This document shows positions 1-64,000 of a stretch of 64,000 nucleotides of DNA, one piece after another; within the stretch, counting starts at the first letter, position 1, and every line of letters starts with the position of its first letter. Position numbers and translations under genes: made by a program. Under the pieces are notes generated by a model that saw only the letters and a program-made list of their open reading frames with translations, had not been told where the DNA came from and made no database searches. The stretch is from an uncultured SAR86 cluster bacterium (GTDB lineage: Bacteria > Pseudomonadota > Gammaproteobacteria > Magnimaribacterales > Magnimaribacteraceae): positions 1-64,000 of the forward strand of contig CALJVP010000003.1 of NCBI GenBank assembly GCA_937773605.1. Reading direction: 5' to 3'.

Positions 1-45
1 ATGTAAAGTTATTTAAGGCTTAAATCTTCGAGCTATTTATAAATC

Positions 46-63
46 TATACAGTTCTGTATAAT
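46..63 (+). promoter_or_regulatory. guaB promoter -10 box with overlapping palindrome
   Basis: A perfect TATAAT lies at 58-63, only six bases before the guaB ATG at 70, so a transcript started from it would have almost no 5' leader. A 16-base palindrome (TATACAG, TT, CTGTATA) spans 46-61 and overlaps the -10 box, as expected for a repressor site. No good -35 hexamer is visible at the usual distance. It is not a LexA box (those read CTGT-N8-ACAG) and not a recognisable PurR box. The binding protein is unknown. Confidence 0.45.
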
Positions 64-69
64 TTAAAG

Positions 70-1539
70 ATGTTACGTTTATCTAATACAGCACTTACCT
101 TTGACGATGTTCTTTTGGTTCCTGATTACTCAGAAATTTTGCCTAAGGACGTCGACCTTAAAACCCAACTTACGAATTCTCTCAGTTTAAATATACCACT
201 CGTCTCAGCGGCAATGGACACCGTTACTGAATCAAGGATGGGCATCGCTTTAAGTGAGCAGGGTGGAATAGGAATTATTCATAAAAATTTATCCAGCGAA
301 GCGCAAGCTTCAGAAGTGAAAAGGGTAAAAAAATACGAAAGTGGAATCGTAAGAGATCCCATAACGATTCGTTCAGATAAACTGGTCGGCGAGCTTATTC
401 AATTAACTAATGAATTAAAAATTTCAGGAATGCCAGTCGTTGATGACGGTCAACTTGTGGGCATTGTCACGAGTAGAGATTTTAGAAATGAACAAAATGC
501 TTCAGCAAAAGTTGCTGAAATAATGACACCAAAAGATAAGTTAGTCACCGCAAAAGAAGGTGAAAAGCTTGATGTGATCAAACGCCTCTTACAAGACAAC
601 CGCATAGAAAAGATATTGCTGGTGGATTCGAATTTTACTTTAACCGGACTGGTTACCCTCAAAGACATTAATAAATCTTTGGATTTTCCTAACGCTGCAA
701 GGGATGAAGAGGGCAGGCTGTTGATCGGCGCAGCAATAGGAACCAAGAAAGACACCATGGAAAGAGCCGAAGGACTTATCAATGCTGGTGTTGATGTGCT
801 CGTGGTCGACAGTGCTCATGGTCATTCCGAAGGGGTTCTAGAGCAAATCAGACAAATTAAATCTCATTACAAAGACATTCAAATCATAGGCGGAAATATT
901 GCAACGGCCGAGGGGGCTTTGGCGCTAGTAAAAGCCGGCGTTGATGCTGTAAAAGTGGGCATTGGCCCTGGTTCAATATGCACGACTCGAATAGTCACCG
1001 GGGTCGGAGTTCCACAAATTACAGCCATAGCGGACGTGTCCGAAGCCTTGAAAAATAAAGGCGTACCCGTGATAGCAGACGGAGGCATACGTTTCTCTGG
1101 AGATCTGGCTAAAGCCATTGCTGCGGGAGGGCATTCTGTTATGTTGGGCAGTGCGCTTGCAGGAACCGAAGAGGCTCCTGGAGAAGTGGAGTTGTATCAA
1201 GGAAGAAGTTACAAATCATACAGAGGCATGGGTTCGATCGGAGCTATGTCCGGTGATCAAGGTTCCAGCGATCGCTATTTTCAAGACAGTGCGGATGCGA
1301 ATGAAAAGTTAGTGCCCGAAGGAATCGAAGGAAGAGTTCCTTACAAAGGTTGGATGGAAGCGGTGGTTCATCAGATGATGGGAGGCCTGCGTCAAAGCAT
1401 GGGTTACACGGGTTCAAAAGACATCGAAACCATGAGGACCAAACCCAAGTTCGTTCAAATAACTACCGCGGGAGTTAACGAGAGTCACGTTCATGACGTT
1501 AGTGTTACGAAGGAAGCACCCAATTACAGAGTAAGTTAA
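70..1539 (+). CDS. guaB: Inosine-5'-monophosphate dehydrogenase
   Basis: Cytoplasmic enzyme that oxidises IMP to XMP with NAD, the committed step to guanine nucleotides. The 489-residue length is normal for bacterial IMPDH. The TIM-barrel is interrupted by a CBS-domain pair at about residues 90-200. The catalytic loop G-S-I-C-T-T-R places the nucleophilic cysteine at residue 304, matching the family position, and the flap region after it is intact (E-G-R-V-P-Y-K). It starts at ATG 70 just after a TATAAT box. guaA follows seven bases after its stop, so the two are almost certainly one operon. Confidence 0.98.
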
Positions 1540-1546
1540 TTAAGCT

Positions 1547-3106
1547 ATGGCAAAGAACATTCTTGCCCATAAGATTCTAATCATCGATTTTGGATCACAG
1601 TACACTCAGTTAATAGCAAGACGAGTAAGAGAACTGGGGGTGTATTGTGAGATTTATTCTCACCAGTCCAATCTAAAATCCATTAAGGATTTTGATGCAA
1701 AAGGAATCATTCTTTCGGGGGGACCTGAGACCGTAAAACAAAAAGGATCGCCAAAAGTTCCCATTGGAATGTTTGATCTTGGAATACCAATACTTGGAAT
1801 CTGCTACGGCATGCAAACAATCACCAAACAGCTAGGCGGTAAGGTTGAACTCGCCAGCAAAAGAGAATTTGGTCATGCCAACTTAAAGATATCCAATCAA
1901 GGCGGAGGTCTTTTTAAGAACATCAAAGACAAAACTACTTCCGTATGGATGAGTCACGGAGATCACGTAACCGACCTGCCTGAAGGTTTTAAAATTATCG
2001 CGAAGAGTGCTAACAGTCCGATAGCAGCATTTTTTGACCCTAAAAAGAAAATTTATGGATTGCAATTTCATCCAGAAGTTACGCACACTCCTCAAGGCAA
2101 AAAAATACTTAAGAATTTCGTGCGAGACATATGCAATTGCCAAGGACTCTGGAATTCTAAAAATATCATAGATAAATCGGTAGCTGAAATACGAGAGAAA
2201 GTTGGCAAAGATAAAGTGTTACTGGGATTGTCGGGCGGTGTTGATTCTTCAGTTGTGGCTGCTCTTCTGCACAAAGCCATCGGAGATCAGCTTCATTGCA
2301 TCTTTGTGGATAATGGCCTTTTGAGGTTGAATGAAGGCGAACAAGTCATGGAAACCTTCGGGCGTTCATTTGGTATGAAGGTGGTAAGAGCAAACGCGGG
2401 TAAAGCCTTTTTTAAAGATCTAAAAGGAAAATCCGATCCCGAAGACAAACGCAAAGCAATCGGTAAAACTTTTATCGATGTATTTTTGAAAGAAGCAAAA
2501 AAAGACAAGAAAGTTAAATGGTTAGCACAAGGCACTATTTATCCAGATGTTATTGAGTCAGCCGGCAATAAAAATGGAACGGCACACGTCATCAAATCTC
2601 ATCATAACGTTGGGGGCCTTCCGGACTATTTGAACTTGCCCATCATTGAACCGCTTAGAGAATTATTTAAAGACGAAGTCAGAAAACTGGGTAAGGCGCT
2701 AGGACTATCCAGTGAGTTAGTCGACAGACATCCTTTTCCTGGACCCGGACTTGGTGTTCGGATACTTGGAGAGATAAAACCTAAATACGTTAAAACGTTG
2801 CAACTTGCAGACGATATTTTTCTAGAAGAACTAACCAATGCTAATCTTTATCATAAGGTGAGTCAGGCCTTTGCTGTTTTCCTGCCGGTTAAATCCGTAG
2901 GAGTGGTGGGAGATGCCAGAAGGTACGAATACGTAATAGCGCTAAGAGCAGTTGAGACGGTAGATTTTATGACGGCAAGAGCAGCAAACCTTCCCCACGC
3001 ATTTTTAGAAAAAGTTTCTACTAGAATAATTAATGAAATTCCAGAAGTGGCCAGAGTCACTTACGATATTTCCAGCAAACCACCTGCTACTATTGAGTGG
3101 GAATAA
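1547..3106 (+). CDS. guaA: GMP synthase (glutamine-hydrolysing)
   Basis: Converts XMP to GMP using ATP and glutamine. The N-terminal class I amidotransferase domain has Cys86 (G-I-C-Y-G-M), His175 and Glu177 (F-H-P-E-V). The ATP-pyrophosphatase P-loop S-G-G-V-D-S-S is at residues 229-235, and the C-terminal dimerisation domain ends in P-P-A-T-I-E-W-E. Length 519 residues is typical. It is co-directional with and seven bases from guaB. The 3' end of guaA is a known integration target for genomic islands, and here it is followed directly by an element-like segment with a partial repeat of the guaA tail. Confidence 0.98.
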
Positions 3107-3107
3107 G
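3095..3107 (+). repeat. guaA-tail sequence, candidate attL core
   Basis: The last codons of guaA contain GAGTGGGAATAAG at 3095-3107. Its first twelve bases recur with one mismatch at 4391-4402, and AGTGGGAATAAG recurs exactly at 11370-11381, both just before the ATG of another gene. The guaA 3' end is a documented attachment site for tyrosine-recombinase islands, so these may be attachment-site copies. The motif also contains a GGGA that could act as a ribosome-binding site at the other two places, which is the main competing explanation. Confidence 0.4.
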
Positions 3108-3157
3108 CGTGTTCCTCGCAAACCCCCATTCTTAAAGGGTTTAGCACTCTAAAAACA

Positions 3158-3227
3158 GTTACAAACTTGTTACAAACTCCTCTGTAGGCTCCATTCCTTC
3201 GTTGCAGTTACAAACTTTGTTGCAAAC
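3158..3227 (+). repeat. Paired direct repeats GTTACAAAC (left cluster)
   Basis: Four copies of a 9-base motif in two pairs: GTTACAAAC at 3158-3166 and 3169-3177 (11-base period), then GTTACAAAC at 3207-3215 and GTTGCAAAC at 3219-3227. The same pair architecture with an 11-base period recurs at 4314-4333 on the other side of the small gene cassette. The spacing of about one helical turn resembles arm-type binding sites of integrases such as lambda Int; this function is inferred. The surrounding 3107-3282 stretch holds no gene I can support. Confidence 0.5.
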
Positions 3228-3282
3228 CAACTCGACTATTGCGATTCATAATTAGTTTAGAATCAATAAAGGATAATCCTTT

Positions 3283-3324
3283 ACTTTCCAATATAGAAAA
3301 TTACGACTTTCCATTATGGAAAGT
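3283..3324 (+). promoter_or_regulatory. Tandem palindromic operator
   Basis: A perfect dyad ACTTTCCA-TTA-TGGAAAGT occupies 3306-3324. A degenerate copy (ACTTTCCA-ATA-TAGAAAAT, six of eight bases matching in the right arm) occupies 3283-3301, giving a 23-base centre-to-centre spacing of about two helical turns. It lies 46 bases before the first start codon of the membrane-protein/winged-helix pair, so autoregulation by the winged-helix protein at 3847 is the simplest reading. Confidence 0.55.
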
Positions 3325-3370
3325 AAATGTTATAGTTATTTCATTAATATAAATTTTACGGACAGAAGCT

Positions 3371-3499
3371 ATGAATAATGAAAAAGAAACTATAAGCAAA
3401 GAAGAGGCGGCAGCGATATTAAAATCAGTAGACTCAACTAAACGCGACGCTATTAAGTCATTCAGAATACCGCTATTACTAATAGCAGGAATAAGCTAA
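3371..3499 (+). pseudogene. N-terminal fragment of frameshifted membrane protein
   Basis: A 42-residue reading frame with a charged N-terminus (M-N-N-E-K-E-T-I-S-K-E-E) followed by the start of a hydrophobic helix (P-L-L-L-I-A-G-I-S), where it hits TAA. One base further on, another frame continues the helix without interruption into the 3531-3854 gene. Removing one base from TAATAG at about 3497-3502 joins the two parts into a single protein of about 160 residues. It is therefore probably the 5' end of that gene, broken by a one-base insertion or an assembly error. Confidence 0.6.
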
Positions 3500-3530
3500 T
3501 AGTTACTCCCTTGTCGTTTTTAGCTGGGGG

Positions 3531-3854
3531 ATGACAGAACATGAAAACATGTGGGCTTTGGGTATGTATATAGGTGCAGCGAGCTTTGGTATTTTTGTAG
3601 CTCTCTATTTATATACCTTCCATCTTTTGGGGATAAAGGTAAGTATTTTAGCTAGGACAAAAGAGAGGATAAAAAGTGAGCTTGTATTACTTGTTATCTT
3701 TGGGGTAATTCTTATTGCAGGAAGACAAGTTCGATTGTTAGGGTTCGAATTTGCACCTCACATAGCCGCATTGATTGCAGGTGGTTATATGGCTTATCTG
3801 CTATATAAATATCCTACTGGTGAGTACTTGCAGGGAATCAAACATAATGACTAA
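3531..3854 (+). CDS. Small multi-pass membrane protein (3' part of a frameshifted gene)
   Basis: From ATG 3531 the frame gives 107 residues with about three transmembrane helices (roughly 10-35, 48-66 and 70-90). The frame is open back to 3495 and joins the fragment at 3371-3499 if one base is removed, so ATG 3531 is probably not the natural start. I do not recognise a specific family. It overlaps the start of the winged-helix gene (ATG 3847 lies before its TAA at 3852-3854), so the two are translationally coupled, as in regulator/membrane-protein pairs. The tandem operator at 3283-3324 probably controls both. Confidence 0.6.
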   Translation: MTEHENMWALGMYIGAASFGIFVALYLYTFHLLGIKVSILARTKERIKSELVLLVIFGVILIAGRQVRLLGFEFAPHIAALIAGGYMAYLLYKYPTGEYLQGIKHND

Positions 3855-4131
3855 GGCAACATTCGACACCGTCATCCATGCACCAAATCGCCTGCAAATA
3901 TGTGCTTTATTGGACACTACAAAAGAGTTAGAGTTTCAGATTATTAAAGAACAACTCGATGTAAGTGATTCAGTACTTTCGAAACATTTAAAGGTATTGG
4001 AAGATGCAAATTACGTTCAATTAATTAAAAAGACAGAATTTACTCGCCAACGAACTTGGGTATCATTGACGCCTAAGGGAAGAAAATCTTTCAAGCTTCA
4101 TTTAACGGAGCTAAAAAGAATTATTGGATAA
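3847..4131 (+). CDS. Winged-helix transcriptional regulator (ArsR/MarR-like)
   Basis: A 94-residue DNA-binding protein made almost entirely of one winged helix. A first helix (N-R-L-Q-I-C-A-L-L) is followed by the recognition region V-S-D-S-V-L-S-K-H-L-K-V-L, then a wing with basic residues and T-P-K-G. The pattern fits the single-domain winged-helix group (PF13601-like) that often sits beside a membrane protein. I chose ATG 3847 because it overlaps the end of the membrane-protein gene by eight bases and gives a complete domain. No metal-binding cysteines are seen, so an ArsR metal sensor is unlikely. It probably binds the palindromes at 3283-3324 (inference). Confidence 0.8.
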   Translation: MTKATFDTVIHAPNRLQICALLDTTKELEFQIIKEQLDVSDSVLSKHLKVLEDANYVQLIKKTEFTRQRTWVSLTPKGRKSFKLHLTELKRIIG

Positions 4132-4226
4132 ATGTAAAAATGATTAGAACCTGTTGAGGTTACTCAATCGGGTGAAAGTAAACATAGAAGTAGTTGGAAA
4201 GGGTATGTTTGGATTAGGGCATTAAG

Positions 4227-4243
4227 GTTACAATGTTTGTAAC
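4227..4243. repeat. Inverted copy of the GTTACAA motif
   Basis: GTTACAA-TGT-TTGTAAC forms a 7-base inverted repeat at 4227-4243. It uses the same motif as the direct-repeat clusters at 3158-3227 and 4314-4333, adding to the concentration of this motif in the 3107-4402 segment. The 4132-4405 stretch contains no convincing gene; it holds this repeat, the right direct-repeat pair, a terminator hairpin and the guaA-tail copy. Confidence 0.4.
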
Positions 4244-4313
4244 TCAGCATCTGCTAAAGTGTTGATATTAAAAGGATTTTGAGAAGTTATGACAGTAAGA
4301 AAAATAGGCAAGA

Positions 4314-4333
4314 GTTACAAAGTAGTTACAAAC
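4314..4333 (+). repeat. Paired direct repeats GTTACAAAS (right cluster)
   Basis: GTTACAAAG at 4314-4322 and GTTACAAAC at 4325-4333, again with an 11-base period, exactly the arrangement at 3158-3177. Together with the left cluster it brackets the two-gene cassette, as arm-type sites of an integrative element would. No integrase gene is present between them. Confidence 0.5.
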
Positions 4334-4344
4334 TACAAAATGCC

Positions 4345-4376
4345 CCTTGTAAGCCATTGTTCTTACAAGGTTTTTT
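4345..4376 (+). terminator. Rho-independent terminator
   Basis: A perfect 9-base stem CCTTGTAAG / CTTACAAGG with an 8-base loop is followed by six T residues (4371-4376). It lies about 210 bases after the winged-helix gene and 30 bases before the next start codon, so it insulates the two transcription units. Confidence 0.8.
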
Positions 4377-4390
4377 CTAACCCTACCGCA

Positions 4391-4402
4391 GAGTGGGAGT
4401 AA
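4391..4402 (+). repeat. guaA-tail copy, candidate attR core or RBS
   Basis: GAGTGGGAGTAA matches the guaA 3' end (3095-3106) at 11 of 12 bases and encodes the same terminal Glu-Trp-Glu-stop if read in frame. It marks the right end of the 1.3-kb segment. GGGAG within it also sits at normal ribosome-binding distance from ATG 4406, so selection for translation could explain part of the match. Confidence 0.35.
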
Positions 4403-4405
4403 AAA

Positions 4406-5065
4406 ATGAATTTATTAGCGGGGTCAACAGGATTTTTAGGCAATGAAGTACTAAAAGAATTAGGAGGCATTGAAAGCCAAACTGTAGCGTTAAGCAGAAG
4501 AGCCATACTCAACTTGCCTGATAATGCTCAAGAATTAATTATTGATTTTGATAATCTTTCAGAATTAGAAATTCCAAACATCAATCATGTTTACCTTTCT
4601 TTAGGATACCCCTTGTACTACCACAATGTTATGGGTTTTATGAGCGATTCCCTGAAAAAAGATCTTTTTTTGGTAGAGTTTGCCTATCAACTTGAGATAG
4701 CTAAAAAAGCTAAAGAAGCTGGCGCTAAAGGCATTTCTCTTATTTCAGCTGTAGGTGCAAATTCAAATTCCAAAAATTATTATTTAAAAACTAAAGGAAC
4801 GTTGGAGGAAGAAATTATTAAACTTGGTTTTGAAAACACTAATATTTTTCAACCCGGACATCTTAGGGGAAATAAGTTTAGACTCGACATAGTTTTAGCC
4901 GATTTGATATCTATTATCTTTGACCCTTTTCTACATGGACCTTTGAAAAAATTTAGGAGTATTTCCGCTAAGAAACTTTCGAAGTTTGTCGTTAATAATT
5001 CTCTTCATGAGAAAGTTGGAATAAATTATTTTGAATTTAAAGATTTCATTCAAAGAAATCTCTAA
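4406..5065 (+). CDS. NAD(P)-binding atypical short-chain dehydrogenase (HTATIP2/YbjT-like)
   Basis: 219 residues with an N-terminal Rossmann motif G-S-T-G-F-L-G at 6-12, a Ser at about 114 and a Tyr126-x3-Lys130 pair in Y-Y-L-K-T-K. The following segment (G-F-E-N-T-N-I-F-Q-P-G-H-L-R-G) fits the HTATIP2/NAD(P)H-binding group of atypical SDRs, which are usually 210-230 residues. The substrate cannot be predicted. It starts six bases after the guaA-tail repeat, and GGGAG at 4395-4399 is a plausible ribosome-binding site. It is apparently monocistronic or co-transcribed with 5143. Confidence 0.8.
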   Translation: MNLLAGSTGFLGNEVLKELGGIESQTVALSRRAILNLPDNAQELIIDFDNLSELEIPNINHVYLSLGYPLYYHNVMGFMSDSLKKDLFLVEFAYQLEIAKKAKEAGAKGISLISAVGANSNSKNYYLKTKGTLEEEIIKLGFENTNIFQPGHLRGNKFRLDIVLADLISIIFDPFLHGPLKKFRSISAKKLSKFVVNNSLHEKVGINYFEFKDFIQRNL

Positions 5066-5142
5066 AATCTACAAAATGGGTGGAAAATCAAATATTGAGT
5101 AGAAGTAACCGTCACTCACACATAAACACGTTGGCATTCATT

Positions 5143-6210
5143 ATGAAGAAACAAATGATTTTATTTAGACCCCTATTTACTTGCCTGAATATGCTTTTAT
5201 GCCAGTTCATTCTGGCGCCAGTTATTATCGCCACTCCTTTAATAGATGAGCATCAAGCTATTCTTGAAGAAGCTGAAAAAGAACCTCTAATCCCCTCCCA
5301 GAGACCCGCATTCACTAGCGCGGGTATGCACATCAATCACATCCAATTTGTTGGAAGCCACAACAGTTATAAGCAAGCCATGCCAGATGGTTTTGTGAAG
5401 CAGTTGATGAAAGTAAATCCAAAAGTGGTGGAGAGCCTTGAGTATGAGCATGCCCCTTTAGCTGAGCAGCTTGACCTTGGTATTCGTAAGCTTGAATTGG
5501 ATGTTTTTTACGTTGCTTATGAAGATCAATTTTTGGTTGGTCATGTGCAACAAATTGATATGAACAGTAACTGTGCCACGCTACGTATTTGCCTCACTCA
5601 AATCATTGCTTGGTCTCAGAACAACCCAACACATGCGCCTATATGGATTAGCTTCAACGCCAAAGACGGCTATATTCTTGGCTTACCCTCACCAGAGGCT
5701 TTCAACCCAGTAGCCTTCGCCCTGATGGACTCAATCGTCGAAGAGGTGCTAGGTGAAAAGCTCATTCGCCCGCGCGACATAGTTGATTTGCAGTGGCCCT
5801 TGTTAGACGAGGCCAGAGGTAAATTCATTTTGATTCTGGATGAGGGCGGCGAGAAGCGTGATATGTATTATGACGGCTGGCAGCAGCGCCCAATGTTTAC
5901 TAACGCACCAGAGGGTCATCCTGCTGCCGCAATCATGATTCTTAATGATCCAGTTGGGCAGTTTGATGAGATTCAAAGACTGGTTGCAGCTGGATATATG
6001 GTGCGCACTCGCGCGGATGCCGACACTCGGGAGGCTCGTGAAAATGACACAAGACGAAGAGCGGCGGCTTTTGCCAGTGGCGCTCAGGCAGTGAGTACAG
6101 ATTATTACTTGCCCGCAACGCACTTTGGTAACGAATACCAAGTGAGTTTGCCCCAGCCAATACAGTGTAATCCGATCACGGCACCTGCAAATTGTCAGGT
6201 TTCTGAGTAG
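5143..6210 (+). CDS. Exported PI-PLC-like phosphodiesterase (Ca2+-dependent PI-PLC C1 family)
   Basis: 355 residues from ATG 5143; an upstream in-frame start would add 21 residues of poor signal-peptide character, so I prefer 5143. It has a basic N-terminus and a hydrophobic stretch to about residue 31 ending A-T-P (signal peptide or anchor). The TIM-barrel phosphodiesterase signature follows: G-S-H-N-S-Y-K at 71-77 with catalytic His73, L-E-L-D at 117-120 and a second His at 134 (V-G-H). This matches the PF16670 family, which cleaves phosphoinositide-like lipids; the substrate here is unknown. The second half is clearly richer in G+C than its neighbours (5701-5760 has 31 of 60 GC, against 22 of 60 at 6421-6480), suggesting acquisition. 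Confidence 0.8.
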   Translation: MKKQMILFRPLFTCLNMLLCQFILAPVIIATPLIDEHQAILEEAEKEPLIPSQRPAFTSAGMHINHIQFVGSHNSYKQAMPDGFVKQLMKVNPKVVESLEYEHAPLAEQLDLGIRKLELDVFYVAYEDQFLVGHVQQIDMNSNCATLRICLTQIIAWSQNNPTHAPIWISFNAKDGYILGLPSPEAFNPVAFALMDSIVEEVLGEKLIRPRDIVDLQWPLLDEARGKFILILDEGGEKRDMYYDGWQQRPMFTNAPEGHPAAAIMILNDPVGQFDEIQRLVAAGYMVRTRADADTREARENDTRRRAAAFASGAQAVSTDYYLPATHFGNEYQVSLPQPIQCNPITAPANCQVSE

Positions 6211-6251
6211 TCGCTGGATAAATATATAAAAAAGGAATTTACTGAATCAAT

Positions 6252-7262
6252 ATGGATCCAATAACTCAAGGAACGGTTGGAGCAGCTTTTGCACAGTCAA
6301 CTGCTAACAAGAATAATATCCTTAGGATTGGTGTTATTGGTTTTCTTGCAGGATTGGCACCTGATTTAGATGTTTTGATTCGATCATCAAATGATCCAAT
6401 TTTATTTCTTGAATACCACAGGCAGTTCAGTCACTCACTTTTTTTTATTCCCTTTGGTTCTTTGATTGTTGCGCTTCTTATCTTTCCTCTGGTTAAAAAA
6501 TCCATGAGTCTAAAGACGGTTTATATAGCAAGCTTCTTGGGATATGCAACGCATGGGTTGCTTGATGCGTGCACCTCATATGGTACTCAACTTTTTTGGC
6601 CTTTCTCGAACGAGCGGGTTACCTGGAATAATATATCTATTGTTGATCCACTCTTTACTATTCCTATATTAATCCTCGTAGGAACTGCAATAAAAACAAG
6701 AAAAAGGTTATTTAGTTTTTTTGCAATTGGATGGGCTGCCTTTTATTTATCTTTAGGTTTTGTTCAATATGAAAGAGCTTTATCAGCAGCGAATGAACTA
6801 GCCGAATCAAGAGGGCATAATGCGGAGCGTCTGACTCTTAAGCCATCCTTTGGAAATTTAATTCTATGGAAGTCTATTTATCAACATGAACAAACTTTTT
6901 ATGTTGATGCAATCAGAGCAGTTCAATCGTCAACTGTGTGTTTAGGAGAAAGTATTAAAATTTTTAATTATCAGCAACATTTACCTGGTCTTGATAAAGA
7001 GAGTCAGCAAGCTGAAGATGTTGAAAGGTTTCGATGGTTTTCACAGGACTATTTAGGCTTTGATGATGAAAAGAATCTTGTGACAGATGTTCGTTACTCA
7101 ATGCTACCAAATCAAATTGAGCCAATGTGGGGACTGGTCATTGATGATCAGCGAGATATTAATGAACATGCAATTTGGTGGACAGGCCGTGACTTAGATC
7201 AAAGTCAGTTAGGCTTATTTAAAGAAATGTTAAGCGGTAAAAAGTGTAGAAATCGTTCTTGA
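6252..7262 (+). CDS. YdjM/DUF457-family inner-membrane metal-dependent hydrolase-like protein
   Basis: 336 residues. The N-terminus M-D-P-I-T-Q-G-T-V-G-A and the conserved A-P-D-L-D-V, H-R-Q-F-S-H-S and H-G-L-L-D-A-C-T-S-Y-G-T-Q segments are diagnostic of the PF04307 membrane-bound family. Their His and Asp residues could bind a metal. About four to five helices lie in the first 180 residues, followed by a soluble C-terminal domain of about 150 residues. The biochemical role of this family is not firmly established. It stands alone, convergent with the zinc peptidase gene at 7320. Confidence 0.85.
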   Translation: MDPITQGTVGAAFAQSTANKNNILRIGVIGFLAGLAPDLDVLIRSSNDPILFLEYHRQFSHSLFFIPFGSLIVALLIFPLVKKSMSLKTVYIASFLGYATHGLLDACTSYGTQLFWPFSNERVTWNNISIVDPLFTIPILILVGTAIKTRKRLFSFFAIGWAAFYLSLGFVQYERALSAANELAESRGHNAERLTLKPSFGNLILWKSIYQHEQTFYVDAIRAVQSSTVCLGESIKIFNYQQHLPGLDKESQQAEDVERFRWFSQDYLGFDDEKNLVTDVRYSMLPNQIEPMWGLVIDDQRDINEHAIWWTGRDLDQSQLGLFKEMLSGKKCRNRS

Positions 7263-7319
7263 TATAAAAGACGAAGACTATGGATAGCGAAGATATTTTT
7301 TAAGGGTTAAAACTAAGCC

Positions 7320-7994
7320 CTATCTTAGCCTTGATATTAATATCCATAAATATCTTAAAGATAAGAAGCTAGTTAAAGCTCCAATAACATAGGTAAATGC
7401 TGCCGCTTTAAGCACCGATCTACAGCCAATAAGATATTCTTCCGGTACCTTTTCTTTCAAAATGGGTAAAGCGCGATTAAAACTTGCATCCATTTCCACG
7501 TCCAGAGTAATTAGATGAACCAAGGCTGAAATTATTACAGATAAAAATACAATAAAAAGACAGATTTTTATCAAGCCGGATGAGCCTGTGGCTAAAATTA
7601 TGGGTAATCCCGAATAAAGCACTCCCCCTCCTAGTTTTGAAATCCAGGAAGTATTTTTTACCAGCTTTGTTCGTTGTTCTAAGGGCGTGTATTTTTCTTT
7701 ATGCTGAATGGCATGTCCTATTTCATGAGTAACTATAGAAATAGCTGTTATGCTTTTTTTGTTCAGTCTCTCTTCCAGGACCCTAACTTCCTGATTTTCT
7801 AAATCATAATGATCGCCCATGTCTGTATGAGTTATCTTGACTCCATCTAAGGAATTCTCTTTGAGAAGAAGCTCTCCAAACTCTAGTCCAGTAAAAGGCA
7901 TACTTTCTAGGATCTCATCATTTCTTTTTAATGCTCTGTTAAGCCAAATTTTTGGTAATACAAAAATAAATAAAAAAGATAATAGATAAATCAT
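7320..7994 (-). CDS. YugP-like zinc metallopeptidase, membrane-anchored
   Basis: 224 residues. An N-terminal hydrophobic helix (about 1-17) precedes a zincin domain with H-E-I-G-H at residues 90-94, and two or more helices lie near the C-terminus (about 120-155 and 190-215). This layout and the V-T-H-E-I-G-H-A-I-Q-H motif match the PF04298 (Zn_peptidase_2) family. Function in the cell is unknown; membrane protein turnover is the usual guess. It is read divergently from the phosphatase gene at 8089, with about 90 bases between them. Confidence 0.88.
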   Translation of the reverse strand: MIYLLSFLFIFVLPKIWLNRALKRNDEILESMPFTGLEFGELLLKENSLDGVKITHTDMGDHYDLENQEVRVLEERLNKKSITAISIVTHEIGHAIQHKEKYTPLEQRTKLVKNTSWISKLGGGVLYSGLPIILATGSSGLIKICLFIVFLSVIISALVHLITLDVEMDASFNRALPILKEKVPEEYLIGCRSVLKAAAFTYVIGALTSFLSLRYLWILISRLR

Positions 7995-8014
7995 TGTTGA
8001 TGTATTTTATATCT

Positions 8015-8043
8015 TTGGACACACAAAAGTTATACGCTATAAA
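8015..8043 (+). promoter_or_regulatory. Candidate sigma-70 promoter for the 8089 gene
   Basis: TTGGAC at 8015-8020 and TATAAA at 8038-8043 are separated by 17 bases. The -10 box is good and the -35 matches only in its TTG. Transcription would start near 8050, giving a leader of about 38 bases with a strong purine-rich ribosome site (AGGAGAGGGAG near 8066-8075). Confidence 0.35.
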
Positions 8044-8088
8044 TGTTTTTTTTAAGGCTTAGTTAGGAGAGGGAGTAAGTTAAATAAA

Positions 8089-8841
8089 ATGATTGATGAT
8101 TACTTAGAAAGACATTACCCGTTTGAAGGTTGTTTTAACTTTAGAGATATAGGCGGTTATCTTAATCAAGACGGCAAGAGAGTTAAAAAGGGTCTTTACT
8201 TTCGTACTGGAAGACAGGATCGAATGAGTGATCAGGATCTTTCAAAGTTATCGGATCTTAAAATCTCAACTCAAATTGATTTACGTAAGCCTGATGAGGT
8301 TCTTGATCAAGGAAGAGGACCTTTAGAAGCTATGGGTGCTAACTATGTAAATATTGCCGTTATTCCTGAAGGGGGGAGTGATCAATTAAGTCGATTGGTT
8401 GGTGATACAGGTATCTCAGGTAAGAGGTATTTAGGTTATTTAGAATTTGGCCCTGATTCCTGGTTAAGGTTATTTAAAATTTTAGCCAACAAAGACAGTT
8501 TACCTGTGGTTTTGCATTGCACAGCAGGCAAAGATCGAACTGGTGTCTCAACGGCTTTCTTATTGTCTATTTTAGGTGTAAGTCGTGATTTGATAGAAGC
8601 AGATTATTTACTGACTAATCTTGATACTGCAAGACAGGCTGACTTCATTGAAAGTACGGTTGGTTATCCAGAGGGTTATGATAGAAAAAGTATGATCGCT
8701 GCAGCTGGAGTTCCTGAAGAGGCTTTAAAGGATTTTTTGGATGGCGTGGAATTGAAGTGGGGGAGTGCTGTCGGATACCTAAAGGAAATCGGGGTTACTC
8801 AAGAACAGATGGATACGATCCGGAATAATTTCCTTGAATAA
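8089..8841 (+). CDS. Tyrosine-protein phosphatase family protein (Y_phosphatase3)
   Basis: 250 residues. The phosphate-binding loop H-C-T-A-G-K-D-R-T-G places nucleophilic Cys144 and Arg150 correctly. The N-terminal N-F-R-D-I-G-G and the F-R-T-G-R-Q-D-R-M-S segment are hallmarks of PF13350, which includes bacterial dual-specificity and lipid phosphatases such as LipA. There is no signal peptide, so it is cytoplasmic. Substrate not predictable: phosphoprotein or phosphoinositide. The nearby PI-PLC-like gene makes a lipid substrate possible but this is speculative. Ten-odd bases separate it from the downstream hydrolase, so they probably share a transcript. Confidence 0.9.
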   Translation: MIDDYLERHYPFEGCFNFRDIGGYLNQDGKRVKKGLYFRTGRQDRMSDQDLSKLSDLKISTQIDLRKPDEVLDQGRGPLEAMGANYVNIAVIPEGGSDQLSRLVGDTGISGKRYLGYLEFGPDSWLRLFKILANKDSLPVVLHCTAGKDRTGVSTAFLLSILGVSRDLIEADYLLTNLDTARQADFIESTVGYPEGYDRKSMIAAAGVPEEALKDFLDGVELKWGSAVGYLKEIGVTQEQMDTIRNNFLE

Positions 8842-8856
8842 ACTTTTAAATTGCTT

Positions 8857-9906
8857 ATGAAGACTTTTCTAAAATTACTTATTTCTATTAGTGTCGCATT
8901 CACTCTTTTTGGTCTATACATAACGCGAGATGGAGATATTTTTACTCCGATAGGTCAAGGTGAAGTATTTTTAGACTCCGGGACCTACGAAGCTTTTCCT
9001 TTACCCAAATATGCTTCAGAGATGCTCAACTCAAACTACAAAAGTTATTTTATTGAAGTGGAGCCGGGTTTAAAAGTCCATGTCCTTGAGACAGGTAAAG
9101 GGTTCCCAGTTTTTTTAATGCATGGAAATCCTACTTCCGGTTTTTTATACAGAAAAGTAGTAGAAAATTTACCTTTAGACAGGGTTAGAGTGATTATGCC
9201 TACAAGTATTGGGCTTGGTTTCTCTTCTAAAATTCCAGCCAGTGAACATACGTTAGATAATCATATTCGTTGGATCAACAAGGTCTTAGAAGAACTTGAA
9301 CTAACAGAATTAGTTTATGCAGGTCAGGATTGGGGCGGTCCGATCGGTATGGGCGCATTATCTCTTTCCCCAAACCTTCTTAAAGGTGCAGTCTTGTTAA
9401 ATACAGGGTTTAGTGCTTCTACAATTAATACTGATATTTCTCCAGCTCACGCGATAGTCAAAACACCATTAGTCGGAGAATTAATATTAGAAGTATTCTT
9501 TTCAATTTTTGAACGACTAGGAAGAGTGCAGGGAGATCCTGCATCTTGGACTCCAGAGATAGCGACTCTTTATGGCAAATCTGTTTACGATAGTGGTAAT
9601 TCCAAAGCACCTTTAGCGATGATGAGAATGGTTACCGATGGTCCAAATCATCCAAGCAGACCTGCTATGGGTATGATAGAAGACTACGTTAAAACTTTGC
9701 AAATCCCTGCTGAAATAGTTTGGGGAATGAAAGATCCAATAATCGGAAAAGCACTTCCAAGCATGGAACAAGATTTTCCTAATGCTCCAGTTACTAAAAC
9801 CTCAGCTGGGCATTTTCTTCAGGAAGAAGTTCCGGTTGAGATAGCAGATGCTTTAGTTAGGGTCGTTGATAGAGTAAAAAATCTTGAATCTAAAACTGGC
9901 GGTTAA
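8857..9906 (+). CDS. Haloalkane dehalogenase-like alpha/beta hydrolase, membrane-anchored
   Basis: 349 residues from ATG 8857, chosen over a TTG two codons upstream. A hydrophobic N-terminal helix (about 4-22) is followed by an alpha/beta-hydrolase domain. The residues of a haloalkane dehalogenase are present: H-G-N-P-T-S with Asn91, nucleophile elbow G-Q-D-W-G-G with Asp158 and halide-binding Trp159, a candidate acid Asp293 (W-G-M-K-D), and base His319 (A-G-H-F). An aspartate nucleophile followed by Trp also occurs in related epoxide hydrolases, so the reaction needs testing. The N-terminal anchor is unusual for classical cytoplasmic dehalogenases. Confidence 0.82.
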   Translation: MKTFLKLLISISVAFTLFGLYITRDGDIFTPIGQGEVFLDSGTYEAFPLPKYASEMLNSNYKSYFIEVEPGLKVHVLETGKGFPVFLMHGNPTSGFLYRKVVENLPLDRVRVIMPTSIGLGFSSKIPASEHTLDNHIRWINKVLEELELTELVYAGQDWGGPIGMGALSLSPNLLKGAVLLNTGFSASTINTDISPAHAIVKTPLVGELILEVFFSIFERLGRVQGDPASWTPEIATLYGKSVYDSGNSKAPLAMMRMVTDGPNHPSRPAMGMIEDYVKTLQIPAEIVWGMKDPIIGKALPSMEQDFPNAPVTKTSAGHFLQEEVPVEIADALVRVVDRVKNLESKTGG

Positions 9907-9913
9907 TATCAAT

Positions 9914-11275
9914 ATGGAAACCATTAATGAAGTAGCGCGTGAAACACCAATTATCCATCAAACAGAGGTACTGGTTGTTGGCAGTGGTCCGGGAGGTTTA
10001 GCTGCTGCGATCGCCTCAGCGAGAGCAGGTGCAGAAACCACCTTGCTCGAGCGTTATGGCTGCTTTGGAGGTAATCTCACCCAAGTAGGGGTCGAAGGCT
10101 TTGCTTGGTATCGCCATGATAAAACCGTCGACAGTGAAGGTATTGGCATAGAGTTTGAACAACGAGCAAAAACCATGGGTGCATCCAACCCTGAGCCTCA
10201 ATCTAATAGTCATGCAATTGATGGTGAAGCATTCAAATATGTCGCTGATGTTTTAGTTGAAGAAGCCGGTATTACCCCCATGTTGCATCGAACCATGGTG
10301 GCCACTATTGTTGAAAATGAAGTCATCAAAGGCGTTGTAGTGGAGAGCAAAGCTGGTAGGGAGGCAATCTTGGCAAAGCGAGTAATAGATGCCACTGGGG
10401 ATGCGGATATTGCCCACAGAGCCGGCGCAATTGTTCATAAAACGCCACAAGAAGAAATGATGGCTGCCTCCGTTATGTTCTCAATGAATGGTGTCGACAA
10501 AACTCGTTTTATCGAAGATGTTAAGTCCAACCCGCACACTTATAGTGATTGGTTTGGCCCTGGTTGGGGAATGAAAACATCGGGAAAAGAGGATGCGTTA
10601 TTTTCTCCCTATTTAAAAAAGCCATTTGAAAAAGCCATCAAATCTGGATTAATCCCAGAGAATTTAAGTACTATTACCGGGACTTGGGGTGCCATAAGTG
10701 AGCAGGGTGATCTTAGTTATTTGAATATAATTCATCTAGCCGGACTTGATGCAACCAACCCAGATCACCTTACAAAAGGTGAGATGGAGGGTCGTCGGCA
10801 AGCCATGTTAGCCATAGAGGCGCTAAAACAATTTAACCCAGGTTGTGAGAATGCCAAACTGAGAAACTTTGGTATGACGCTGGGAGTCAGGGATACAAGA
10901 AAAATTGATGCGGTTTATAACATGACTGCTCAGGATGTTCACCAAGAAGCTAAATTCGACGACAGTATTGGTATATTTCCTGAATTTATCGATGGCTATG
11001 GCATTCTTGTTTTACCCACCACCGGTCGTTATTTTCAATTGCCCTATCGAGCTATGCTTCCCAAGGGCATCGAACATTTATTAGTCACAGGCCGATGCGT
11101 AGGCGGTGACAAAGGTTCCCATGCTGCCGTGCGCAATATGATGTGTTGTGCAGTTAATGGGCAAGGTGCAGGAGTTGCTGCTGCTATTTCAATCCAGACG
11201 GATGTTGATGTCGCGGATGTTAATATTAAGAAAGTTCAGAAAACATTGCTCCAACAGGGTGCTCGAATACACTAA
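9914..11275 (+). CDS. FAD-dependent oxidoreductase (FAD_oxidored family)
   Basis: 453 residues from ATG 9914; it starts seven bases after the stop of the hydrolase gene, so the pair is likely an operon. The N-terminal FAD-binding motif V-V-G-S-G-P-G-G (about 21-28) is followed by E-R-Y-G-C-F-G-G-N, and I-D-A-T-G-D-A-D (about 155-162) is the second flavin motif. The C-terminal G-R-C-V-G-G-D-K-G-S-H region fits PF12831. No signal peptide. The substrate is unknown. Base composition is richer in G+C than the neighbours on its right. Confidence 0.85.
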   Translation: METINEVARETPIIHQTEVLVVGSGPGGLAAAIASARAGAETTLLERYGCFGGNLTQVGVEGFAWYRHDKTVDSEGIGIEFEQRAKTMGASNPEPQSNSHAIDGEAFKYVADVLVEEAGITPMLHRTMVATIVENEVIKGVVVESKAGREAILAKRVIDATGDADIAHRAGAIVHKTPQEEMMAASVMFSMNGVDKTRFIEDVKSNPHTYSDWFGPGWGMKTSGKEDALFSPYLKKPFEKAIKSGLIPENLSTITGTWGAISEQGDLSYLNIIHLAGLDATNPDHLTKGEMEGRRQAMLAIEALKQFNPGCENAKLRNFGMTLGVRDTRKIDAVYNMTAQDVHQEAKFDDSIGIFPEFIDGYGILVLPTTGRYFQLPYRAMLPKGIEHLLVTGRCVGGDKGSHAAVRNMMCCAVNGQGAGVAAAISIQTDVDVADVNIKKVQKTLLQQGARIH

Positions 11276-11369
11276 CTCAGTAAATATATAAATAAAGAGG
11301 TTACAAAGTCAGAAAAATGACTTTAAAATTCAATTTTTATAAGGGTTTTTTTTAATTAGACTACTGTTT

Positions 11370-11381
11370 AGTGGGAATAAG
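11370..11381 (+). repeat. Exact copy of the guaA 3'-end motif
   Basis: AGTGGGAATAAG here is identical to 3096-3107 across the guaA stop codon and ends directly at ATG 11382. A GTTACAAAG motif lies about 70 bases upstream (11300-11308), in the same order as near 4314-4402, and a run of eight T residues lies between them in both cases. It could mark the far end of a larger guaA-linked island, or simply be a ribosome-binding site. Confidence 0.3.
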
Positions 11382-12632
11382 ATGACTTTCTTTCAAAGCA
11401 TTCTATCTTCTGTAATGAAGGGCGCACGCGGCTTGAATCGTTTCGGTTCAAAGAGTTTTGGTAAACTTCATGATGACATCAATGATGCCGTTGATTCTCT
11501 AATGTCAACAACCGGAGAAGTTTCGTCATTGGTTTATGCGGAACATTTATTAAATCTCATCGAACAACAAGATGATGATGGTTTAAATAAATTTCTTATA
11601 AGTCTATTGTCTAATTACGATATTGATACTGAAAAACTTTCAAAGGATGTAAAAAACTATTCATCTGAGAAAAGTGGAGAAAATTTAAAACAAATAAATA
11701 TTTCATCAGAGCCAAAATGGGTTGAATTATTTAGACGATTAAACTCAACACCAAATGGCACATATAGATTAGTCAAGCTAAGAGAAAGAATTCGATCTTT
11801 AAATGATCCGGAATTAAAGACTTTTGATTTTGGATTATTGAATCTCTTTAAAGATTGGTTCAATCCTTCTTTTTTAGTGTTAGAAAAAATTGACTGGGAG
11901 ACTCCCGCGAATATCCTTGAAAAAATTATTCAATATGAGGCTGTTCATGAAATAAATTCCTGGGATGATTTGAGAGCAAGGCTGGCTCCTTTAGACAGGC
12001 AATGCTTCGCATTCTTTCATCCATTGATACCCAATGATCCATTAATATTTGTAGAAGTTGCATTATGTAATGGTATTCCTAAATCTATTCAGAAAATTAT
12101 TAAAATTGATAGAGATGAAATAGATATAGAAGAAGTAGATACAGCCATTTTTTATTCTATTTCAAATTGTCATAATGGTTTATTGGGAATTTCTTTTGGG
12201 AATTTTTTAATCAAAAAAGTAGCAAAGAATCTTAAACAGGAATTGCCAGAACTTAATCAATTTTTAACCTTATCTCCTATACCAGGCTTGATGAAATGGA
12301 TGGAAGCATATGCCCCTACTACTTTTGAAAGATGTGTAGATAAAAATTGTAGCGACGAGGAGCTAGCCAAAAAAACAATTCAATATTTAACTGAATCAAA
12401 CAGAGATGATGGGATGCCAAACGATTCTGTTACCAGATTTCATATTGGTAATGGAGCTAGCCTTGAGAAAATAAATTTAAATGCTGATTTATCTGAAAAA
12501 GGACTATCTCAATCATTTGGAATTATGGCTAATTATTTATACGATTTGGATGTTGTTGAAGAGAATCATGAATTATTTTTCAAAAATAAAATCGTGCAGA
12601 CCTCAAAACAGATTAAAGCATACAAAGATTAA
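11382..12632 (+). CDS. Malonyl-CoA decarboxylase
   Basis: 416 residues. It matches the malonyl-CoA decarboxylase fold: an N-terminal helical domain (about 1-160) and a catalytic GNAT-like domain with C-F-A-F-F-H-P at about 208-214, L-S-P-I-P-G-L-M-K-W-M, and a C-terminal F-H-I-G-N-G-A segment that carries the family's catalytic His. The enzyme converts malonyl-CoA to acetyl-CoA and CO2, so it may serve malonate use or limit malonyl-CoA. There is no malonyl-CoA synthetase or malonate transporter beside it. The gene is noticeably AT-rich. It is convergent with the MATE gene. Confidence 0.9.
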   Translation: MTFFQSILSSVMKGARGLNRFGSKSFGKLHDDINDAVDSLMSTTGEVSSLVYAEHLLNLIEQQDDDGLNKFLISLLSNYDIDTEKLSKDVKNYSSEKSGENLKQINISSEPKWVELFRRLNSTPNGTYRLVKLRERIRSLNDPELKTFDFGLLNLFKDWFNPSFLVLEKIDWETPANILEKIIQYEAVHEINSWDDLRARLAPLDRQCFAFFHPLIPNDPLIFVEVALCNGIPKSIQKIIKIDRDEIDIEEVDTAIFYSISNCHNGLLGISFGNFLIKKVAKNLKQELPELNQFLTLSPIPGLMKWMEAYAPTTFERCVDKNCSDEELAKKTIQYLTESNRDDGMPNDSVTRFHIGNGASLEKINLNADLSEKGLSQSFGIMANYLYDLDVVEENHELFFKNKIVQTSKQIKAYKD

Positions 12633-12703
12633 GCTACCTTTTTAGCCAGTTGAGTATGATTAATTAATTGTTCTGTCGAACAAGATTGTGTGGATTATCT
12701 AAT

Positions 12704-14056
12704 CTACCGGACAGCTTTTTCCGGTAAATGCCTGAAAAAAAACACAAGGGCAATCAGAAAAGCAGCGAACTCAGCTAATGGAATGGCAGCGACGAACCGA
12801 TAATCAGAGACAAGCAGATAAAGAATAATCAAAAATGCTGTTGGAAAAACCAAGCTTCGACAAAGGGCAACCATGCCAGATTGGAACGGCAGATGAATGG
12901 CTGTTAGGTATCCTGAGATCAACATGTTTGTTCCCGCGAACAAAAATATGGGCCAAACATAGCTAACAAAACCTAAGGCCATAGTGACCATCTCCTCACT
13001 GTCTTCACCGTCAACAAAAATAGAGATAAGGGCTTCACCAAAACTCAAAACTATTATTATAAAAATAGAACTCAAGACAAATATACTGATGCAAGCCGTC
13101 CTTAAGAACGCCACCATACGCGGAGCATTGCGGGCTCCAAAATTTTGGGAAACCATCACCTGTATGGTGTCAGAGATTGAAAAAAACATCATAAAGCCCA
13201 GCATCAAAACATAGTTCACGACAGTGATCGCTGCCACACCCACCACGCCAAAGCGCTGCAATAACATCCAGTTGAAGATGAGTACGATGATGCCGCCTGA
13301 GATTTCATTAATAAATTCAGAGATGCCATTGTATGCAGCTTGAAGTACTTCCCTCCAGTTGTTTTGCTTAACATTGAATTTCATTGTTCTATCTGGACTA
13401 ATGAAATAAGCCATCATAACCAACATGGGAAGCGCCTGAGAGATGCCCGTCGCAAACGCTGCACCACGCAACCCAAAACCTAGTACTCCAATGAACAGAT
13501 AATCTAAAAGTATATTTACTAAGGCACCCACAGTCAGTGCGACAGCGACAAGATTAGGAAACCCATCCAAACGAATAAAAAAATACATCACTATTACGAT
13601 GAACTGAGCTAAAAGAAATGGCAGAATCACCCGGTAGTACTCACTCATGACAGGAAATAATTCTTCTTTGGCACCGAGGCCAGCAAAAAGCTGTAACTCA
13701 AAAAAGAGCCCTAAAGAGATTGCCAACACACCGTAGCCAGTAACAAAAATTAAAGTCTTACTAAAAATTGCAGATGCTGCTGCGTAGTTTTTTTCTCCTA
13801 AATACTTACCAGCACGAACTGAACCTCCAACGGAGAGCATCATCGCAAACCCAAACAGTAATGCAGTTACAGGAATCGTTAGATTGACTGCCCCCAGGGC
13901 GGTAACACCTACATAGTTACCGATAAAAATACCATCCACTAAGGATGCTGATGTCATCGCTATTAAGCTAAGCATGGAGGGTATTAAATACTTAAAGAAT
14001 GTAGGAACAATTTTACCAACCAGCGCCAGATTTTCTTTTGTAGCCTCCACTGTCAT
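12704..14056 (-). CDS. MATE-family multidrug/cation exporter
   Basis: 450 residues with twelve predicted transmembrane helices arranged as two similar halves, typical of the MATE (NorM/DinF) family. Recognisable segments are P-S-M-L-S-L-I-A-M-T-S-A-S-L-V-D near the N-terminus and G-A-F-A-T-type small-residue helices in the middle (L-R-G-A-A-F-A-T-G). It probably exports organic cations or drugs using a Na+ or H+ gradient; the substrate is unknown. It is a single gene on the minus strand, convergent with malonyl-CoA decarboxylase. Confidence 0.9.
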   Translation of the reverse strand: MTVEATKENLALVGKIVPTFFKYLIPSMLSLIAMTSASLVDGIFIGNYVGVTALGAVNLTIPVTALLFGFAMMLSVGGSVRAGKYLGEKNYAAASAIFSKTLIFVTGYGVLAISLGLFFELQLFAGLGAKEELFPVMSEYYRVILPFLLAQFIVIVMYFFIRLDGFPNLVAVALTVGALVNILLDYLFIGVLGFGLRGAAFATGISQALPMLVMMAYFISPDRTMKFNVKQNNWREVLQAAYNGISEFINEISGGIIVLIFNWMLLQRFGVVGVAAITVVNYVLMLGFMMFFSISDTIQVMVSQNFGARNAPRMVAFLRTACISIFVLSSIFIIIVLSFGEALISIFVDGEDSEEMVTMALGFVSYVWPIFLFAGTNMLISGYLTAIHLPFQSGMVALCRSLVFPTAFLIILYLLVSDYRFVAAIPLAEFAAFLIALVFFFRHLPEKAVR

Positions 14057-14223
14057 AGCACTACTGTTTTAGCTAAATTCCTAACTGCACTGCTACAGCA
14101 AGGATCTTGAAGAAGTATCTCATCCCAATTATTAAGCATCATCTTAAACATTTATATATTTACTCAAGCTCATTATTCTTAACCTTTAATAGCTTTGGAG
14201 CTAGCCATAATAGTGATAATACT

Positions 14224-15207
14224 TTAGTTAAAAAGAATATTATTCATTTCCTTAGCTAAGTCAAAACCACTCCTAAAGGCTTCTTCTATTCGACCTTTTT
14301 TACACCAATCGCCACAAGCAGCCAGTTTGGATTCAGGATCAATAAAAAGAGTTTCTTTATCTTGTTTTGGGATGTTGGCATAACGCCACCGATGCAGATC
14401 AATATGCTGAGCTGAATATACATTTTGACCTATAATTTCGGCCACTTGTGAGCACAGATATTCTTTTACTGCATCCACATCGTCATCAAGATGTTCTTCA
14501 GCCCAATCATTATTGGAATGAACCAATAAGCTATAATCATCGGGTCGTCCTGGTTTGGAGCTGTTGACTGAAATCCAACTAATATCCGTCCCGGTTAATT
14601 GAGCAGCATCCCAATCTAAATCCAATGCTTCATCAAAACCAAGCATCAACGAATAACAACCAAGCATCTTCTTTTGCTTAAGTGCATCATAGTGAGAAAA
14701 ATAATCCGGTAATAATTTTAAAGATTGTTCGGCAGGTATTGAACTAATTACCCAATCGTAATGACCAAAAACCTCTCCATCACAATCAACAACTTTCCAC
14801 CCCTTTGGAGACTTTTGAATAGACACCTCGGCATTAAGTTTTATATTTAGATTTTTTGATAAATATTTGCCAATAGAACTCATTGAAGGCACTCCGACAT
14901 AACGAGGAAGATCATTATTCCATTGCTGACGGTTGATAATTACATTATCCCTAACCTCTATCAATCTTGCTTTCCAATTATCAATTACACCCAATTTAAT
15001 GAGAGGTTTAAGAAATTCCTTAAATTCAGGTGACCTAGCCGTAAAAAATTGAGCACCATGATCGAAGTTATAAGAATCCATATATCTTGTACAGATTCTT
15101 CCGCCAGCTCCTCTTGATTTCTCAAATAAGGTTATATCGGAATTTTTGTCTAGATTTATTGCAGTGGTTAAGCCTGAGATTCCTGCACCGATAATAGCAA
15201 TTTTCAT
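14224..15207 (-). CDS. Renalase-like FAD/NAD(P)-dependent amine oxidase family protein
   Basis: 327 residues. The N-terminal Rossmann motif I-G-A-G-I-S-G-L at 5-12 is followed by F-E-K-S-R-G-A-G-G-R at about 33-42 and the D-H-G-A-Q-F-F-T-A-R segment characteristic of the renalase-like/NAD(P)-binding Rossmann group. A C-terminal G-D-W motif (C-G-D-W-C) closes the FAD site. The physiological substrate is unknown. It is an isolated minus-strand gene with about 170-190 gene-free bases on each side; in those I see no convincing terminator. Confidence 0.85.
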   Translation of the reverse strand: MKIAIIGAGISGLTTAINLDKNSDITLFEKSRGAGGRICTRYMDSYNFDHGAQFFTARSPEFKEFLKPLIKLGVIDNWKARLIEVRDNVIINRQQWNNDLPRYVGVPSMSSIGKYLSKNLNIKLNAEVSIQKSPKGWKVVDCDGEVFGHYDWVISSIPAEQSLKLLPDYFSHYDALKQKKMLGCYSLMLGFDEALDLDWDAAQLTGTDISWISVNSSKPGRPDDYSLLVHSNNDWAEEHLDDDVDAVKEYLCSQVAEIIGQNVYSAQHIDLHRWRYANIPKQDKETLFIDPESKLAACGDWCKKGRIEEAFRSGFDLAKEMNNILFN

Positions 15208-15393
15208 AATAGTCTTTTGAGTTGAATCGAGGTTAAAATAAACTCGAGTTGATTAAAAACTAATTATAGCTTTCTGGAAGAACATACCAATGTAAAAAAG
15301 TTACAACGTAAAAACTCTTTCTACTCAAAACAATTGGTATTTTAAAGATTAAGAGTTTTAATTTAAGCTACTGGCTAATATTTAGAGGAATAA

Positions 15394-16278
15394 ATGAAAA
15401 ATTTTGAAGGAAAGACCGTTGTCATTACCGGTGCAGCAAGCGGAATAGGAAAGGCTTTGGCAGAGAAATTTGCTAAAGAGAAGATGCAAGTAGTTCTGGC
15501 AGATATAGAAGAAGAGGCCTTAGAAAAAACAGTAGAAAATCTTAGACAGTATCAGCATAGAGTTATAGGAATTAAAACAGATGTGCTGGTTGAAGAATCG
15601 ATTAAAGAACTATTCGCGAAAGCGAATGAAGAATATGGAAATATTCATATTTTGTGCAATAACGCAGGAATAGGAGCTAATTCAGGTACCAAAGCAATAT
15701 GGGAAATTGATAAGAATGATTGGGATTGGGTCATGGGAGTGAATTACCAAGCAGTATTACATGGTCTTCAGACTTTTATTCCTCACATGCTTGAGCACGG
15801 AGAAGAAGGGCATGTTGTTACAACAGTTTCTTTAGCAGGTTTGATGCCAGGTGCAGGAACTTACGGTGTTAGCAAGCATGCTGTAATGGCTCTTACTGAA
15901 GCCTTGAGCAGAGATCTTGTAGCCAGAGGAGCAAAAATTAATGCTTCTGTTTTATGTCCGGGTTTTGTAAACACGAACATAGACAATTCTGAGAGAAATA
16001 GACCTAATCATCTGGGTAAGTCAGAGGAAGTTGAAGCGCCAGTGGGAGCAGAGATTATGTCTGCCATGCTTAGGCAGGGTAAAAAACCTGAAGAAATTGC
16101 GGACATTGTTTATGAAGCCATAAAAGAAAATATTTTTTACATCTTATCTCACCCAGCATGGGATGATTCTTTAAGGTCTCACTTTGAAAACATACTCTCT
16201 AGAAAAGAAATTAATAAAAGTTCAGAAGAGGAAATGGCTAAATTTTTTCAGCCCAGAGAAGATGGAGAAAAATATTAA
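15394..16278 (+). CDS. Short-chain dehydrogenase/reductase
   Basis: 294 residues, classical SDR: cofactor motif T-G-A-A-S-G-I-G at 12-19, N-N-A-G at 89-92, catalytic Ser146, Tyr157 and Lys161 (Y-G-V-S-K). An Asp at about 37 suggests NAD(H) preference. The C-terminal extension of about 40 residues beyond the core is longer than usual. It is the first gene of a plus-strand run with a TfdA-type dioxygenase, an aminotransferase and GST-like proteins, so a catabolic dehydrogenase role is likely, substrate unknown. Confidence 0.92.
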   Translation: MKNFEGKTVVITGAASGIGKALAEKFAKEKMQVVLADIEEEALEKTVENLRQYQHRVIGIKTDVLVEESIKELFAKANEEYGNIHILCNNAGIGANSGTKAIWEIDKNDWDWVMGVNYQAVLHGLQTFIPHMLEHGEEGHVVTTVSLAGLMPGAGTYGVSKHAVMALTEALSRDLVARGAKINASVLCPGFVNTNIDNSERNRPNHLGKSEEVEAPVGAEIMSAMLRQGKKPEEIADIVYEAIKENIFYILSHPAWDDSLRSHFENILSRKEINKSSEEEMAKFFQPREDGEKY

Positions 16279-16325
16279 TAGCAAAGTATTATGAATAGAG
16301 GTTTATGGTTATTTGGAACTAAGAA

Positions 16326-17417
16326 ATGAATAACCATAAAACTGACGCTTCTTGGGAAACCAGTCACCTAAAATCCAATAATGACTGGATTTTTACGATT
16401 ACTAAAGCTGAGAAAAAACACCTTGGTGATTCAATTAAATCTCTATATGAAGAAGATAAAAGTTTATTTGATTATTCCCCTGATGAATTTGATTTTGGTT
16501 CCAGCTGGGACACCATTGCAAAAGCCCTAAACCAAGCCCTTCATGGAAAAGGCCTTGCTATCGTCAAAGGCTTGCCTCGTGAAGATCTAAGTCATGAAGA
16601 ATTTAGGCTTTTGAGCTGGGCTATTGGTCTTAGAGCGGGAGTGGCTCGTCCCCAGGGATTAACTTCACAATACATTTCTGCCGTACGCAATATTGGAACT
16701 AATTATCGGGCAGCAAACGGACGAGGGTATTCTTCCAACGCTAAACTAGATTTTCATGTGGATGTAGCAGATTTAACAACTCTAACTTGCTTCAACAAGG
16801 CAAAATCAGGAGGTCAAAGTATGGTATCAAGCGGCATAACAGCTCAAAACTACCTTATCAAAGAGCGTCCTGATTTAGCGGAAACAGCTTATCAATATTT
16901 TTATTTTAGTCGTCAAAATGAAGAGTCTTCTGATGAAACATCTTTTTATGGATTGCCTTTATTTGAAGAAGAGAACGGAAGTTTATTCTGTAATTGGAAT
17001 CGCAACAGAGTTCAATCCGCTCAAAATCTTGAAGGAGTTCCTAAGCTTTCCCCGGCTCAAAGAGAGACTATGGATGTGTTAGATGAAATTCTCAGACGAC
17101 CTGAGTTAATGTATACGATGTATCTTGAACCTGGCGATATGCAAATTCTAAATAATTATAAAATGTTTCACTCGAGGACAAGTTACACGGATTTTAAAAG
17201 TGAATCTCAAAAACGTTGCCTTTATAGGCTATGGTTAGCCCCACCAGATTCCATAAAGTTACCTGAGAGTTGGAGGGATTTTTATCGATCGGTAGAGCCA
17301 GCAGCAGTTAGGGGTGGAATCCGCGGTCAATCCTATGACAAAGTGCACGCAGAATTTGATAAAAAACAGGCAAAGTTTTTGAATATGAAAATTGATACCA
17401 GGCCCTACAAAGACTAA
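16326..17417 (+). CDS. TauD/TfdA-family Fe(II)/2-oxoglutarate dioxygenase
   Basis: 363 residues. The iron triad is visible as His144-x-Asp146 (F-H-V-D) and His282 (F-H-S-R), with the 2-oxoglutarate-binding Arg at about 301 (C-L-Y-R-L-W). Such enzymes hydroxylate or cleave taurine-like, aryloxy or carnitine-like substrates using O2 and 2-oxoglutarate; the substrate here is not clear. Length is longer than TauD (about 280), with an N-terminal extension like the TfdA/clavaminate-synthase-like group. It follows an SDR gene by about 50 bases and precedes a small membrane protein gene, a likely operon. Confidence 0.88.
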   Translation: MNNHKTDASWETSHLKSNNDWIFTITKAEKKHLGDSIKSLYEEDKSLFDYSPDEFDFGSSWDTIAKALNQALHGKGLAIVKGLPREDLSHEEFRLLSWAIGLRAGVARPQGLTSQYISAVRNIGTNYRAANGRGYSSNAKLDFHVDVADLTTLTCFNKAKSGGQSMVSSGITAQNYLIKERPDLAETAYQYFYFSRQNEESSDETSFYGLPLFEEENGSLFCNWNRNRVQSAQNLEGVPKLSPAQRETMDVLDEILRRPELMYTMYLEPGDMQILNNYKMFHSRTSYTDFKSESQKRCLYRLWLAPPDSIKLPESWRDFYRSVEPAAVRGGIRGQSYDKVHAEFDKKQAKFLNMKIDTRPYKD

Positions 17418-17442
17418 AAAAATAATTTAAGGAGACAAATTT

Positions 17443-17700
17443 ATGATTGAAAATTTTTTACAATACGGACAATGGGTGATTTTATTTCTTAGTATCATGA
17501 GTTTATATTTAGTTAGCTCAGTAAAACATGAAACGAGATTAAACGGCTATATCCTAACTGGTGTTAGTAGGTTTTCTGGAGCAGCAGTCTTTATTTTTGT
17601 TGATTTATACGCCTTTGTTATAGCTAACTTAATACAGACTTTTATTGCTTTTAGAGGGTATTACAATAATAAAAAAGCTGGAGAGGAATATAAAAATTGA
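17443..17700 (+). CDS. Small three-helix membrane protein (CBU_0592/YgjV-like)
   Basis: 85 residues, nearly all hydrophobic: helices at about 8-27, 34-52 and 53-72 with a short polar C-terminus ending in Lys and Glu. The N-terminal Q-Y-G-Q-W pattern and central G-Y-I-L-T-G segment suggest the CBU_0592-like domain, but this is a weak call. The ribosome site AGGAGA precedes ATG by eight bases. Lying between a dioxygenase and an aminotransferase gene, it may be part of a transport or membrane-association step, which is inference only. Confidence 0.7.
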   Translation: MIENFLQYGQWVILFLSIMSLYLVSSVKHETRLNGYILTGVSRFSGAAVFIFVDLYAFVIANLIQTFIAFRGYYNNKKAGEEYKN

Positions 17701-17756
17701 TACAAAAAGTTTTTTAATTTATTGTTGTTTAAACAATTTTAACTAGAGGAAAGGTA

Positions 17757-19130
17757 ATGAAAGTCAGTAATAAACATGTGGAGCAGGAGATGGGAAAAAA
17801 TTCGAGTGCTGTACGAGCTAAACTTATTAATAGAACCTCAAAATGTGAAGAAGTGGCTCGTCGAGGGCAAGTTGCTCTAGCTCAGGAAGTCGTTCAAACC
17901 GTAGATCTCCCTCATCCAATTTACATTGATTCGGCAGATGGTCCTTACTTAAATGATCTTGATGGAAATCGTTATATTGATCTCACGGGAGGTTTTGGAC
18001 CCAACGTATTGGGCAATAAACCTGAAGCGGTAGAAAAGGCTCTTGCTTCTCAAATTAAAAAAGGTTGGCATTACGGCATTCCTGGAGATGGACAGGCGGA
18101 TTTAGCAGAATTGATAAAAGAATCTTCTCCAGCGGTAGATGAAGTCATGTTCTGTAATTCCGGCAGCGAGGCTACTATGTTCGCTTTTAGGGCTGCTCGA
18201 GCTTTTACTGGTAAAAGAGTTGTCGCCTTATTCGATGGTTCATACCATGGTATTCATGACTACGCATTAGTAAGAGCTGATTTGAAGAGTGAACGTTCGA
18301 ATCCGTCCAGCATTACGCTTGGGGCAGGTATTCCTGAAGAAGTTTCACGTGATCTTATGTTGATGCTTCCATATCGTGATAAAAATGCATACGATTTGAT
18401 TCGAAAGTATAAGGATGATCTGGCTTTAGTCGTCATTGAACCAGTTCAAAGCTCCAATCCTAGACTGGATAATCAAGACTTTTTAAATGGTCTAAGGGAT
18501 GTTTGTACCGAGTGTGAAGTTCTATTAATGTTTGATGAAGTTATTACTGGGTTTCGCATAGAATACGGAGGTTGTCAGGAGTATTACAATATTAATCCGG
18601 ATCTTATAACTTACGGTAAAGCCGTAGGAGGCGGTCTACCAATCGGAGTTGTTGCAGGGTCTAAACGTGTGATGAATACTTTCTCTGGAGCTGAAGATAC
18701 TCCAGCGATCTTTGCAGGAGGAACTTTTAGCGGTAATCCTCTCACAATGGCAGCAGGCTTTGGTGCATTGGAGTATCTCAAGGAAAATAAGGATGAGATT
18801 TACCCCTATTTACACTCTCAAGGGAATCGAATAGCTAAGGAAATAAATGAATTTTGTCGATCAAGTAATATCCCAGTTCAGATGATGAATGCAGGCTCTA
18901 TGTTGCACCTAATTTTTGGTGGGGAAACCATTGATTCATCTCGTGATATCGATCACAGTCAATACAAATTAGAAAAAGAATTTTATCTTCATTTGTTAGG
19001 TCATAACGTAATCGTGCCTGGAATTCATCTTGCTTTTATTTCATTTGCACATAAGCCCGAAGTGATCGATGAAGTCATAGAAGCATTTAAGAGAACCTTT
19101 GAAGATCTCAGGGAAGATGGGCATATATAG
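17757..19130 (+). CDS. Class III PLP aminotransferase (glutamate-1-semialdehyde aminomutase-like)
   Basis: 457 residues. PLP-binding Lys288 lies in Y-G-K-A-V-G-G-G-L-P-I-G, Asp260 in L-M-F-D-E-V-I-T-G-F-R and the phosphate-binding N-S-G-S-E-A-T at 134-140. The order and spacing fit class III enzymes, closest in motif to the HemL-like group. It is unlikely to be the haem-pathway HemL itself, because it sits in a peripheral cluster and carries a 40-residue N-terminal extension. It may transaminate an omega-amino or beta-amino substrate produced by the neighbouring dioxygenase or SDR (inference). Confidence 0.88.
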   Translation: MKVSNKHVEQEMGKNSSAVRAKLINRTSKCEEVARRGQVALAQEVVQTVDLPHPIYIDSADGPYLNDLDGNRYIDLTGGFGPNVLGNKPEAVEKALASQIKKGWHYGIPGDGQADLAELIKESSPAVDEVMFCNSGSEATMFAFRAARAFTGKRVVALFDGSYHGIHDYALVRADLKSERSNPSSITLGAGIPEEVSRDLMLMLPYRDKNAYDLIRKYKDDLALVVIEPVQSSNPRLDNQDFLNGLRDVCTECEVLLMFDEVITGFRIEYGGCQEYYNINPDLITYGKAVGGGLPIGVVAGSKRVMNTFSGAEDTPAIFAGGTFSGNPLTMAAGFGALEYLKENKDEIYPYLHSQGNRIAKEINEFCRSSNIPVQMMNAGSMLHLIFGGETIDSSRDIDHSQYKLEKEFYLHLLGHNVIVPGIHLAFISFAHKPEVIDEVIEAFKRTFEDLREDGHI

Positions 19131-19182
19131 CAATAAGATGCATGTAACAGTTTTTTAATTCCATATTTTAAGGAGGATAATT

Positions 19183-19998
19183 TTGACTGATAAAAAAAAT
19201 TTACAAAGTCCGGAGTTTATTTCACTTGCTGATGCAGCAGAAATGAAGAATGGAACCAGGGTAACTTTTGTACCCGGTGTGCAAGCTTTATACGCGGAAG
19301 CGCTTAAAAACATATGTTACGTAAAAAAAATACCTATTATCAGAGTTTTACATCCGCTTATGGGAATCGATAAGGAGACCGGCGAGGACCGGCAAGCGCA
19401 ACTGTTTGATCTAACGTGTCAGACAAGTTTGCCAACAATGCTTCATGATGAAGAAAGACCAAGAAATGTCTGGATTGAGCAACTTGCTTTGGCGGAAGAA
19501 ATTGGTGATGTGGGAAGTCCAAGTTTAATCCCTGATAAGTTTGAACTGAGAGTTGAGATGTTCGGTCTCTGTGCCGTTGTTTTGGCTGAGGATGGTCTCG
19601 TTTGGAATATACGAATTCTTAATGACAGTCCTTTAGGTCGAAAGTATGGATACAGCGAGGAGGCTAGCTCAACCGCTCCAGCTAAGATTGCTGAGGTGAT
19701 AGGATTGATAGATGGTCGTCTCGAAGCACAGGAAAAGCTTGGCTCGCGTTATCTTGTGGGTGATTCGCTCACTGCTGTTGATATATATTGGGCTACTTTG
19801 AGTATGAGTGCGCTTCCAGTTCCGCCTGAAATTATGCCTAAGACTCAGCAAAATCAAGGCATGTTAATGTGGTTTGAAGGCAATTCTAAAATGCCAGAGA
19901 TTGCTGAGGCTCTCACACAACGAGTTGAAGATCACCAACGATATATTCTAACGACTTATTGCGAGACTCCCGCCGTATTGGGAGGCGATCCACTGTAA
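19183..19998 (+). CDS. Glutathione S-transferase-like protein
   Basis: 271 residues, starting at TTG 19183 with a textbook AGGAGG at 19171-19176. No in-frame ATG precedes the thioredoxin-like part. It has an N-terminal thioredoxin-like half and an all-helical C-terminal half with the signature S-R-Y-L-V-G-D-S-L-T-A-V-D-I-Y-W-A (about 187-203) typical of GST N-capping motifs. The usual catalytic Tyr/Ser/Cys region is not obvious, so it may be non-catalytic or act in isomerisation. It follows the aminotransferase gene in the same direction. Confidence 0.75.
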   Translation: MTDKKNLQSPEFISLADAAEMKNGTRVTFVPGVQALYAEALKNICYVKKIPIIRVLHPLMGIDKETGEDRQAQLFDLTCQTSLPTMLHDEERPRNVWIEQLALAEEIGDVGSPSLIPDKFELRVEMFGLCAVVLAEDGLVWNIRILNDSPLGRKYGYSEEASSTAPAKIAEVIGLIDGRLEAQEKLGSRYLVGDSLTAVDIYWATLSMSALPVPPEIMPKTQQNQGMLMWFEGNSKMPEIAEALTQRVEDHQRYILTTYCETPAVLGGDPL

Positions 19999-20023
19999 GC
20001 AATCATTAACCCTAGGAACAAAA

Positions 20024-20452
20024 ATGACGTTTTTATCAAACCTTTCTTCTTTAATGAAACTACCTGCTGGTTGGTGGAAAAAGATAGTTTTATTCGGACT
20101 GGCTGCTTTTTTTATCAACGTAGGCGTAGATCACTTTGTTAATCCAGAATTTTATTTGTCTATTATGCCTCCAGCTTTTCCGTTGCATCTTGAGGCAGTT
20201 TACATAAGCGGATTTTTTGAAGTTCTTGGAGGCGTGGGTGTTTTGATACCTCGTCTGCGTAAAATAGCTGGCTGGGGTTTGGTTGCTCTTTTGGTTGCTG
20301 TTTATCCAGCTAACATTTATATGGCAATTACACCTGAGGCATTTCCAGAAGCCTCAGTCGCACTACTTTATGTGCGTCTTGCATTTCAGTTCTTATTTTT
20401 CTATTGGGCTTTTTCAGTGACTAGACCGGCCTATAATGGTGGAGATAATTGA
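20024..20452 (+). CDS. DoxX-like membrane protein
   Basis: 142 residues with four predicted helices (about 25-43, 62-82, 88-105 and 115-135). The pattern of a small conserved G-x-F-E-V-L-G-G-V-G-V-L-I-P between helices and N-x-G-V-D-H-F after helix one fits the DoxX/DoxD-like family. Members take part in thiosulfate or quinone redox, or in membrane redox stress complexes; the role here is not defined. It starts 25 bases after the GST-like gene and precedes a SOUL haem-binding gene. Confidence 0.82.
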   Translation: MTFLSNLSSLMKLPAGWWKKIVLFGLAAFFINVGVDHFVNPEFYLSIMPPAFPLHLEAVYISGFFEVLGGVGVLIPRLRKIAGWGLVALLVAVYPANIYMAITPEAFPEASVALLYVRLAFQFLFFYWAFSVTRPAYNGGDN

Positions 20453-20495
20453 TATTAAGTCACGCGAAAGCTAATAAATTAAGGGGCATTAATAC

Positions 20496-21068
20496 ATGAA
20501 AGAGATTTTTAATTTATTCAATAAAACTTTCTTAGCAATAGCATTGTTAGTTTTGACGACTACCGCTTATGCTTATGAAGAGCCGGAATATAAAATTGTC
20601 TTTGAATCAGATCAGTTTGAAGTTCGTTTTTATGAAGAAAGATTAGTGGTTCAAACAAAATACGCTAATCAAAATGGAGGTTTCAGGAAACTTTTTAATT
20701 ACATTTCGGGTTCGAATAAAGATTCTGAGGAAATTTCCATGACCATCCCAGTAACTCAATCTAATTCTGGAGAGGGCATGGTCATGCAATTCTATCTTCC
20801 CTCCAAGTTTGATAAGTCGAATGCACCTTTGCCTGATGATGGCTCTTTAGAGATCTCTTCTATTGATGCAGGGCATTATGCTGCAATTACATTCTCAGGA
20901 AGATCCACGGAAAAAAACTTTAATAAATATTCAGGAATCCTCAGAAAAGAGTTGGAAAGAGACAATGTCTTAATTATAGGTCCTGCCATCAAAGCAACTT
21001 ATAACGGTCCTTTTACACTTCCCCGTTTCAGAAGAAATGAAAGTATGTTCCTTGTTGATTGGAAATAA
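20496..21068 (+). CDS. SOUL family haem-binding protein, exported
   Basis: 190 residues. An N-terminal signal peptide of about 26 residues ends in T-A-Y-A, followed by a SOUL domain starting E-P-E-Y-K-I-V and continuing F-E-V-R-F-Y. The conserved I-S-M-T-I-P-V-T segment at about 85-92 and the C-terminal P-F-T-L-P-R-F-R-R-N-E motif are diagnostic of PF04832. SOUL proteins bind haem or tetrapyrrole; the periplasmic role here is unknown. It ends two bases before the methyltransferase start, suggesting coupling. Confidence 0.9.
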   Translation: MKEIFNLFNKTFLAIALLVLTTTAYAYEEPEYKIVFESDQFEVRFYEERLVVQTKYANQNGGFRKLFNYISGSNKDSEEISMTIPVTQSNSGEGMVMQFYLPSKFDKSNAPLPDDGSLEISSIDAGHYAAITFSGRSTEKNFNKYSGILRKELERDNVLIIGPAIKATYNGPFTLPRFRRNESMFLVDWK

Positions 21069-21070
21069 GC

Positions 21071-21688
21071 ATGCGAAAAGCAACAGATGTTTTTGGTGAA
21101 TGGGCTGAAAAGGGTAAAGACATTGGCATGGAAAAAGGCCATTCAACTGCGGTCGATGAAATGGTTACTTTTGCATTAAAAGAACGAAAAAAAATAGGAA
21201 AAAATTTTAGTTTTTTAGATTTAGGTTGCGGTAATGGATGGGTGGTTAGAGATGTTTCAAACGATTCATTGTGTAATCGAGCCGTGGGCATTGATGGAGC
21301 CAAGCAGATGATTGCTAATGCCAAATCAAGAGGAGGTGTGGCGGAATACATTTTTGCTAATATCAATTCTTTTAGTTCTCCAAAAAAATACGACGTAATT
21401 CACTCAATGGAAGTGTTGTACTATTTAGAAGATCCTTCAAACATCATAAAAAAGATTTCAGACTCTTGGCTAAATGATGGCGGTAGATTGATTGTGGGAT
21501 TGGACCACTATTATGAGAATAAAGATTCCCATTCCTGGGAAGAGGACGTCGGTACCCCAATGCTTATGCTTAAAGCAAAAGAGTGGGTTCGTATTTTTGA
21601 GATGGCTGGATTAGAAGAGGTTGAAAGCTGGCATGCAAACAAACGTGCAGATTGGGCAGGTACTTTAGTCATTACGGGAAAAAAATAA
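21071..21688 (+). CDS. Class I SAM-dependent methyltransferase
   Basis: 205 residues from ATG 21071, two bases after the SOUL stop codon; an earlier in-frame start overlaps that gene and lacks support. The SAM-binding motif is L-D-L-G-C-G-N-G at 49-56, followed by G-I-D-G-A (motif II) and the H-S-M-E-V-L-Y-Y-L motif (about 110-118). Small-molecule methyltransferases of the Methyltransf_11/25 group have this form. Substrate unknown. A hairpin at 21713-21746 after it may end this transcription unit. Confidence 0.88.
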   Translation: MRKATDVFGEWAEKGKDIGMEKGHSTAVDEMVTFALKERKKIGKNFSFLDLGCGNGWVVRDVSNDSLCNRAVGIDGAKQMIANAKSRGGVAEYIFANINSFSSPKKYDVIHSMEVLYYLEDPSNIIKKISDSWLNDGGRLIVGLDHYYENKDSHSWEEDVGTPMLMLKAKEWVRIFEMAGLEEVESWHANKRADWAGTLVITGKK

Positions 21689-21712
21689 GTACTTACTAAG
21701 TTCTTGAATCTT

Positions 21713-21746
21713 AGGCACCCTCATATATATTAGGTGTCTTTAATTT
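21713..21746 (+). terminator. Candidate terminator after the methyltransferase gene
   Basis: AGGCACC at 21713-21719 pairs with GGTGTCT at 21733-21739 through six Watson-Crick pairs and one G-U pair, followed by a T-rich tail (TTAATTT). The loop is 13 bases of A/T. Moderate strength. Confidence 0.4.
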
Positions 21747-21759
21747 AGTGAGAATTTTT

Positions 21760-22602
21760 ATGAGTGAGTCTTCAAGTTATGTACCACCAAAGGTTTGGAC
21801 ATGGGACGCCGAGAGTGGCGGAAAGTTTAGTAATATCAATCGACCTATAGCCGGTCCTACGCATGACAAAGATCTCCCTGTGGGCAAACACCCAATGCAA
21901 CTTTATTCTTTAGGAACGCCTAATGGCGTTAAAGTTACCGTTCTTCTGGAGGAGTTGTTGGCTCTAGGCCATGAAGGAGCTGAATACGATGCTTTTCTAA
22001 TTAACATTGGTGATGGAAGTCAGTTTAGTAGTGGATTTGTTGACGTGAATCCTAATTCAAAGATTCCTGCATTGCTAGATACAAGCACCGACCCTTCCAC
22101 TCGAGTATTTGAATCTGGAGCAATCATGCTCTATTTAGCTGAAAAGTTTGGTGAGTATTTACCAGAGGATCCCTCAGAAAAAGCGGAGTGCATGTCTTGG
22201 TTGTTCTGGCAGATGGGAAGTGCGCCTTACCTTGGTGGAGGCTTTGGTCATTTTTACGCTTACGCTCCTGAAAAATTTGAATATCCGATTGATCGATTTG
22301 CCATGGAAGTAAAACGCCAATTGGATGTTCTGGATAGGAATTTATCGTCTAGGCAATATCTGTGTGGTGATACTTACAATATATCGGACATCGCAGTTTA
22401 TTCTTGGTACGGAAATCTGGTTCTTCATAATATTTATGATTCTGCAGAATTCTTGGATGTGGCCAGTTATGAAAATGTAATTCGTTGGGCTAATGAGATT
22501 GAAGAAAGACCGGCTGTCCAAAGAGGCAAAAGAGTCAACAGACCTTGGGGCCCTGAAGAAGAGCAAGTTCCTGAGCGCCATGATGCTAGTGATATTAAAT
22601 AG
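21760..22602 (+). CDS. yghU: YghU-like glutathione S-transferase (disulfide-bond reductase)
   Basis: 280 residues from ATG 21760, chosen over an upstream GTG because the family begins M-S-x-x-x-Y-x-P-x-K-V-W-T-W-D. Close motif-by-motif similarity to E. coli YghU runs from the N-terminus (N-I-N-R-P, G-P-T-H, V-G-K-H-P-x-Q-L-Y-S-L-G-T-P-N-G) to the C-terminal E-R-H-D-A-S-D. YghU-type (nu class) GSTs bind two glutathiones and reduce organic peroxides and disulfides. Cytoplasmic. It is followed by a hairpin and the acetoacetate-decarboxylase-family gene. Confidence 0.93.
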   Translation: MSESSSYVPPKVWTWDAESGGKFSNINRPIAGPTHDKDLPVGKHPMQLYSLGTPNGVKVTVLLEELLALGHEGAEYDAFLINIGDGSQFSSGFVDVNPNSKIPALLDTSTDPSTRVFESGAIMLYLAEKFGEYLPEDPSEKAECMSWLFWQMGSAPYLGGGFGHFYAYAPEKFEYPIDRFAMEVKRQLDVLDRNLSSRQYLCGDTYNISDIAVYSWYGNLVLHNIYDSAEFLDVASYENVIRWANEIEERPAVQRGKRVNRPWGPEEEQVPERHDASDIK

Positions 22603-22622
22603 TCTAAACCGTCTGGTTTAGA
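22603..22622 (+). other. Stem-loop between yghU and the decarboxylase gene
   Basis: TCTAAACC and GGTTTAGA form a perfect 8-base stem with a 4-base loop directly after the yghU stop codon. There is no T run, so it is a poor terminator. It lies about 20 bases before the probable non-ATG start of the next gene and could affect its translation or protect the upstream message. Confidence 0.5.
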
Positions 22623-22640
22623 ATCTAATTTGAGAACTCG

Positions 22641-23537
22641 ATTATTAATAAACATTTAGATAAATGGTTTGAGCAATGGCCTCAAACTGACTCTTATTTA
22701 GCTTCTGACGGACACGTTAATCGTATTCCACTGCGTTTAACGAGCACCAATGTAATTCTCTACGGAAGTGCAAGCTTATCTGAAGTTCTAAAAGAATTTG
22801 AGCACGAAGACCATCATCCCGTTACGGTTGGAGGTGAGGTGCCAGTTCAACTCTGGTGTAATAACTTTGTTGATACTGACTGTGGGCCTGTTGATCAAAT
22901 TAACCCTTACATTGAAATTTGGTATTCATTTCCAGTTACTTCCAAATCATCTACCTTGGACCTTCCTTACGAGAGTCCATTTTCTTATAACGTCAACGCC
23001 CCAGATACCCTTGTCTGGTGTCATCGAGTCCTATGTGGGCCTTCTAAAGATGGCTATGACCTAGGAGCTCTTGCCGCTATTGCTGGTGGTCGAGAAGTAT
23101 GGGGCTTTCCTAAACACCCGGACTTGGCAGATTTAAATTTTGAATACTCAGATAATGAGCACGTTATTTTTGAAGCCTCTCTTCAGGGCAATGACGTCAT
23201 CTCTTTGCAAATTAAACTTCCAGAAAATATTGATGACAATATTATTGTCGAAGTGGATGAGCTAACCCCTCAAGGTGCTTGCATTACGCCAAGACAGAAT
23301 CCAAATAAAGCATCTTTTGTCTCTAAACAGACTCGATACAGTCAGGCCTTTGCAGCAACCATGTGTTTCTCTCCTTGGAACGAAGACACTGATTCTTTGA
23401 CCATCTATGACGATGAAGCTTACTTTGGAGGGTTGTTGAAAAGCTGGAAATTTAAGCCTGCTTTGAAAATGCACTGTTCAGACTTAAAGATAGTTGCATT
23501 TAAGCCTGATGGCTGGGATGTAAGTTTCAAAGGGTAA
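22641..23537 (+). CDS. Acetoacetate decarboxylase family protein, apparent ATT start
   Basis: Family motifs run from about 22650 to the stop at 23537. The catalytic-lysine segment G-R-E-V-W-G-F-P-K-H-P has its Lys codon at 23112-23114, matching the acetoacetate decarboxylase pattern that forms a Schiff base. The coding frame is uninterrupted from the upstream TAA at 22626 and encodes a plausible N-terminus (N-K-H-L-D-K-W-F-E-Q-W), but it contains no ATG, GTG or TTG until GTG 22839. A start there would lose about 65 residues of evident coding sequence. ATT at 22641 or 22644 is the best candidate; a start-region mutation or error is also possible. Substrate uncertain: many family members are not true acetoacetate decarboxylases. 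Confidence 0.75.
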   Translation: MINKHLDKWFEQWPQTDSYLASDGHVNRIPLRLTSTNVILYGSASLSEVLKEFEHEDHHPVTVGGEVPVQLWCNNFVDTDCGPVDQINPYIEIWYSFPVTSKSSTLDLPYESPFSYNVNAPDTLVWCHRVLCGPSKDGYDLGALAAIAGGREVWGFPKHPDLADLNFEYSDNEHVIFEASLQGNDVISLQIKLPENIDDNIIVEVDELTPQGACITPRQNPNKASFVSKQTRYSQAFAATMCFSPWNEDTDSLTIYDDEAYFGGLLKSWKFKPALKMHCSDLKIVAFKPDGWDVSFKG

Positions 23538-23550
23538 TGACTATTTTGAA

Positions 23551-23685
23551 ATGAATATCTTTTATTTAAATAAAGATCCAAAAATAGCTGCTATGGAGCA
23601 CAAGATAAACACTGCGTAAATGATTTTAGAGTACGCACAAATGTTGAGTACAGCTCACAGAGAGCTCGATGGAGAAGAAAAATGA
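23551..23685 (+). pseudogene. Remnant of a small phage-type gene (5' end only)
   Basis: Two short in-frame pieces, 23551-23619 (M-N-I-F-Y-L-N-K-D-P-K-I-A-A-M-E-H then TAA) and 23620-23685 (M-I-L-E-Y-A-Q-M-L-S-T-A-H-R-E-L-D-G then TGA). Read with two small deletions repaired between them, the middle becomes D-K-H-C-V-K-M. The result closely resembles the start of a protein family I recall from marine phage and bacterial genomes (M-N-I-F-x-L-x-x-D-P ... D-K-H-V-V-K-M-I-L-E). Only about 45 residues remain and the rest is absent. The family name is not certain. It directly abuts the serine hydrolase start codon. Confidence 0.55.
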
Positions 23686-24833
23686 CAAAAATAACTACAG
23701 ATAATTGGCTTAGCTCGGCTAACAATGGTTGGAGTTTTCAAAACGTACAATCCTTGTTTCCAACTACAAGAATTAAAAGAGGCTCTAAAGCGCCTTCAAT
23801 TCTGCCAGCAGATCTTCAATCAATAGGATCCATTCAAATAGATGACGTTGAAGGAAACAAACAATCTCTTGATGAAATGCTCTCTTCAACTCAAACCGAT
23901 GCTTTCCTTGTATTAAAAGATGGAAAAATTCTATTTGAAGAATATTTTCATGGAATGGGACCTGATAGTTTGCATTTAATGAATTCAATCACTAAATCTT
24001 TTGTTGGAGTGCTCACAGGAATACTTTCAGAAAAAGGAATTATTGATATTAATGATAAATTGACCCAATACTTGCCAAAGTTTGCTGATACTGGATTCTC
24101 AGATACAACCTTTCAGACTGCTTTAGACATGGCTTCATCAGTAAAGTTTGAAGAAGATTATGCAGAACCTTTATGTGATTTTTGGAATGAAGCTGCTGTG
24201 GTAGGTTGGCGACCTGATCTATCTGAAGGCTCTTCTCATGGATCTTTGCATGATTTTGCTTTATCACTCAAAGAAAAGGAACAAGAAGAGAATGAGGGCT
24301 ATCACTATCGAACAGTCCTAACTAACGTCATAGCTTTGGCAATACAAGAAGCAACCAATCTAAGATTTCAGGATTTACTAGAGGAGCACATTTGGCAGAA
24401 GCTCAGTCCTGAGCAAGATGCCGTGATAGTGGTTGATAAAGAGGGGTTCCCATATGTGGGTGCTGGCATGAACGCATGCGCAAGAGACTTGGCTAGATTT
24501 GGCCAAATGATCTTAGGTGGCGGCGTTTTTCAAGGCCAAAGGATAATTTCAGAATCATGGATTGAATCTACCTGGAAAGGGGATGATGGATATAGAGAGC
24601 GTTTTGCGAAAACAGATCATGGCCTGATGATGCCTGGAGGCCACTATAAAAATCAGATGTGGATACCAAGCTCTGAAATAATGATGTGCATAGGTATTTT
24701 CGGTCAGACGATTCTTGTAAATAAAAGTACAGATGTTGTGGTGGTTAAATTCTCATCCTTTCCTGAACCAGCGAATGAACTCATGTTTGCCAATACATTC
24801 TTATTAACCGAAGCGATTTCCAATTTAGTTTGA
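23682..24833 (+). CDS. Serine hydrolase, beta-lactamase/esterase fold
   Basis: 383 residues, no signal peptide. The S-x-x-K motif is Ser102-Ile-Thr-Lys105 (M-N-S-I-T-K-S), the second catalytic element is a Tyr in Y-H-Y-R-T-V-L-T-N (about residue 208), and M-N-A-C-A-R-D-L-A-R-F-G is the usual helix downstream. It belongs to the PF00144 class C-like group. Without a signal peptide and in this context an esterase or amide hydrolase role is more likely than antibiotic resistance. Its ATG lies at the end of a decayed gene remnant, so its natural promoter and start should be viewed with care. Confidence 0.85.
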   Translation: MTKITTDNWLSSANNGWSFQNVQSLFPTTRIKRGSKAPSILPADLQSIGSIQIDDVEGNKQSLDEMLSSTQTDAFLVLKDGKILFEEYFHGMGPDSLHLMNSITKSFVGVLTGILSEKGIIDINDKLTQYLPKFADTGFSDTTFQTALDMASSVKFEEDYAEPLCDFWNEAAVVGWRPDLSEGSSHGSLHDFALSLKEKEQEENEGYHYRTVLTNVIALAIQEATNLRFQDLLEEHIWQKLSPEQDAVIVVDKEGFPYVGAGMNACARDLARFGQMILGGGVFQGQRIISESWIESTWKGDDGYRERFAKTDHGLMMPGGHYKNQMWIPSSEIMMCIGIFGQTILVNKSTDVVVVKFSSFPEPANELMFANTFLLTEAISNLV

Positions 24834-24879
24834 TCGACCTCCAACTGGTTAGTTAAAAAAAATTTAATCGTTGGAAGAA

Positions 24880-25185
24880 ATGCTTCATATAAGCCTGCAT
24901 CTCGTTGTTCCTCTTGCGGTGGTAGGTCTTTTTTTTAAGAAGGACTGGAAGATAGCTTATTTTATTATGTTGTCTACTATGCTGGTGGATTTAGATCACT
25001 TATTAGCCAATCCAATTTATGACCCTAATCGTTGCAGTATTGGTTTTCACCCTCTGCACCAACCTTGGTTTATAGCCTTCTATTTTATTTTAAGTTTTTA
25101 TCCAAAAACGAGATTCATTGGCGTTGGTTTAGTTATTCACATGGTTTTAGATGCGATAGACTGTTACCCCATAAGCTTTCTGTAA
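24880..25185 (+). CDS. DUF6122-like small membrane protein
   Basis: 101 residues from ATG 24880; a TTG three codons earlier is an alternative start. Three to four hydrophobic helices are interspersed with conserved polar residues: M-L-H-I-S-L-H-L-V-V-P, the metal-binding-looking D-L-D-H-L-L-A, F-H-P-L-H-Q-P-W and a late H-M-V-L-D-A-I-D. This pattern matches the DUF6122 family, related in style to YdjM-like membrane proteins that carry D-x-D-H and H-x-x-x-D motifs. Function unknown. Confidence 0.75.
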   Translation: MLHISLHLVVPLAVVGLFFKKDWKIAYFIMLSTMLVDLDHLLANPIYDPNRCSIGFHPLHQPWFIAFYFILSFYPKTRFIGVGLVIHMVLDAIDCYPISFL

Positions 25186-25248
25186 AGAAATTTTAAATCC
25201 AGATAAGCTGTAGTATAAAGATGAAGTGAATATCATTAAGGAGAAGAA

Positions 25249-26004
25249 ATGTCTGATCAATTAATTATATATGGCGTGCCGTTTTCTCAACCAGTTAGAG
25301 CTGTTTTATGGCTTATGCTATACAAACAAAAACCCTTTGAATTGGCTATGGTTAATCCAGGTTCTTCTTCTGAAGGCGGAAGTCGCCATCCTGATTTTTT
25401 AGCTAAATTCCCAACTGGGACAATACCTAGCATTGAAGACAAAGAAACGGGGTTTGTCTTATCAGAATCACATGCGATTATGTGTTACCTGTGCAATAAA
25501 TTTGATTGGGATGATTTGTATCCAAAGAATCATGAGCAACGAGCTAAAGTTGACTCATACTTACACCTTCATCACAGAAACGTAAGAGAAGCATCCATTG
25601 GATTGGTTGCTCCAAAAGTCCGAAAAGATTTAAACTTCCCAGAAGATTTTTTAAGAATGTCCCAAGCTAGCGTCGATAAGGCTTTTAAAGCGATAGAAGA
25701 TGGATGGCTGTCCAAATCTCGTTTTTTAGTTGGAGATGAGTTAACCATTGCTGACATGAGTGCTTACGTGGAAATAGGGCAGTTGCAGAGTAAATTTACA
25801 AATGTTTATGATTTTGAAGCTTTCCCTAACATCAGAAGGTGGTTAGAAGACATGAGTCAAGTTACTTATCATGATGAAATCCATACTTCATTATTTGAGT
25901 TAGGTGATATTAGTATTGAAGCGCCTGCAATGGAAAAGATTATCAATGCAAACAAGAAAGGCTTTCTGGTTATTCAGCAACAGCTGACAAGCATGGAAGA
26001 ATGA
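25249..26004 (+). CDS. Glutathione S-transferase (theta-like)
   Basis: 251 residues. An N-terminal thioredoxin fold begins I-Y-G-V-P-F-S-Q-P-V-R-A with Ser in the usual catalytic place; T-I-P-S-I-E-D and S-E-S-H-A-I-M-C-Y-L supply the cis-Pro and the glutathione-binding Ser. The C-terminal helical domain has S-R-F-L-V-G-D-E-L-T-I-A-D-M. It fits theta-type GSTs. AGGAGA precedes ATG by six bases. Role in detoxification or in opening a substrate epoxide or halide is possible; substrate unknown. Confidence 0.88.
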   Translation: MSDQLIIYGVPFSQPVRAVLWLMLYKQKPFELAMVNPGSSSEGGSRHPDFLAKFPTGTIPSIEDKETGFVLSESHAIMCYLCNKFDWDDLYPKNHEQRAKVDSYLHLHHRNVREASIGLVAPKVRKDLNFPEDFLRMSQASVDKAFKAIEDGWLSKSRFLVGDELTIADMSAYVEIGQLQSKFTNVYDFEAFPNIRRWLEDMSQVTYHDEIHTSLFELGDISIEAPAMEKIINANKKGFLVIQQQLTSMEE

Positions 26005-26020
26005 TCTCAACTAAATAAAT

Positions 26021-26458
26021 ATGAGTGTAAATATAAGACTTGCTAAATTAGAAGATCATCAGCGCTGTGCTGAACTCCTCGATGTGTTGGCTGAGGCCAC
26101 ATCAGATCCTCATCAAATCTTTGATATCGAAACTTTTGAGAGTCTGATTTCTAATGAAAGAGGCAGTTTATTAGTGGCTGCAGAAAATGAGATTATTCTT
26201 GGTATGGCATCTATTTCTTACAATCTTGCCTTAAGGTACAACGGTGAATATTGCCAATTAGAAGAATTGGTAGTTGATTCAGAGGCCAGAGGAAAAAATG
26301 TGGGCGGTCTATTAATAGAAAAAACCATTAGTTTAGCCAAGAAAAGAGGTTGTAAAGAGTTTGGTCTTTATCTTCTGGAATCCACTAAACACAATCAAGG
26401 CTTTTATGAAAAATATGGCTTTGAAGTCATAGGCTTGGAAATGCGCCAGTCTTTATAA
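26021..26458 (+). CDS. GNAT N-acetyltransferase
   Basis: 145 residues, a single GNAT domain. It begins V-N-I-R-L-A-K-L-E-D and carries the acetyl-CoA binding motif A as L-V-V-D-S-E-A-R-G-K-N-V-G-G-L-L (about 87-102), ending with Y-E-K-Y-G-F-E. Sixteen bases separate it from the upstream GST gene and the direction is the same. The acceptor substrate cannot be read from sequence. Confidence 0.88.
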   Translation: MSVNIRLAKLEDHQRCAELLDVLAEATSDPHQIFDIETFESLISNERGSLLVAAENEIILGMASISYNLALRYNGEYCQLEELVVDSEARGKNVGGLLIEKTISLAKKRGCKEFGLYLLESTKHNQGFYEKYGFEVIGLEMRQSL

Positions 26459-26492
26459 TGAATCTATAGGCAGTGAGAAGGACAACTGATTG

Positions 26493-27239
26493 ATGCTATC
26501 TCGCCGTAATTTTTTATTTTTAATACCTTTAAGCCTCATAGCTGTCTTAGTAGTAGGATTCAAACCATTTGTGGATACTGTAGACCCATCAGAGACTTTA
26601 TTAGAACAAGCCGACACGTATCCTGAAGAGGTGGAGCGTCTATCCGACGGCACTTATCTTGTTTCTGCAAGAACACCCATGCCTCAGGTTAATGCAAATA
26701 TGGTGCGCTGGTGGTTTGCTGACTTCCTAAAGACCACAGAGCATTACGGTTGGTGGCATCCAAAAGACCATCTCTGGATGGGCTGGGAAAATAAAGTTCC
26801 AGGTGAGATTGTTGGAGCGAGCCATCTGGTTCATGAATATGTAGGAGGTGAGTTATTAAAACTCAGAATACAATTTGTAAATAGCAAAGAATTTTTTGGG
26901 TATGACGCTAATAATGATGACACATTCGTTCTTTGTGCCAAGGTAGGACTATTAGAAGAAAATATTAACATAGCAAAAATGTGTCACGTAGTTCGCAACA
27001 CAAAAGATGGCGCTGAAATGAGATCTCGGTTTTGGCTTGGGCATGTTAGTAAGCGAGACGGAAATAGAAATATTTCTTCTTTTCAAGGTTTTATAGGAAA
27101 TACAACCTTAGTGCGCTTGTTCGTTCTGAACAAAAAGAATTCAAAAGATTTACAACGGCATGCTCAAGAAGAGATGAAGTATTTAGCTGAATTACTTCCA
27201 GCCCTTTATGAATCAGAGACTGGAATTAAGCCTCGATGA
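26493..27239 (+). CDS. PhlG-like C-C hydrolase (DAPG/phloretin hydrolase family)
   Basis: 248 residues from ATG 26493. An N-terminal hydrophobic helix with twin Arg (L-S-R-R-N-F-L-F-L-I-P) suggests Tat export or membrane anchoring. The body carries the segments conserved in the DAPG hydrolase family: M-V-R-W-W-F, T-E-H-Y-G-W-W-H-P-K-D-H, G-A-S-H-L-V-H-E-Y-V-G-G-E-L and M-C-H-V-V-R-N-T-K-D-G-A-E-M-R-S-R-F-W. These contain the His and Glu residues that bind zinc in that family. Such enzymes cleave the C-C bond between a ring and an acyl group, releasing acid; the substrate here is unknown. Its stop overlaps the next gene by four bases. Confidence 0.78.
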   Translation: MLSRRNFLFLIPLSLIAVLVVGFKPFVDTVDPSETLLEQADTYPEEVERLSDGTYLVSARTPMPQVNANMVRWWFADFLKTTEHYGWWHPKDHLWMGWENKVPGEIVGASHLVHEYVGGELLKLRIQFVNSKEFFGYDANNDDTFVLCAKVGLLEENINIAKMCHVVRNTKDGAEMRSRFWLGHVSKRDGNRNISSFQGFIGNTTLVRLFVLNKKNSKDLQRHAQEEMKYLAELLPALYESETGIKPR

Positions 27240-27985
27240 GCATGCTGGTGTTCACCTTAATTATTATTCTGGCAACTTTAGGAACGGCATTTCTTTCTTC
27301 GATCTTTGGGATGCTCGGGGGTGTTATCTTGATGGGCATATTGGTTAGCATTATGCCCGTAAGTCAAGCCATGGTCCTGCATGGACTGATACAGCTGACC
27401 TCTAATGGTTACAGGGCTTGGCTTAATAGAAAAGATATTAACTGGTCTATCGTCGCAACTATAATTGTTGGTAATATTATTGCGCTGGCTGGGTTGGTCT
27501 TCGTTGCATTTGTACCCGACAGGATTACTGTTCTTTTAGCATTAGGCTTATTGCCTTACATAGCTTGGGCGCTTCCAAAAAATGCTGCGTTGGATGTGAG
27601 CAAGAAGCCAATAGGTTTGTTAGCTGGAATGGTGGTTGTAGCGACGAATTTACTTGCTGGAGTCGGCGGACCTTTGTTGGATGTTTTTTTTCAACGCGTA
27701 GACATGACCCGCCACCAAGTAGTCGCCACTAAAGCTGTAGCACAAAGCTTAGGTCACATATCAAAGGTAATATTTTTTGGTTTTCTCACCGTTTCAGCTT
27801 CAAATGATTGGCCAGTGCTTTGGCTAGTTTTAATTGCTATGACAGCATCAGTTACTGGCACCACCCTTGGAAAGAAAATATTGGATAAAATTAATGATGA
27901 AATCTTTTTTTTATGGACACAACGCATTTTATTATCCGTAGGAGCTGTATTTATTGTTTATGCTCTTTATCTCATTAGCCTTTAA
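27236..27985 (+). CDS. TauE/SafE-family permease
   Basis: 249 residues, about eight transmembrane helices. The small-residue rich first helix with L-S-S-I-F-G-M-L-G-G-V-I-L-M-G and the mid-protein L-A-G-V-G-G-P-L-L-D repeat fit the TauE/SafE (sulfite exporter, PF01925) family. Members export organosulfonates, sulfite or organic acids. ATGA overlap with the PhlG-like hydrolase gene implies translational coupling, so it might export the acid released by that enzyme (inference). Confidence 0.85.
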   Translation: MSMLVFTLIIILATLGTAFLSSIFGMLGGVILMGILVSIMPVSQAMVLHGLIQLTSNGYRAWLNRKDINWSIVATIIVGNIIALAGLVFVAFVPDRITVLLALGLLPYIAWALPKNAALDVSKKPIGLLAGMVVVATNLLAGVGGPLLDVFFQRVDMTRHQVVATKAVAQSLGHISKVIFFGFLTVSASNDWPVLWLVLIAMTASVTGTTLGKKILDKINDEIFFLWTQRILLSVGAVFIVYALYLISL

Positions 27986-28053
27986 TTTCAAGACGTTACT
28001 TATTATTGTTAGAATAATTAAATAAGACTTTAAATAAGAGTAGAGAATTTTAT

Positions 28054-29199
28054 ATGCGTTTAAAAGACTGCCACGGTTTTAGCGATTTTCGTGAGCTTGC
28101 GAGAAGGCGACTTCCTAGTCCAATATTTAACTACATAGACGGTGCGGCCGATGATGAAACAACTTACGATCGCAACACTAAGAGCTTTGAGGAATGTGAT
28201 TTGATTCCTAATGTGCTTCGCGGAGTTGAGAATATAGATATGTCCGTAACTATCATGGGGCAGAAACTTGATATGCCTATTTATTGTTCGCCGACGGCTC
28301 TTCAACGTGTCTTTCACCATAGTGGTGAGCATGCTGTCGCTGCTGCAGCAGATAAATTTGGAACCATGTTTGGCGTGTCTTCCTTAGGAACTGTAAGCCT
28401 GACTGAGGTGAGAGAACAATATAATGGCCCTCAATGCTATCAGTTTTACTTTCATAAAGATCGAGGTCTTAATCAAGTAATGTTAGAGAATGCTAAAGCC
28501 GCAGGGGTCGATGTGATGATGCTTACTGTAGACACAATCACTGGTGGGAACAGAGAAAGGGATCTTAGAACAGGGTTCTCCATTCCTTTTAAACTAAGTC
28601 TGAATGGAATTTTTCAATTTGGCATTAAGCCTATGTGGGCACTAAATTATTTAACCCACAAAAAGTTTTCTTTACCTCAGCTGGATGATTTTGTAGATAT
28701 GTCGGATGGAGCTATATCAATAGGTAAATATTTTACTGATATGCTTGACCCTTGTATGAATTGGGATGATGTAGCAAAAATGGTTGATTTCTGGGATGGC
28801 CAATTCTGTTTAAAAGGTATTATGAGCGTTGAAGACGCAAAAAAAGCCGTAGAAATTGGATGCACGGGAATAGTCATTTCAAACCATGGAGGCAGGCAAC
28901 TTGATGGCAGTAGGTCTTCATTTGATCAGTTATCAGAAATCGTTGATGCTGTAGGAGATCAAATCGATGTGATAATGGATAGCGGAATTCAACGCGGCAG
29001 TCATGTACTAAAAGCCCTTTCTCTTGGTGCTAAAGCTGTAGGAGGCGGAAGGTTTTATCTTTATGCACTTGCTGCAGCTGGACAGCCGGGTGTGGAAAGA
29101 GCATTGGAATTAATGCGACTTGAGATTGAAAGAGACATGAGATTAATGGGAGCGAGTTCTATTTCTGATCTGTCTAGAGATAATCTTCGTTTCAGATAA
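28054..29199 (+). CDS. FMN-dependent alpha-hydroxy-acid dehydrogenase (LldD-like)
   Basis: 381 residues, (beta/alpha)8 flavoprotein. The active-site motif S-N-H-G-G-R-Q-L-D-G places catalytic His278. The N-terminal F-N-Y-I-D-G-A-A-D-D-E segment, Y-Q-F-Y loop at about 129-132 and G-A-K-A-V-G-G-G-R-F-Y-L-Y near the C-terminus are all standard. It oxidises L-lactate or a related 2-hydroxy acid to the keto acid, passing electrons to the respiratory chain or O2. The family residue usually written I-G-R is V-G-G-G-R here. It is a single gene with about 60 bases on each side. Confidence 0.9.
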   Translation: MRLKDCHGFSDFRELARRRLPSPIFNYIDGAADDETTYDRNTKSFEECDLIPNVLRGVENIDMSVTIMGQKLDMPIYCSPTALQRVFHHSGEHAVAAAADKFGTMFGVSSLGTVSLTEVREQYNGPQCYQFYFHKDRGLNQVMLENAKAAGVDVMMLTVDTITGGNRERDLRTGFSIPFKLSLNGIFQFGIKPMWALNYLTHKKFSLPQLDDFVDMSDGAISIGKYFTDMLDPCMNWDDVAKMVDFWDGQFCLKGIMSVEDAKKAVEIGCTGIVISNHGGRQLDGSRSSFDQLSEIVDAVGDQIDVIMDSGIQRGSHVLKALSLGAKAVGGGRFYLYALAAAGQPGVERALELMRLEIERDMRLMGASSISDLSRDNLRFR

Positions 29200-29257
29200 A
29201 CCTTTTTAATTTTTACGGTGACATCTCACATTACAATTTTCGCTGAAGCAGGTCTTT

Positions 29258-30745
29258 ATGGAAAGTAAAAAAGAACTCTTAGATTTTAATTTTGATAATA
29301 GTTTTTCACATAACTTAGAAGATTTTTTTGTGTCTTGCAGTTCAGAGCCCTCAAGCTCACCTCAACTCCTCCAACTTAATAGGAAATTAGCTAAAGAATT
29401 AGGGCTAAACCCTGATTTATTAGACTCAGAGGAAGGTTTAGATATTTTTTCAGGAAATGATTTACCTGCAGGTTCGGATCCTTTGGCGCAAGCTTATTCT
29501 GGCCATCAATTTGGAGGATTCTCGCCATTATTAGGTGATGGACGTGCTCTTCTTTTAGGTGAGGTAATAGATTCTAATAATCAACGTCGTGACATCCAAT
29601 TAAAGGGCTCAGGACGAACTCCTTTTTCAAGAGGTGGAGATGGAAAATCAGCTTTAGGACCTGTGTTGAGAGAGTACCTGATTTCTGAGCACATGCATGT
29701 CCTTGGAATACCAACAACACGAGCTCTTGCTGCTGTTGCTACGGGTGATCAAGTTAATCGAGACACTCTTTTACCTGGTGGAATCCTTACTAGAGTTGCT
29801 GCAAGCCATATTCGCGTAGGAACCTTTCAATTTGGGACAGCACTTGGGGAAATAGAAAAGATTAAAAAAATTACTGATTATTCAATTTCTCGTCATTATC
29901 CAGAAGCAACTAACTCTGATAATCCCTATTTAACTTTCTTTGAATGTGTTTCAAATGCACAAGCTTTATTAGTAGCAAGATGGATGAGTGTGGGTTTTAT
30001 ACATGGAGTGATGAATACGGACAACATGACCATAACAGGAGAAACTATTGATTATGGTCCTTGTGCGTTTATGGATAGTTATTTTCCAGGAACCGTATTC
30101 AGTTCTATTGATACTCAAGGGCGTTATGCCTACTCAAATCAGCCCTCTGTATTGTCGTGGAATTTAACCAGATTGGCGGAGACTCTTGTGCCTCTGGTTG
30201 ATGATAATCAAGAGCAGGCAGTAGCATTATTAACGACTGCCATAAACAATATTCATCCTCTTTATCAAGGCCACTGGTTAGCTCAAATGCGCCCTAAAAT
30301 TGGCTTAACAACAGAAGATATACTAGATGAAGAGTTAATTAATGATTTGCTATCAATTATGGAAGAGGGACAAGCTGATTTTACTTTAGTATTTCGAAGG
30401 CTTTCAGAAGTGTTGAAAGGAAATGCCGATCCAATCAAAGAGCTCTTCAAAGACCCTCAGTCTTGCGATGCTTGGCTGGTGCGTTGGCAAGAGCGTCTAG
30501 CCAGGGAAGGCAATACCAAGGATTTAACTATCAAGATGATGAATAAAGTGAATCCTATATATATTGCTAGGAACCATAAAGTAGAGGAGGTCCTTTCTGC
30601 AGCAGTTAACCAAAACGATGTAAAACCTTTTTTAGATTTTCTCTTGGTTTTAGAGAGGCCATTCGATGAGGTCAAAGGGAATGAAGCTTACGCTTCCCCC
30701 GGGCCCGTTTCTGACATTCCTTATAAAACCTTTTGTGGTACTTAG
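29258..30745 (+). CDS. selO: Protein adenylyltransferase SelO (YdiU)
   Basis: 495 residues. Pseudokinase-type AMPylase motifs: G-R-A-L-L-L-G-E, Q-L-K-G-S-G-R-T-P-F-S-R-G-G-D-G at 114-129 with Lys116, and the metal-binding N-T-D-N-M and D-Y-G-P segments in the middle. The C-terminal F-C-G-T carries the conserved Cys493 that corresponds to the selenocysteine position of some SelO proteins. SelO transfers AMP to proteins and is linked to oxidative-stress responses. Twelve bases separate it from the penicillin acylase gene. Confidence 0.95.
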   Translation: MESKKELLDFNFDNSFSHNLEDFFVSCSSEPSSSPQLLQLNRKLAKELGLNPDLLDSEEGLDIFSGNDLPAGSDPLAQAYSGHQFGGFSPLLGDGRALLLGEVIDSNNQRRDIQLKGSGRTPFSRGGDGKSALGPVLREYLISEHMHVLGIPTTRALAAVATGDQVNRDTLLPGGILTRVAASHIRVGTFQFGTALGEIEKIKKITDYSISRHYPEATNSDNPYLTFFECVSNAQALLVARWMSVGFIHGVMNTDNMTITGETIDYGPCAFMDSYFPGTVFSSIDTQGRYAYSNQPSVLSWNLTRLAETLVPLVDDNQEQAVALLTTAINNIHPLYQGHWLAQMRPKIGLTTEDILDEELINDLLSIMEEGQADFTLVFRRLSEVLKGNADPIKELFKDPQSCDAWLVRWQERLAREGNTKDLTIKMMNKVNPIYIARNHKVEEVLSAAVNQNDVKPFLDFLLVLERPFDEVKGNEAYASPGPVSDIPYKTFCGT

Positions 30746-30757
30746 TGGTAATCAAGA

Positions 30758-33037
30758 ATGAATATAAAAGTAAATAGAATTAAAGGTGCCGATGGACCTT
30801 TTGAGATTGTTTGGGATAAATTAGGGATCCCGCATGTTTATGCAACCAGTGTGGCTGACTCATACAGAGGCATGGGTTACGCCGCTGGTTACGAAAGGTT
30901 ATGGCAGACGCACTTGAGCTGTGCTTATGCAAATGGAGAGGCCGCGGCTTTATTGGGAGAGCGGTTTGTTCAGCAAGATGCTTTTCAAAGAGGCTTTAAT
31001 GTTCACGGTGCCCAGACCGGTCTTAGTGAAAGTAAAGGAGATTGGATAGCTGATGCTTATTTAGAAGGGTTAAACGCTTACGTATTGTCCCTTGATGAAA
31101 TACCTCCTGAGTTTCTGCATGCAGGAGCAGAACCTCGCTTGTTCACACGCATTGACATAGCAGCAAGATACAGGTTCACCTCCTGGTTTCAACATAAAAG
31201 TTGGACAGAAAAAATGGTGTTAGGTAGATTAATGGCAACTCATGGTATCGATTATTTTTCTAATCACGTACTGCATCTTTCCGATGAAGATAAAGGTTTG
31301 ATTGATGATCTCAATGTGCCCTTAAGAAACCTAGACCCGCATATAATTAAACTGGCTTATCCGGAAGTTGCTGTCCCAACTTTCTCCGGAAGTAATAATT
31401 GGGCAATTACAGGAGAGTTATCTGCTTCAGGAAAACCCATTTTAGCCACAGATCCTCATCAACCTCATTCTTTACCAAATACTTTTTTTTACATCCATCT
31501 TAATGCTGGGTCGTGGGATGCTTTTGGTGCCGCTTTCCCAGGAGTTCCTTATTTTATGATGGGATACACCCCTGATGTAGCTTGGGGATTAACGACGGGA
31601 TTTATTGATTGCTATGATTTATTCGTTGAAGAAGTAAATGACGATCAGTATCGAACCGCATCAGGCTGGAAACCGGTGGAGATCCAAGAAGAGATTATTG
31701 AAATAAAAGATCAACCCAGTAGATCTATAAACATTAAAAAGACTCATCACGGAGTGCTCCTGGAACCATTCATGAATGAATTAGGTATCTCTGATTCAAA
31801 AAATGATAAATACCAAACAAGTCTTTACTGGTCTTTGCAAAATGTACCTACATCAGCAGGAGCACTGGCTCTTTTAGCAACAGCCAGATCAGCAAAAGAG
31901 TTTGGCGAAGTTTTGTTTGAGAATGACGTATGTCCTTTGGTCAATAATATTATATGTGTAGATAAGAACAGCCAGATCGAAAGATACATAGCAACCACCA
32001 CTCCGGTTAGAAAAGGAGTCACTGGGTCGGTTCCTCTAGCCGGTTGGATAGATGAATACGATTTTAGTCTTTCCACAAAAGATCAATTATTGGTAGAAAA
32101 AAATCCTAAAAGTGGTTTTTCTTTAACTGCAAATAACGACACGATGGGAGAAGAAGGTGATTTTTATATTCATAATTTCCCTACACACAGCGCGAGAGCG
32201 GATCGCATTAGTGAATTATTAAACCAAAAGAAAAAATTCTCAGTTGAAGATTTTTGTGAAATGCAATTGGATTTACATGACTTACGTAGCATTGAGGTTT
32301 TACCAGACTTAATCAAAGTACTAAAAGAAAGTGATGACAAAGAAATTAAAGCAGCAGCAAAAATCCTAGGAGAATGGGATAGCAATGCCAGTGTGGATTC
32401 TATAGGAGCCTGTTTGTACTACCCTTTCTTGGATAGATTTTGGCAACGAAAATATATGCACACAGTCCTCCAAGATGATTTGATTAATTTATTACCAATG
32501 GCTGCACCAGGATTGAATCGTTTTGATATCGGTTCTTTTTTAACAGAAGGGGAGCCTTGGATAAAGCATGAAGAATTATTAAAAACCTCTGTCCAAGAAG
32601 AAATGAAAAAGGTCATTAACAGAGTTAAGCAGGAGCTTGGAAATGACCATTTAAAATGGCGATGGGGAGATTTACATCAGATTGCCTTTAAACATAGGCT
32701 TAATAAACACAAACCATGGGAAAATTTAAAATTAGGACCCGATCAAATAGGAGGTAGTCCAACTACTCTGGCAATGGCAATGCACGCTGGAAAGGGACCA
32801 GGAAAAGCAGCTAAGGGTGAAATTCCATGCAGGGTTTTTCACGGTCCAGCGTATCGACTGGTTGTTGATCTGGCGGATCCATATCATTCAAAGTTTGTTA
32901 TTGCTGGAGGTAATGGCGGAAGACCAGATAGTAATTTTTCAATGAATCAATACCAGTCCTGGCTAGAAGGAAGTTATTACACCCTGAACTTAAAGCGAGA
33001 AGAATTGGATGAATATTCAACTTGGGAATTTTTATAA
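30758..33037 (+). CDS. Penicillin acylase-family N-terminal nucleophile hydrolase
   Basis: 759 residues. The alpha part begins V-W-D-K-L-G-I-P-H-V-Y-A. The autocatalytic junction is F-S-G-S-N-N-W with Ser212 as the new N-terminal nucleophile, followed by A-T-D-P-H-Q-P and G-Y-T-P-D-V-A-W-G-L-T-T-G, all conserved in PF01804. Family members cleave penicillins, acyl-homoserine lactones or other N-acyl amides. No signal peptide is visible, unlike most relatives that mature in the periplasm, so it may work in the cytosol on imported amides. Probably co-transcribed with selO. Confidence 0.9.
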   Translation: MNIKVNRIKGADGPFEIVWDKLGIPHVYATSVADSYRGMGYAAGYERLWQTHLSCAYANGEAAALLGERFVQQDAFQRGFNVHGAQTGLSESKGDWIADAYLEGLNAYVLSLDEIPPEFLHAGAEPRLFTRIDIAARYRFTSWFQHKSWTEKMVLGRLMATHGIDYFSNHVLHLSDEDKGLIDDLNVPLRNLDPHIIKLAYPEVAVPTFSGSNNWAITGELSASGKPILATDPHQPHSLPNTFFYIHLNAGSWDAFGAAFPGVPYFMMGYTPDVAWGLTTGFIDCYDLFVEEVNDDQYRTASGWKPVEIQEEIIEIKDQPSRSINIKKTHHGVLLEPFMNELGISDSKNDKYQTSLYWSLQNVPTSAGALALLATARSAKEFGEVLFENDVCPLVNNIICVDKNSQIERYIATTTPVRKGVTGSVPLAGWIDEYDFSLSTKDQLLVEKNPKSGFSLTANNDTMGEEGDFYIHNFPTHSARADRISELLNQKKKFSVEDFCEMQLDLHDLRSIEVLPDLIKVLKESDDKEIKAAAKILGEWDSNASVDSIGACLYYPFLDRFWQRKYMHTVLQDDLINLLPMAAPGLNRFDIGSFLTEGEPWIKHEELLKTSVQEEMKKVINRVKQELGNDHLKWRWGDLHQIAFKHRLNKHKPWENLKLGPDQIGGSPTTLAMAMHAGKGPGKAAKGEIPCRVFHGPAYRLVVDLADPYHSKFVIAGGNGGRPDSNFSMNQYQSWLEGSYYTLNLKREELDEYSTWEFL

Positions 33038-33143
33038 ACTACCTTAAAAAAACCTTATTGAATTAATCTTTAAAAACATAGTGATAAGTTTCAAGATGCT
33101 AGTTAGTATTCCTATAGGAAATTTATAAAAAAAGGATATTAAT

Positions 33144-33554
33144 ATGATGACTCTGTTTTATGCCGCTGCACTATGTATATTGGGTTTAGTTATTGCTTTT
33201 CAAACTGGAAGAACAAGATTTTCTTCAGAAACAAACCTGGGAACGGGCGATAGTTTTGAAATGCTTCAAATAACCAGAGCTCATGGAAATCTAATTGAAT
33301 ATGCACTTTTCTTTCTTATCTTATCGTTCTTGCTTGAAACGGTTGGTCAAATACCCAATTTAGCAACAGGACTCTTAGGAGATTTTTTCATAGCTTCGAG
33401 AATTGCGCATGCTTATGGCATAACAAGACCGGAAGGAAAAAGTAATTTCAGAGCTGCAGGAACTTTCATAACAATGGCTGTTTTATTAATTCAATCAATT
33501 TGGGCTCTAAAAATTTCCATTTCTTGGATGATGGTTAACAGCTGGGGTTTTTAG
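33144..33554 (+). CDS. MAPEG-family membrane protein
   Basis: 136 residues with four transmembrane helices. T-R-A-H-G-N-L-I-E-Y at about 49-58 followed by a helix and S-R-I-A-H-A-Y-G near 92-99 is the conserved MAPEG pattern (membrane-associated glutathione/eicosanoid metabolism, PF01124). The family includes membrane glutathione transferases, which fits the many soluble GSTs in this window. Two ATG codons lie in tandem at the start; AAGGA is suitably placed. Confidence 0.88.
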   Translation: MMTLFYAAALCILGLVIAFQTGRTRFSSETNLGTGDSFEMLQITRAHGNLIEYALFFLILSFLLETVGQIPNLATGLLGDFFIASRIAHAYGITRPEGKSNFRAAGTFITMAVLLIQSIWALKISISWMMVNSWGF

Positions 33555-33596
33555 TTAAAGATAATTAATTGAAGTGTTCTATCAAGCCTGAAGATA

Positions 33597-34343
33597 ATGA
33601 GAATTGAGGCAGACGGCGCTTCCCTTGAAGTCAATTTAACGGGCGATTCAAATAAACCTGCCATTTTGCTGTGGCATGGAGCGGGTTGCACATTAAGAAT
33701 GTGGGATCATGTCACCGAGAAACTAAAAGATAATTTCTTTATCATCAGTTTTGATATTAGAGGAGTTGGCTTGAGTTCTGCGGATGGTTCTCAATCTCAA
33801 TATACTTTTGAGAAATACTCTGAAGACGCTAATTGTATTTTAGATCACCTGGGACTCGATAAAGTTCATATCTGGAGCATGGCTTGGGGTACCAGAGCCG
33901 CTATCGCTTATTGTGCTCTGCATCCCCAGAAAGTTATTTCTGCTGTATTTAGTGATGCCAGTATCGGCAAGGCTGATGTGGAAGCGCAAAAACTTGGTGC
34001 TAAGAAAGCTTTTTTAAAACAAAGTGAATTAGGTTTAAAGCCATTCATAAAACCTACAGGTTGGAACACTCACTTAAATCAAGAAACCGTTTCCTTGGCT
34101 TTAGCTGCGGCAGGAAAATTTAACTTAAAACAGGCTATGCAAAGATTAAATATGCCTATTTTAGTTATGACCGGTGATCATGACCCGAATTTAGATTCCA
34201 GTAAAGAAATAATAGGGCAACTGAAGAACGCACAATTGGTTGTATTAAAAAATGTTGGTCACGGCTCCGTTTTACAACGTCCTGATTTGACTTCAAAGAA
34301 TGTTATAGAATTTCATCAATCCTTAAGAACTCAGAACAAATAG
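33597..34343 (+). CDS. Alpha/beta hydrolase
   Basis: 248 residues. H-G-A-G near residues 27-30 forms the oxyanion region, S94 the nucleophile, D in M-T-G-D-H-D and H in V-G-H-G-S the remaining triad. The nucleophile elbow reads W-S-M-A-W-G rather than the usual G-x-S-x-G, with Trp and Ala replacing the two Gly residues around Ser94, so activity may differ from typical esterases. Substrate unknown. It precedes an SDR gene by seven bases. Confidence 0.82.
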   Translation: MRIEADGASLEVNLTGDSNKPAILLWHGAGCTLRMWDHVTEKLKDNFFIISFDIRGVGLSSADGSQSQYTFEKYSEDANCILDHLGLDKVHIWSMAWGTRAAIAYCALHPQKVISAVFSDASIGKADVEAQKLGAKKAFLKQSELGLKPFIKPTGWNTHLNQETVSLALAAAGKFNLKQAMQRLNMPILVMTGDHDPNLDSSKEIIGQLKNAQLVVLKNVGHGSVLQRPDLTSKNVIEFHQSLRTQNK

Positions 34344-34350
34344 ATTAAAG

Positions 34351-35061
34351 ATGCTTAAAAAAAAGACAATAGTTATAACGGGTGCTGCTAGTGGCATAGG
34401 AAGAGCTTGGGCAAAGGCCTTTCATGAGGAAGGTGCCAACGTTATAGCTTGTGATATTAACCAAATAGATTTGTCTTCTCTTGAAGAGCTCGGAATTTCT
34501 ACTTTAGTTACGGACGTTTCAAAGGATGATGAAGTAAAAAACCTAATCGATTTTTCAATGGAGAAAACCGGACGTTTGGACGTTTTATTTAATAATGCAG
34601 GAATGGGTTACGGTTATAAATTAGAAGCATCTCCAGCCGGCGCTTTTGAGCATCATGTCGCTGTCCATCTTTTTGGTTGTGTGTATGGAATGAAAAATGC
34701 GATCCCCATAATGAGAGAGCAAGGATTTGGAAGAATTGTAAATACTATTTCAAGGAACGCTGAGGCAAATACTCCCGGCACTTCTGCTTACTCAGCAGCA
34801 AAAGCTGCAATATGGTCTGCTTCTAGAGTTGCTGCTCATGAAGTTTCAGATACCGATATATTAATTAATATGATAATTCCAGGACCAACGAATACCGGTA
34901 TTTGGGGAAAGGATATGAAGCATCTTCAATCTCCAGAAGTAACTTACCCTACCGCAAGAATGCTAGCCACTTTGGATGCGGGAGGACCAACAGCCAAAGT
35001 CTTTTGGGATGAAAAAGAGTATCCCATGTTCAACTCAGAAAACGAGATTCTCAAAAAATAA
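34351..35061 (+). CDS. Short-chain dehydrogenase/reductase
   Basis: 236 residues. T-G-A-A-S-G-I-G at 10-17, N-N-A-G at 81-84, Ser134, Tyr147 and Lys151 (Y-S-A-A-K) complete the catalytic set. D35 after beta-2 points to NAD(H). The alpha/beta hydrolase gene immediately upstream probably shares its transcript. The two genes could open and then oxidise an ester or lactone, but the substrate is not apparent. Confidence 0.9.
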   Translation: MLKKKTIVITGAASGIGRAWAKAFHEEGANVIACDINQIDLSSLEELGISTLVTDVSKDDEVKNLIDFSMEKTGRLDVLFNNAGMGYGYKLEASPAGAFEHHVAVHLFGCVYGMKNAIPIMREQGFGRIVNTISRNAEANTPGTSAYSAAKAAIWSASRVAAHEVSDTDILINMIIPGPTNTGIWGKDMKHLQSPEVTYPTARMLATLDAGGPTAKVFWDEKEYPMFNSENEILKK

Positions 35062-35072
35062 TTAAATCGCTC

Positions 35073-36410
35073 TTATTTAGTGTCTGAAAGATCAGATTCA
35101 TAGGTTTCAGTAAGCATAAATACAGATAAAAGAGCTAAGACAGAAGCAAAAGCTATATAAACGGATACCCAAAATATATCGTATTCAGTCCAGAGCGTTA
35201 CGGCTATAACCGGGGCAAAAGCACCTCCGATTATAGCGCCTAATTGGTATCCAAGAGAAGCACCTGAATACCTGACTTCTGTGCTAAATAACTCAGTAAA
35301 GAAGGCGGCTTGCGGTCCATACATCATTCCTACAAAGATAAATCCAATTGTAATCGCCATTAAGATTAACCAAAAATTTCCAGTGTCTACCAGCGGAAAG
35401 AGTGCAAAAGCCCAAAGGCCGGTAAGAGCGGCACCAAGCATAAATATACCCCTTCTTCCATGACGATCAGAATAGGATGAAAAAACGAATTGCGTTGGCA
35501 CTTGGAGTGCAGACGCCACCAAGACTGCCAAGAGCATGTCATCTCGTGACATGTTGGCGCTCGTCACGCCATAAGTTAGTAAGAAAGCAATTAAAATATA
35601 ATAAGTTACTTGAACCGACAGGAAGGCTCCAGCGGCAAGAATTATGCGCTTAGGGTATTTTCTGATTGCTTCTAAAACAGGCGAGGCCTTTATTAATTGC
35701 GCCGGAGCTTTATCTTCTTCTAGTCTTTTTTCCTTTAAGGCTTGGAGTTCTCTGAAAGACTGCGTGTCTTCCAAATTTAATTGGATGTACATGCTTATAC
35801 CAATAAGAATTACACTCGCGATGAAAGGAATTCTCCAGCCCCACGTAAGAAAGAACTCTTCTGAAACTAAGGAGCTGGTAATTATTAAAGCTAGATTGGC
35901 TAAAATAACTCCAACAGGCGCTCCTGCTTGTGCAAAAGCTCCGTAATATCCGCGCTTATCAGCAGGTGCGCTTTCGGTTACCAACAGCATCGCTCCACCC
36001 CATTGACCACCAATGGCTATTCCTTGAGCAAAACGCAACAGTGTCAATATTATAGGCGCCGCAATTCCAATCATTGCGTAAGTTGGCAAAAGACCAATCA
36101 AAGTTGAAGATATGCCCATCAACAGCAAGGCAATTATCAATGTTTTTTTTCTGCCAATACGATCACCGTAATGTCCAAAGATGATTCCCCCAACAGGTCT
36201 TGCAATGAACCCAGCAGCAAAAGTACCAAAAGATAGAATTAAAGCCATCGTTGGAGTGGCTTCAGGGAAGAAGGCTTTAGGAAAAATTAAAGCCGCCGCC
36301 GCACCGTAAAGAAAGAAGTCATACCATTCAATGCTTGTTCCAGCTAAAGCAGTTAAGGCAACTTTTCTTATATTTGTGTCTGTTTTCTTTTGATCAGGTG
36401 TGTTGTTCAT
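35073..36410 (-). CDS. MFS transporter, metabolite:H+ symporter (MHS) type
   Basis: 445 residues, twelve helices. The N-terminal G-T-S-I-E-W-Y-D-F-F-L-Y-G-A-A-A and loop motif G-H-Y-G-D-R-I-G-R-K are characteristic of the metabolite:H+ symporter family (ShiA, ProP, KgtP and relatives). Members import shikimate, 2-oxoglutarate, proline, glycine betaine or dicarboxylates with protons. The specific substrate is not clear. It is convergent with the SDR gene (12 bases apart) and divergent from the DUF4396 gene. Confidence 0.92.
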   Translation of the reverse strand: MNNTPDQKKTDTNIRKVALTALAGTSIEWYDFFLYGAAAALIFPKAFFPEATPTMALILSFGTFAAGFIARPVGGIIFGHYGDRIGRKKTLIIALLLMGISSTLIGLLPTYAMIGIAAPIILTLLRFAQGIAIGGQWGGAMLLVTESAPADKRGYYGAFAQAGAPVGVILANLALIITSSLVSEEFFLTWGWRIPFIASVILIGISMYIQLNLEDTQSFRELQALKEKRLEEDKAPAQLIKASPVLEAIRKYPKRIILAAGAFLSVQVTYYILIAFLLTYGVTSANMSRDDMLLAVLVASALQVPTQFVFSSYSDRHGRRGIFMLGAALTGLWAFALFPLVDTGNFWLILMAITIGFIFVGMMYGPQAAFFTELFSTEVRYSGASLGYQLGAIIGGAFAPVIAVTLWTEYDIFWVSVYIAFASVLALLSVFMLTETYESDLSDTK

Positions 36411-36534
36411 GGCTGTTCCCTAAATATGCACTTTTACTTAATTAAATAAATAAATGATCTTACTTGATTGGATCATAAAAATCCTAATAGGCAAGTTAAG
36501 TAATTTAATTTTATGGGTGTAAAATATATTCCTC

Positions 36535-36978
36535 ATGGATACATTAGATAATAGAGAATCAATTTCTTGGACTTGCAGGCCAACGTGGAAAACGGCCTCT
36601 AAGAACACATTGTGGTGTTTGCTGGGTTGTTCAATAGGGGATTTTGGAACTATCTTCCTTTTTCAGTTGGCCGCGGAACCTTACCCCGTTATATGGGTAA
36701 TGAGTCTTGCCATTATTAATGGCTTGATAACTTCCATCATGCTTGAGACTTTTATATTGTCGCGTCAAATGGATTTTAACAATGCACTCCAAACAGCAAC
36801 CGGGATGTCTTTGGTCTCTATGATTTCAATGGAACTTGCCATGAATACAGTTGATGTGATTCTTGCAGGAGGGGTGTTGGTTTGGTGGGTTATTCCAATA
36901 ATGCTATTTGCAGGCTTCATTACACCTTTGCCGTACAACTATTATCGTTTAAAAAAATACGGTAAATCTTGCCATTAA
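36535..36978 (+). CDS. DUF4396-family membrane protein
   Basis: 147 residues, four helices. W-K-T-A-S-K-N-T-L-W-C-L-L-G-C-S-I-G-D-F at about 19-38 and the M-D-F-N-N-A-L-Q-T-A and M-S-M-E-L-A-M-N segments fit the PF14342 family. The family function is not established; some members are near metal-homeostasis genes. Eleven bases separate it from the downstream acyltransferase gene. Confidence 0.85.
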   Translation: MDTLDNRESISWTCRPTWKTASKNTLWCLLGCSIGDFGTIFLFQLAAEPYPVIWVMSLAIINGLITSIMLETFILSRQMDFNNALQTATGMSLVSMISMELAMNTVDVILAGGVLVWWVIPIMLFAGFITPLPYNYYRLKKYGKSCH

Positions 36979-36988
36979 GTAAGTATCA

Positions 36989-37588
36989 ATGATGATTAAA
37001 GAAGTATCACAGAAGCAAGTACCACGTTATCTGCGAGCAAGGAGATCAAAACTTTCTCGCTACCTTGCAAAGACTACCCTTAGAATTTTTGGTTGGGAAG
37101 TTTCTGGAAACATTCCGGATGAAGAAAGAATAGTGGTGGTTGCAGCTCCACACACCTCCAACTGGGACTTCATACTGGGCATGCTGACCATTTTAGCTTT
37201 GAATGTAAATTTAAAATGGATAGGTAAGAGTTCTATTTTTAAACCGGGTTTTAAATGGTTTTTTAAATGGCTCGGAGGTATTCCAGTAGACAGAAATAAT
37301 CCTTCTTCTTTGATAGAAGACGTTAAGGATATTGTGGCTAAAGAAAAAGGTTTAATTATTGGAATGGCGCCAGAAGGGTCAAGAAAAAAGGTTATGAGAT
37401 GGAAAACAGGTTTTTTAAGAATAGCTGAATTAACCCAGGCAAAGATCCTATTTTTTGCCATAGATGCTCCAAGTAAATGCATTTTTATAGGCGATATTTT
37501 TAAACCAACGGGCAACGTTGAAGAAGATCTAAAATTTGTTAAAAATTATTACTCAACGTTTAACGGTATAAATCCTGATCAGTTCTAA
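36989..37588 (+). CDS. PlsC-like acyltransferase
   Basis: 199 residues. The catalytic H-x4-D is His55-T-S-N-W-Asp60 (P-H-T-S-N-W-D), and the glycerol-phosphate-binding motif is P-E-G-S-R at about 128-132. G-G-I-P-V-D-R lies at 96-102. Unlike many PlsC proteins it has no strong N-terminal transmembrane helix. It likely acylates a lysophospholipid or related acceptor at the membrane face. It shares a transcript with the DUF4396 gene. Tandem ATG codons occur at the start. Confidence 0.9.
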   Translation: MMIKEVSQKQVPRYLRARRSKLSRYLAKTTLRIFGWEVSGNIPDEERIVVVAAPHTSNWDFILGMLTILALNVNLKWIGKSSIFKPGFKWFFKWLGGIPVDRNNPSSLIEDVKDIVAKEKGLIIGMAPEGSRKKVMRWKTGFLRIAELTQAKILFFAIDAPSKCIFIGDIFKPTGNVEEDLKFVKNYYSTFNGINPDQF

Positions 37589-37705
37589 AAATTTAATTAT
37601 TTTTTAAGACCCGAAAGACTTTTAAGAGTGTTCTTGCAATCATTTTTTAACTGTTCAAGTAGTTAGAATCTGTGGTTAAATCACTAAAATTAAATTTTAT
37701 AGATC

Positions 37706-38470
37706 ATGGATAAACTTGAAGGAAAGGTAGCAATAATCACAGGCGGCGCTAGAGGAATTGGTAAAGCAGCTGCTAAGCAATTCTTAGCAGAAGGCGCTGA
37801 AGTTTTGTTAATGGATCTAGAAGAAGAATCCTTAAAGAAAACTTGTGAGGAAATAGCTTCTAATAAGTTGAGTTACTTTGTTGGAGATGTAACAAAGTCT
37901 AAAGATAATCATGATGTGGTTGCTACAGCCAAGGAAAGGTATGGAGGTCTTGATATTTTTTTAGCAAACGCTGGAGTCGCAGGAGATATCGCTGCAATAG
38001 AAGAATACGATGAAGATCAATTTGATCATGTTATGGCAGTAAATGCTAAAGGCCCTTTTCTGGGGCTACAATCTGCAATACCCGCAATGCAACTGAGAGG
38101 GGGAGGTAGCTTTATTATCACTTCGAGTACGGCAGGTGTTATGGGAACACCTTCTATTGCTCCTTACGGAATGAGCAAGCACGCAGTTATAGGCTTAATG
38201 AAATCGGCCGCTAAAGAATGCGCTCCAATGAATATAAGAGTTAATACCGTCAATCCGGCTCCGGTAGAGACGGACATGATGCGCTTACTTGAAGACGGTC
38301 TTACTACGGAAGATAAAAAAGATATAAAAGGTGACATAGAATCCAATATACCTTTAGGGCGTTATGCTCAACCTGAAGAAATAGCGAAGTTGATGCTTTT
38401 CTTGGCCAGCGAAGACAGCAGTTTTATTACTGGCTCAGTTTATATGGCCGACGGTGGCAGCAGCTCTTAA
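37706..38470 (+). CDS. Short-chain dehydrogenase/reductase
   Basis: 254 residues of classical SDR type: T-G-G-A-R-G-I-G at 12-19, A-N-A-G at 87-90, Ser140/141, Tyr154 and Lys158 (Y-G-M-S-K), and the C-terminal S-F-I-T-G-S-V-Y-M-A-D-G-G. An Asp at 37 suggests NAD(H). Many similar proteins are 3-oxoacyl or alcohol dehydrogenases; the substrate is not clear. It is followed by two GST-like genes in the same direction, so a shared detoxification or degradative operon is possible. Confidence 0.93.
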   Translation: MDKLEGKVAIITGGARGIGKAAAKQFLAEGAEVLLMDLEEESLKKTCEEIASNKLSYFVGDVTKSKDNHDVVATAKERYGGLDIFLANAGVAGDIAAIEEYDEDQFDHVMAVNAKGPFLGLQSAIPAMQLRGGGSFIITSSTAGVMGTPSIAPYGMSKHAVIGLMKSAAKECAPMNIRVNTVNPAPVETDMMRLLEDGLTTEDKKDIKGDIESNIPLGRYAQPEEIAKLMLFLASEDSSFITGSVYMADGGSSS

Positions 38471-38542
38471 GATACTGAATAAAAGTATTAGACTTTAAAC
38501 TTACAGACCTTAGAATCAATATTCCAATTATAGGAGGATAAT

Positions 38543-39154
38543 ATGTTGAAACTTCACTTTGCACCAAACTCAAGAGCTGGAAGGGTTTTATGGCTTTTAG
38601 AAGAGCTGGGTTTACCTTATGAACTTAATAATATGGCTTTTCATCCTAAAGATCTAAAATCTGATGAGCACAGGGCCAGACACCCACTAGGAAGAGTTCC
38701 TGTTTTAGAAGATGATGGAGTTCAAATATGGGAATCAGGAGCCATTATCGATTACATTCTTGAAAGACATAAAAATGGAGGCTTAAAGCCTAATTCAGAT
38801 TCAGATAATTTTGCTAAATATCTTCAATGGTTTCATTATTGTGAAGGCATGGTCATGCCTTCTATGAATACCATTGTTGTTCATACAATAATCCTGCCTG
38901 AAGAGAGAAGGGATGAGACAGTTCTTGGACAGGCACAAAGATTGCTCACCAGAGCTCTTGAGCCAGTTAATGAAGCACTTGAAGGTAAAGATTATTTGAT
39001 AGGAGATTTTTCGGGAGCTGATTTTATGCTTGGCCATTCTTGTTTTATGAGCAACAACCTCGGTTGTGTGTCTGATGAGATGACAAACATAAAAGCTTAC
39101 GTTCAAAGGATTTCGGAGAGACCTGCATTTATAAAAGCCATACAAACAAAATAA
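38543..39154 (+). CDS. Glutathione S-transferase
   Basis: 203 residues. The N-terminal half has P-N-S-R-A-G-R-V at about 7-14 with Ser as the likely glutathione-activating residue, then L-G-R-V-P-V-L with its cis-Pro and E-S-G-A-I-I-D-Y-I. The C-terminal half carries D-Y-L-I-G-D-F-S-G-A-D-F-M, the N-capping region. Usual GST length. AGGAGG lies eight bases before the ATG, a strong ribosome site. It is eight bases upstream of a second GST-like gene. Confidence 0.92.
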   Translation: MLKLHFAPNSRAGRVLWLLEELGLPYELNNMAFHPKDLKSDEHRARHPLGRVPVLEDDGVQIWESGAIIDYILERHKNGGLKPNSDSDNFAKYLQWFHYCEGMVMPSMNTIVVHTIILPEERRDETVLGQAQRLLTRALEPVNEALEGKDYLIGDFSGADFMLGHSCFMSNNLGCVSDEMTNIKAYVQRISERPAFIKAIQTK

Positions 39155-39162
39155 AATAAAAC

Positions 39163-39945
39163 GTGGGCTCGGTCTTAAAGATTTTTTCCTATTTACCAAA
39201 TCCAAGAGTATGGAAGTCACTTATAGCAGCTAATATCGGCGGTGTTGAAGTAGAGATTGTTGGAGACAAGCCAGGGAATCTTAACTCTTGGTTATGGGAC
39301 TTTGATGCAAGGGAGCTTTTAGAAGAAGAGAAAACTGAGAACAGTCCTCATTTACGCAAAGGAAAGAGGGGTTTTGCTGGGGCTTTATACAAAACGGATG
39401 ACTTTTTGAAATCTCATCCTTTTGGAACTGTTCCTGCGGCTTTTAGCCCGGATGGTAAGATTGGTGTTTTTGAATCCAATAGCATTCTCAGGTCTATCGC
39501 TAGATCCAGCAAGCATGAAACTTTATACGGAAGAAACGATTTTGAAGCCTCTAGAATAGATAGTTATTTAGACGCTAACCTTGTGTTTGCTAGAGAAGCT
39601 CAGGTTTATTTATTAGAGATAGAGCATTTAACAAAAGAGGGACACAGCCGAATGACTTCAACCTATGAGTTTTATCTTTCAGGTATAGAGACATCATTAT
39701 CCAGAAATAAATTTATAGTGAGTGACTGCCTAACCATTGCCGATATTTCGTATGTATGCGATTTTGCTCAATTCCTTAGAGAAGGTCATTATTTGGAGAC
39801 AATCACCCAAAAAGGTTTTGATCTTGTAAGTGATAATTTATCTCAAGATTATCCTTTAGCCTTAAAACATCTTTTAAATCTGTCAGAACTTGAAGAATTT
39901 TCAAAAGTGATGGGTTCATATTTAAACTGGTATAAACGGAATTAA
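39163..39945 (+). CDS. GST-like protein, GTG start
   Basis: 260 residues from GTG 39163. The first part (I-F-S-Y-L-P-N-P-R-V-W-K) and the middle F-G-T-V-P-A-A-F, F-E-S-N-S-I-L-R-S-I-A-R and R-I-D-S-Y-L segments resemble the GST domain of eukaryotic elongation factor 1B-gamma. About 50 extra residues lie between the beta strands compared with ordinary GSTs. The family is frequent in marine gammaproteobacteria with an unassigned role. It is preceded closely by a canonical GST gene and followed after two bases by an esterase gene. Confidence 0.78.
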   Translation: MGSVLKIFSYLPNPRVWKSLIAANIGGVEVEIVGDKPGNLNSWLWDFDARELLEEEKTENSPHLRKGKRGFAGALYKTDDFLKSHPFGTVPAAFSPDGKIGVFESNSILRSIARSSKHETLYGRNDFEASRIDSYLDANLVFAREAQVYLLEIEHLTKEGHSRMTSTYEFYLSGIETSLSRNKFIVSDCLTIADISYVCDFAQFLREGHYLETITQKGFDLVSDNLSQDYPLALKHLLNLSELEEFSKVMGSYLNWYKRN

Positions 39946-39947
39946 TA

Positions 39948-40772
39948 ATGAACCAATTCAAAATAAAAAATACAGAACAGATAGAAATTTTTAGCGAAGA
40001 GATAGATCAAAAATTCATAATTAATGTTGGACTTCCTCCAAATTACTCCCAAGAGAATACTAAGTATCCAGTGGTTTACGTAACGGATGCGGGTTCAAAT
40101 TTTAGTGGCCTTATGAGTTCTTTGCCTTTGATGCAGCTAGTGAATGACCTCCCGCATTTTATTTTGATTGGTATTGATTATAAAAGTAAAAAATCAAATG
40201 ATTCCATGAGCCTCAGAAATAGAGATTTAACTCCTACCAATGATTCAATCTGGATGTCTGGCCAAAAAGAAATGTACAAAATATTCGGGGATCTGCCTGA
40301 AGCAGAACCTGGAGGAGCAAAAGAATTTCTAGAATTTATTGATCATAAAGTTAAACCGCTTATAAATGATAAATATCATGTAAACAGTTCAGATCAAACT
40401 TACTGTGGTTTTTCTTTGGGAGGTCTGTTCGGCCTTTTTACTTTGTTTACTTCTCCAAAGTCTTTCAATAGATACGTCATTGGAAGTCCATCCATTTGGT
40501 GGGATAATAAGCACATTCTTCAAATTGAAGAAGAGTATTCTAAAAACAATAAAGAGTTACCCGCTAAAATATTTATGTCCGCAGGAGATTTAGAAGAAGA
40601 GGGAGATTCAGACGCTTTTAGAATGGTTACAAATGTAAAATCTTTATCCAAGACCTTAAAGAAAAGAAATTACGAAGGATTGACTATGAAAACCGTTATA
40701 TTGGAAGACGAGACACATTGTTCGGCTGTTGCCGCTACTCTAAATCGGGGTCTTAGAAGTGTCTTTTCATAA
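39948..40772 (+). CDS. Esterase D/BesA-like alpha/beta hydrolase
   Basis: 274 residues. The nucleophile elbow is G-F-S-L-G-G with Ser156. Y-P-V-V-Y-V-T-D-A-G near residues 40-49 and the late L-E-D-E-T-H-C-S segment with the catalytic His fit the putative esterase family PF00756, which includes trilactone-siderophore esterases IroE/BesA. There is no signal peptide. A siderophore role has no local support; carboxylesterase is the safe call. It starts two bases after the GST-like gene. Confidence 0.85.
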   Translation: MNQFKIKNTEQIEIFSEEIDQKFIINVGLPPNYSQENTKYPVVYVTDAGSNFSGLMSSLPLMQLVNDLPHFILIGIDYKSKKSNDSMSLRNRDLTPTNDSIWMSGQKEMYKIFGDLPEAEPGGAKEFLEFIDHKVKPLINDKYHVNSSDQTYCGFSLGGLFGLFTLFTSPKSFNRYVIGSPSIWWDNKHILQIEEEYSKNNKELPAKIFMSAGDLEEEGDSDAFRMVTNVKSLSKTLKKRNYEGLTMKTVILEDETHCSAVAATLNRGLRSVFS

Positions 40773-40815
40773 CAATTTTAGAAACCTTAATTACATACAA
40801 TTTAAAAAATAGATC

Positions 40816-42084
40816 ATGGATTATGTGGCATTAGCTGTTCCTTTTTTCTTACTCGCACTGTTTGTAGAATTGATTTATGGATGGGTTGTTAAAAATAATA
40901 CGTATCGAATCAATGACACCATAAGTAGCCTTTTTATGGGCTCTCTCAGGGGCACCAGTAAAGTTCTGGGCATTGGTTTTGCGTGGGCTGTTTGGTCTTT
41001 TGTTGAAACACACTTTGCTTTATGGAGCATGGACACCAGCTCAGTCTTCACTTGGGTTTTTTCTTTCGTAATATACGATTTATTCTATTACCTCTTTCAT
41101 CGCTATAGCCATGAAAGGCAGATATTCTGGGCTTCTCATGTTGCACATCACCACAGTGAGGAATACAACCTCTCAACGGCCCTTAGGCAAACAGGTACAG
41201 GATTTTTTATTAAATGGGTTTTCTACATACCTCTTTTTGCTATAGGAATGCCTTCTGAAGTTTTTCTTTCTGTAGCTTCAATTAATCTAATCTACCAATT
41301 TTGGGTCCACACTCAGCACATCCCAAAATTAGGATGGTATGAACTGTTCTTTGTTACTCCTTCAAATCACAGGGTTCACCATTCACAGAATGACCTTTAC
41401 ATTGATAGGAATTACGGTGGAGTTTTCATTATCTGGGATAGAATTTTTGGAACTTTTCAGGAAGAGCAAGATTCTGAGCCTTGCGTTTATGGAATAAGGA
41501 GTTCAATCAATACCTTCAATCCTATTAAAGCAAATCTTCATATCTACTCTAAAATACTAGGAGAAATTAAGAACGCAAAGTCTTGGAAAGATAAGCTCTA
41601 TTCTCCCTTTGCAAGAACAGGCTGGGAACCCGGGCTTCCGTTTGGCTCTACTAAAACAGGATCCTTCGATACCCAGGCCTTCTCCAAGCATGACCCGGAA
41701 ATCAGCATATCCACAAAGTTCTATGCTTTTATTCAGTTTTTAATGGTAACTGTTTTCGCTTTATTTTTTTTGGATGGCGGAGACTTAACTTATGAACAAT
41801 CGGTAGCAGCTCTGGTGTTGGTGATATTTACAATGTTCTGCATCACGCAATGGCTTGATGGTTTTAGAATCCTAATATTGGAAGCTTCTAGATTGTTACT
41901 TGTATTGTCTGCAGGGTTTCTCTTACTTCAGCAAGGCGAAGAATTCCTTTCGAACCTTTTGTTTGGATACGCGTTTCTGAATCTTTTGGTTTTGCCTTTT
42001 CTACCAAGAAGTGAGAAGGATGGCCCGAAATCATCAGAGTTTGATGGAATAATTCAAGAGGCATCCATCAAAAACAAAGGATAG
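40816..42084 (+). CDS. Sterol desaturase/fatty acid hydroxylase-family membrane protein
   Basis: 422 residues. The di-iron histidine boxes H-R-Y-S-H-E, H-V-A-H-H-H-S-E and H-R-V-H-H-S-Q lie in the first 195 residues among four hydrophobic helices, as in PF04116. The C-terminal 140 residues add several more helices, longer than the basic family. Such enzymes hydroxylate or desaturate lipid or sterol-like substrates with O2. The product may be a modified membrane lipid. The ACT-domain gene follows after five bases. Confidence 0.9.
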   Translation: MDYVALAVPFFLLALFVELIYGWVVKNNTYRINDTISSLFMGSLRGTSKVLGIGFAWAVWSFVETHFALWSMDTSSVFTWVFSFVIYDLFYYLFHRYSHERQIFWASHVAHHHSEEYNLSTALRQTGTGFFIKWVFYIPLFAIGMPSEVFLSVASINLIYQFWVHTQHIPKLGWYELFFVTPSNHRVHHSQNDLYIDRNYGGVFIIWDRIFGTFQEEQDSEPCVYGIRSSINTFNPIKANLHIYSKILGEIKNAKSWKDKLYSPFARTGWEPGLPFGSTKTGSFDTQAFSKHDPEISISTKFYAFIQFLMVTVFALFFLDGGDLTYEQSVAALVLVIFTMFCITQWLDGFRILILEASRLLLVLSAGFLLLQQGEEFLSNLLFGYAFLNLLVLPFLPRSEKDGPKSSEFDGIIQEASIKNKG

Positions 42085-42089
42085 TCAGG

Positions 42090-42488
42090 ATGTCTGGAGA
42101 GAAAGATCTTCTTAAGTTATTGGAAAACCTTTCTCCGTCCATGTCAGAAGATGAATATATTTTTTGTACCTTTCAAGACTCAACCTGTGATAATTTTACT
42201 GATCTAGAGCCTTTTGCTTCCGTAAAAGAAAAAGAAGGTATGTCCTTGGTGCTTGAAAGGAAGATGGCCGAAAGGGCAGGCATTAAATTCGAATCCATTT
42301 TTAGATGCATATCTTTGGGAATCCATTCTGATTTAACTTCAATCGGTCTGACTGCTAAGATATCATCTGCTCTTAGCGAGAATGGTATCAGCTCAAATAT
42401 AATAGCAGGCTATTTTCATGACCATGTACTGGTGCCTTCATACCAAGCAGAAAGTGCCTTAGAGGTTCTGAACAAGCTCATTAAATAG
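42090..42488 (+). CDS. ACT-domain protein (DUF2241-like)
   Basis: 132 residues: an N-terminal ACT-like half (L-L-K-L-L-E-N-L-S-P) and a second half with I-S-L-G-I-H-S-D-L-T-S-I-G-L-T-A-K-I and F-H-D-H-V-L-V-P, the pattern of paired ACT domains (PF10000 plus PF13840). These bind small ligands, often amino acids. Function in this context is unknown. Five bases after the desaturase-like gene, so likely co-transcribed. Confidence 0.85.
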   Translation: MSGEKDLLKLLENLSPSMSEDEYIFCTFQDSTCDNFTDLEPFASVKEKEGMSLVLERKMAERAGIKFESIFRCISLGIHSDLTSIGLTAKISSALSENGISSNIIAGYFHDHVLVPSYQAESALEVLNKLIK

Positions 42489-42505
42489 AGTGATTAATTA
42501 ATACG

Positions 42506-43186
42506 ATGTTTACTATAAAAAAATTCCATAAATATCTGAGCTTATTCATTTCTATACAGCTTCTGCTCTGGACAATTTCAGGAATATTCTTTTCTTTCAA
42601 TAATATTGAACTGGTTAGAGGAGAGCACCTAAAAAAACCAGAATTTCAAGAACCCTTTTCCGTTTATGAGGCTAAATTTGTATCTGATTCTGCAGCCATC
42701 ACTTATCACAAGAGATTAAGTGATCTGGTAGTTGAAGTAAGAGACTCCAGTGGGATTAAGTATTTTGACCAGACCGGCAACCTTGTTAATAAATTATCCT
42801 TAGATGACGCCAAGAATATTATTACTCAAAGGACTTATTTATCACCCACTGCGATAATAGAGATTACAGAACCACAAGAAGGTTCAGAATTTAGAGGCAG
42901 AAGTCTTCCCTTATACAAGGTAGAAAGTCTTAGCGAAGAAGGTAAGGTAATAAATATTTATCTAAACCCTTATTCTGGAAAGGTAGAGGCGTTAAGATCC
43001 AATCAATGGAGGGCATGGGATTTTTTCTGGGGCCTCCACATTATGGATTGGGATCAACGAGAAGATTTTAGTAATACTCTTTTAAGGATTTTTTCTATTC
43101 TTGCATTGTTTAGTGCTCTATCTGGAATAGTTTTATTTTTTAAGATGCGCTACAGGTCTTCTAAAAAAACTGACTCTTCAGTTTAA
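42506..43186 (+). CDS. PepSY-domain membrane protein
   Basis: 226 residues. A transmembrane helix near residues 10-30 is followed by a periplasmic domain of about 150 residues and a second helix near 190-212, the layout of short PepSY-associated proteins. W-R-A-W-D-F-F-W-G-L-H-I-M-D-W before the last helix is the typical conserved segment. Related proteins occur with iron or siderophore uptake and reductase systems. The partner here is not obvious. Codon use is ordinary. Confidence 0.82.
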   Translation: MFTIKKFHKYLSLFISIQLLLWTISGIFFSFNNIELVRGEHLKKPEFQEPFSVYEAKFVSDSAAITYHKRLSDLVVEVRDSSGIKYFDQTGNLVNKLSLDDAKNIITQRTYLSPTAIIEITEPQEGSEFRGRSLPLYKVESLSEEGKVINIYLNPYSGKVEALRSNQWRAWDFFWGLHIMDWDQREDFSNTLLRIFSILALFSALSGIVLFFKMRYRSSKKTDSSV

Positions 43187-43225
43187 ACAATCTAGAATTA
43201 CTAAATAAAAAGGGAGTTATTAATT

Positions 43226-44029
43226 TTGAATTCATGGTCTGCTATAGCACTTAACACCGCTCCTGATTCTTCAAATAGAATTCATGGAGATGAAATAGCA
43301 AAACAGTACGGTTTTGAAGGCGGACTCGTTCCGGGTGTTACTGTTGCTGCCTACTTAGTGCATCCTGCGGTAGAAAAATGGGGTCTAGATTGGCTTAATT
43401 TTGGTTTTGCTAATTGTCGTGTTACCTCGCCTTTATACGATAAAGAAAGTTTTAAGGTTGATATGAATTTGATTGATGAAGCTAGTTGTTCGACCACTTT
43501 AATTAAATCAAATAAATTGGTAAGCGCAAATGCTGAAATCTCTTTAACTCAAGAGCTTCCAGTTCCCCCCACCAGACGTAATGATCCTATAGTAGACGAT
43601 GATTATAAGGCACCCAAAGCCAGCTTTGACTTGTGGAAAGAACTTCAGCAAGAGGGCTGCCAGGCATTTCGTTTTTTTTGGGGTGCAGAGAATCCCTTAA
43701 CTTACCTTAGTGAAAATAAGGACCTGCCTGTGCTTCTCCAACCCAATGAGGGTGGATTTTCTAATTTTTCTTTTTTATTAGGATGTTCAAATTGGTCACT
43801 GGCAGGGAATGCTTACATGAACCCATGGGTTCATCTCCAAACAATTTCTCAGAATTACAGATCCGTTCCGAAGGGAACTAGTATTATTTCTGAGATGGAG
43901 GTTAAAGATTTCTATGAAAAGAAAGGCCATGAATTTGTAGATGTAAATGTTAATTTATTTGATGAAAAAGATGATAGCTGCATTATGACTATCAATCTAA
44001 TAGCTATATTCAAGCTTAGAGGGTCATAA
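43226..44029 (+). CDS. MaoC-like hotdog-fold protein, TTG start
   Basis: 267 residues from TTG 43226 with AGGGAG about nine bases upstream. The hotdog-like element H-G-D-E-I-A-K-Q-Y-G-F-E-G-G-L-V-P-G-V-T-V (about 20-40) matches the MaoC/hydratase region that covers the acyl-CoA site. The remainder may be a second, degenerate hotdog. Activity as an enoyl hydratase is uncertain because the strict catalytic Asp-His arrangement is not clear. It abuts the MFS gene directly, so they are coupled. Confidence 0.7.
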   Translation: MNSWSAIALNTAPDSSNRIHGDEIAKQYGFEGGLVPGVTVAAYLVHPAVEKWGLDWLNFGFANCRVTSPLYDKESFKVDMNLIDEASCSTTLIKSNKLVSANAEISLTQELPVPPTRRNDPIVDDDYKAPKASFDLWKELQQEGCQAFRFFWGAENPLTYLSENKDLPVLLQPNEGGFSNFSFLLGCSNWSLAGNAYMNPWVHLQTISQNYRSVPKGTSIISEMEVKDFYEKKGHEFVDVNVNLFDEKDDSCIMTINLIAIFKLRGS

Positions 44030-45244
44030 GTGTTTAAGAACTTGAAAATCTCTTCAAAGAAAAATTTAGTTAATCCCATCTCCTTATTAATCCTAATGTC
44101 TATAGCAATGCCTATAGCTTTTAACGCATGGGCAGCATTATTGAATAATTTTGTTGTAGAAAAGGCAGCATTTACCGGTATAGAAATAGGGATTCTACAA
44201 AGCTTAAGAGAAGTTCCTGGATTTTTAGCTTTCACCATGGTCTTTGTTCTCCTTGTTATAAAAGAACAGATTTTTGCTGTATTTGCACTGGCTTTATTAG
44301 GACTGGGTGTGGCTATAACTGGTTTTTTCCCAACTGTTTTTGGCTTATATTTCACCACAGTATTGATGAGTATAGGGTTTCATTATTTTGAAGCTGTTAA
44401 GCAATCTTTGAGCTTGCAATGGTTATCTAAGGAAGAGGCCCCTCAAGTATTAGGTCGTCTAATAGCCGTTGGATCCTTAACATCTTTGATCGTTTATGCA
44501 TCTTTATGGGCATTGTTAGAAATATTTCAGGCTTCTTATTTAGTAAATTTTTTTATAGCAGGCGGCCTTTGCATGATTCTGGCTTTGGTCATGTATTTCA
44601 TGTTCCCTATTTTCCCTGCGAAAACTATACAGAATAAGAATCTTATTCTCCGCAAACGCTATTGGTTGTATTACTTATTAACATTTTTATCAGGGGCAAG
44701 AAGACAAATCTTCATGGTTTTTGCGGCTTTCTTAATGGTAGAAAAATTCGGTTACAGCGCTTCGCAGGTCACTTTATTGTTTTTAATTAACTATGCATTT
44801 AATTGGTTATTTGCTGAAAAAATAGGCCAATTGATAGGCAAATTTGGAGAACGTAAAGCACTGACTCTTGAGTATCTGGGACTAATATTTGTTTTTATTG
44901 CTTATGGCATTGTTGATAACCCTACTTTAGCTGCAGGACTTTACATTCTAGATCATATGTTTTTTGCCATGGCCATTGCAATAAGCACTTATTTCCAAAA
45001 AATAGCTGACCCTAAAGACATGGCCAGCAGTGCCGGTGTTTCTTTTACTATTAATCACATTGCTGCAGTTGTAATTCCAGCTGCACTAGGAATGGTCTGG
45101 ATATGGTCTCATTCATTAGTATTTTACATAGGAGCTTGTTTCGCACTTGCTTCTCTTATTGCGGCACAGTACATACCTAAGACTCCTTCGCCCGGAAATG
45201 AAACAAGCTTTACAGAGAGATTTACCCAAATTCTAGAAAAATAA
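44030..45244 (+). CDS. MFS transporter, GTG start
   Basis: 404 residues starting at GTG 44030, the base after the preceding stop codon. About twelve helices, with weakly conserved inter-helix loops (I-G-I-L-Q-S-L-R-E-V-P-G-F near helix 2). It belongs to the major facilitator group but to no family I can name; the usual G-x-x-x-D-R-x-G-R signature between helices 2 and 3 is missing. Substrate unknown. Coupling to the MaoC-like gene suggests joint function with an acyl-CoA or organic acid. Confidence 0.82.
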   Translation: MFKNLKISSKKNLVNPISLLILMSIAMPIAFNAWAALLNNFVVEKAAFTGIEIGILQSLREVPGFLAFTMVFVLLVIKEQIFAVFALALLGLGVAITGFFPTVFGLYFTTVLMSIGFHYFEAVKQSLSLQWLSKEEAPQVLGRLIAVGSLTSLIVYASLWALLEIFQASYLVNFFIAGGLCMILALVMYFMFPIFPAKTIQNKNLILRKRYWLYYLLTFLSGARRQIFMVFAAFLMVEKFGYSASQVTLLFLINYAFNWLFAEKIGQLIGKFGERKALTLEYLGLIFVFIAYGIVDNPTLAAGLYILDHMFFAMAIAISTYFQKIADPKDMASSAGVSFTINHIAAVVIPAALGMVWIWSHSLVFYIGACFALASLIAAQYIPKTPSPGNETSFTERFTQILEK

Positions 45245-45258
45245 AATAGGAGAAAAAA

Positions 45259-46440
45259 ATGAATAATGATAATAAATTTGATGTAGTAATTTATGGAGCT
45301 ACAGGATTTACAGGGAAGTTGGTCGCAGAGTATATGGTTAGTCAATATGGACATAATCAAGATATAACTTGGGCTATGGCAGGAAGAAATATCAATAAAC
45401 TTGAGAAGGTAAGGGATGAGATAGGAGCGCATGAAGAAACACCCTTATTAATAGTAGATAGTGAAGACAAAGAGAGCCTGAATGCCATGACTGTACAAGC
45501 TAAGTGTATTTTAACAACCGTTGGACCTTATCAGCTTTACGGATCAGACCTTGTTAAATCGTGTGCAGAAGCTGGAACAGACTACGTGGATCTTACGGGT
45601 GAACCAGGTTGGATGTATGAAATGATAGAAGAGAATGAGAAGTTAGCAAAAGAGTCAGGGGCAAGAATAGTGTTCTCATGCGGCTTTGATAGCATTCCTT
45701 TTGATCTGGGAGTATTCTTTATTCAAGAAGCAGCAAAAGAGAAATACGGTAAACCAGCTCCTCATGTAAGGGGCAGAGTAAGGGCTATGAATGGAGAATT
45801 TTCAGGAGGGACTGTTGCCTCTCTAAGTGCAACCATGTCAACTTTGAAAGAGAAGCCTGAACTTATAAGTGTTTTAGTAAACCCATTCTCTTTATCAGGA
45901 GATTTTCAAGGACCTGATCAATTAGATGATTCTAAACCTTTATTTGATGAGAAATTAGATATGTGGGTTGCACCGTTTATCATGGCTTCAATTAACACTA
46001 AGAATGTCCATAGATCGAATGCACTTATGGGCCATTCTTACGGTGAAGACTTTTGTTACGATGAAATGTCTATAGCCGGACCTGGCGAAGAAGGTAAAGC
46101 AGCTGCAGAATTCATGGCAACTATAAACCCTTTAGCTGGAGAGGATATGCCGGCCCCAGGAGAAGGGCCTTCAAAGGATTCAAGAGAAAATGGAAATTAT
46201 GATGTCCTGTTTTGCGCTGATATGCCAGATGGAGAAACACTAAAAGCAACTGTTACAGGGGATATGGACCCCGGCTATGGCTCAACTTCTAAAATGATAG
46301 CCGAGAGTGCAGTTTGCTTAGTTAAAGATTGTGATGGGCTTGAAGGTGGAATTTACACACCCGCACCTTCTATGGGTCAGAAATTAATAAAGCGATTAAT
46401 TGCTAAAGCAGGGCTTACCTTTACTTTAGATACAGTCTAG
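45259..46440 (+). CDS. Saccharopine dehydrogenase-like NAD(P)-binding oxidoreductase
   Basis: 393 residues. A Rossmann motif Y-G-A-T-G-F-T-G at about 11-18, then A-G-R-N at about 41-44, T-V-G-P-Y-Q-L-Y-G at about 90-98 and the C-G-F-D-S-I-P-F-D-L-G segment identify the PF03435-type family, close to mycobacterial trans-acting enoyl reductases. These reduce enoyl-acyl intermediates in lipid synthesis in some organisms; other members have unknown activity. It starts fourteen bases after the MFS gene with AGGAG upstream. Confidence 0.88.
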   Translation: MNNDNKFDVVIYGATGFTGKLVAEYMVSQYGHNQDITWAMAGRNINKLEKVRDEIGAHEETPLLIVDSEDKESLNAMTVQAKCILTTVGPYQLYGSDLVKSCAEAGTDYVDLTGEPGWMYEMIEENEKLAKESGARIVFSCGFDSIPFDLGVFFIQEAAKEKYGKPAPHVRGRVRAMNGEFSGGTVASLSATMSTLKEKPELISVLVNPFSLSGDFQGPDQLDDSKPLFDEKLDMWVAPFIMASINTKNVHRSNALMGHSYGEDFCYDEMSIAGPGEEGKAAAEFMATINPLAGEDMPAPGEGPSKDSRENGNYDVLFCADMPDGETLKATVTGDMDPGYGSTSKMIAESAVCLVKDCDGLEGGIYTPAPSMGQKLIKRLIAKAGLTFTLDTV

Positions 46441-46553
46441 ATAGTTAGACAGAGAGAATTACAAAGATTTTGTTTTAACTTCCTTTTAAATTGTAGAGAT
46501 GATTTTAGTTGAATATTATTTTATTTTAAATAAGATTGTCAGCCACAAGACTT

Positions 46554-46820
46554 ATGAGTAAGAAAATATTATTTCTAGTTAGCTGTTTTATTACATTCAG
46601 CTTATCCGCTCATCCTTTGTTTCACATTGGAGAGGATCTCAACGAAGATCAGTTTCAAACAGAGTGTCAGGTTTGTAAAACCTATGAATCAGTCTTAGCC
46701 TTAGAAGAGTTTCAAGTAGAAGTTCAAAACTTCAATGAAAAAGTATTTTCAACTCACGATGAGTGTATTGAAAATAATATCTTACAAAATTATTTTTTAA
46801 GGGCACCGCCTCTATCCTAG
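46554..46820 (+). CDS. Small exported Cys-containing protein upstream of a metal receptor
   Basis: 88 residues from ATG 46554; an in-frame TTG six codons earlier gives a poorer signal peptide. A clear signal peptide (M-S-K-K-I-L-F-L-V-S-C-F-I-T-F-S-L-S-A) is followed by a short acidic protein with H-P-L-F-H near the new N-terminus and C-Q-V-C at about 39-42, plus one later Cys. Such small CxxC proteins are often encoded before metal-uptake TonB receptors (DUF2946-like). I do not recognise a named family. Binding of zinc or another metal through His and Cys is inferred from composition and from the receptor gene 41 bases downstream. Confidence 0.7.
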   Translation: MSKKILFLVSCFITFSLSAHPLFHIGEDLNEDQFQTECQVCKTYESVLALEEFQVEVQNFNEKVFSTHDECIENNILQNYFLRAPPLS

Positions 46821-46861
46821 ATTTTTTTTAAAAGTTTTTTAAATTAAATTTAGGAGTAATC

Positions 46862-49099
46862 ATGAAAGTATTCTTTTATGCGCTCATGGCGATGAGCTTG
46901 GTATCAATACCATTAAACGCAGAAGAAGTGGAAGAAGTAGTCGTAACTGCTTCCTTCATAGATCAAAATATAAGTGAAATAGAAAACCCTTTACACGTCG
47001 TGGTCGGAAATGATATTTCCGATAACTTAACTCAAAGCTTGGGCGAATCTCTAGACGGTTTGCTTGGGGTAACGTCCACTGACTATGGGCCTGCTGTTGG
47101 GCAGCCTGTAATTAGAGGTATGTCAGGTAATAGAGTGAAGGTTCTTAACAATGGAATGGTTGTAAGAGATGTTTCGGGAATTGGGGGCGATCATATTAAC
47201 GATGTCGATCTTAATGATATACAGCAAATTGAAGTAGTAAGAGGGCCATCTTCTCTACTCTATTCCAATGGAACAGTAGGCGGGATTATAAACATAGTAG
47301 ACAATACTATTCCTCAAGCAGATATAGAAGATCTTGAACTTAAGATTGGCCTCGAAAGTCAGTCTGTTAATGATGGAGATAGTCAAAATTTCTCTTATGC
47401 TAATAACATAGGTGGAATTAATCTGACTTTAGCTTACAAAGATTCAAAATTTGGAAATTTTGATGTGCCGCACGGAGCTATCATTCATTCAGAAGAGCAT
47501 GAAGATGAGCATGAAGATGAGCATGAAGATGAGCATGAAGAGGATCTAAGTTTTCTTGCTAATTCAGATTATGAATCAGAATCTTCAAGAATTGGTGTAT
47601 CTAAAACTGCTGAGTGGGGCTACATAGGAGCTTCTTACAGCAAGGTAGAAAGCCTTTATGGGATACCTTTCCATGGAGAAGAGCATGAAGAAGGACACGA
47701 AGAAGAGGGTCACGATGAAGAGGATCACGATGAAGAAGGACACGAAGAAGAGGGGCACGAAGATGAAAGAATTTTTTCTAGCACCGAATCCGATGTTTTT
47801 AATCTTGAGGGTTCGATCGCACTAAGTAACAACTTTATCAAGAAAGCTGATTTCTACTTCAGAGACACAGATTATTCATTGACTGAGCAACATGCTGAAG
47901 AAGCACATGAAGATGAGCATGAAGATGAGCATGAAGGTCACTCTGAGGGTCCAACACTTTTCAAAAACGATGCTAAAGAATACGGTGTAGCTTTTGATTT
48001 AGGCAGTAAAGCTATTTCTCAAAAAATTGTTTTTAAGAACGCTGATGAAAAAATGTCGATAATAGGGGAAGAGTCCTTTATGAATCCTACTAATAGTGAT
48101 GAACTCTCTATTGGCTATTACGTAAGTGCACCGACAGATTTATTTCACATTGATTTTGGTTTGAGACACGACAGAATTTCACGAAATGGATCAGTTACAC
48201 ATAAAGAAGATGATCACGATGACCATGGAGATGATGATCATGGAGACGACGATCATGCTGATGATGATCATCATGATGATGAAGTCGAAATTGATTATTT
48301 TGATAAAGACATAAACAGTACAAGTTATGCTTTTAGCATCTCTAATGACTTGAATGATTTTGTTTCAGTTAATCTTGGCCTTTCTTATTTAGAAAGAGCT
48401 CCTTCAGCCGTTGAACTCTTTATGAATGGCCCTCATTTGGCTACCGGTAGATATGAAGTAGGGAATACTAATTTGAAAGCTGAAGAATCCAACAATATGG
48501 ATCTTACTTTTAGTTATGAGAATGAAGGGTTCTTTGGTTCTTTAACTTTCTTTCGAAACAATATTGATAACTACATTTATTTATTAGATGAAACAGAAGA
48601 AGAGCATGAGGAGCATGAGGAGGAAGAGCACCACGAAGACTTAATTCTTTCAAATTATCTTCAAAAAAATGCAGAAATGGATGGTTATGAATTGGAATTT
48701 GGAAGAACTTTTGGATTTTACCAAGGTGAATTATTAGTATCATTTGGAATGGATTCAGTTTCGGCTGAGTTCTCTGATGGAACTAATATCCCAAGAATTG
48801 CTCCAGCGAGAAGCATATACAGATTAACTTATACTGAAGATGACCTTAAGTTTTTAGTCAGTTATAAAGATGTGGACGGTCAAGATGACATCGGTTTGGG
48901 TGAAACTGCAACCATGGGATATGAAATGTTAAATATGAGAATAACAAAGACTTTCGCTATGGGTGACGGAGATCTCAACCTATCTGTTTTTGGAACGAAT
49001 TTACTTGATGAAGTGGCAAGAAATCACACTTCTTTTGTTAAGAATGAAGTTCCTTTAGCAGGCAGAAACTACGGAGCTAAATTTATTTATAAGTTCTAG
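46862..49099 (+). CDS. TonB-dependent outer membrane receptor, probable zinc (ZnuD-like)
   Basis: 745 residues. A signal peptide of about 20 residues precedes a TonB-box-like E-E-V-V-V-T-A-S, the plug domain (V-I-R-G-M-S-G-N-R-V, E-V-V-R-G-P-S-S-L-L-Y) and a beta-barrel ending in Phe (F-I-Y-K-F). Five loops are packed with His, Glu and Asp: about residues 210-236, 270-303, 343-361, 449-475 and 580-592, mostly H-E-D-E units. This is the pattern of zinc receptors such as ZnuD. No clear Zur box was found upstream. The loops are built from short DNA repeats (see repeats). The metal is inferred. Confidence 0.9.
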   Translation: MKVFFYALMAMSLVSIPLNAEEVEEVVVTASFIDQNISEIENPLHVVVGNDISDNLTQSLGESLDGLLGVTSTDYGPAVGQPVIRGMSGNRVKVLNNGMVVRDVSGIGGDHINDVDLNDIQQIEVVRGPSSLLYSNGTVGGIINIVDNTIPQADIEDLELKIGLESQSVNDGDSQNFSYANNIGGINLTLAYKDSKFGNFDVPHGAIIHSEEHEDEHEDEHEDEHEEDLSFLANSDYESESSRIGVSKTAEWGYIGASYSKVESLYGIPFHGEEHEEGHEEEGHDEEDHDEEGHEEEGHEDERIFSSTESDVFNLEGSIALSNNFIKKADFYFRDTDYSLTEQHAEEAHEDEHEDEHEGHSEGPTLFKNDAKEYGVAFDLGSKAISQKIVFKNADEKMSIIGEESFMNPTNSDELSIGYYVSAPTDLFHIDFGLRHDRISRNGSVTHKEDDHDDHGDDDHGDDDHADDDHHDDEVEIDYFDKDINSTSYAFSISNDLNDFVSVNLGLSYLERAPSAVELFMNGPHLATGRYEVGNTNLKAEESNNMDLTFSYENEGFFGSLTFFRNNIDNYIYLLDETEEEHEEHEEEEHHEDLILSNYLQKNAEMDGYELEFGRTFGFYQGELLVSFGMDSVSAEFSDGTNIPRIAPARSIYRLTYTEDDLKFLVSYKDVDGQDDIGLGETATMGYEMLNMRITKTFAMGDGDLNLSVFGTNLLDEVARNHTSFVKNEVPLAGRNYGAKFIYKF
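47501..47536 (+). repeat. 12-bp tandem repeat in metal-binding loop 1
   Basis: Three perfect, contiguous copies of GAAGATGAGCAT (H-E-D-E) in frame, preceded by a partial unit. Because 12 is a multiple of three, copy-number changes would lengthen or shorten the loop without a frameshift. Confidence 0.8.
47909..47932 (+). repeat. Same 12-bp unit in loop 3
   Basis: Two perfect copies of GAAGATGAGCAT, identical to the unit at 47501-47536 although about 400 bases away within the same gene. This suggests the loops arose or are maintained by recombination among the units. Confidence 0.75.
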
Positions 49100-49166
49100 G
49101 TAGTTATTTAAGACTTAACTTTCCGTTAAGAGGACTCGCTTTACCCCAGATAGCTAGTCCAAATAA

Positions 49167-49199
49167 GGGGTCAAGAAATATTTCTTGGCCCTTTTTTTT
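49167..49199 (+). terminator. Rho-independent terminator after the zinc receptor
   Basis: The palindrome CAAGAAA-TA-TTTCTTG is extended by GGG/CCC and followed by eight T residues (49192-49199). It lies about 70 bases after the receptor stop codon. The rest of the 49100-49316 gap holds a weak CTTAAC/GTTAAG hairpin and nothing else I can identify. Confidence 0.85.
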
Positions 49200-49316
49200 A
49201 AGTGTTTAAAACATCCAAGATAGGACTGTTGGTAGCTATAAGTTGCACATGAAACGAAGAAGTTCTTTGTCAAAAAATATGGTTTAAAGTTTAATTTAGC
49301 GTTCTAATGCCCATTG

Positions 49317-49817
49317 ATGGAAGAACAAGGATTAAATAATAATGTAACAGTAGAGACTTTCAAAGAGTCGTATGGCCATAGTTTTAAAACTCTAAACTTG
49401 GAATGGATAGAAGAGTTTTTTGTTGTTGAAGAAGAAGATCTAAAGATTCTTTCCAATCCTAAGTCCTACGTTATTGATAAAGGAGGAGAAATATTTTTTG
49501 CTCTTAAAGCGGGTAAAGTGATCGGAACCTCTGCTATGGTTTTAGTTAAACCGAAAATCTTTGAATTGGCAAAGATGGCCGTTGACAAGAATTTTCAAGG
49601 ACAAGGAGTCGGTCGTATTTTAATAAATGCTTCAATAGAGTTTGCTAGAAAAAGATCAGCAACTGAAATTTTTTTAGTGACTAACGATAAATTAAAACCC
49701 GCACTTAATCTTTATAAATCCAGTGGTTTTAATCTTGATCTTGACTATGATGATACAAGGTATGAAAGGGGAAATACCAAGATGGTGTTGGATATAGATA
49801 AAGGAGAAAACCTATGA
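49317..49817 (+). CDS. GNAT N-acetyltransferase
   Basis: 166 residues from ATG 49317 (a TTG codon precedes it in frame). The acetyl-CoA motif A reads M-A-V-D-K-N-F-Q-G-Q-G-V-G-R-I-L (about 91-106), followed by L-K-P-A-L-N-L-Y-K-S-S-G-F. Acceptor unknown. Its stop overlaps the next start (ATGA), so it is coupled to the SDR gene. Confidence 0.88.
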   Translation: MEEQGLNNNVTVETFKESYGHSFKTLNLEWIEEFFVVEEEDLKILSNPKSYVIDKGGEIFFALKAGKVIGTSAMVLVKPKIFELAKMAVDKNFQGQGVGRILINASIEFARKRSATEIFLVTNDKLKPALNLYKSSGFNLDLDYDDTRYERGNTKMVLDIDKGENL

Positions 49818-50596
49818 TGGATTTAGATTTAAAAGACAAAAGAGCAGTTGTCACTGGAGCAAGCTTAGGCATTGGAGAGGCTGTAGTTAAGATGCTAGCA
49901 GAGCATGGAGCAGACGTTAGTTTTTGTGCAAGAAACCCTAATGCAGTTGATGCGTTATCTTCATTTGAATCTACTAAAGGTTCAATCAAAGGTTTTGTTG
50001 CCGATATGGGCAATAAAGAATCAACAGATTCTTTTATAGAGTCTGTACAGGAAGACGGTCCTGTAGATATATTGGTTAATAATGTTGGTGCTTCCCCTTC
50101 AAGAAATTTTTTATACATGACGGATGAAGACTGGCAGGAATTACATGAACTTAATCTGCTTTCTGCTGTGAGGTGCACAAGAGCGTTCCTTCCTAACATG
50201 AGAGAAAAGAAATGGGGAAGGGTGATAATGGTCTCAAGTTCAGCGGGTAAATATCCAAATGCAGCATTAATAGATTACGGGACCACCAAAGCCGCTATGA
50301 TCTCAATGAGCAAATCATTAGCAAAGAAATACGGCTCTGATGGTGTTTTAGTAAATTCAATTCTGCCTGGTCTTATTCATACTGCTATGTGGGAAAGAGC
50401 AGCAACAGAAATTGCTGAGGCGACTGGTGGAAATATGGAAGATGTAATAAGAAATAATGGATCTTCGGTACCTGTAGGGAGGTATGGAACTTCAGAGGAA
50501 GTAGCTTCGCTAATCACTTTCCTTTGTACAAATGCTGCTTCTTACATAAGCGGTACTTCTATAGAAGTTGACGGAGGCCAGTCAGGGCACATCTAA
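49814..50596 (+). CDS. Short-chain dehydrogenase/reductase
   Basis: 260 residues. T-G-A-S-L-G-I-G at about 14-21, N-N-V-G at about 93-96, Ser near 141, and Y-G-T-T-K with the catalytic Tyr and Lys at about 156-160. The C-terminus Y-I-S-G-T-S-I-E-V-D-G-G fits 3-oxoacyl-reductase-like SDRs. ATGATG start overlapping the GNAT stop. The channel gene at 50601 begins five bases after its stop codon, so the SDR and the membrane unit may share an mRNA even if unrelated in function. Confidence 0.92.
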   Translation: MMDLDLKDKRAVVTGASLGIGEAVVKMLAEHGADVSFCARNPNAVDALSSFESTKGSIKGFVADMGNKESTDSFIESVQEDGPVDILVNNVGASPSRNFLYMTDEDWQELHELNLLSAVRCTRAFLPNMREKKWGRVIMVSSSAGKYPNAALIDYGTTKAAMISMSKSLAKKYGSDGVLVNSILPGLIHTAMWERAATEIAEATGGNMEDVIRNNGSSVPVGRYGTSEEVASLITFLCTNAASYISGTSIEVDGGQSGHI

Positions 50597-50600
50597 AATA

Positions 50601-51242
50601 ATGAGTATTGAGAATATGGAAGTTAATTTTAAATCTAAGCATCTTTTATTAAAATCTTCTGCAATATTAGGAGCTTTAATATTTTTTACCTATTTGATTT
50701 ATGATTTAGGCGTATTAAATCTGATCATAGATTCAGACAAGAGTAAAATTTCATTGATAATCCTAGCTGTCTATTGTTTAGCTACATTTCACTGGTATTT
50801 CTTAAGTTTTTCTTTAGATAAAGAAATAGAAGGGGTTAATTCTGGTGATGTCGGTTCTTCAGCTTTATTAAAAAAATTGAATCATCTAGATCAAAAGGAC
50901 CATCAGAAGACTAAACATTACTTATCTTTACTGGAAGATGAGTTAGCGAATAGGCATGCTTTAGGCTATATGATTGTTGATATCTTATTGAAACTAGGCC
51001 TCACGGGAACCGTCATAGGCTTTATTCTAATGTTGCTACCTATTGGAGATATCAAAGATTTTGACCCTCAAATAATTCAACAACTCTTGTCAAAAATGAG
51101 TGGCGGTATGGCGGTGGCCCTCTACACGACTCTAACAGGTCTAGTTACAAGTATTTTATTAAAACTCCAATACTTCTTGTTAGACTCTAGCTTAACGAGA
51201 CTAATGAACCATCTTTCTTCAAAAATTTTAGATGAAGCATAA
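50601..51242 (+). CDS. MotA/TolQ/ExbB-like proton-channel subunit
   Basis: 213 residues from ATG 50601, chosen because it follows the SDR stop by five bases and yields a complete first helix. Four hydrophobic segments lie at about 18-40, 49-69, 124-147 and 169-193. The two family hallmarks are present: L-G-L-T-G-T-V-I-G at 132-140 and A-L-Y-T-T-L-T-G at 173-180, with the channel threonines. The long cytoplasmic loop (70-120) between helices two and three is like TolQ/ExbB. It is not adjacent to tol-pal, exb-tonB or flagellar genes. Its end overlaps the next gene by eleven bases. Confidence 0.82.
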   Translation: MSIENMEVNFKSKHLLLKSSAILGALIFFTYLIYDLGVLNLIIDSDKSKISLIILAVYCLATFHWYFLSFSLDKEIEGVNSGDVGSSALLKKLNHLDQKDHQKTKHYLSLLEDELANRHALGYMIVDILLKLGLTGTVIGFILMLLPIGDIKDFDPQIIQQLLSKMSGGMAVALYTTLTGLVTSILLKLQYFLLDSSLTRLMNHLSSKILDEA

Positions 51243-51855
51243 GGTACTCATCAAGAGCGATGAGCAGGATGTTTTTACTGACCTACTGTTTAATGCATTA
51301 TTGGGCTTTGCTTTTATGTTTGCCATTGCATTTATGCTTATCAATAGCTCGGAGGACTCTGGAAAAATTGAAGCTAAAGCAGAAATTTTAATATCAGTAA
51401 GTTGGCCAGACAATCATCCTGATGATGTTGATGCAATAGTTGAAGATCCGCAAGGAGGTCTGGTTTGGTATCACAACAGAGACAGTGGACTTATGCATTT
51501 AGACCGCGACGATAGAGGAGTCTTTGCCGATAAGATGAACATCAACGGGAAAACAATTTCTAACCCTATAAATCAAGAAACAGTAACAGTAAGGAAACTG
51601 CAAGCTGGTGAATATGTAGTAAATTTACTTCACTATAAGGCTAATTATGAAGAAGCATTAAATGTTGATGTTAAGGTTGAAAAATTAAACCCTCAAGTAG
51701 AACTGATTTACTACGGTACTCATGAGTTGGAGGGAGTAGGGGATGAGAAAACAGCTGTAAGATTTACTGTAGATTCAAAAAAAGAAATTACCAATGTAAA
51801 TCAGCTATCCAAAAGGCTTTTAACAAAAGCTGTTGGAAGAGACACAAAAGGTTAA
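51232..51855 (+). CDS. ExbD/MotB-like one-helix protein with DUF2135-like periplasmic domain
   Basis: 207 residues. A short cytoplasmic N-terminus with Asp13 and Asp17 leads into a single helix (about 18-38), the ExbD/TolR/MotB topology in which a conserved Asp near the helix accepts channel protons. The remaining 165 residues are predicted periplasmic and are neither an ExbD/TolR nor an OmpA domain. The stretch D-D-V-D-A-I-V-E-D-P-Q-G-G and H-L-D-R-D-D-R-G resembles the DUF2135/YfaP beta-sandwich (D-x-D-x-x-x-x-D-P-x-G ... L-D-x-D-D). The combination is unusual. It overlaps the channel gene, so the two are co-translated partners. Confidence 0.7.
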   Translation: MKHKVLIKSDEQDVFTDLLFNALLGFAFMFAIAFMLINSSEDSGKIEAKAEILISVSWPDNHPDDVDAIVEDPQGGLVWYHNRDSGLMHLDRDDRGVFADKMNINGKTISNPINQETVTVRKLQAGEYVVNLLHYKANYEEALNVDVKVEKLNPQVELIYYGTHELEGVGDEKTAVRFTVDSKKEITNVNQLSKRLLTKAVGRDTKG

Positions 51856-51861
51856 AGAAAC

Positions 51862-52425
51862 TTGATTGAAGAAAGAATAGTTCTAATGATTGCTTATGTA
51901 GCTATAGCTCTTCTTCTATTGTATTTCTACTTTTTTTCTCAATTCTCTAAAGCAATTAAGATCTCAATAGTTCTGGTGGTAACAGTTTTTTATTTCCTTA
52001 CTTGGCAAGGCTTTGAAAGGGTTCTGGGTTGGCCCGCAGGGCTAGAAATGCCCAATGAATTTAGAGTTCTCTGGATTGCTTTGGAGGAACCTGACAAGAA
52101 TAATAATGAAACTGGTGAAATATATTTTTGGATAAGAGATCTAGATAAAGCTGGCCTTCCAATTAGCAGACCAAGGGCGTACTCAATAATTTGGTCTGAA
52201 GAAAATGCTAAAGCAGCCGAAGAGGCTTTAAATAAATTAGAAGAAGGAGAAATATTAAACGGAAGTATGAGCAGAAATGTTTTGACTGGAGATCAAGAGA
52301 AAGCAAAAGGAGAAGATTACGAAGACTCCGGCTCGCCTTCTGGCCAGCAAGGCGAGGAGCCTTCTTTTCAGTTTAAAGAAGTTGCCCCACCTAGCTTGCC
52401 TGCTAAGGGTCTTTTAAATAATTAA
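51862..52425 (+). CDS. Third membrane protein of the channel unit, unknown family
   Basis: 187 residues from TTG 51862. Two transmembrane helices lie at about 8-26 and 32-49. A small soluble domain (about 50-115, containing F-R-V-L-W-I-A-L-E-E-P and an acidic/amphipathic helix) follows. The C-terminal 60 residues are polar and low-complexity (G-E-D-Y-E-D-S-G-S-P-S-G) and end in V-A-P-P-S-L-P-A-K-G. I do not recognise it. Six bases separate it from the ExbD-like gene, and it is convergent with the PQQ dehydrogenase gene two bases away, so the unit ends here. A structural or regulatory part of the channel complex is inferred. Confidence 0.65.
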   Translation: MIEERIVLMIAYVAIALLLLYFYFFSQFSKAIKISIVLVVTVFYFLTWQGFERVLGWPAGLEMPNEFRVLWIALEEPDKNNNETGEIYFWIRDLDKAGLPISRPRAYSIIWSEENAKAAEEALNKLEEGEILNGSMSRNVLTGDQEKAKGEDYEDSGSPSGQQGEEPSFQFKEVAPPSLPAKGLLNN

Positions 52426-52427
52426 CT

Positions 52428-54659
52428 TTAGTCTTCTAAATCCAACCAAGTTAACCTTTCTTTTCCCGCTTCTATTTCTCCGGCAGCAACCAATCTATCT
52501 TGCTCAGCTCTAGCTTTAACATAGTTATGTATTAGCTGTGTATCCTCTTTAGTTAATACATCGCTAAAAGATGCCATTCCATTGCTAGATAAAATTCCAT
52601 CTAAAACAATTAGATCAAATCCATCATGAGAACCTTGTCCCATAAGCCTTAGATCAGGAATGACGCCTCCAGACCTGGCAACAAGACCATGGCAGCCGGC
52701 ACAAAAGTCATGGTATTGTATTTCTCCTTTCTTAAGATCTGAGTTACTTACTTGAGTGATATTTTGTTTAGGTATATCTCTAATTCTTAGATTTGGCTGT
52801 GGAAGTTCTTCCGAACCTTGAAGTTTGAAGACCAATAATCTTCCAGAATTGTTGTAGTTCAATGAAGCAGGTTTCACAACTGGATCTAATGGCTCACCAG
52901 AAAAAAGATCACCACCACCTGTACCCGTTAGGATAGATACGTATTGAACACCATCAATTTCATAGGTAATAGGGGGTGCTAACATAGAAGTATAAGTATT
53001 GAATTGCCAGAGCTGCTCCCCACTATCTTTATCATAAGCAGTAAACATACCTAAAGCGTCACCTTGAAAAACCACTCCACCTTCCGTTGCTATCACTCCT
53101 CCGTTCCAATAGTGAGGAATTTCTATAGACCAAGATTCCTCTCCTGTTAGAGGATTAAAAGCTTTTAGATAACCTTTTGGAGTAGGTTGGCTTTCTATAT
53201 TATCCAAAAAAAGCTGAGTGATTCTGCCAAACTCTAGTCCCAAATTCATTCTTCCAGGATTTCGTTTATATATCCCGGTTTTTTTGTATTCATCCGCAAT
53301 AGAGTAGATCAAAGGGTTGTCTTGAGCAGGAAGATAAACCATTCCTGACTTTTCATCGACTGACATTGCTTGCCAGTTATGAGCTCCCAAAGGACCTGGC
53401 AATACCCACTTAGCTTCTTCAGAATAGTCTAAATCTGGGTTTTCAACCGGTCTTCCAGTCTCTAAATCAACATGAGAGGCCCAAGTTACTGTAGCAAAAG
53501 GATGCGCTCTAAGTAACTTGCCATCACTTCTGTCAATGACATAAAAGAAACCATTTTTAGGTGCCTGTAAAAGAACTTTTCTATCTACGCCATCAATTTC
53601 CATATCTGCTAAAGCCATATCTTGAACGGCAGTGTAGTCCCAGTTATCTCCAGGCGTTGTTTGATAATGCCATTTGTACTGACCAGTATCTACGTCAAGG
53701 GCGACTATCGATGATAGGAATAAATTATCTCCTCCACCAGGTGACCTGATATCTCTCGTCCAGGGTGATCCATTACCAACTCCTAGATAAATATTATTAA
53801 AATCAGCATCATAGACAATTGAATTCCATACGGTTCCTCCTCCTCCAAATTCCCACCAATTACTTCCTTTCCAAGTATCAGCAGCCATTTCCATGGCAGG
53901 GTCTTCGAAGCCAAGACTTGGATCACCGGGAACGGTATAAAATCTCCAAATTTGTTCTCCAGTTTCGGAATCGTATGCAGTTACGTACCCTCTAACTCCA
54001 AATTCAGCTCCCCCATTTCCAATAAATACTTTCCCTTTTGCAACTCTTGGTGCTCCAGTGATTGTATAAAATCTTTCAGTATCATAGAGGGTATTAACTT
54101 CCCAAACCTTCTCCCCCGTTTCAGCATTTAGTGCAAATAAACGACCATCAAGACTTCCAAAATATACTTTACCGTTATAGACAGCCACCCCTCTATTAAC
54201 AACATCGCAACAAGCCCTTCTGGCAACTTCACCCGGGACTTCTGGATCAAAAGACCAGATTGTCTCTCCAGAAATAGCATCAATAGCGAAGACTTTACTC
54301 CAAGAACTAGTTAGAAACATTATTCCATCAACGACTATAGGCGTAGCTTCTTGTGCTCTGTTGGTTCCCATGTCTTTATACCAGGCCAATCCAAGCTCTG
54401 AAACAGTATCTTTATTGATCTGTTTTAATGGAGAGAATCTTTGTTCTTCAAAGGTCCTTCCATAAGCCAGCCAATTTCCAGGTTCGGATTCCGCCGACAT
54501 GATCCTTTCATCATCAATCAATCCTATCTCTGTTGATCCTAGAGAAATAGAGTCAGAGTTAATAGATTCATCGTCAGATTGACTGCAAGAACTCATTAAC
54601 AGAGAAAAAAGAACAGTTAAAGCAGTTAGCTTTACAGAGACAAGCATAGATTTAGTCAT
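52428..54659 (-). CDS. PQQ-dependent quinohaemoprotein alcohol dehydrogenase
   Basis: 743 residues. A lipoprotein signal peptide ends at Cys25 (L-M-S-S-C), so the enzyme is anchored in the periplasm. The eight-bladed propeller carries the vicinal Cys150-Cys151 pair (R-A-C-C-D) that contacts PQQ. A C-terminal cytochrome c domain has C-A-G-C-H at 653-657 and a later Met ligand near residue 695. This domain order is that of quinohaemoprotein ethanol/methanol-type dehydrogenases, which oxidise alcohols and pass electrons to cytochromes. No PQQ synthesis genes are in the window. Convergent with the channel unit. Confidence 0.93.
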   Translation of the reverse strand: MTKSMLVSVKLTALTVLFSLLMSSCSQSDDESINSDSISLGSTEIGLIDDERIMSAESEPGNWLAYGRTFEEQRFSPLKQINKDTVSELGLAWYKDMGTNRAQEATPIVVDGIMFLTSSWSKVFAIDAISGETIWSFDPEVPGEVARRACCDVVNRGVAVYNGKVYFGSLDGRLFALNAETGEKVWEVNTLYDTERFYTITGAPRVAKGKVFIGNGGAEFGVRGYVTAYDSETGEQIWRFYTVPGDPSLGFEDPAMEMAADTWKGSNWWEFGGGGTVWNSIVYDADFNNIYLGVGNGSPWTRDIRSPGGGDNLFLSSIVALDVDTGQYKWHYQTTPGDNWDYTAVQDMALADMEIDGVDRKVLLQAPKNGFFYVIDRSDGKLLRAHPFATVTWASHVDLETGRPVENPDLDYSEEAKWVLPGPLGAHNWQAMSVDEKSGMVYLPAQDNPLIYSIADEYKKTGIYKRNPGRMNLGLEFGRITQLFLDNIESQPTPKGYLKAFNPLTGEESWSIEIPHYWNGGVIATEGGVVFQGDALGMFTAYDKDSGEQLWQFNTYTSMLAPPITYEIDGVQYVSILTGTGGGDLFSGEPLDPVVKPASLNYNNSGRLLVFKLQGSEELPQPNLRIRDIPKQNITQVSNSDLKKGEIQYHDFCAGCHGLVARSGGVIPDLRLMGQGSHDGFDLIVLDGILSSNGMASFSDVLTKEDTQLIHNYVKARAEQDRLVAAGEIEAGKERLTWLDLED

Positions 54660-54765
54660 TAAATTCCCCTTTATTTTTCAATTACTCTAAAGGTTTTATA
54701 AATTAATTCAAATACGATTTTTTATCATGCTATATTGATAACTCTTTTATCCTGGGAAGGTAATA

Positions 54766-55290
54766 ATGAAAAAAAGTTTAGCAATTTTATGTGTGCTTCT
54801 GTCTATGTCGACATTTACCAAAGTCATTGATAATGTAAAAGACATCAGAGCTGAATGGGTTCCTTTTTCAGATCAAGTCATGGGTGGTATTTCTGAAGTT
54901 AATGTTTATGAGCTTCTAGAAGATGGAGTTTCTTTTTACCGACTGGAAGGAAATGTAAGCACAGAAAATAATGGAGGTTTTATTCAGTTAAGGGCAGGGG
55001 TGAATCTTAGAAATAAGAATATAGAAGGAATAAGAATTAAGGTAAGAGGAAATAACAATGAATACTACTTACACCTAAGATCTCCAAGAATGCTCCCGTG
55101 GAACTATTACACTGCAAAATTTTATGCCTCAGAAGAGTGGGTGGTTGTAGATTTACCTTTAAGCTCTTTTGAGTATTCAAGAGATACTTCAAAGAGTTTT
55201 AATTCTTCTAAAATACAGTCAATAGGCTTAGTGGCGTATGGAAAAGATTTTTTTGCTCAAGTTGATTTAGCTGAGGTTGAGCTTTATTAG
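54766..55290 (+). CDS. CIA30-family protein, exported
   Basis: 174 residues. A short signal peptide (M-K-K-S-L-A-I-L-C-V-L-L-S-M-S) is followed by W-V-P-F-S-D-Q-V-M-G-G-I-S-E and N-N-G-G-F-I-Q-L-R, the PF08547 beta-sandwich signature (complex I intermediate-associated protein 30 family). Bacterial versions have no proven role, and a direct complex I function is unlikely with a signal peptide. Divergent from the PQQ dehydrogenase gene with 106 bases between. Its stop overlaps the end of the convergent enoyl-CoA hydratase gene by four bases. Confidence 0.85.
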   Translation: MKKSLAILCVLLSMSTFTKVIDNVKDIRAEWVPFSDQVMGGISEVNVYELLEDGVSFYRLEGNVSTENNGGFIQLRAGVNLRNKNIEGIRIKVRGNNNEYYLHLRSPRMLPWNYYTAKFYASEEWVVVDLPLSSFEYSRDTSKSFNSSKIQSIGLVAYGKDFFAQVDLAEVELY

Positions 55291-56093
55291 GAAAGGTCTC
55301 TAAAATTTGGTTTTCTCTTGCCTACAAAGGCTGATACTCCTTCTTTAAACTCTTTTTTATCAAGAAGAACTTCTTGAGCATCCCTTTCGTAATCTAACTG
55401 TTCATTTAAAGAAGTTGAAAGAGCATTGTCATGAGCTTTCACTATGGCTTTGAGTCCATCAATAGGACCATTAGCTAATCTTTCTGCAATTTCTAAACTT
55501 TTAGAGAGCAAATCGTCGTCTTCAACAAAATCCCAAATCAGACCCCAATTTTTAGCTTGCTCTGCACTTATATCTTCTCCCAAAAGCCCCATTCCATTTG
55601 CTCTAGCCCTTCCTATTAAATTAGGTACAAACCAAGAAGAGCCAACATCTGAGATGATTCCAAGGTTGGGTCCAAAAACCAATTTAAACTTAGCTGATTT
55701 AGCTGCAATTACTATATCTCCAGACAAGGCAAGACCAACACCACCACCGGCTGCAATTCCATTGATTGCTGTCACAATAGGCTTGCCGGATTGAGTTATG
55801 GCTTTTACCAAAGGATTAAATGCAGTTTCCATATTTTTTCCAGCAGACTGACCGGCCGACAAGTTATCCTCATTTGGCCATCCGCCATCCACTAAATCTG
55901 CACCGGCACAAAAACCTCTTCCATTGCCAGTTAAGACTATTGATCTTACTTTTTCATCATCAATTGTTTCGTTGATAGTGTTTAATAAACCAACAATCAA
56001 GTCCCTATTCATTGCATTCAACACTTCTGGCCTATTAAGCCTTAACACCAACACTCCTGTTTCTAAAAGTTCTCTCTCAATCGCATTATTCAT
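55287..56093 (-). CDS. Enoyl-CoA hydratase/isomerase family protein
   Basis: 268 residues of crotonase fold. L-N-R-P-E-V-L-N-A-M near the start, G-R-G-F-C-A-G-A-D-L at about 57-66 (oxyanion hole) and A-A-G-G-G-V-G-L-A at about 111-119 are conserved. The second catalytic Glu region is not perfectly clear, so isomerase, hydratase or ring-hydrolysing chemistry are all possible. It lies beside an MFS carrier gene (16 bases apart) and opposite a class III CoA transferase gene, suggesting acyl-CoA catabolism. Confidence 0.9.
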   Translation of the reverse strand: MNNAIERELLETGVLVLRLNRPEVLNAMNRDLIVGLLNTINETIDDEKVRSIVLTGNGRGFCAGADLVDGGWPNEDNLSAGQSAGKNMETAFNPLVKAITQSGKPIVTAINGIAAGGGVGLALSGDIVIAAKSAKFKLVFGPNLGIISDVGSSWFVPNLIGRARANGMGLLGEDISAEQAKNWGLIWDFVEDDDLLSKSLEIAERLANGPIDGLKAIVKAHDNALSTSLNEQLDYERDAQEVLLDKKEFKEGVSAFVGKRKPNFRDLS

Positions 56094-56109
56094 AAAATTC
56101 TTATCTTAG

Positions 56110-57357
56110 TTAATCAAATTGTTTATCAGTACTGGCAAAGAGGAAATAAAAAATTCCTCCAAAGAAAGTTATACCAGCCACGACATAAAATACCATATCC
56201 CATGAATTAGTGGCATCAAGAATTATTCCTGTTGCGACTCCTCCAATCAAACCAGGTATTGCAGCTACCATATTGGTAATGCCCATCAACCTTCCTGTGT
56301 GTTTGGGGCCAATATCAGCATGATTCACGATAAAACCTCCCGCACTGAAACCACCGAAAACGTTTCCTAAACACATGATTGCTATAATTCCAGCAACACT
56401 TTCGAGCTCTGGAACAATACACAAACATATCCCACTTCCTCCGAATGCTATTGAATTACAAAGTTTTCTAACAGTAAGAAGGCGAATTCCTTTATTGGTT
56501 AAGTAGTCCGCAAAGTAACCACCAATATTAATAAATATGAAAGAAGCAATGTGAGGTAGCATAGCCAGAACGCCTACTGCTGCCATTGGCACACCTAGAC
56601 CGTCTTTTATAAATATAGGGAGCCATGATAAGAAAACAAACAAACTATAGTTGCTGCAGAAATGAGCAACGGTTATGGCCCATAAAGCACGATTTGATCT
56701 CCATTCGGAAAAAGGAAGAGCTTCAGCTATATCATTTGCAGGAGCATTTTCTGTAATAAATTTTAGTTCTTCTATTGAAATATTTTGATCGTCTTTTGGA
56801 GATGATTCGACCAATCTTTGCCAAAAAATATACCAGATAAAACCAAGCCCGCCATAAAGATAAAATGCCCATTGCCAACCCAGATTTAAAATGATGATAG
56901 GTGTTACAACTAGTCCAAATATTGTACCTATGGGTATGGCACTATTTGTTATAGCCACTGATCTTGCTCTCTCGCTAAATGGTATCCATCTAGCATATAA
57001 GCTATGCCAGGCCGGGAAGGTTATGCCTTCTCCTAAACCCATCCCTATTCTTGCAATAATTAGAGAGATCATTCCACCTAAGAAAGCCCATGGTGTTATC
57101 AAAGTGAATATAGACCAAACCACTAATCCAACTCCTAAAACAATCTTTGCTCCGATCCTATCTGAAAGTAATCCACCATAAATTTGAGTCACCATGTAAC
57201 CAATATAAAAACTTCCTAATATGATTCCTTTTTGAGTTTCTGACCATCCTGCTTCGGCACTCATAGGAATAATAGCCAACGAAATTACTACTCTATCTAT
57301 GTAGCAAATAAAAACTGCTGCCACAGTTAGAGCTATAACTTTAAATCTTTGAGGCAT
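56110..57357 (-). CDS. MFS transporter, anion:cation symporter (ACS)-like
   Basis: 415 residues, twelve helices. C-Y-I-D-R-V-V-I-S-L-A near helix 1 and G-G-L-L-S-D-R-I-G-A-K in the helix 2-3 loop are typical of the ACS/SLC17 group, which carries organic acids such as glucarate, phthalate or hexuronates. Probably expressed with the enoyl-CoA hydratase gene downstream of it, so it may import the acid that those enzymes degrade (inference). Divergent from the CoA transferase gene with 116 bases between. Confidence 0.9.
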   Translation of the reverse strand: MPQRFKVIALTVAAVFICYIDRVVISLAIIPMSAEAGWSETQKGIILGSFYIGYMVTQIYGGLLSDRIGAKIVLGVGLVVWSIFTLITPWAFLGGMISLIIARIGMGLGEGITFPAWHSLYARWIPFSERARSVAITNSAIPIGTIFGLVVTPIIILNLGWQWAFYLYGGLGFIWYIFWQRLVESSPKDDQNISIEELKFITENAPANDIAEALPFSEWRSNRALWAITVAHFCSNYSLFVFLSWLPIFIKDGLGVPMAAVGVLAMLPHIASFIFINIGGYFADYLTNKGIRLLTVRKLCNSIAFGGSGICLCIVPELESVAGIIAIMCLGNVFGGFSAGGFIVNHADIGPKHTGRLMGITNMVAAIPGLIGGVATGIILDATNSWDMVFYVVAGITFFGGIFYFLFASTDKQFD

Positions 57358-57473
57358 TTTAGGGACTCCTAATTATTAAGGTAGATTTACAAAGATAACT
57401 TTTCTTAAAAGAAATAACAATTTATTATCTTTTAATATGTTAACTTTATTTTCTTATTTAGTGAGGAGTCTTT

Positions 57474-58697
57474 TTGGAGAATAAATCAGATAAATTTTTA
57501 TTGGAAGGAATAAGAATTATAGATGCTGCAAGTTTTATTGCTGGGCCGTCTGCAGCAACCATTATGGGAGATTTTGGTGCCGAGGTTATAAAAATTGAAC
57601 CTCCGATGGGAGACAGTCTTAGAAATCTCATTACTAATGGACGCATGCCCGAAGGACCTGATGATTATTGCTGGCAGCTAACTTCTAGAAATAAGAAAAG
57701 CGTTTCTTTGGATTTAAAAAAAGACAGTGCCCATAAAATACTGATGGACCTGATCAATTCTGCTGATATTTTTATAACTAATATGCCTTTCCCAATTAGA
57801 AAGAAGTTAAAGATCACTGCAGAGGATATTTGCTCCAGTAATGAAAAGCTCATTTACGCCTCACTGACAGGTTATGGTGAAGTAGGTCCGGATGCTGACC
57901 GCACTGCATACGATTCCATGGCTTGGTGGGCTAGAAGTGGTTTAATGGATTTTGTAAGACCTTCTTCTAATGACAGTGTTGCTTGGTCAACTCCAGGCAT
58001 GGGAGATCATCCAACCGGAGTTGCTCTCTACGGAGCAATAATGACCGCACTTTACAGAAGGCAACAAACAGGTAAAGGAGGGGAGGTTTCGACCTCTTTA
58101 ATGGCTAATGGTGCATGGTCTAATGGAGTGTTTATTCAAGCTGCCTTAATGGACGTTGAGTTTCCTGATCGATCTGAACCATTACCAAGACACCCTTTTT
58201 ACGACTTTTATAAAACTAAAGATAAAAGGGAATTTGCCTTAGGACTAATTAATGCTGCTAGGGAATGGCCAAAATTAGCTCTTGCTATAGACCGTGAGGA
58301 CCTATTGACCGATGACAGATTTGTAGACGAAGAGATGCTAGAGAATTTAGATGACCTTAGAAAAGAATTAAGTTCAGTATTCTCAACTAAAACACTGAAT
58401 GAAATTAATGATCTTTTGAGGAATGCAGGAGTGACTTATGGAGTTCTTGGCAGAACAACAGACCATAAGAATGACATTCAGTTTCTTGAAACAGAAACAC
58501 TAGTTAAGTTGAAACATGAAGGGTTTGAAGACCTTCTCACAATCAATAGTCCAATAACAATCAAAGATGAGAAAAAGAAGGAGTCTTATAGAGCACCTAA
58601 AGTTGGTGAACACACAAGGGAGGTTTTGGATGAAATGGGAATTGATGAATCAACACAAGACAAACTTCATGAAGAAGGGGCTATATTTTGGTCTTGA
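57474..58697 (+). CDS. Class III (CaiB/BaiF) CoA transferase, TTG start
   Basis: 407 residues from TTG 57474 with GAGGAG at 57463-57468. The N-terminal I-D-A-A-S-F-I-A-G-P, D-F-G-A-E-V-I-K-I-E-P-P and S-R-N-K-K-S-V-S-L-D-L segments are standard for the family. The probable nucleophile is Asp147 in T-A-Y-D-S-M-A. These enzymes move CoA between organic acids; the pair of acids is unknown. Opposite an MFS carrier and enoyl-CoA hydratase, it likely activates the imported acid. An amidohydrolase gene follows. Confidence 0.92.
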   Translation: MENKSDKFLLEGIRIIDAASFIAGPSAATIMGDFGAEVIKIEPPMGDSLRNLITNGRMPEGPDDYCWQLTSRNKKSVSLDLKKDSAHKILMDLINSADIFITNMPFPIRKKLKITAEDICSSNEKLIYASLTGYGEVGPDADRTAYDSMAWWARSGLMDFVRPSSNDSVAWSTPGMGDHPTGVALYGAIMTALYRRQQTGKGGEVSTSLMANGAWSNGVFIQAALMDVEFPDRSEPLPRHPFYDFYKTKDKREFALGLINAAREWPKLALAIDREDLLTDDRFVDEEMLENLDDLRKELSSVFSTKTLNEINDLLRNAGVTYGVLGRTTDHKNDIQFLETETLVKLKHEGFEDLLTINSPITIKDEKKKESYRAPKVGEHTREVLDEMGIDESTQDKLHEEGAIFWS

Positions 58698-58710
58698 AAT
58701 ACTATAAAAA

Positions 58711-60390
58711 ATGATGAAACTAAGATTAATACCAATTCTTCTTATTGGTCTACTTTTTAATGCATGCAATAAACCTGTTGATTGCATTGAATCAGACACT
58801 CTTATATACAATACCAAGGTTTACACGGCTAATGACAGTAACCCAGAGGCAGAGTCAATTGCTATCAAGAATAAGAATATTATCTTTGTGGGTAGCAATG
58901 AAGAAGCTAAAGCATACAAATGTGGTGAAACATCTTTGTTGGATTTAAAAGGATCATTTGTTTATCCAGGGTTTATAGATTCCCACGTTCATGTAAAGGG
59001 AATCGGTTATAGGGAATTAAACTTGAACCTCCAAGGCATCAATTCGTTGAAAGAAATGCTAACTGTTGTAGAGATATACTCAAATTCAAAAGAGCCAGGT
59101 GACTGGATAGTGGGCCGTGGATGGATTGAAAAGAATTGGCCTGAAGCAAGATTTCCTACCATAGAAGAATTAGATAGATTCTCTAAAGACAGACCCGTAG
59201 TTTTAGAGAGAGCAGATGGACATGCTGTGATAGTAAATTCTTACGCATTAAATTTAGCTGGTATTGATTCTACTACTCAAGATCCTCAAGGAGGAGCGAT
59301 CAATAAAGATGTTAATGGCAATCCAACAGGCCTACTCGTTGATAAGGCTTCGTTATTGGTAGAGAAGTTAATACCAAAAAAATCGCTTCAACAAGATAAA
59401 AAGGCCTTAGAAATAGCGATAAATAACAGTGTAAAATTAGGTTGGACGCAGTTGCATGATGCAGGTTCACCTTATTCTGATTTTGAAATTCTAGAAGAGA
59501 TCAAATCAGAAGGTAATTTAAATACTCGAATCCAATTTTATGCCAGCGATGGTCCGGACGCATTAAGAATGCTTGAAGAAGGGGTCAAAATTGACCCTCT
59601 TCATATGCTTTCAGCAAGAGGAATTAAACTTTATGCTGACGGTGCTATAGGTTCAAGAGGGGCGGCTTTTTTAGAGAAATACCACGATTACGACACAAGC
59701 GGTTTTCTAATTTTTGAAAAAGAAAAGACCATGCCTAAGCTTATTGAAGCACTGAAGAAAGGAATACAAATAGAGACTCATGCAATTGGAGATAAAGGAA
59801 ATAAAATAACTTTGGATTGGTACGAAGAGGCTTTCAGTTTAGTTAGTAAGGAAGAAAGGCTAATAGAAGAACCAAGATGGAGAATTGAACATGCACAGAA
59901 TATTCAACCAGAAGATCAACTTAGGTATAAGGAAATGGATGTTATTGCTTCTATGCAGCCTTCCCATGCTATTGGGGACCTTCATTTCGCAGAAAAGAGA
60001 CTTGGTTTAGAAAGATTAAAGAATGCTTATGTGTGGAGAAGCTTGTTGGATCAAGGAGTGATAGTTGTTGGAGGTTCCGATGCTCCTGTAGAAATAGGTG
60101 ATCCTAGAATAGAATTTAAGGCAGCAATTGGAAGAAAGGATCTAAACGGTTTCCATGCAAAAGGTTGGCATCTCGAGGAGGCTGTTGCAAGACAAGATGC
60201 TCTTAAAATGTTTACGAAATGGGCATCCTACTCTGTTTTTGAAGAAGACATCAAAGGCACTATAGAGGTAGGAAAACTAGCTGACTTTACTATTTTTTCT
60301 AAAGATCTTATGACCATTCCTGAAGAAGATATCATGTCTTCAGAAGTTGAAATGACTATTGTTGGCGGTCAGATTGTTTATTCAAGATAA
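58711..60390 (+). CDS. Exported amidohydrolase (YtcJ/PF07969-like), lipoprotein
   Basis: 559 residues. A signal peptide ends in a lipobox (L-L-F-N-A-C, Cys19). The metal-binding motifs are D-S-H-V-H at about 90-94, I-K-L-Y-A-D-G-A with the Lys near residue 306, E-T-H-A-I-G-D near 352-358, E-H-A-Q-N, and G-S-D-A-P-V near 455. This is the amidohydrolase superfamily 3 form, which hydrolyses N-formyl, hydantoin-like or other amide substrates. Localisation to the periplasm or outer membrane suggests action on external substrates. A bidirectional terminator follows. Confidence 0.9.
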   Translation: MMKLRLIPILLIGLLFNACNKPVDCIESDTLIYNTKVYTANDSNPEAESIAIKNKNIIFVGSNEEAKAYKCGETSLLDLKGSFVYPGFIDSHVHVKGIGYRELNLNLQGINSLKEMLTVVEIYSNSKEPGDWIVGRGWIEKNWPEARFPTIEELDRFSKDRPVVLERADGHAVIVNSYALNLAGIDSTTQDPQGGAINKDVNGNPTGLLVDKASLLVEKLIPKKSLQQDKKALEIAINNSVKLGWTQLHDAGSPYSDFEILEEIKSEGNLNTRIQFYASDGPDALRMLEEGVKIDPLHMLSARGIKLYADGAIGSRGAAFLEKYHDYDTSGFLIFEKEKTMPKLIEALKKGIQIETHAIGDKGNKITLDWYEEAFSLVSKEERLIEEPRWRIEHAQNIQPEDQLRYKEMDVIASMQPSHAIGDLHFAEKRLGLERLKNAYVWRSLLDQGVIVVGGSDAPVEIGDPRIEFKAAIGRKDLNGFHAKGWHLEEAVARQDALKMFTKWASYSVFEEDIKGTIEVGKLADFTIFSKDLMTIPEEDIMSSEVEMTIVGGQIVYSR

Positions 60391-60420
60391 AAAAAAGGGC
60401 ACTTAAGAGTACCCTTTTTT
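60389..60420. terminator. Bidirectional terminator between convergent genes
   Basis: A hairpin GGGCACT/AGTACCC with one mismatch (60397-60414) has eight A residues on its left (60389-60396) and six T residues on its right (60415-60420). It can serve both the amidohydrolase gene and the minus-strand TonB receptor gene. Confidence 0.8.
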
Positions 60421-60434
60421 CTCATTAAGATTTC

Positions 60435-61646
60435 TTAGAAATCCATTCCAAGCTTGAAGTAATAGAAAGCGCCTTGGAATCCAAGAGGCGCAGCCTCTGG
60501 GTATAACATTCCAATAGCGTCTTGCAAATATTGAGCTTCCTCACCAGGATACTCATCAAATGCATTCTGCGCACCAAGAGTTAGGCTGTATACACCTAGA
60601 TCTCTAGTGATTTCAAGATCAACTGTGGACATTCCACCGACCATTCCACTACTTTCAACCCAGAATCCGTCCATATCATTGATTCTAGCAAGAAGTCTCC
60701 AATCGCCTACGTTATGAACCGCAGATAGGTTCCAACGAGATCCAGGAAGAGAATCTTCTAATCTCAAGATAGAAGTGGCACCGATTAATCCTTTCTTAGT
60801 TCTATCAACGGTTGTGTCGACATCACTATAAACAAAAGTTAAATCAGTTGTTCCATTACCCATTTCAGCTGAGTATGTTGCAACTACGTCAAAACCTTTA
60901 GTGGTTGTATCGAAGTCATTAACATAGAACTTAAATGTTGTTAGGTCTCCAGCACCTGGAACTCCAAGTCCTTGAAGTGTTGCTATGTCAGCATCTGTAA
61001 CACTAATTTCATCACCTTGAGTGATTCTGTCAGTTAACTCTATTTCGTAAGCATCAATTGTTACGTTAAAAGAATCAGTTACATCCCATACTAAACCAAG
61101 AGTTGTACTCTCAGATTCTTCTGGAGTTAGCTCTTTACCACCGTAATAAACTGATACAGGGTTAGTAGGAGCCAGTGTTCCTCTTTGAAAAAGTACACCA
61201 TCAAGGCCAGAAACAGTAGAAATATTAGCTATGTTGGCTTGACCAGGAGTAGGGGCTCTAAAACCTGTACTCATAGTTCCTCTTAAGCTAACTCTGTCAT
61301 TTATTCTATATAAACCAGATACTTTGCTGTTGCTTGTAGAACCAAAAGTATCAAAGTCTTCGTAACGAACTGCTAGACCAAGTAAAAGTTTTTCACTTAC
61401 ATCAGCTTCTAGGTCAACATATACACCCAAGTTGCTTCTGTCCCATGTACCGGCCATGCTTGGAGAAAATCCTCCAAAACCATTAGATCCAATACCGAAA
61501 CCTTGATTGAAGTAAGGTCCAATTTCCCAACTTTCTTCGTTTCCAGAGATAACAGTAAATTGCTCTTCTCTGAATTCAAGACCCCATGCTACGTTTAGAT
61601 CTGAAGCAAATCCTTGCAACAGGAAATCCTTTACTGAAGTCAGCAT
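60435..61646 (-). CDS. C-terminal part of TonB-dependent receptor (after frameshift)
   Basis: 403 residues in a different frame from the N-terminal part at 61576-63009, overlapping it by about 70 bases. It contains beta-barrel segments with regular aromatic residues (for example Y-E-D-F-D, G-F-R-A-P-T-P-G-Q) and ends in M-D-F, the expected C-terminal Phe. The first residues, up to about K-D-F-L-L-Q-G-F, continue the upstream protein if one base is removed from the TTT at 61630-61632. This is a broken second half, not an independent gene. Confidence 0.8.
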   Translation of the reverse strand: MLTSVKDFLLQGFASDLNVAWGLEFREEQFTVISGNEESWEIGPYFNQGFGIGSNGFGGFSPSMAGTWDRSNLGVYVDLEADVSEKLLLGLAVRYEDFDTFGSTSNSKVSGLYRINDRVSLRGTMSTGFRAPTPGQANIANISTVSGLDGVLFQRGTLAPTNPVSVYYGGKELTPEESESTTLGLVWDVTDSFNVTIDAYEIELTDRITQGDEISVTDADIATLQGLGVPGAGDLTTFKFYVNDFDTTTKGFDVVATYSAEMGNGTTDLTFVYSDVDTTVDRTKKGLIGATSILRLEDSLPGSRWNLSAVHNVGDWRLLARINDMDGFWVESSGMVGGMSTVDLEITRDLGVYSLTLGAQNAFDEYPGEEAQYLQDAIGMLYPEAAPLGFQGAFYYFKLGMDF

Positions 61647-63009
61647 TGAAGTTCTTTTCTAATTGAACGTAACTACCAGGATTGAAGCTAGTAGGTGAAT
61701 TAGGTCCTAAAGATCCGTTTAAAGTATTTTCTATGTAGTAATCAGCTTGGTTTTCACCGACACTAACACTAACGTCATACAATGTTCCAGATTCAGTATT
61801 TCCTTTAACTCCTGAAGCAATTGACCAGTCAGAAACACTTCCACCAAAACTAGGTGTGAAACCACCAGGGAATACTTCGTTAAATACAAAACAGTTAGGA
61901 TTGGCTTTAATTGCAGTAAGGGCTGTGTCAGAAGAAGATCCTGCACCTGTAGCTGGAACAGCTACAACAGGACATGTTCTTGTTCCGCCAGCAGCTTCAG
62001 CTACGTCACCAACAAGTCTTGTTGTTCCGCCATCTGCTGAGAATATTCCGCCTCTGTTGGTTGGGTTTCTAAAGTAGAAACCACCAAGAACTTTCCTTTC
62101 TGCATAGTTTCCAAACAGATAGAACTCTTTAGAGTCATCTAATTCGAGTCCTATGTTTGCAACTAATTTTATATCGTCGCTTACTGCAGGTTGTCCCCAG
62201 ATTTGAGCTGGATTAGGACTGTTCCAAATGCTTTTGTTACCACCATCAAATAGTGCTTGTGCATCTGCTCTTTGTACGCTTCTTGAAGTTGCGTCAGAGT
62301 CTTGAAGTTCTACAGAAAAGTTAGCGAATCCATTATCTGTGAAAGGCATACCTACGTTAGCAGCTATTCTCCACATGTCTCCGTCACCTTCTGTGAATTC
62401 TCCACTTCTCACTTCAACTTGAACGCCTTCAGCATTGTCTCTGTACACAAAGTTCATAACACCAGCAATGGCGTCTGAACCGTACTGTGCAGCAGCACCG
62501 TCTCTCAGTACTTCAACTTGCTTTAGAGCAATTGAAGGAATGGCTTGAAGGTCTACACCTTGAGCACCATCAGCAACACCGCCACCTAAGAAAGAGATTA
62601 CCGCACCTCTGTGCCTTCTTTTCCCATTGACAAGAACGAGCATGTCATCGGGTGGTAGTCCTCTAAGGTTAGGAGGTCTAATTAAAGTTGCAGCATCACT
62701 TATTGGCTGCGTGTTTACATTGAACGAAGGAACCATAGTTCTAATCATGTCGGATAGATCTGCAGCACCCTGATTTACAAAATCAGAACCTGAGATGATA
62801 TCAACTGGTGCAGCAGAGTCGCCCACAGAACGAGCTTCTCTTCTTGAACCAACAGCAACAACTTCTTCTACTTCGTCAGCACCAAATGCTAGAGAAGGAA
62901 GAGTTGGAGTTAAGATCAGAGCTAATGCGAAACTAAGTCCACTTATTAGTCTAGTTTTATACATATTTATGTACCCCAAATTATTAAAAAAGTCTTTAAA
63001 CCTAAACAC
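61576..63009 (-). CDS. N-terminal part of TonB-dependent receptor (frameshifted)
   Basis: The signal peptide fits a start at ATG 62964 (M-Y-K-T-R-L-I-S-G-L-S-F), 15 codons inside the longest frame. It is followed by a TonB-box-like E-E-V-V-A-V-G-S and the plug domain: P-N-L-R-G-L-P-P-D-D-M-L-V-L-V-N-G-K-R-R and V-E-V-L-R-D-G-A-A-A-Q-Y-G-S-D. The barrel start is intact to N-F-N-A-D-F-S and then diverges into a nonsense tail because of one extra base. Joined to 60435-61646 the protein would be about 840-850 residues. Substrate unknown; the long plug fits the large receptors of marine gammaproteobacteria. Confidence 0.85.
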   Translation of the reverse strand: MFRFKDFFNNLGYINMYKTRLISGLSFALALILTPTLPSLAFGADEVEEVVAVGSRREARSVGDSAAPVDIISGSDFVNQGAADLSDMIRTMVPSFNVNTQPISDAATLIRPPNLRGLPPDDMLVLVNGKRRHRGAVISFLGGGVADGAQGVDLQAIPSIALKQVEVLRDGAAAQYGSDAIAGVMNFVYRDNAEGVQVEVRSGEFTEGDGDMWRIAANVGMPFTDNGFANFSVELQDSDATSRSVQRADAQALFDGGNKSIWNSPNPAQIWGQPAVSDDIKLVANIGLELDDSKEFYLFGNYAERKVLGGFYFRNPTNRGGIFSADGGTTRLVGDVAEAAGGTRTCPVVAVPATGAGSSSDTALTAIKANPNCFVFNEVFPGGFTPSFGGSVSDWSIASGVKGNTESGTLYDVSVSVGENQADYYIENTLNGSLGPNSPTSFNPGSYVQLEKNFNADFSKGFPVARICFRSKRSMGS

Positions 63010-63200
63010 TGCAATCTTATTTAAGAGTAGAAAGGAAAATTTAAATTTTCCGTTTTAGCTACTTATTTTAAATCGCTGCAATAGGATCAAAGCACGATGG
63101 CGAGGATTGTATAGGGCGAACTCTGAATATGCAATAAATTTTAAATTAAGAAATTATGAAGTAATTGAGATAATTTAGGCTTAAAATGAACGAAGTGCTT

Positions 63201-63234
63201 AAAATATGTACCTTTTTATAAAATATGTACCTTT
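63201..63234 (+). repeat. 19-base-period direct repeat before the GNAT gene
   Basis: AAAATATGTACCTTT occurs at 63201-63215 and 63220-63234 and ends four bases before the ATG of the acetyltransferase gene, so it covers its leader and ribosome-binding region. No Shine-Dalgarno site is visible there. Possible operator pair or leader duplication. The remaining 63010-63200 contains no gene I can see. Confidence 0.6.
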
Positions 63235-63237
63235 AAG

Positions 63238-63768
63238 ATGAATTATTCCAATAGAATAGCCCTTTTAGAGGATATTGATGCAATAGAATACTTAATGGAA
63301 TTATCTATTAATAAGCTATTAGGTCCTTATTTAAGTAAAAATCAGCTTAAAGCTTCGTTTGAAAGCATGGGATTAGATGACCAACTCATTAAGGATAAGA
63401 CTTATTTTCTAATATTTAGAGAAAAAAAACTTGTAGGATGTGGAGGTTGGAGTAACAGGGCAACTCTTTTCGGAGCTAATCATACCCCAAATAGAGATGA
63501 AACCTTTTTAAATCCAGGAACAGATTCTGCTAGAATCCGGGCTATGTACACTCACCCCGATTGGGCAAGAAAAGGGGTCGGTTCGCTTGTTATGCAACTT
63601 GCTGAAGGCGCAGCAAAAAAAGCGGGTTTTAAAAAGTGTGAATTAATGGCAACGAAGGCAGGAGAGCCGCTCTATAAAGTTAAAGGTTATAAAGTTACAG
63701 AAGAAATACTTTACAAAAGCCTGACAGGGCTAACGGTACCAATGATGAAAATGGAAAAGAGGATTTAA
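63238..63768 (+). CDS. GNAT N-acetyltransferase
   Basis: 176 residues, one GNAT domain. It begins S-N-R-I-A-L-L-E-D-I-D and carries motif A as M-Y-T-H-P-D-W-A-R-K-G-V-G-S-L-V (about 102-117) and the late Y-K-V-K-G-Y segment. The central F-L-N-P-G-T-D-S-A-R-I-R insertion is common in small-molecule GNATs of marine bacteria. Acceptor unknown. A directly repeated leader precedes it and the DUF2237 gene follows after two bases. Confidence 0.88.
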   Translation: MNYSNRIALLEDIDAIEYLMELSINKLLGPYLSKNQLKASFESMGLDDQLIKDKTYFLIFREKKLVGCGGWSNRATLFGANHTPNRDETFLNPGTDSARIRAMYTHPDWARKGVGSLVMQLAEGAAKKAGFKKCELMATKAGEPLYKVKGYKVTEEILYKSLTGLTVPMMKMEKRI

Positions 63769-63770
63769 AT

Positions 63771-64000
63771 ATGAAAGAAATACAATTGAATGTTTATGGA
63801 GAAGAGATTAAAGAATGCAGTTGTTCGCCTATGACTGGATTTTTTAGAACGGGATGCTGTGAAACTTCTGACCAAGATCAAGGAAGTCACACGGTATGTA
63901 CTGTTCTAACTGATAAGTTTTTAGAATTTAGTTTTAAACAGGGTAACGATTTAGTAACACCCGTCCCAGCCTCCAGTTTTCCTGGTTTAGTTGCTGGTGA
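63771..64000 (+). CDS. DUF2237-family protein (cut by window edge)
   Basis: ATG 63771 begins M-K-E-I-Q-L-N-V-Y-G, then C-S-C-S-P-M-T-G-F-F-R-T-G-C-C-E-T, D-Q-G-S-H-T-V-C-T-V and N-D-L-V-T-P-V-P-A-S-S-F-P-G-L, all diagnostic of the PF09996 family. The gene runs off the right end with at least 76 residues present of about 120 expected. The Cys-rich N-terminus could bind metal, but the family has no established function. Two bases downstream of the GNAT gene, probably co-transcribed. Confidence 0.9.
   Translation, partial: MKEIQLNVYGEEIKECSCSPMTGFFRTGCCETSDQDQGSHTVCTVLTDKFLEFSFKQGNDLVTPVPASSFPGLVAG

Follow-up and report, generated by a model that had tools for sequence, protein, structure and literature searches.

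Proton-driven motors of the bacterial envelope are, to our knowledge, a handful (the flagellar stator, the Tol, Ton and gliding systems, and Zorya), and a locus in an uncultured SAR86 bacterium raises the question of whether another belongs beside them. An initial annotation of the window, the 64,000-nucleotide stretch of contig CALJVP010000003.1 analyzed here, had proposed a three-gene, proton-channel-like unit, and we confirmed all three open reading frames where it had placed them. Subunit A (50601..51242, + strand, 213 aa) is a MotA/TolQ/ExbB-family channel protein with a PF01618 match; subunit B (51232..51855, +, 207 aa) has one transmembrane helix and a predicted periplasmic beta-sandwich; and subunit C (51862..52425, +, 187 aa) is a two-helix protein with a TTG start. 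A and B overlap by 11 bases, and B and C are spaced by 6. The ATG of A at 50601 lies 4 bases after the stop codon of its upstream neighbor, a short-chain dehydrogenase (SDR; 49814..50596, +; PF00106/PF13561). A PQQ-dependent quinohaemoprotein alcohol dehydrogenase (PQQ-ADH; 52428..54659, −; TIGR03075, 631 bits) is convergent with the trio and outside its operon, and CIA30 completes the neighbors of the locus.

The channel subunit is the most readily placed. Judged by its sequence, A is a member of the MotA/TolQ/ExbB (PF01618) superfamily, matching the MotA_ExbB model at 42.1 bits (cut-off 22.9), and PF01618 was found in 53/53 diverse A relatives. Searched against solved structures, the A family profile matched MotA (8gqy, 1e-6) and TolQ (3.5e-5). 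Both family hallmarks that had been noted, LGLTGTVIG and ALYTTLTG, are present. Profile alignment sets GliGTviG of A on GLFGTVWG of TolQ, and GmatALyTTlvGL of A on GIAEALIATAIGL (containing ALIATAIGL). Residues D46, G133, G136, T137, G140, T177, and G180 are invariant in all ungapped relatives, bacterial and viral. In known motors of the MotA/TolQ/ExbB family, these channel positions line the proton path. The predicted layout of A comprises four helices and a short cytoplasmic loop.

B has a single hydrophobic helix in 54/54 proteins; in the AlphaFold model it spans residues 10–37 (51259..51342, +) and carries D13 and D17, consistent with the overlapping one-helix protein described initially. 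Which of the two aspartates would correspond to those of MotB and ExbD had been left as a check, and D17 (codon 51280–51282, +) proved to be the conserved one. It is kept in 169 of the 172 B proteins having a residue at that position, and its register matches that of TolR PYIDVMLVLLVIF and ExbD PMLDVVFILLIFF from the same genome, that is, the register of ExbD D25, TolR D23, and MotB D32. Beyond the helix, W58, D65, D67, L90, R92, D93, D94, G96, E116, and R121 occur in 173/173 B proteins from bacteria and viruses. An AlphaFold2 model from 54 sequences (pLDDT 89, pTM 0.76) predicts a beta-sandwich at residues 52–190 behind the helix, and model and charge together back the proposed periplasmic location of this arm.

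What the sandwich is related to was approached by sequence and by fold. B reaches the cut-off of no family in Pfam, NCBIfam or PADLOC; alone among the trio, it weakly matches a PHROG family (1735), itself uncharacterised. No ExbD/TolR Pfam domain was found in B (E up to 1) or in 54 relatives (E 0.01), no OmpA-family Pfam match in B or C, and no match to PDB sequences with the B and C profiles. The suggested resemblance to DUF2135 holds: hhalign aligned B residues 48–139 with DUF2135 proteins of the Escherichia coli YfaP type (probability 96%, E 1.1e-9), including the DxDLxVxDPxG, L-D-x-D, and PGxYxV motifs, although B falls short of the PF09906 gathering score and only one of 54 members matches that model (E 0.004). 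The B sandwich differs from DUF2135 in being longer and fused to a channel-type helix. Foldseek with the B model against the PDB returned nothing below 0.001, and TerD was missing from its top 50. When the Foldseek candidates were realigned with VIA-align, TerD came out on top (3ibz, Z 11.4 over 139 residues; 2qng, 9.9; 2qz7, 9.5; 2kxt, 9.2), with a radial-spoke chain at Z 9.6 among these scores and the next group at 6.5. The TerD structure 2kxt is titled a calcium-binding protein. Sequence homology between B and TerD found no support (profile comparison E 0.06, failing with 9 TerD sequences and with a wider set). TerD proteins, in further contrast to B, have no such membrane helix, and no other ter genes were seen near trio loci. 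The evidence thus supports a predicted sandwich that is DUF2135-like at the sequence level and has TerD as its nearest solved fold; its invariant acidic residues may form a putative metal site.

C had been described as a two-helix membrane protein ending in an acidic low-complexity tail. The helices and the acidic stretch are both there, but the stretch is not the end of the protein, as a conserved strand and a [LFM]PxK motif come after it. In the AlphaFold model (pLDDT 86.8), the two helices are accompanied by a small domain that combines strands with a single helix (66–137), a poorly ordered acidic linker at about 140–165, and a last strand at 168–173. The C-terminal motif occurs in 122/161 C proteins (80/81 bacterial, 42/80 viral) against ~7 expected when the last 40 residues are shuffled, and the linker varies between relatives. 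For 34 of the 39 proteins with two predicted helices, charge bias points to an inter-helix loop on the inner side of the membrane and a domain on the outer side. C of the window has no Pfam, NCBIfam, PHROG or PADLOC match at cut-off and no TonB/TolA domain in Pfam. Pfam searches of 51 C relatives (E 0.01) gave four one-member matches only, and the fold search gave no convincing match (best Z 7.3 for the helices, 6.2 for the periplasmic domain). The claim that C is specific to this system gained support, since it was present at all loci examined wherever the contig reached far enough, as for an obligatory third gene.

The trio is conserved as a unit. Linkage was counted on the best 160 loci (bacteria and viruses): B and C were found in all of them and A in 157, B lying at a contig end in the remaining three. 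The order A-B-C held in 157/157 bacterial and viral loci with room for all three genes, which argues against a chance arrangement. The median A/B overlap in the best 160 loci was 4 bases, and gaps of ≤20 bases separated A from B in 152/157 and B from C in 147/160. Failure of the genes to co-occur elsewhere had been named as grounds for abandoning the proposal; their linkage is instead near-exceptionless. Within the SAR86 family, B is encoded at 73–86% identity in 29/35 genomes, and wherever the contig extends, A, B, and C stand together in the same order, with the SDR upstream of A and often a GFA-like gene between, and with a convergent PQQ dehydrogenase downstream. B was absent from the genomes of other families of the same order that were searched. 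Among 398 proteobacterial genomes, the B profile found relatives in 16: the SAR86 genome itself, ten Bradyrhizobium-like genomes (one large-genome family), three that are Burkholderiales-like, and two divergent genomes. Both group names were assigned from genome size and gene content. One of the two divergent carriers looks like a prophage. At least 541 B relatives were detected in GTDB genome contigs, using an alignment of closer B sequences, and at least 150 were confirmed in IMG/VR. The viral relatives surfaced only with an alignment to which phage B proteins had been added; SAR86 B as a lone query retrieved nothing from viral contigs. Carriers thus comprise SAR86, K189A, PS1, Bradyrhizobium-like and Burkholderiales-like bacteria, IMG/VR contigs, and rhizobial phages. 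On plasmids, a Bradyrhizobium-like query found none, and distant Azospirillum copies were the only ones seen. The trio is therefore a real and widespread device rather than a local oddity.

Could it nevertheless be a known system under another guise? The genome hosting the trio is 1.3 Mb in size. It also encodes a TolQR-type pair (contig 2) and an ExbBD-type pair (contig 14), and the trio is thus additional to these rather than a Tol or Ton locus under the wrong name. Canonical Tol/Ton identity for A was rejected, its scores being 12.9 bits against an equivalog cut-off of 221 for tolQ and 14.9 against 135 for exbB2. The reported absence of OmpA, TolR/ExbD, TonB, TolA, and Zorya partners was confirmed, and no named system matched the trio: B and C are blank in Pfam and NCBIfam, and the PADLOC hits of A are superfamily-level ZorA matches. 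With MotAB, TolQR, ExbBD, and AglRQS, the trio shares the PF01618 subunit with its glycine and threonine channel motifs and, for the first three, the register of the aspartate in the N-terminal helix of B. It differs from these motors in that B bears the predicted DUF2135/TerD-like sandwich instead of an ExbD/TolR or OmpA peptidoglycan-binding domain, in the obligatory third gene, and in being carried by phages. A 2025 survey of MotAB relatives reports that proteins of this kind in general carry diverse domains whose function is unknown; 'TerD' is absent from it and its section on other domains lists nothing of the type found in B (PMC12505986). The literature in the open PMC library contained no DUF2135- or TerD-type B subunit and no description of the trio.

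Phages account for much of the diversity of the family. Twenty-seven cultured-phage records matched, all from Rhizobium or Sinorhizobium phages, whose genomes are clearly unrelated and range from 59 to 171 kb. The trio was read directly in phages RL2RES, RHph_I1_9, and RHph_N3_19. In phage 16-3, two additional small genes lie in between, and its A and C, assigned at 23–24% identity, are the weakest assignments. The IMG/VR carriers include T4-type and jumbo phages. Of 30 long contigs assessed for virus status, 15 encoded terminase (PF03237) and 15 the T4-type major capsid protein (PF07068, Gp23), with one or both in 18 and both in the largest (527 kb). Among 114 ORFs flanking the trio, nearly all of them from non-redundant virus loci, the families were varied and included GDP-mannose dehydratase (10), ClpS (5), SbmA/BacA (4), subtilase (4), trypsin-like protease (4), Hsp20 (3), ClpP (2), and lysozyme (2); several jumbo phages have the gene order A-B-C-ClpS-SbmA. 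There was no constant neighbor across phage loci, so the trio seems self-contained, and its phage surroundings do no more than fit an envelope or stress role. A lysis role was rejected as a general one: T4-type lysozyme lies near two loci only (L084 and L051), a motif scan added none, and Pfam gave the same two. In the B tree, which is unrooted and in which long branches meet, the bacterial quinoprotein-linked copies group as one clade (98/96) amid virus lineages. No phage-encoded MotA/TolQ/ExbB protein with such partners was found in the open-library literature, and papers on jumbo phages treat TerD only as a component of Ter systems or as a gene on its own (PMC7824862, PMC12363816).

In bacteria, the trio keeps company with PQQ quinoproteins. 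A PQQ-ADH with a C-terminal cytochrome domain lies directly 3' of C, in convergent orientation, at 67/80 bacterial loci; PS1 alphaproteobacteria share this arrangement, with an enzyme 55–58% identical to that of the SAR86 window. Quinoprotein accessory genes also share its neighborhood: at one Burkholderiales-like locus (L218), the PQQ synthesis gene pqqE is immediately upstream of A; at another (L219), cytochrome PedF and a metallohydrolase of the quinoprotein relay system are nearby; and at a Bradyrhizobium-like locus (L214), a SoxYZ-like carrier and a relay metallohydrolase are a few kilobases off. TIGR03075 was present in 14/14 proteobacterial genomes that match the trio strongly versus 96/398 overall, and was missing from the two genomes with weak, phage-type matches. 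In the SAR86 order, 10/10 trio genomes tested had PQQ-ADH and 14/14 genomes of other families lacked both. The association has exceptions: some SAR86 relatives (G001, G097) have PQQ-ADH and no trio, and most Bradyrhizobium-like genomes have their trio hundreds of kilobases away from the nearest PQQ-ADH. Phage trios have no PQQ gene nearby, so PQQ cannot account for the function as a whole. Since the quinoprotein-linked B proteins form one clade, the counts are not independent, and the linkage was perhaps inherited once rather than selected repeatedly. The SAR86 genomes and G429 have the trio and PQQ-ADH without pqqE and would need external PQQ, which disfavors a PQQ exporter; some trio carriers make PQQ themselves. 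The quinoprotein accessory families in NCBIfam, as searched, name no membrane-motor component. The link between trio and quinoproteins is real as a genetic fact and likely as a functional one.

We consider it probable that A, B, and C constitute an undescribed form of the proton-driven A5:B2 motor superfamily with a third subunit of its own. As far as sequence can predict proton flux, stoichiometry, and function, they may be the new class of proton-powered envelope machine envisaged initially. The phage copies and the link to PQQ dehydrogenases, both absent from that first reading, change what the machine may do. As we picture it, A, B, and presumably C would make one inner-membrane complex in which A forms ring and channel, probably with five A around two B. 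Protons would pass between T137/T177 of A and D17 in the paired B helices; their passage would turn or shift B, which would carry its DUF2135-type, TerD-like sandwich into the periplasm, where the invariant D65, D67, R92, D93, D94, and E116 may serve to bind a metal, calcium for instance. C, with its predicted periplasmic domain and long flexible loop, would couple the movement of B to a target. In phages, this target might be the host envelope, remodelled during infection. In bacteria, the foremost candidate would be the periplasmic quinoprotein dehydrogenase system, with the machine loading or placing PQQ or calcium, though we hold this particular assignment to be doubtful. On balance we favor this explanation as a whole, comprising the motor complex, coupling via C, and the proposed targets, of which the target is the part we are least sure of.

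The phage copies also permit a reading in which the trio is at root a phage envelope device, using the proton gradient to alter the host envelope in infection, for example in excluding other phages or in withstanding envelope stress, and in which the bacterial quinoprotein-linked copies descend from phage ones. The far greater diversity of virus copies relative to the single bacterial clade points this way, as do the occurrence of the trio in T4-type and jumbo phages as well as in rhizobial phages of several unrelated lineages, and neighbors such as SbmA/BacA, ClpS, ClpP, trypsin-like and subtilisin-like proteases, and Hsp20. However, with an unrooted tree and long branches, phages may equally have acquired the trio from their hosts, repeatedly; the phage loci share no fixed neighbor, and the defence library (PADLOC) does not know the trio. 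We regard this reading as a serious contender, if not the one we would back. Its more specific form, a proton-driven envelope machine borne by several tailed-phage lineages and domesticated once by bacteria for periplasmic quinoprotein respiration, we advance tentatively. The trio might instead be a sensor, B binding a periplasmic ligand or metal and the complex opening a regulated proton leak or signalling. The predicted TerD-like fold with its invariant acidic residues would suit such a role, and a ligand-sensing function has been discussed for the TerD domains of Ter stress systems, which occur in jumbo phages too (PMC7824862). A, B, and C, however, contain no cytoplasmic output domain. Moreover, the MotA/TolQ/ExbB superfamily members whose function is known to us all do mechanical work, and we find a sensor unlikely.

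The trio might also be a divergent Tol/Ton pair recruited to energize one outer-membrane receptor, such as PqqU, a TonB-dependent receptor known to import PQQ (PMC12124388). The need of SAR86 and G429 for external PQQ accords with this, as does a TonB-dependent receptor, recognised by sequence, at positions 8403–10889 of L219. Against it, C lacks a TonB/TolA domain and B an ExbD/TolR domain, ExbBD and TolQR are already in the genome, some carriers synthesise their own PQQ, and no such receptor adjoins phage trios; a dedicated energizer of this kind is quite improbable in our judgment. We give still less credence to an ordinary Zorya-type anti-phage system. Zorya does resemble the trio in having a MotA-like and MotB-like pair outside flagella, and A has weak PADLOC matches to ZorA (best E 6.6e-5), but any superfamily member would give one. 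PADLOC offers no match for B or C, the trio lacks the ZorB OmpA domain, ZorC, ZorD, ZorE, and a nuclease partner, and it consists of three small genes that are vertically inherited and near-universal in SAR86 genera (29/35 family genomes) and carried by phages themselves.

If the preferred reading, a proton-driven A-B-C motor, is true, the list of such motors gains a member whose periplasmic part differs from theirs and which has a new, obligatory third subunit; its carriers are several marine and soil groups of Proteobacteria and phages, jumbo phages included. A proton-driven membrane machine encoded by a phage would be a novelty, the open-library literature containing no report of one, and should the phage-motor reading be true, this would be the first such motor known from viruses. 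The three genes form a compact and conserved set that culturable rhizobial phages (for example 16-3, RL2RES, and RHph_I1_9) and Bradyrhizobium-like bacteria carry, which makes its function directly testable. In three Bradyrhizobium-like B proteins, valine replaces D17 and D13 is retained, so either the aspartate has moved in these copies or they are non-conducting.

The periplasmic beta-sandwich of the one-helix subunit B (residues 42–194; window positions 51355–51813) resembled a domain within phrog_1735, a phage protein family of 673 residues and unknown function. In three Bradyrhizobium-like B proteins (L119, L120, and L122), the conserved channel-type aspartate D17 was replaced by valine and N21 by lysine, with the other candidate aspartate, D13, retained; the channel residue is possibly shifted in these proteins. 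Besides phage 16-3, the main break of the tight trio operon occurred in a few viral loci (L051, L054, and L092), in which one or more extra ORFs (~0.9–1 kb) were inserted between the B gene and that of the two-helix third subunit, C.

A phage-encoded SbmA/BacA-like transporter adjoined the trio at four loci (L055, L068, L087, and L098), the first three of which carried a preceding ClpS-like gene. SbmA/BacA mediates peptide uptake in bacteria. Genes for trypsin-like, exported proteases of the HtrA type were located near the trio in phage 16-3 (L037, 4244–5143), a Rhizobium-type prophage (L221, 7989–8633), and phage N3_19 (L036, 9192–9884).

The window's genome contained a single detected PQQ alcohol dehydrogenase gene (52428–54659, reverse strand), while pqqE was not found in this genome or in three further SAR86 genomes; these bacteria therefore probably require external PQQ. 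An adjoining gene for a CIA30-domain protein (PF08547; 54766–55290, forward strand) was kept in SAR86 relatives. Also on the forward strand, a gene for a small secreted cysteine-containing protein (46536–46820) preceded that of a TonB-dependent receptor (46862–49099); this receptor contains very long segments rich in His, Glu, and Asp and looks like one for a metal, perhaps zinc.
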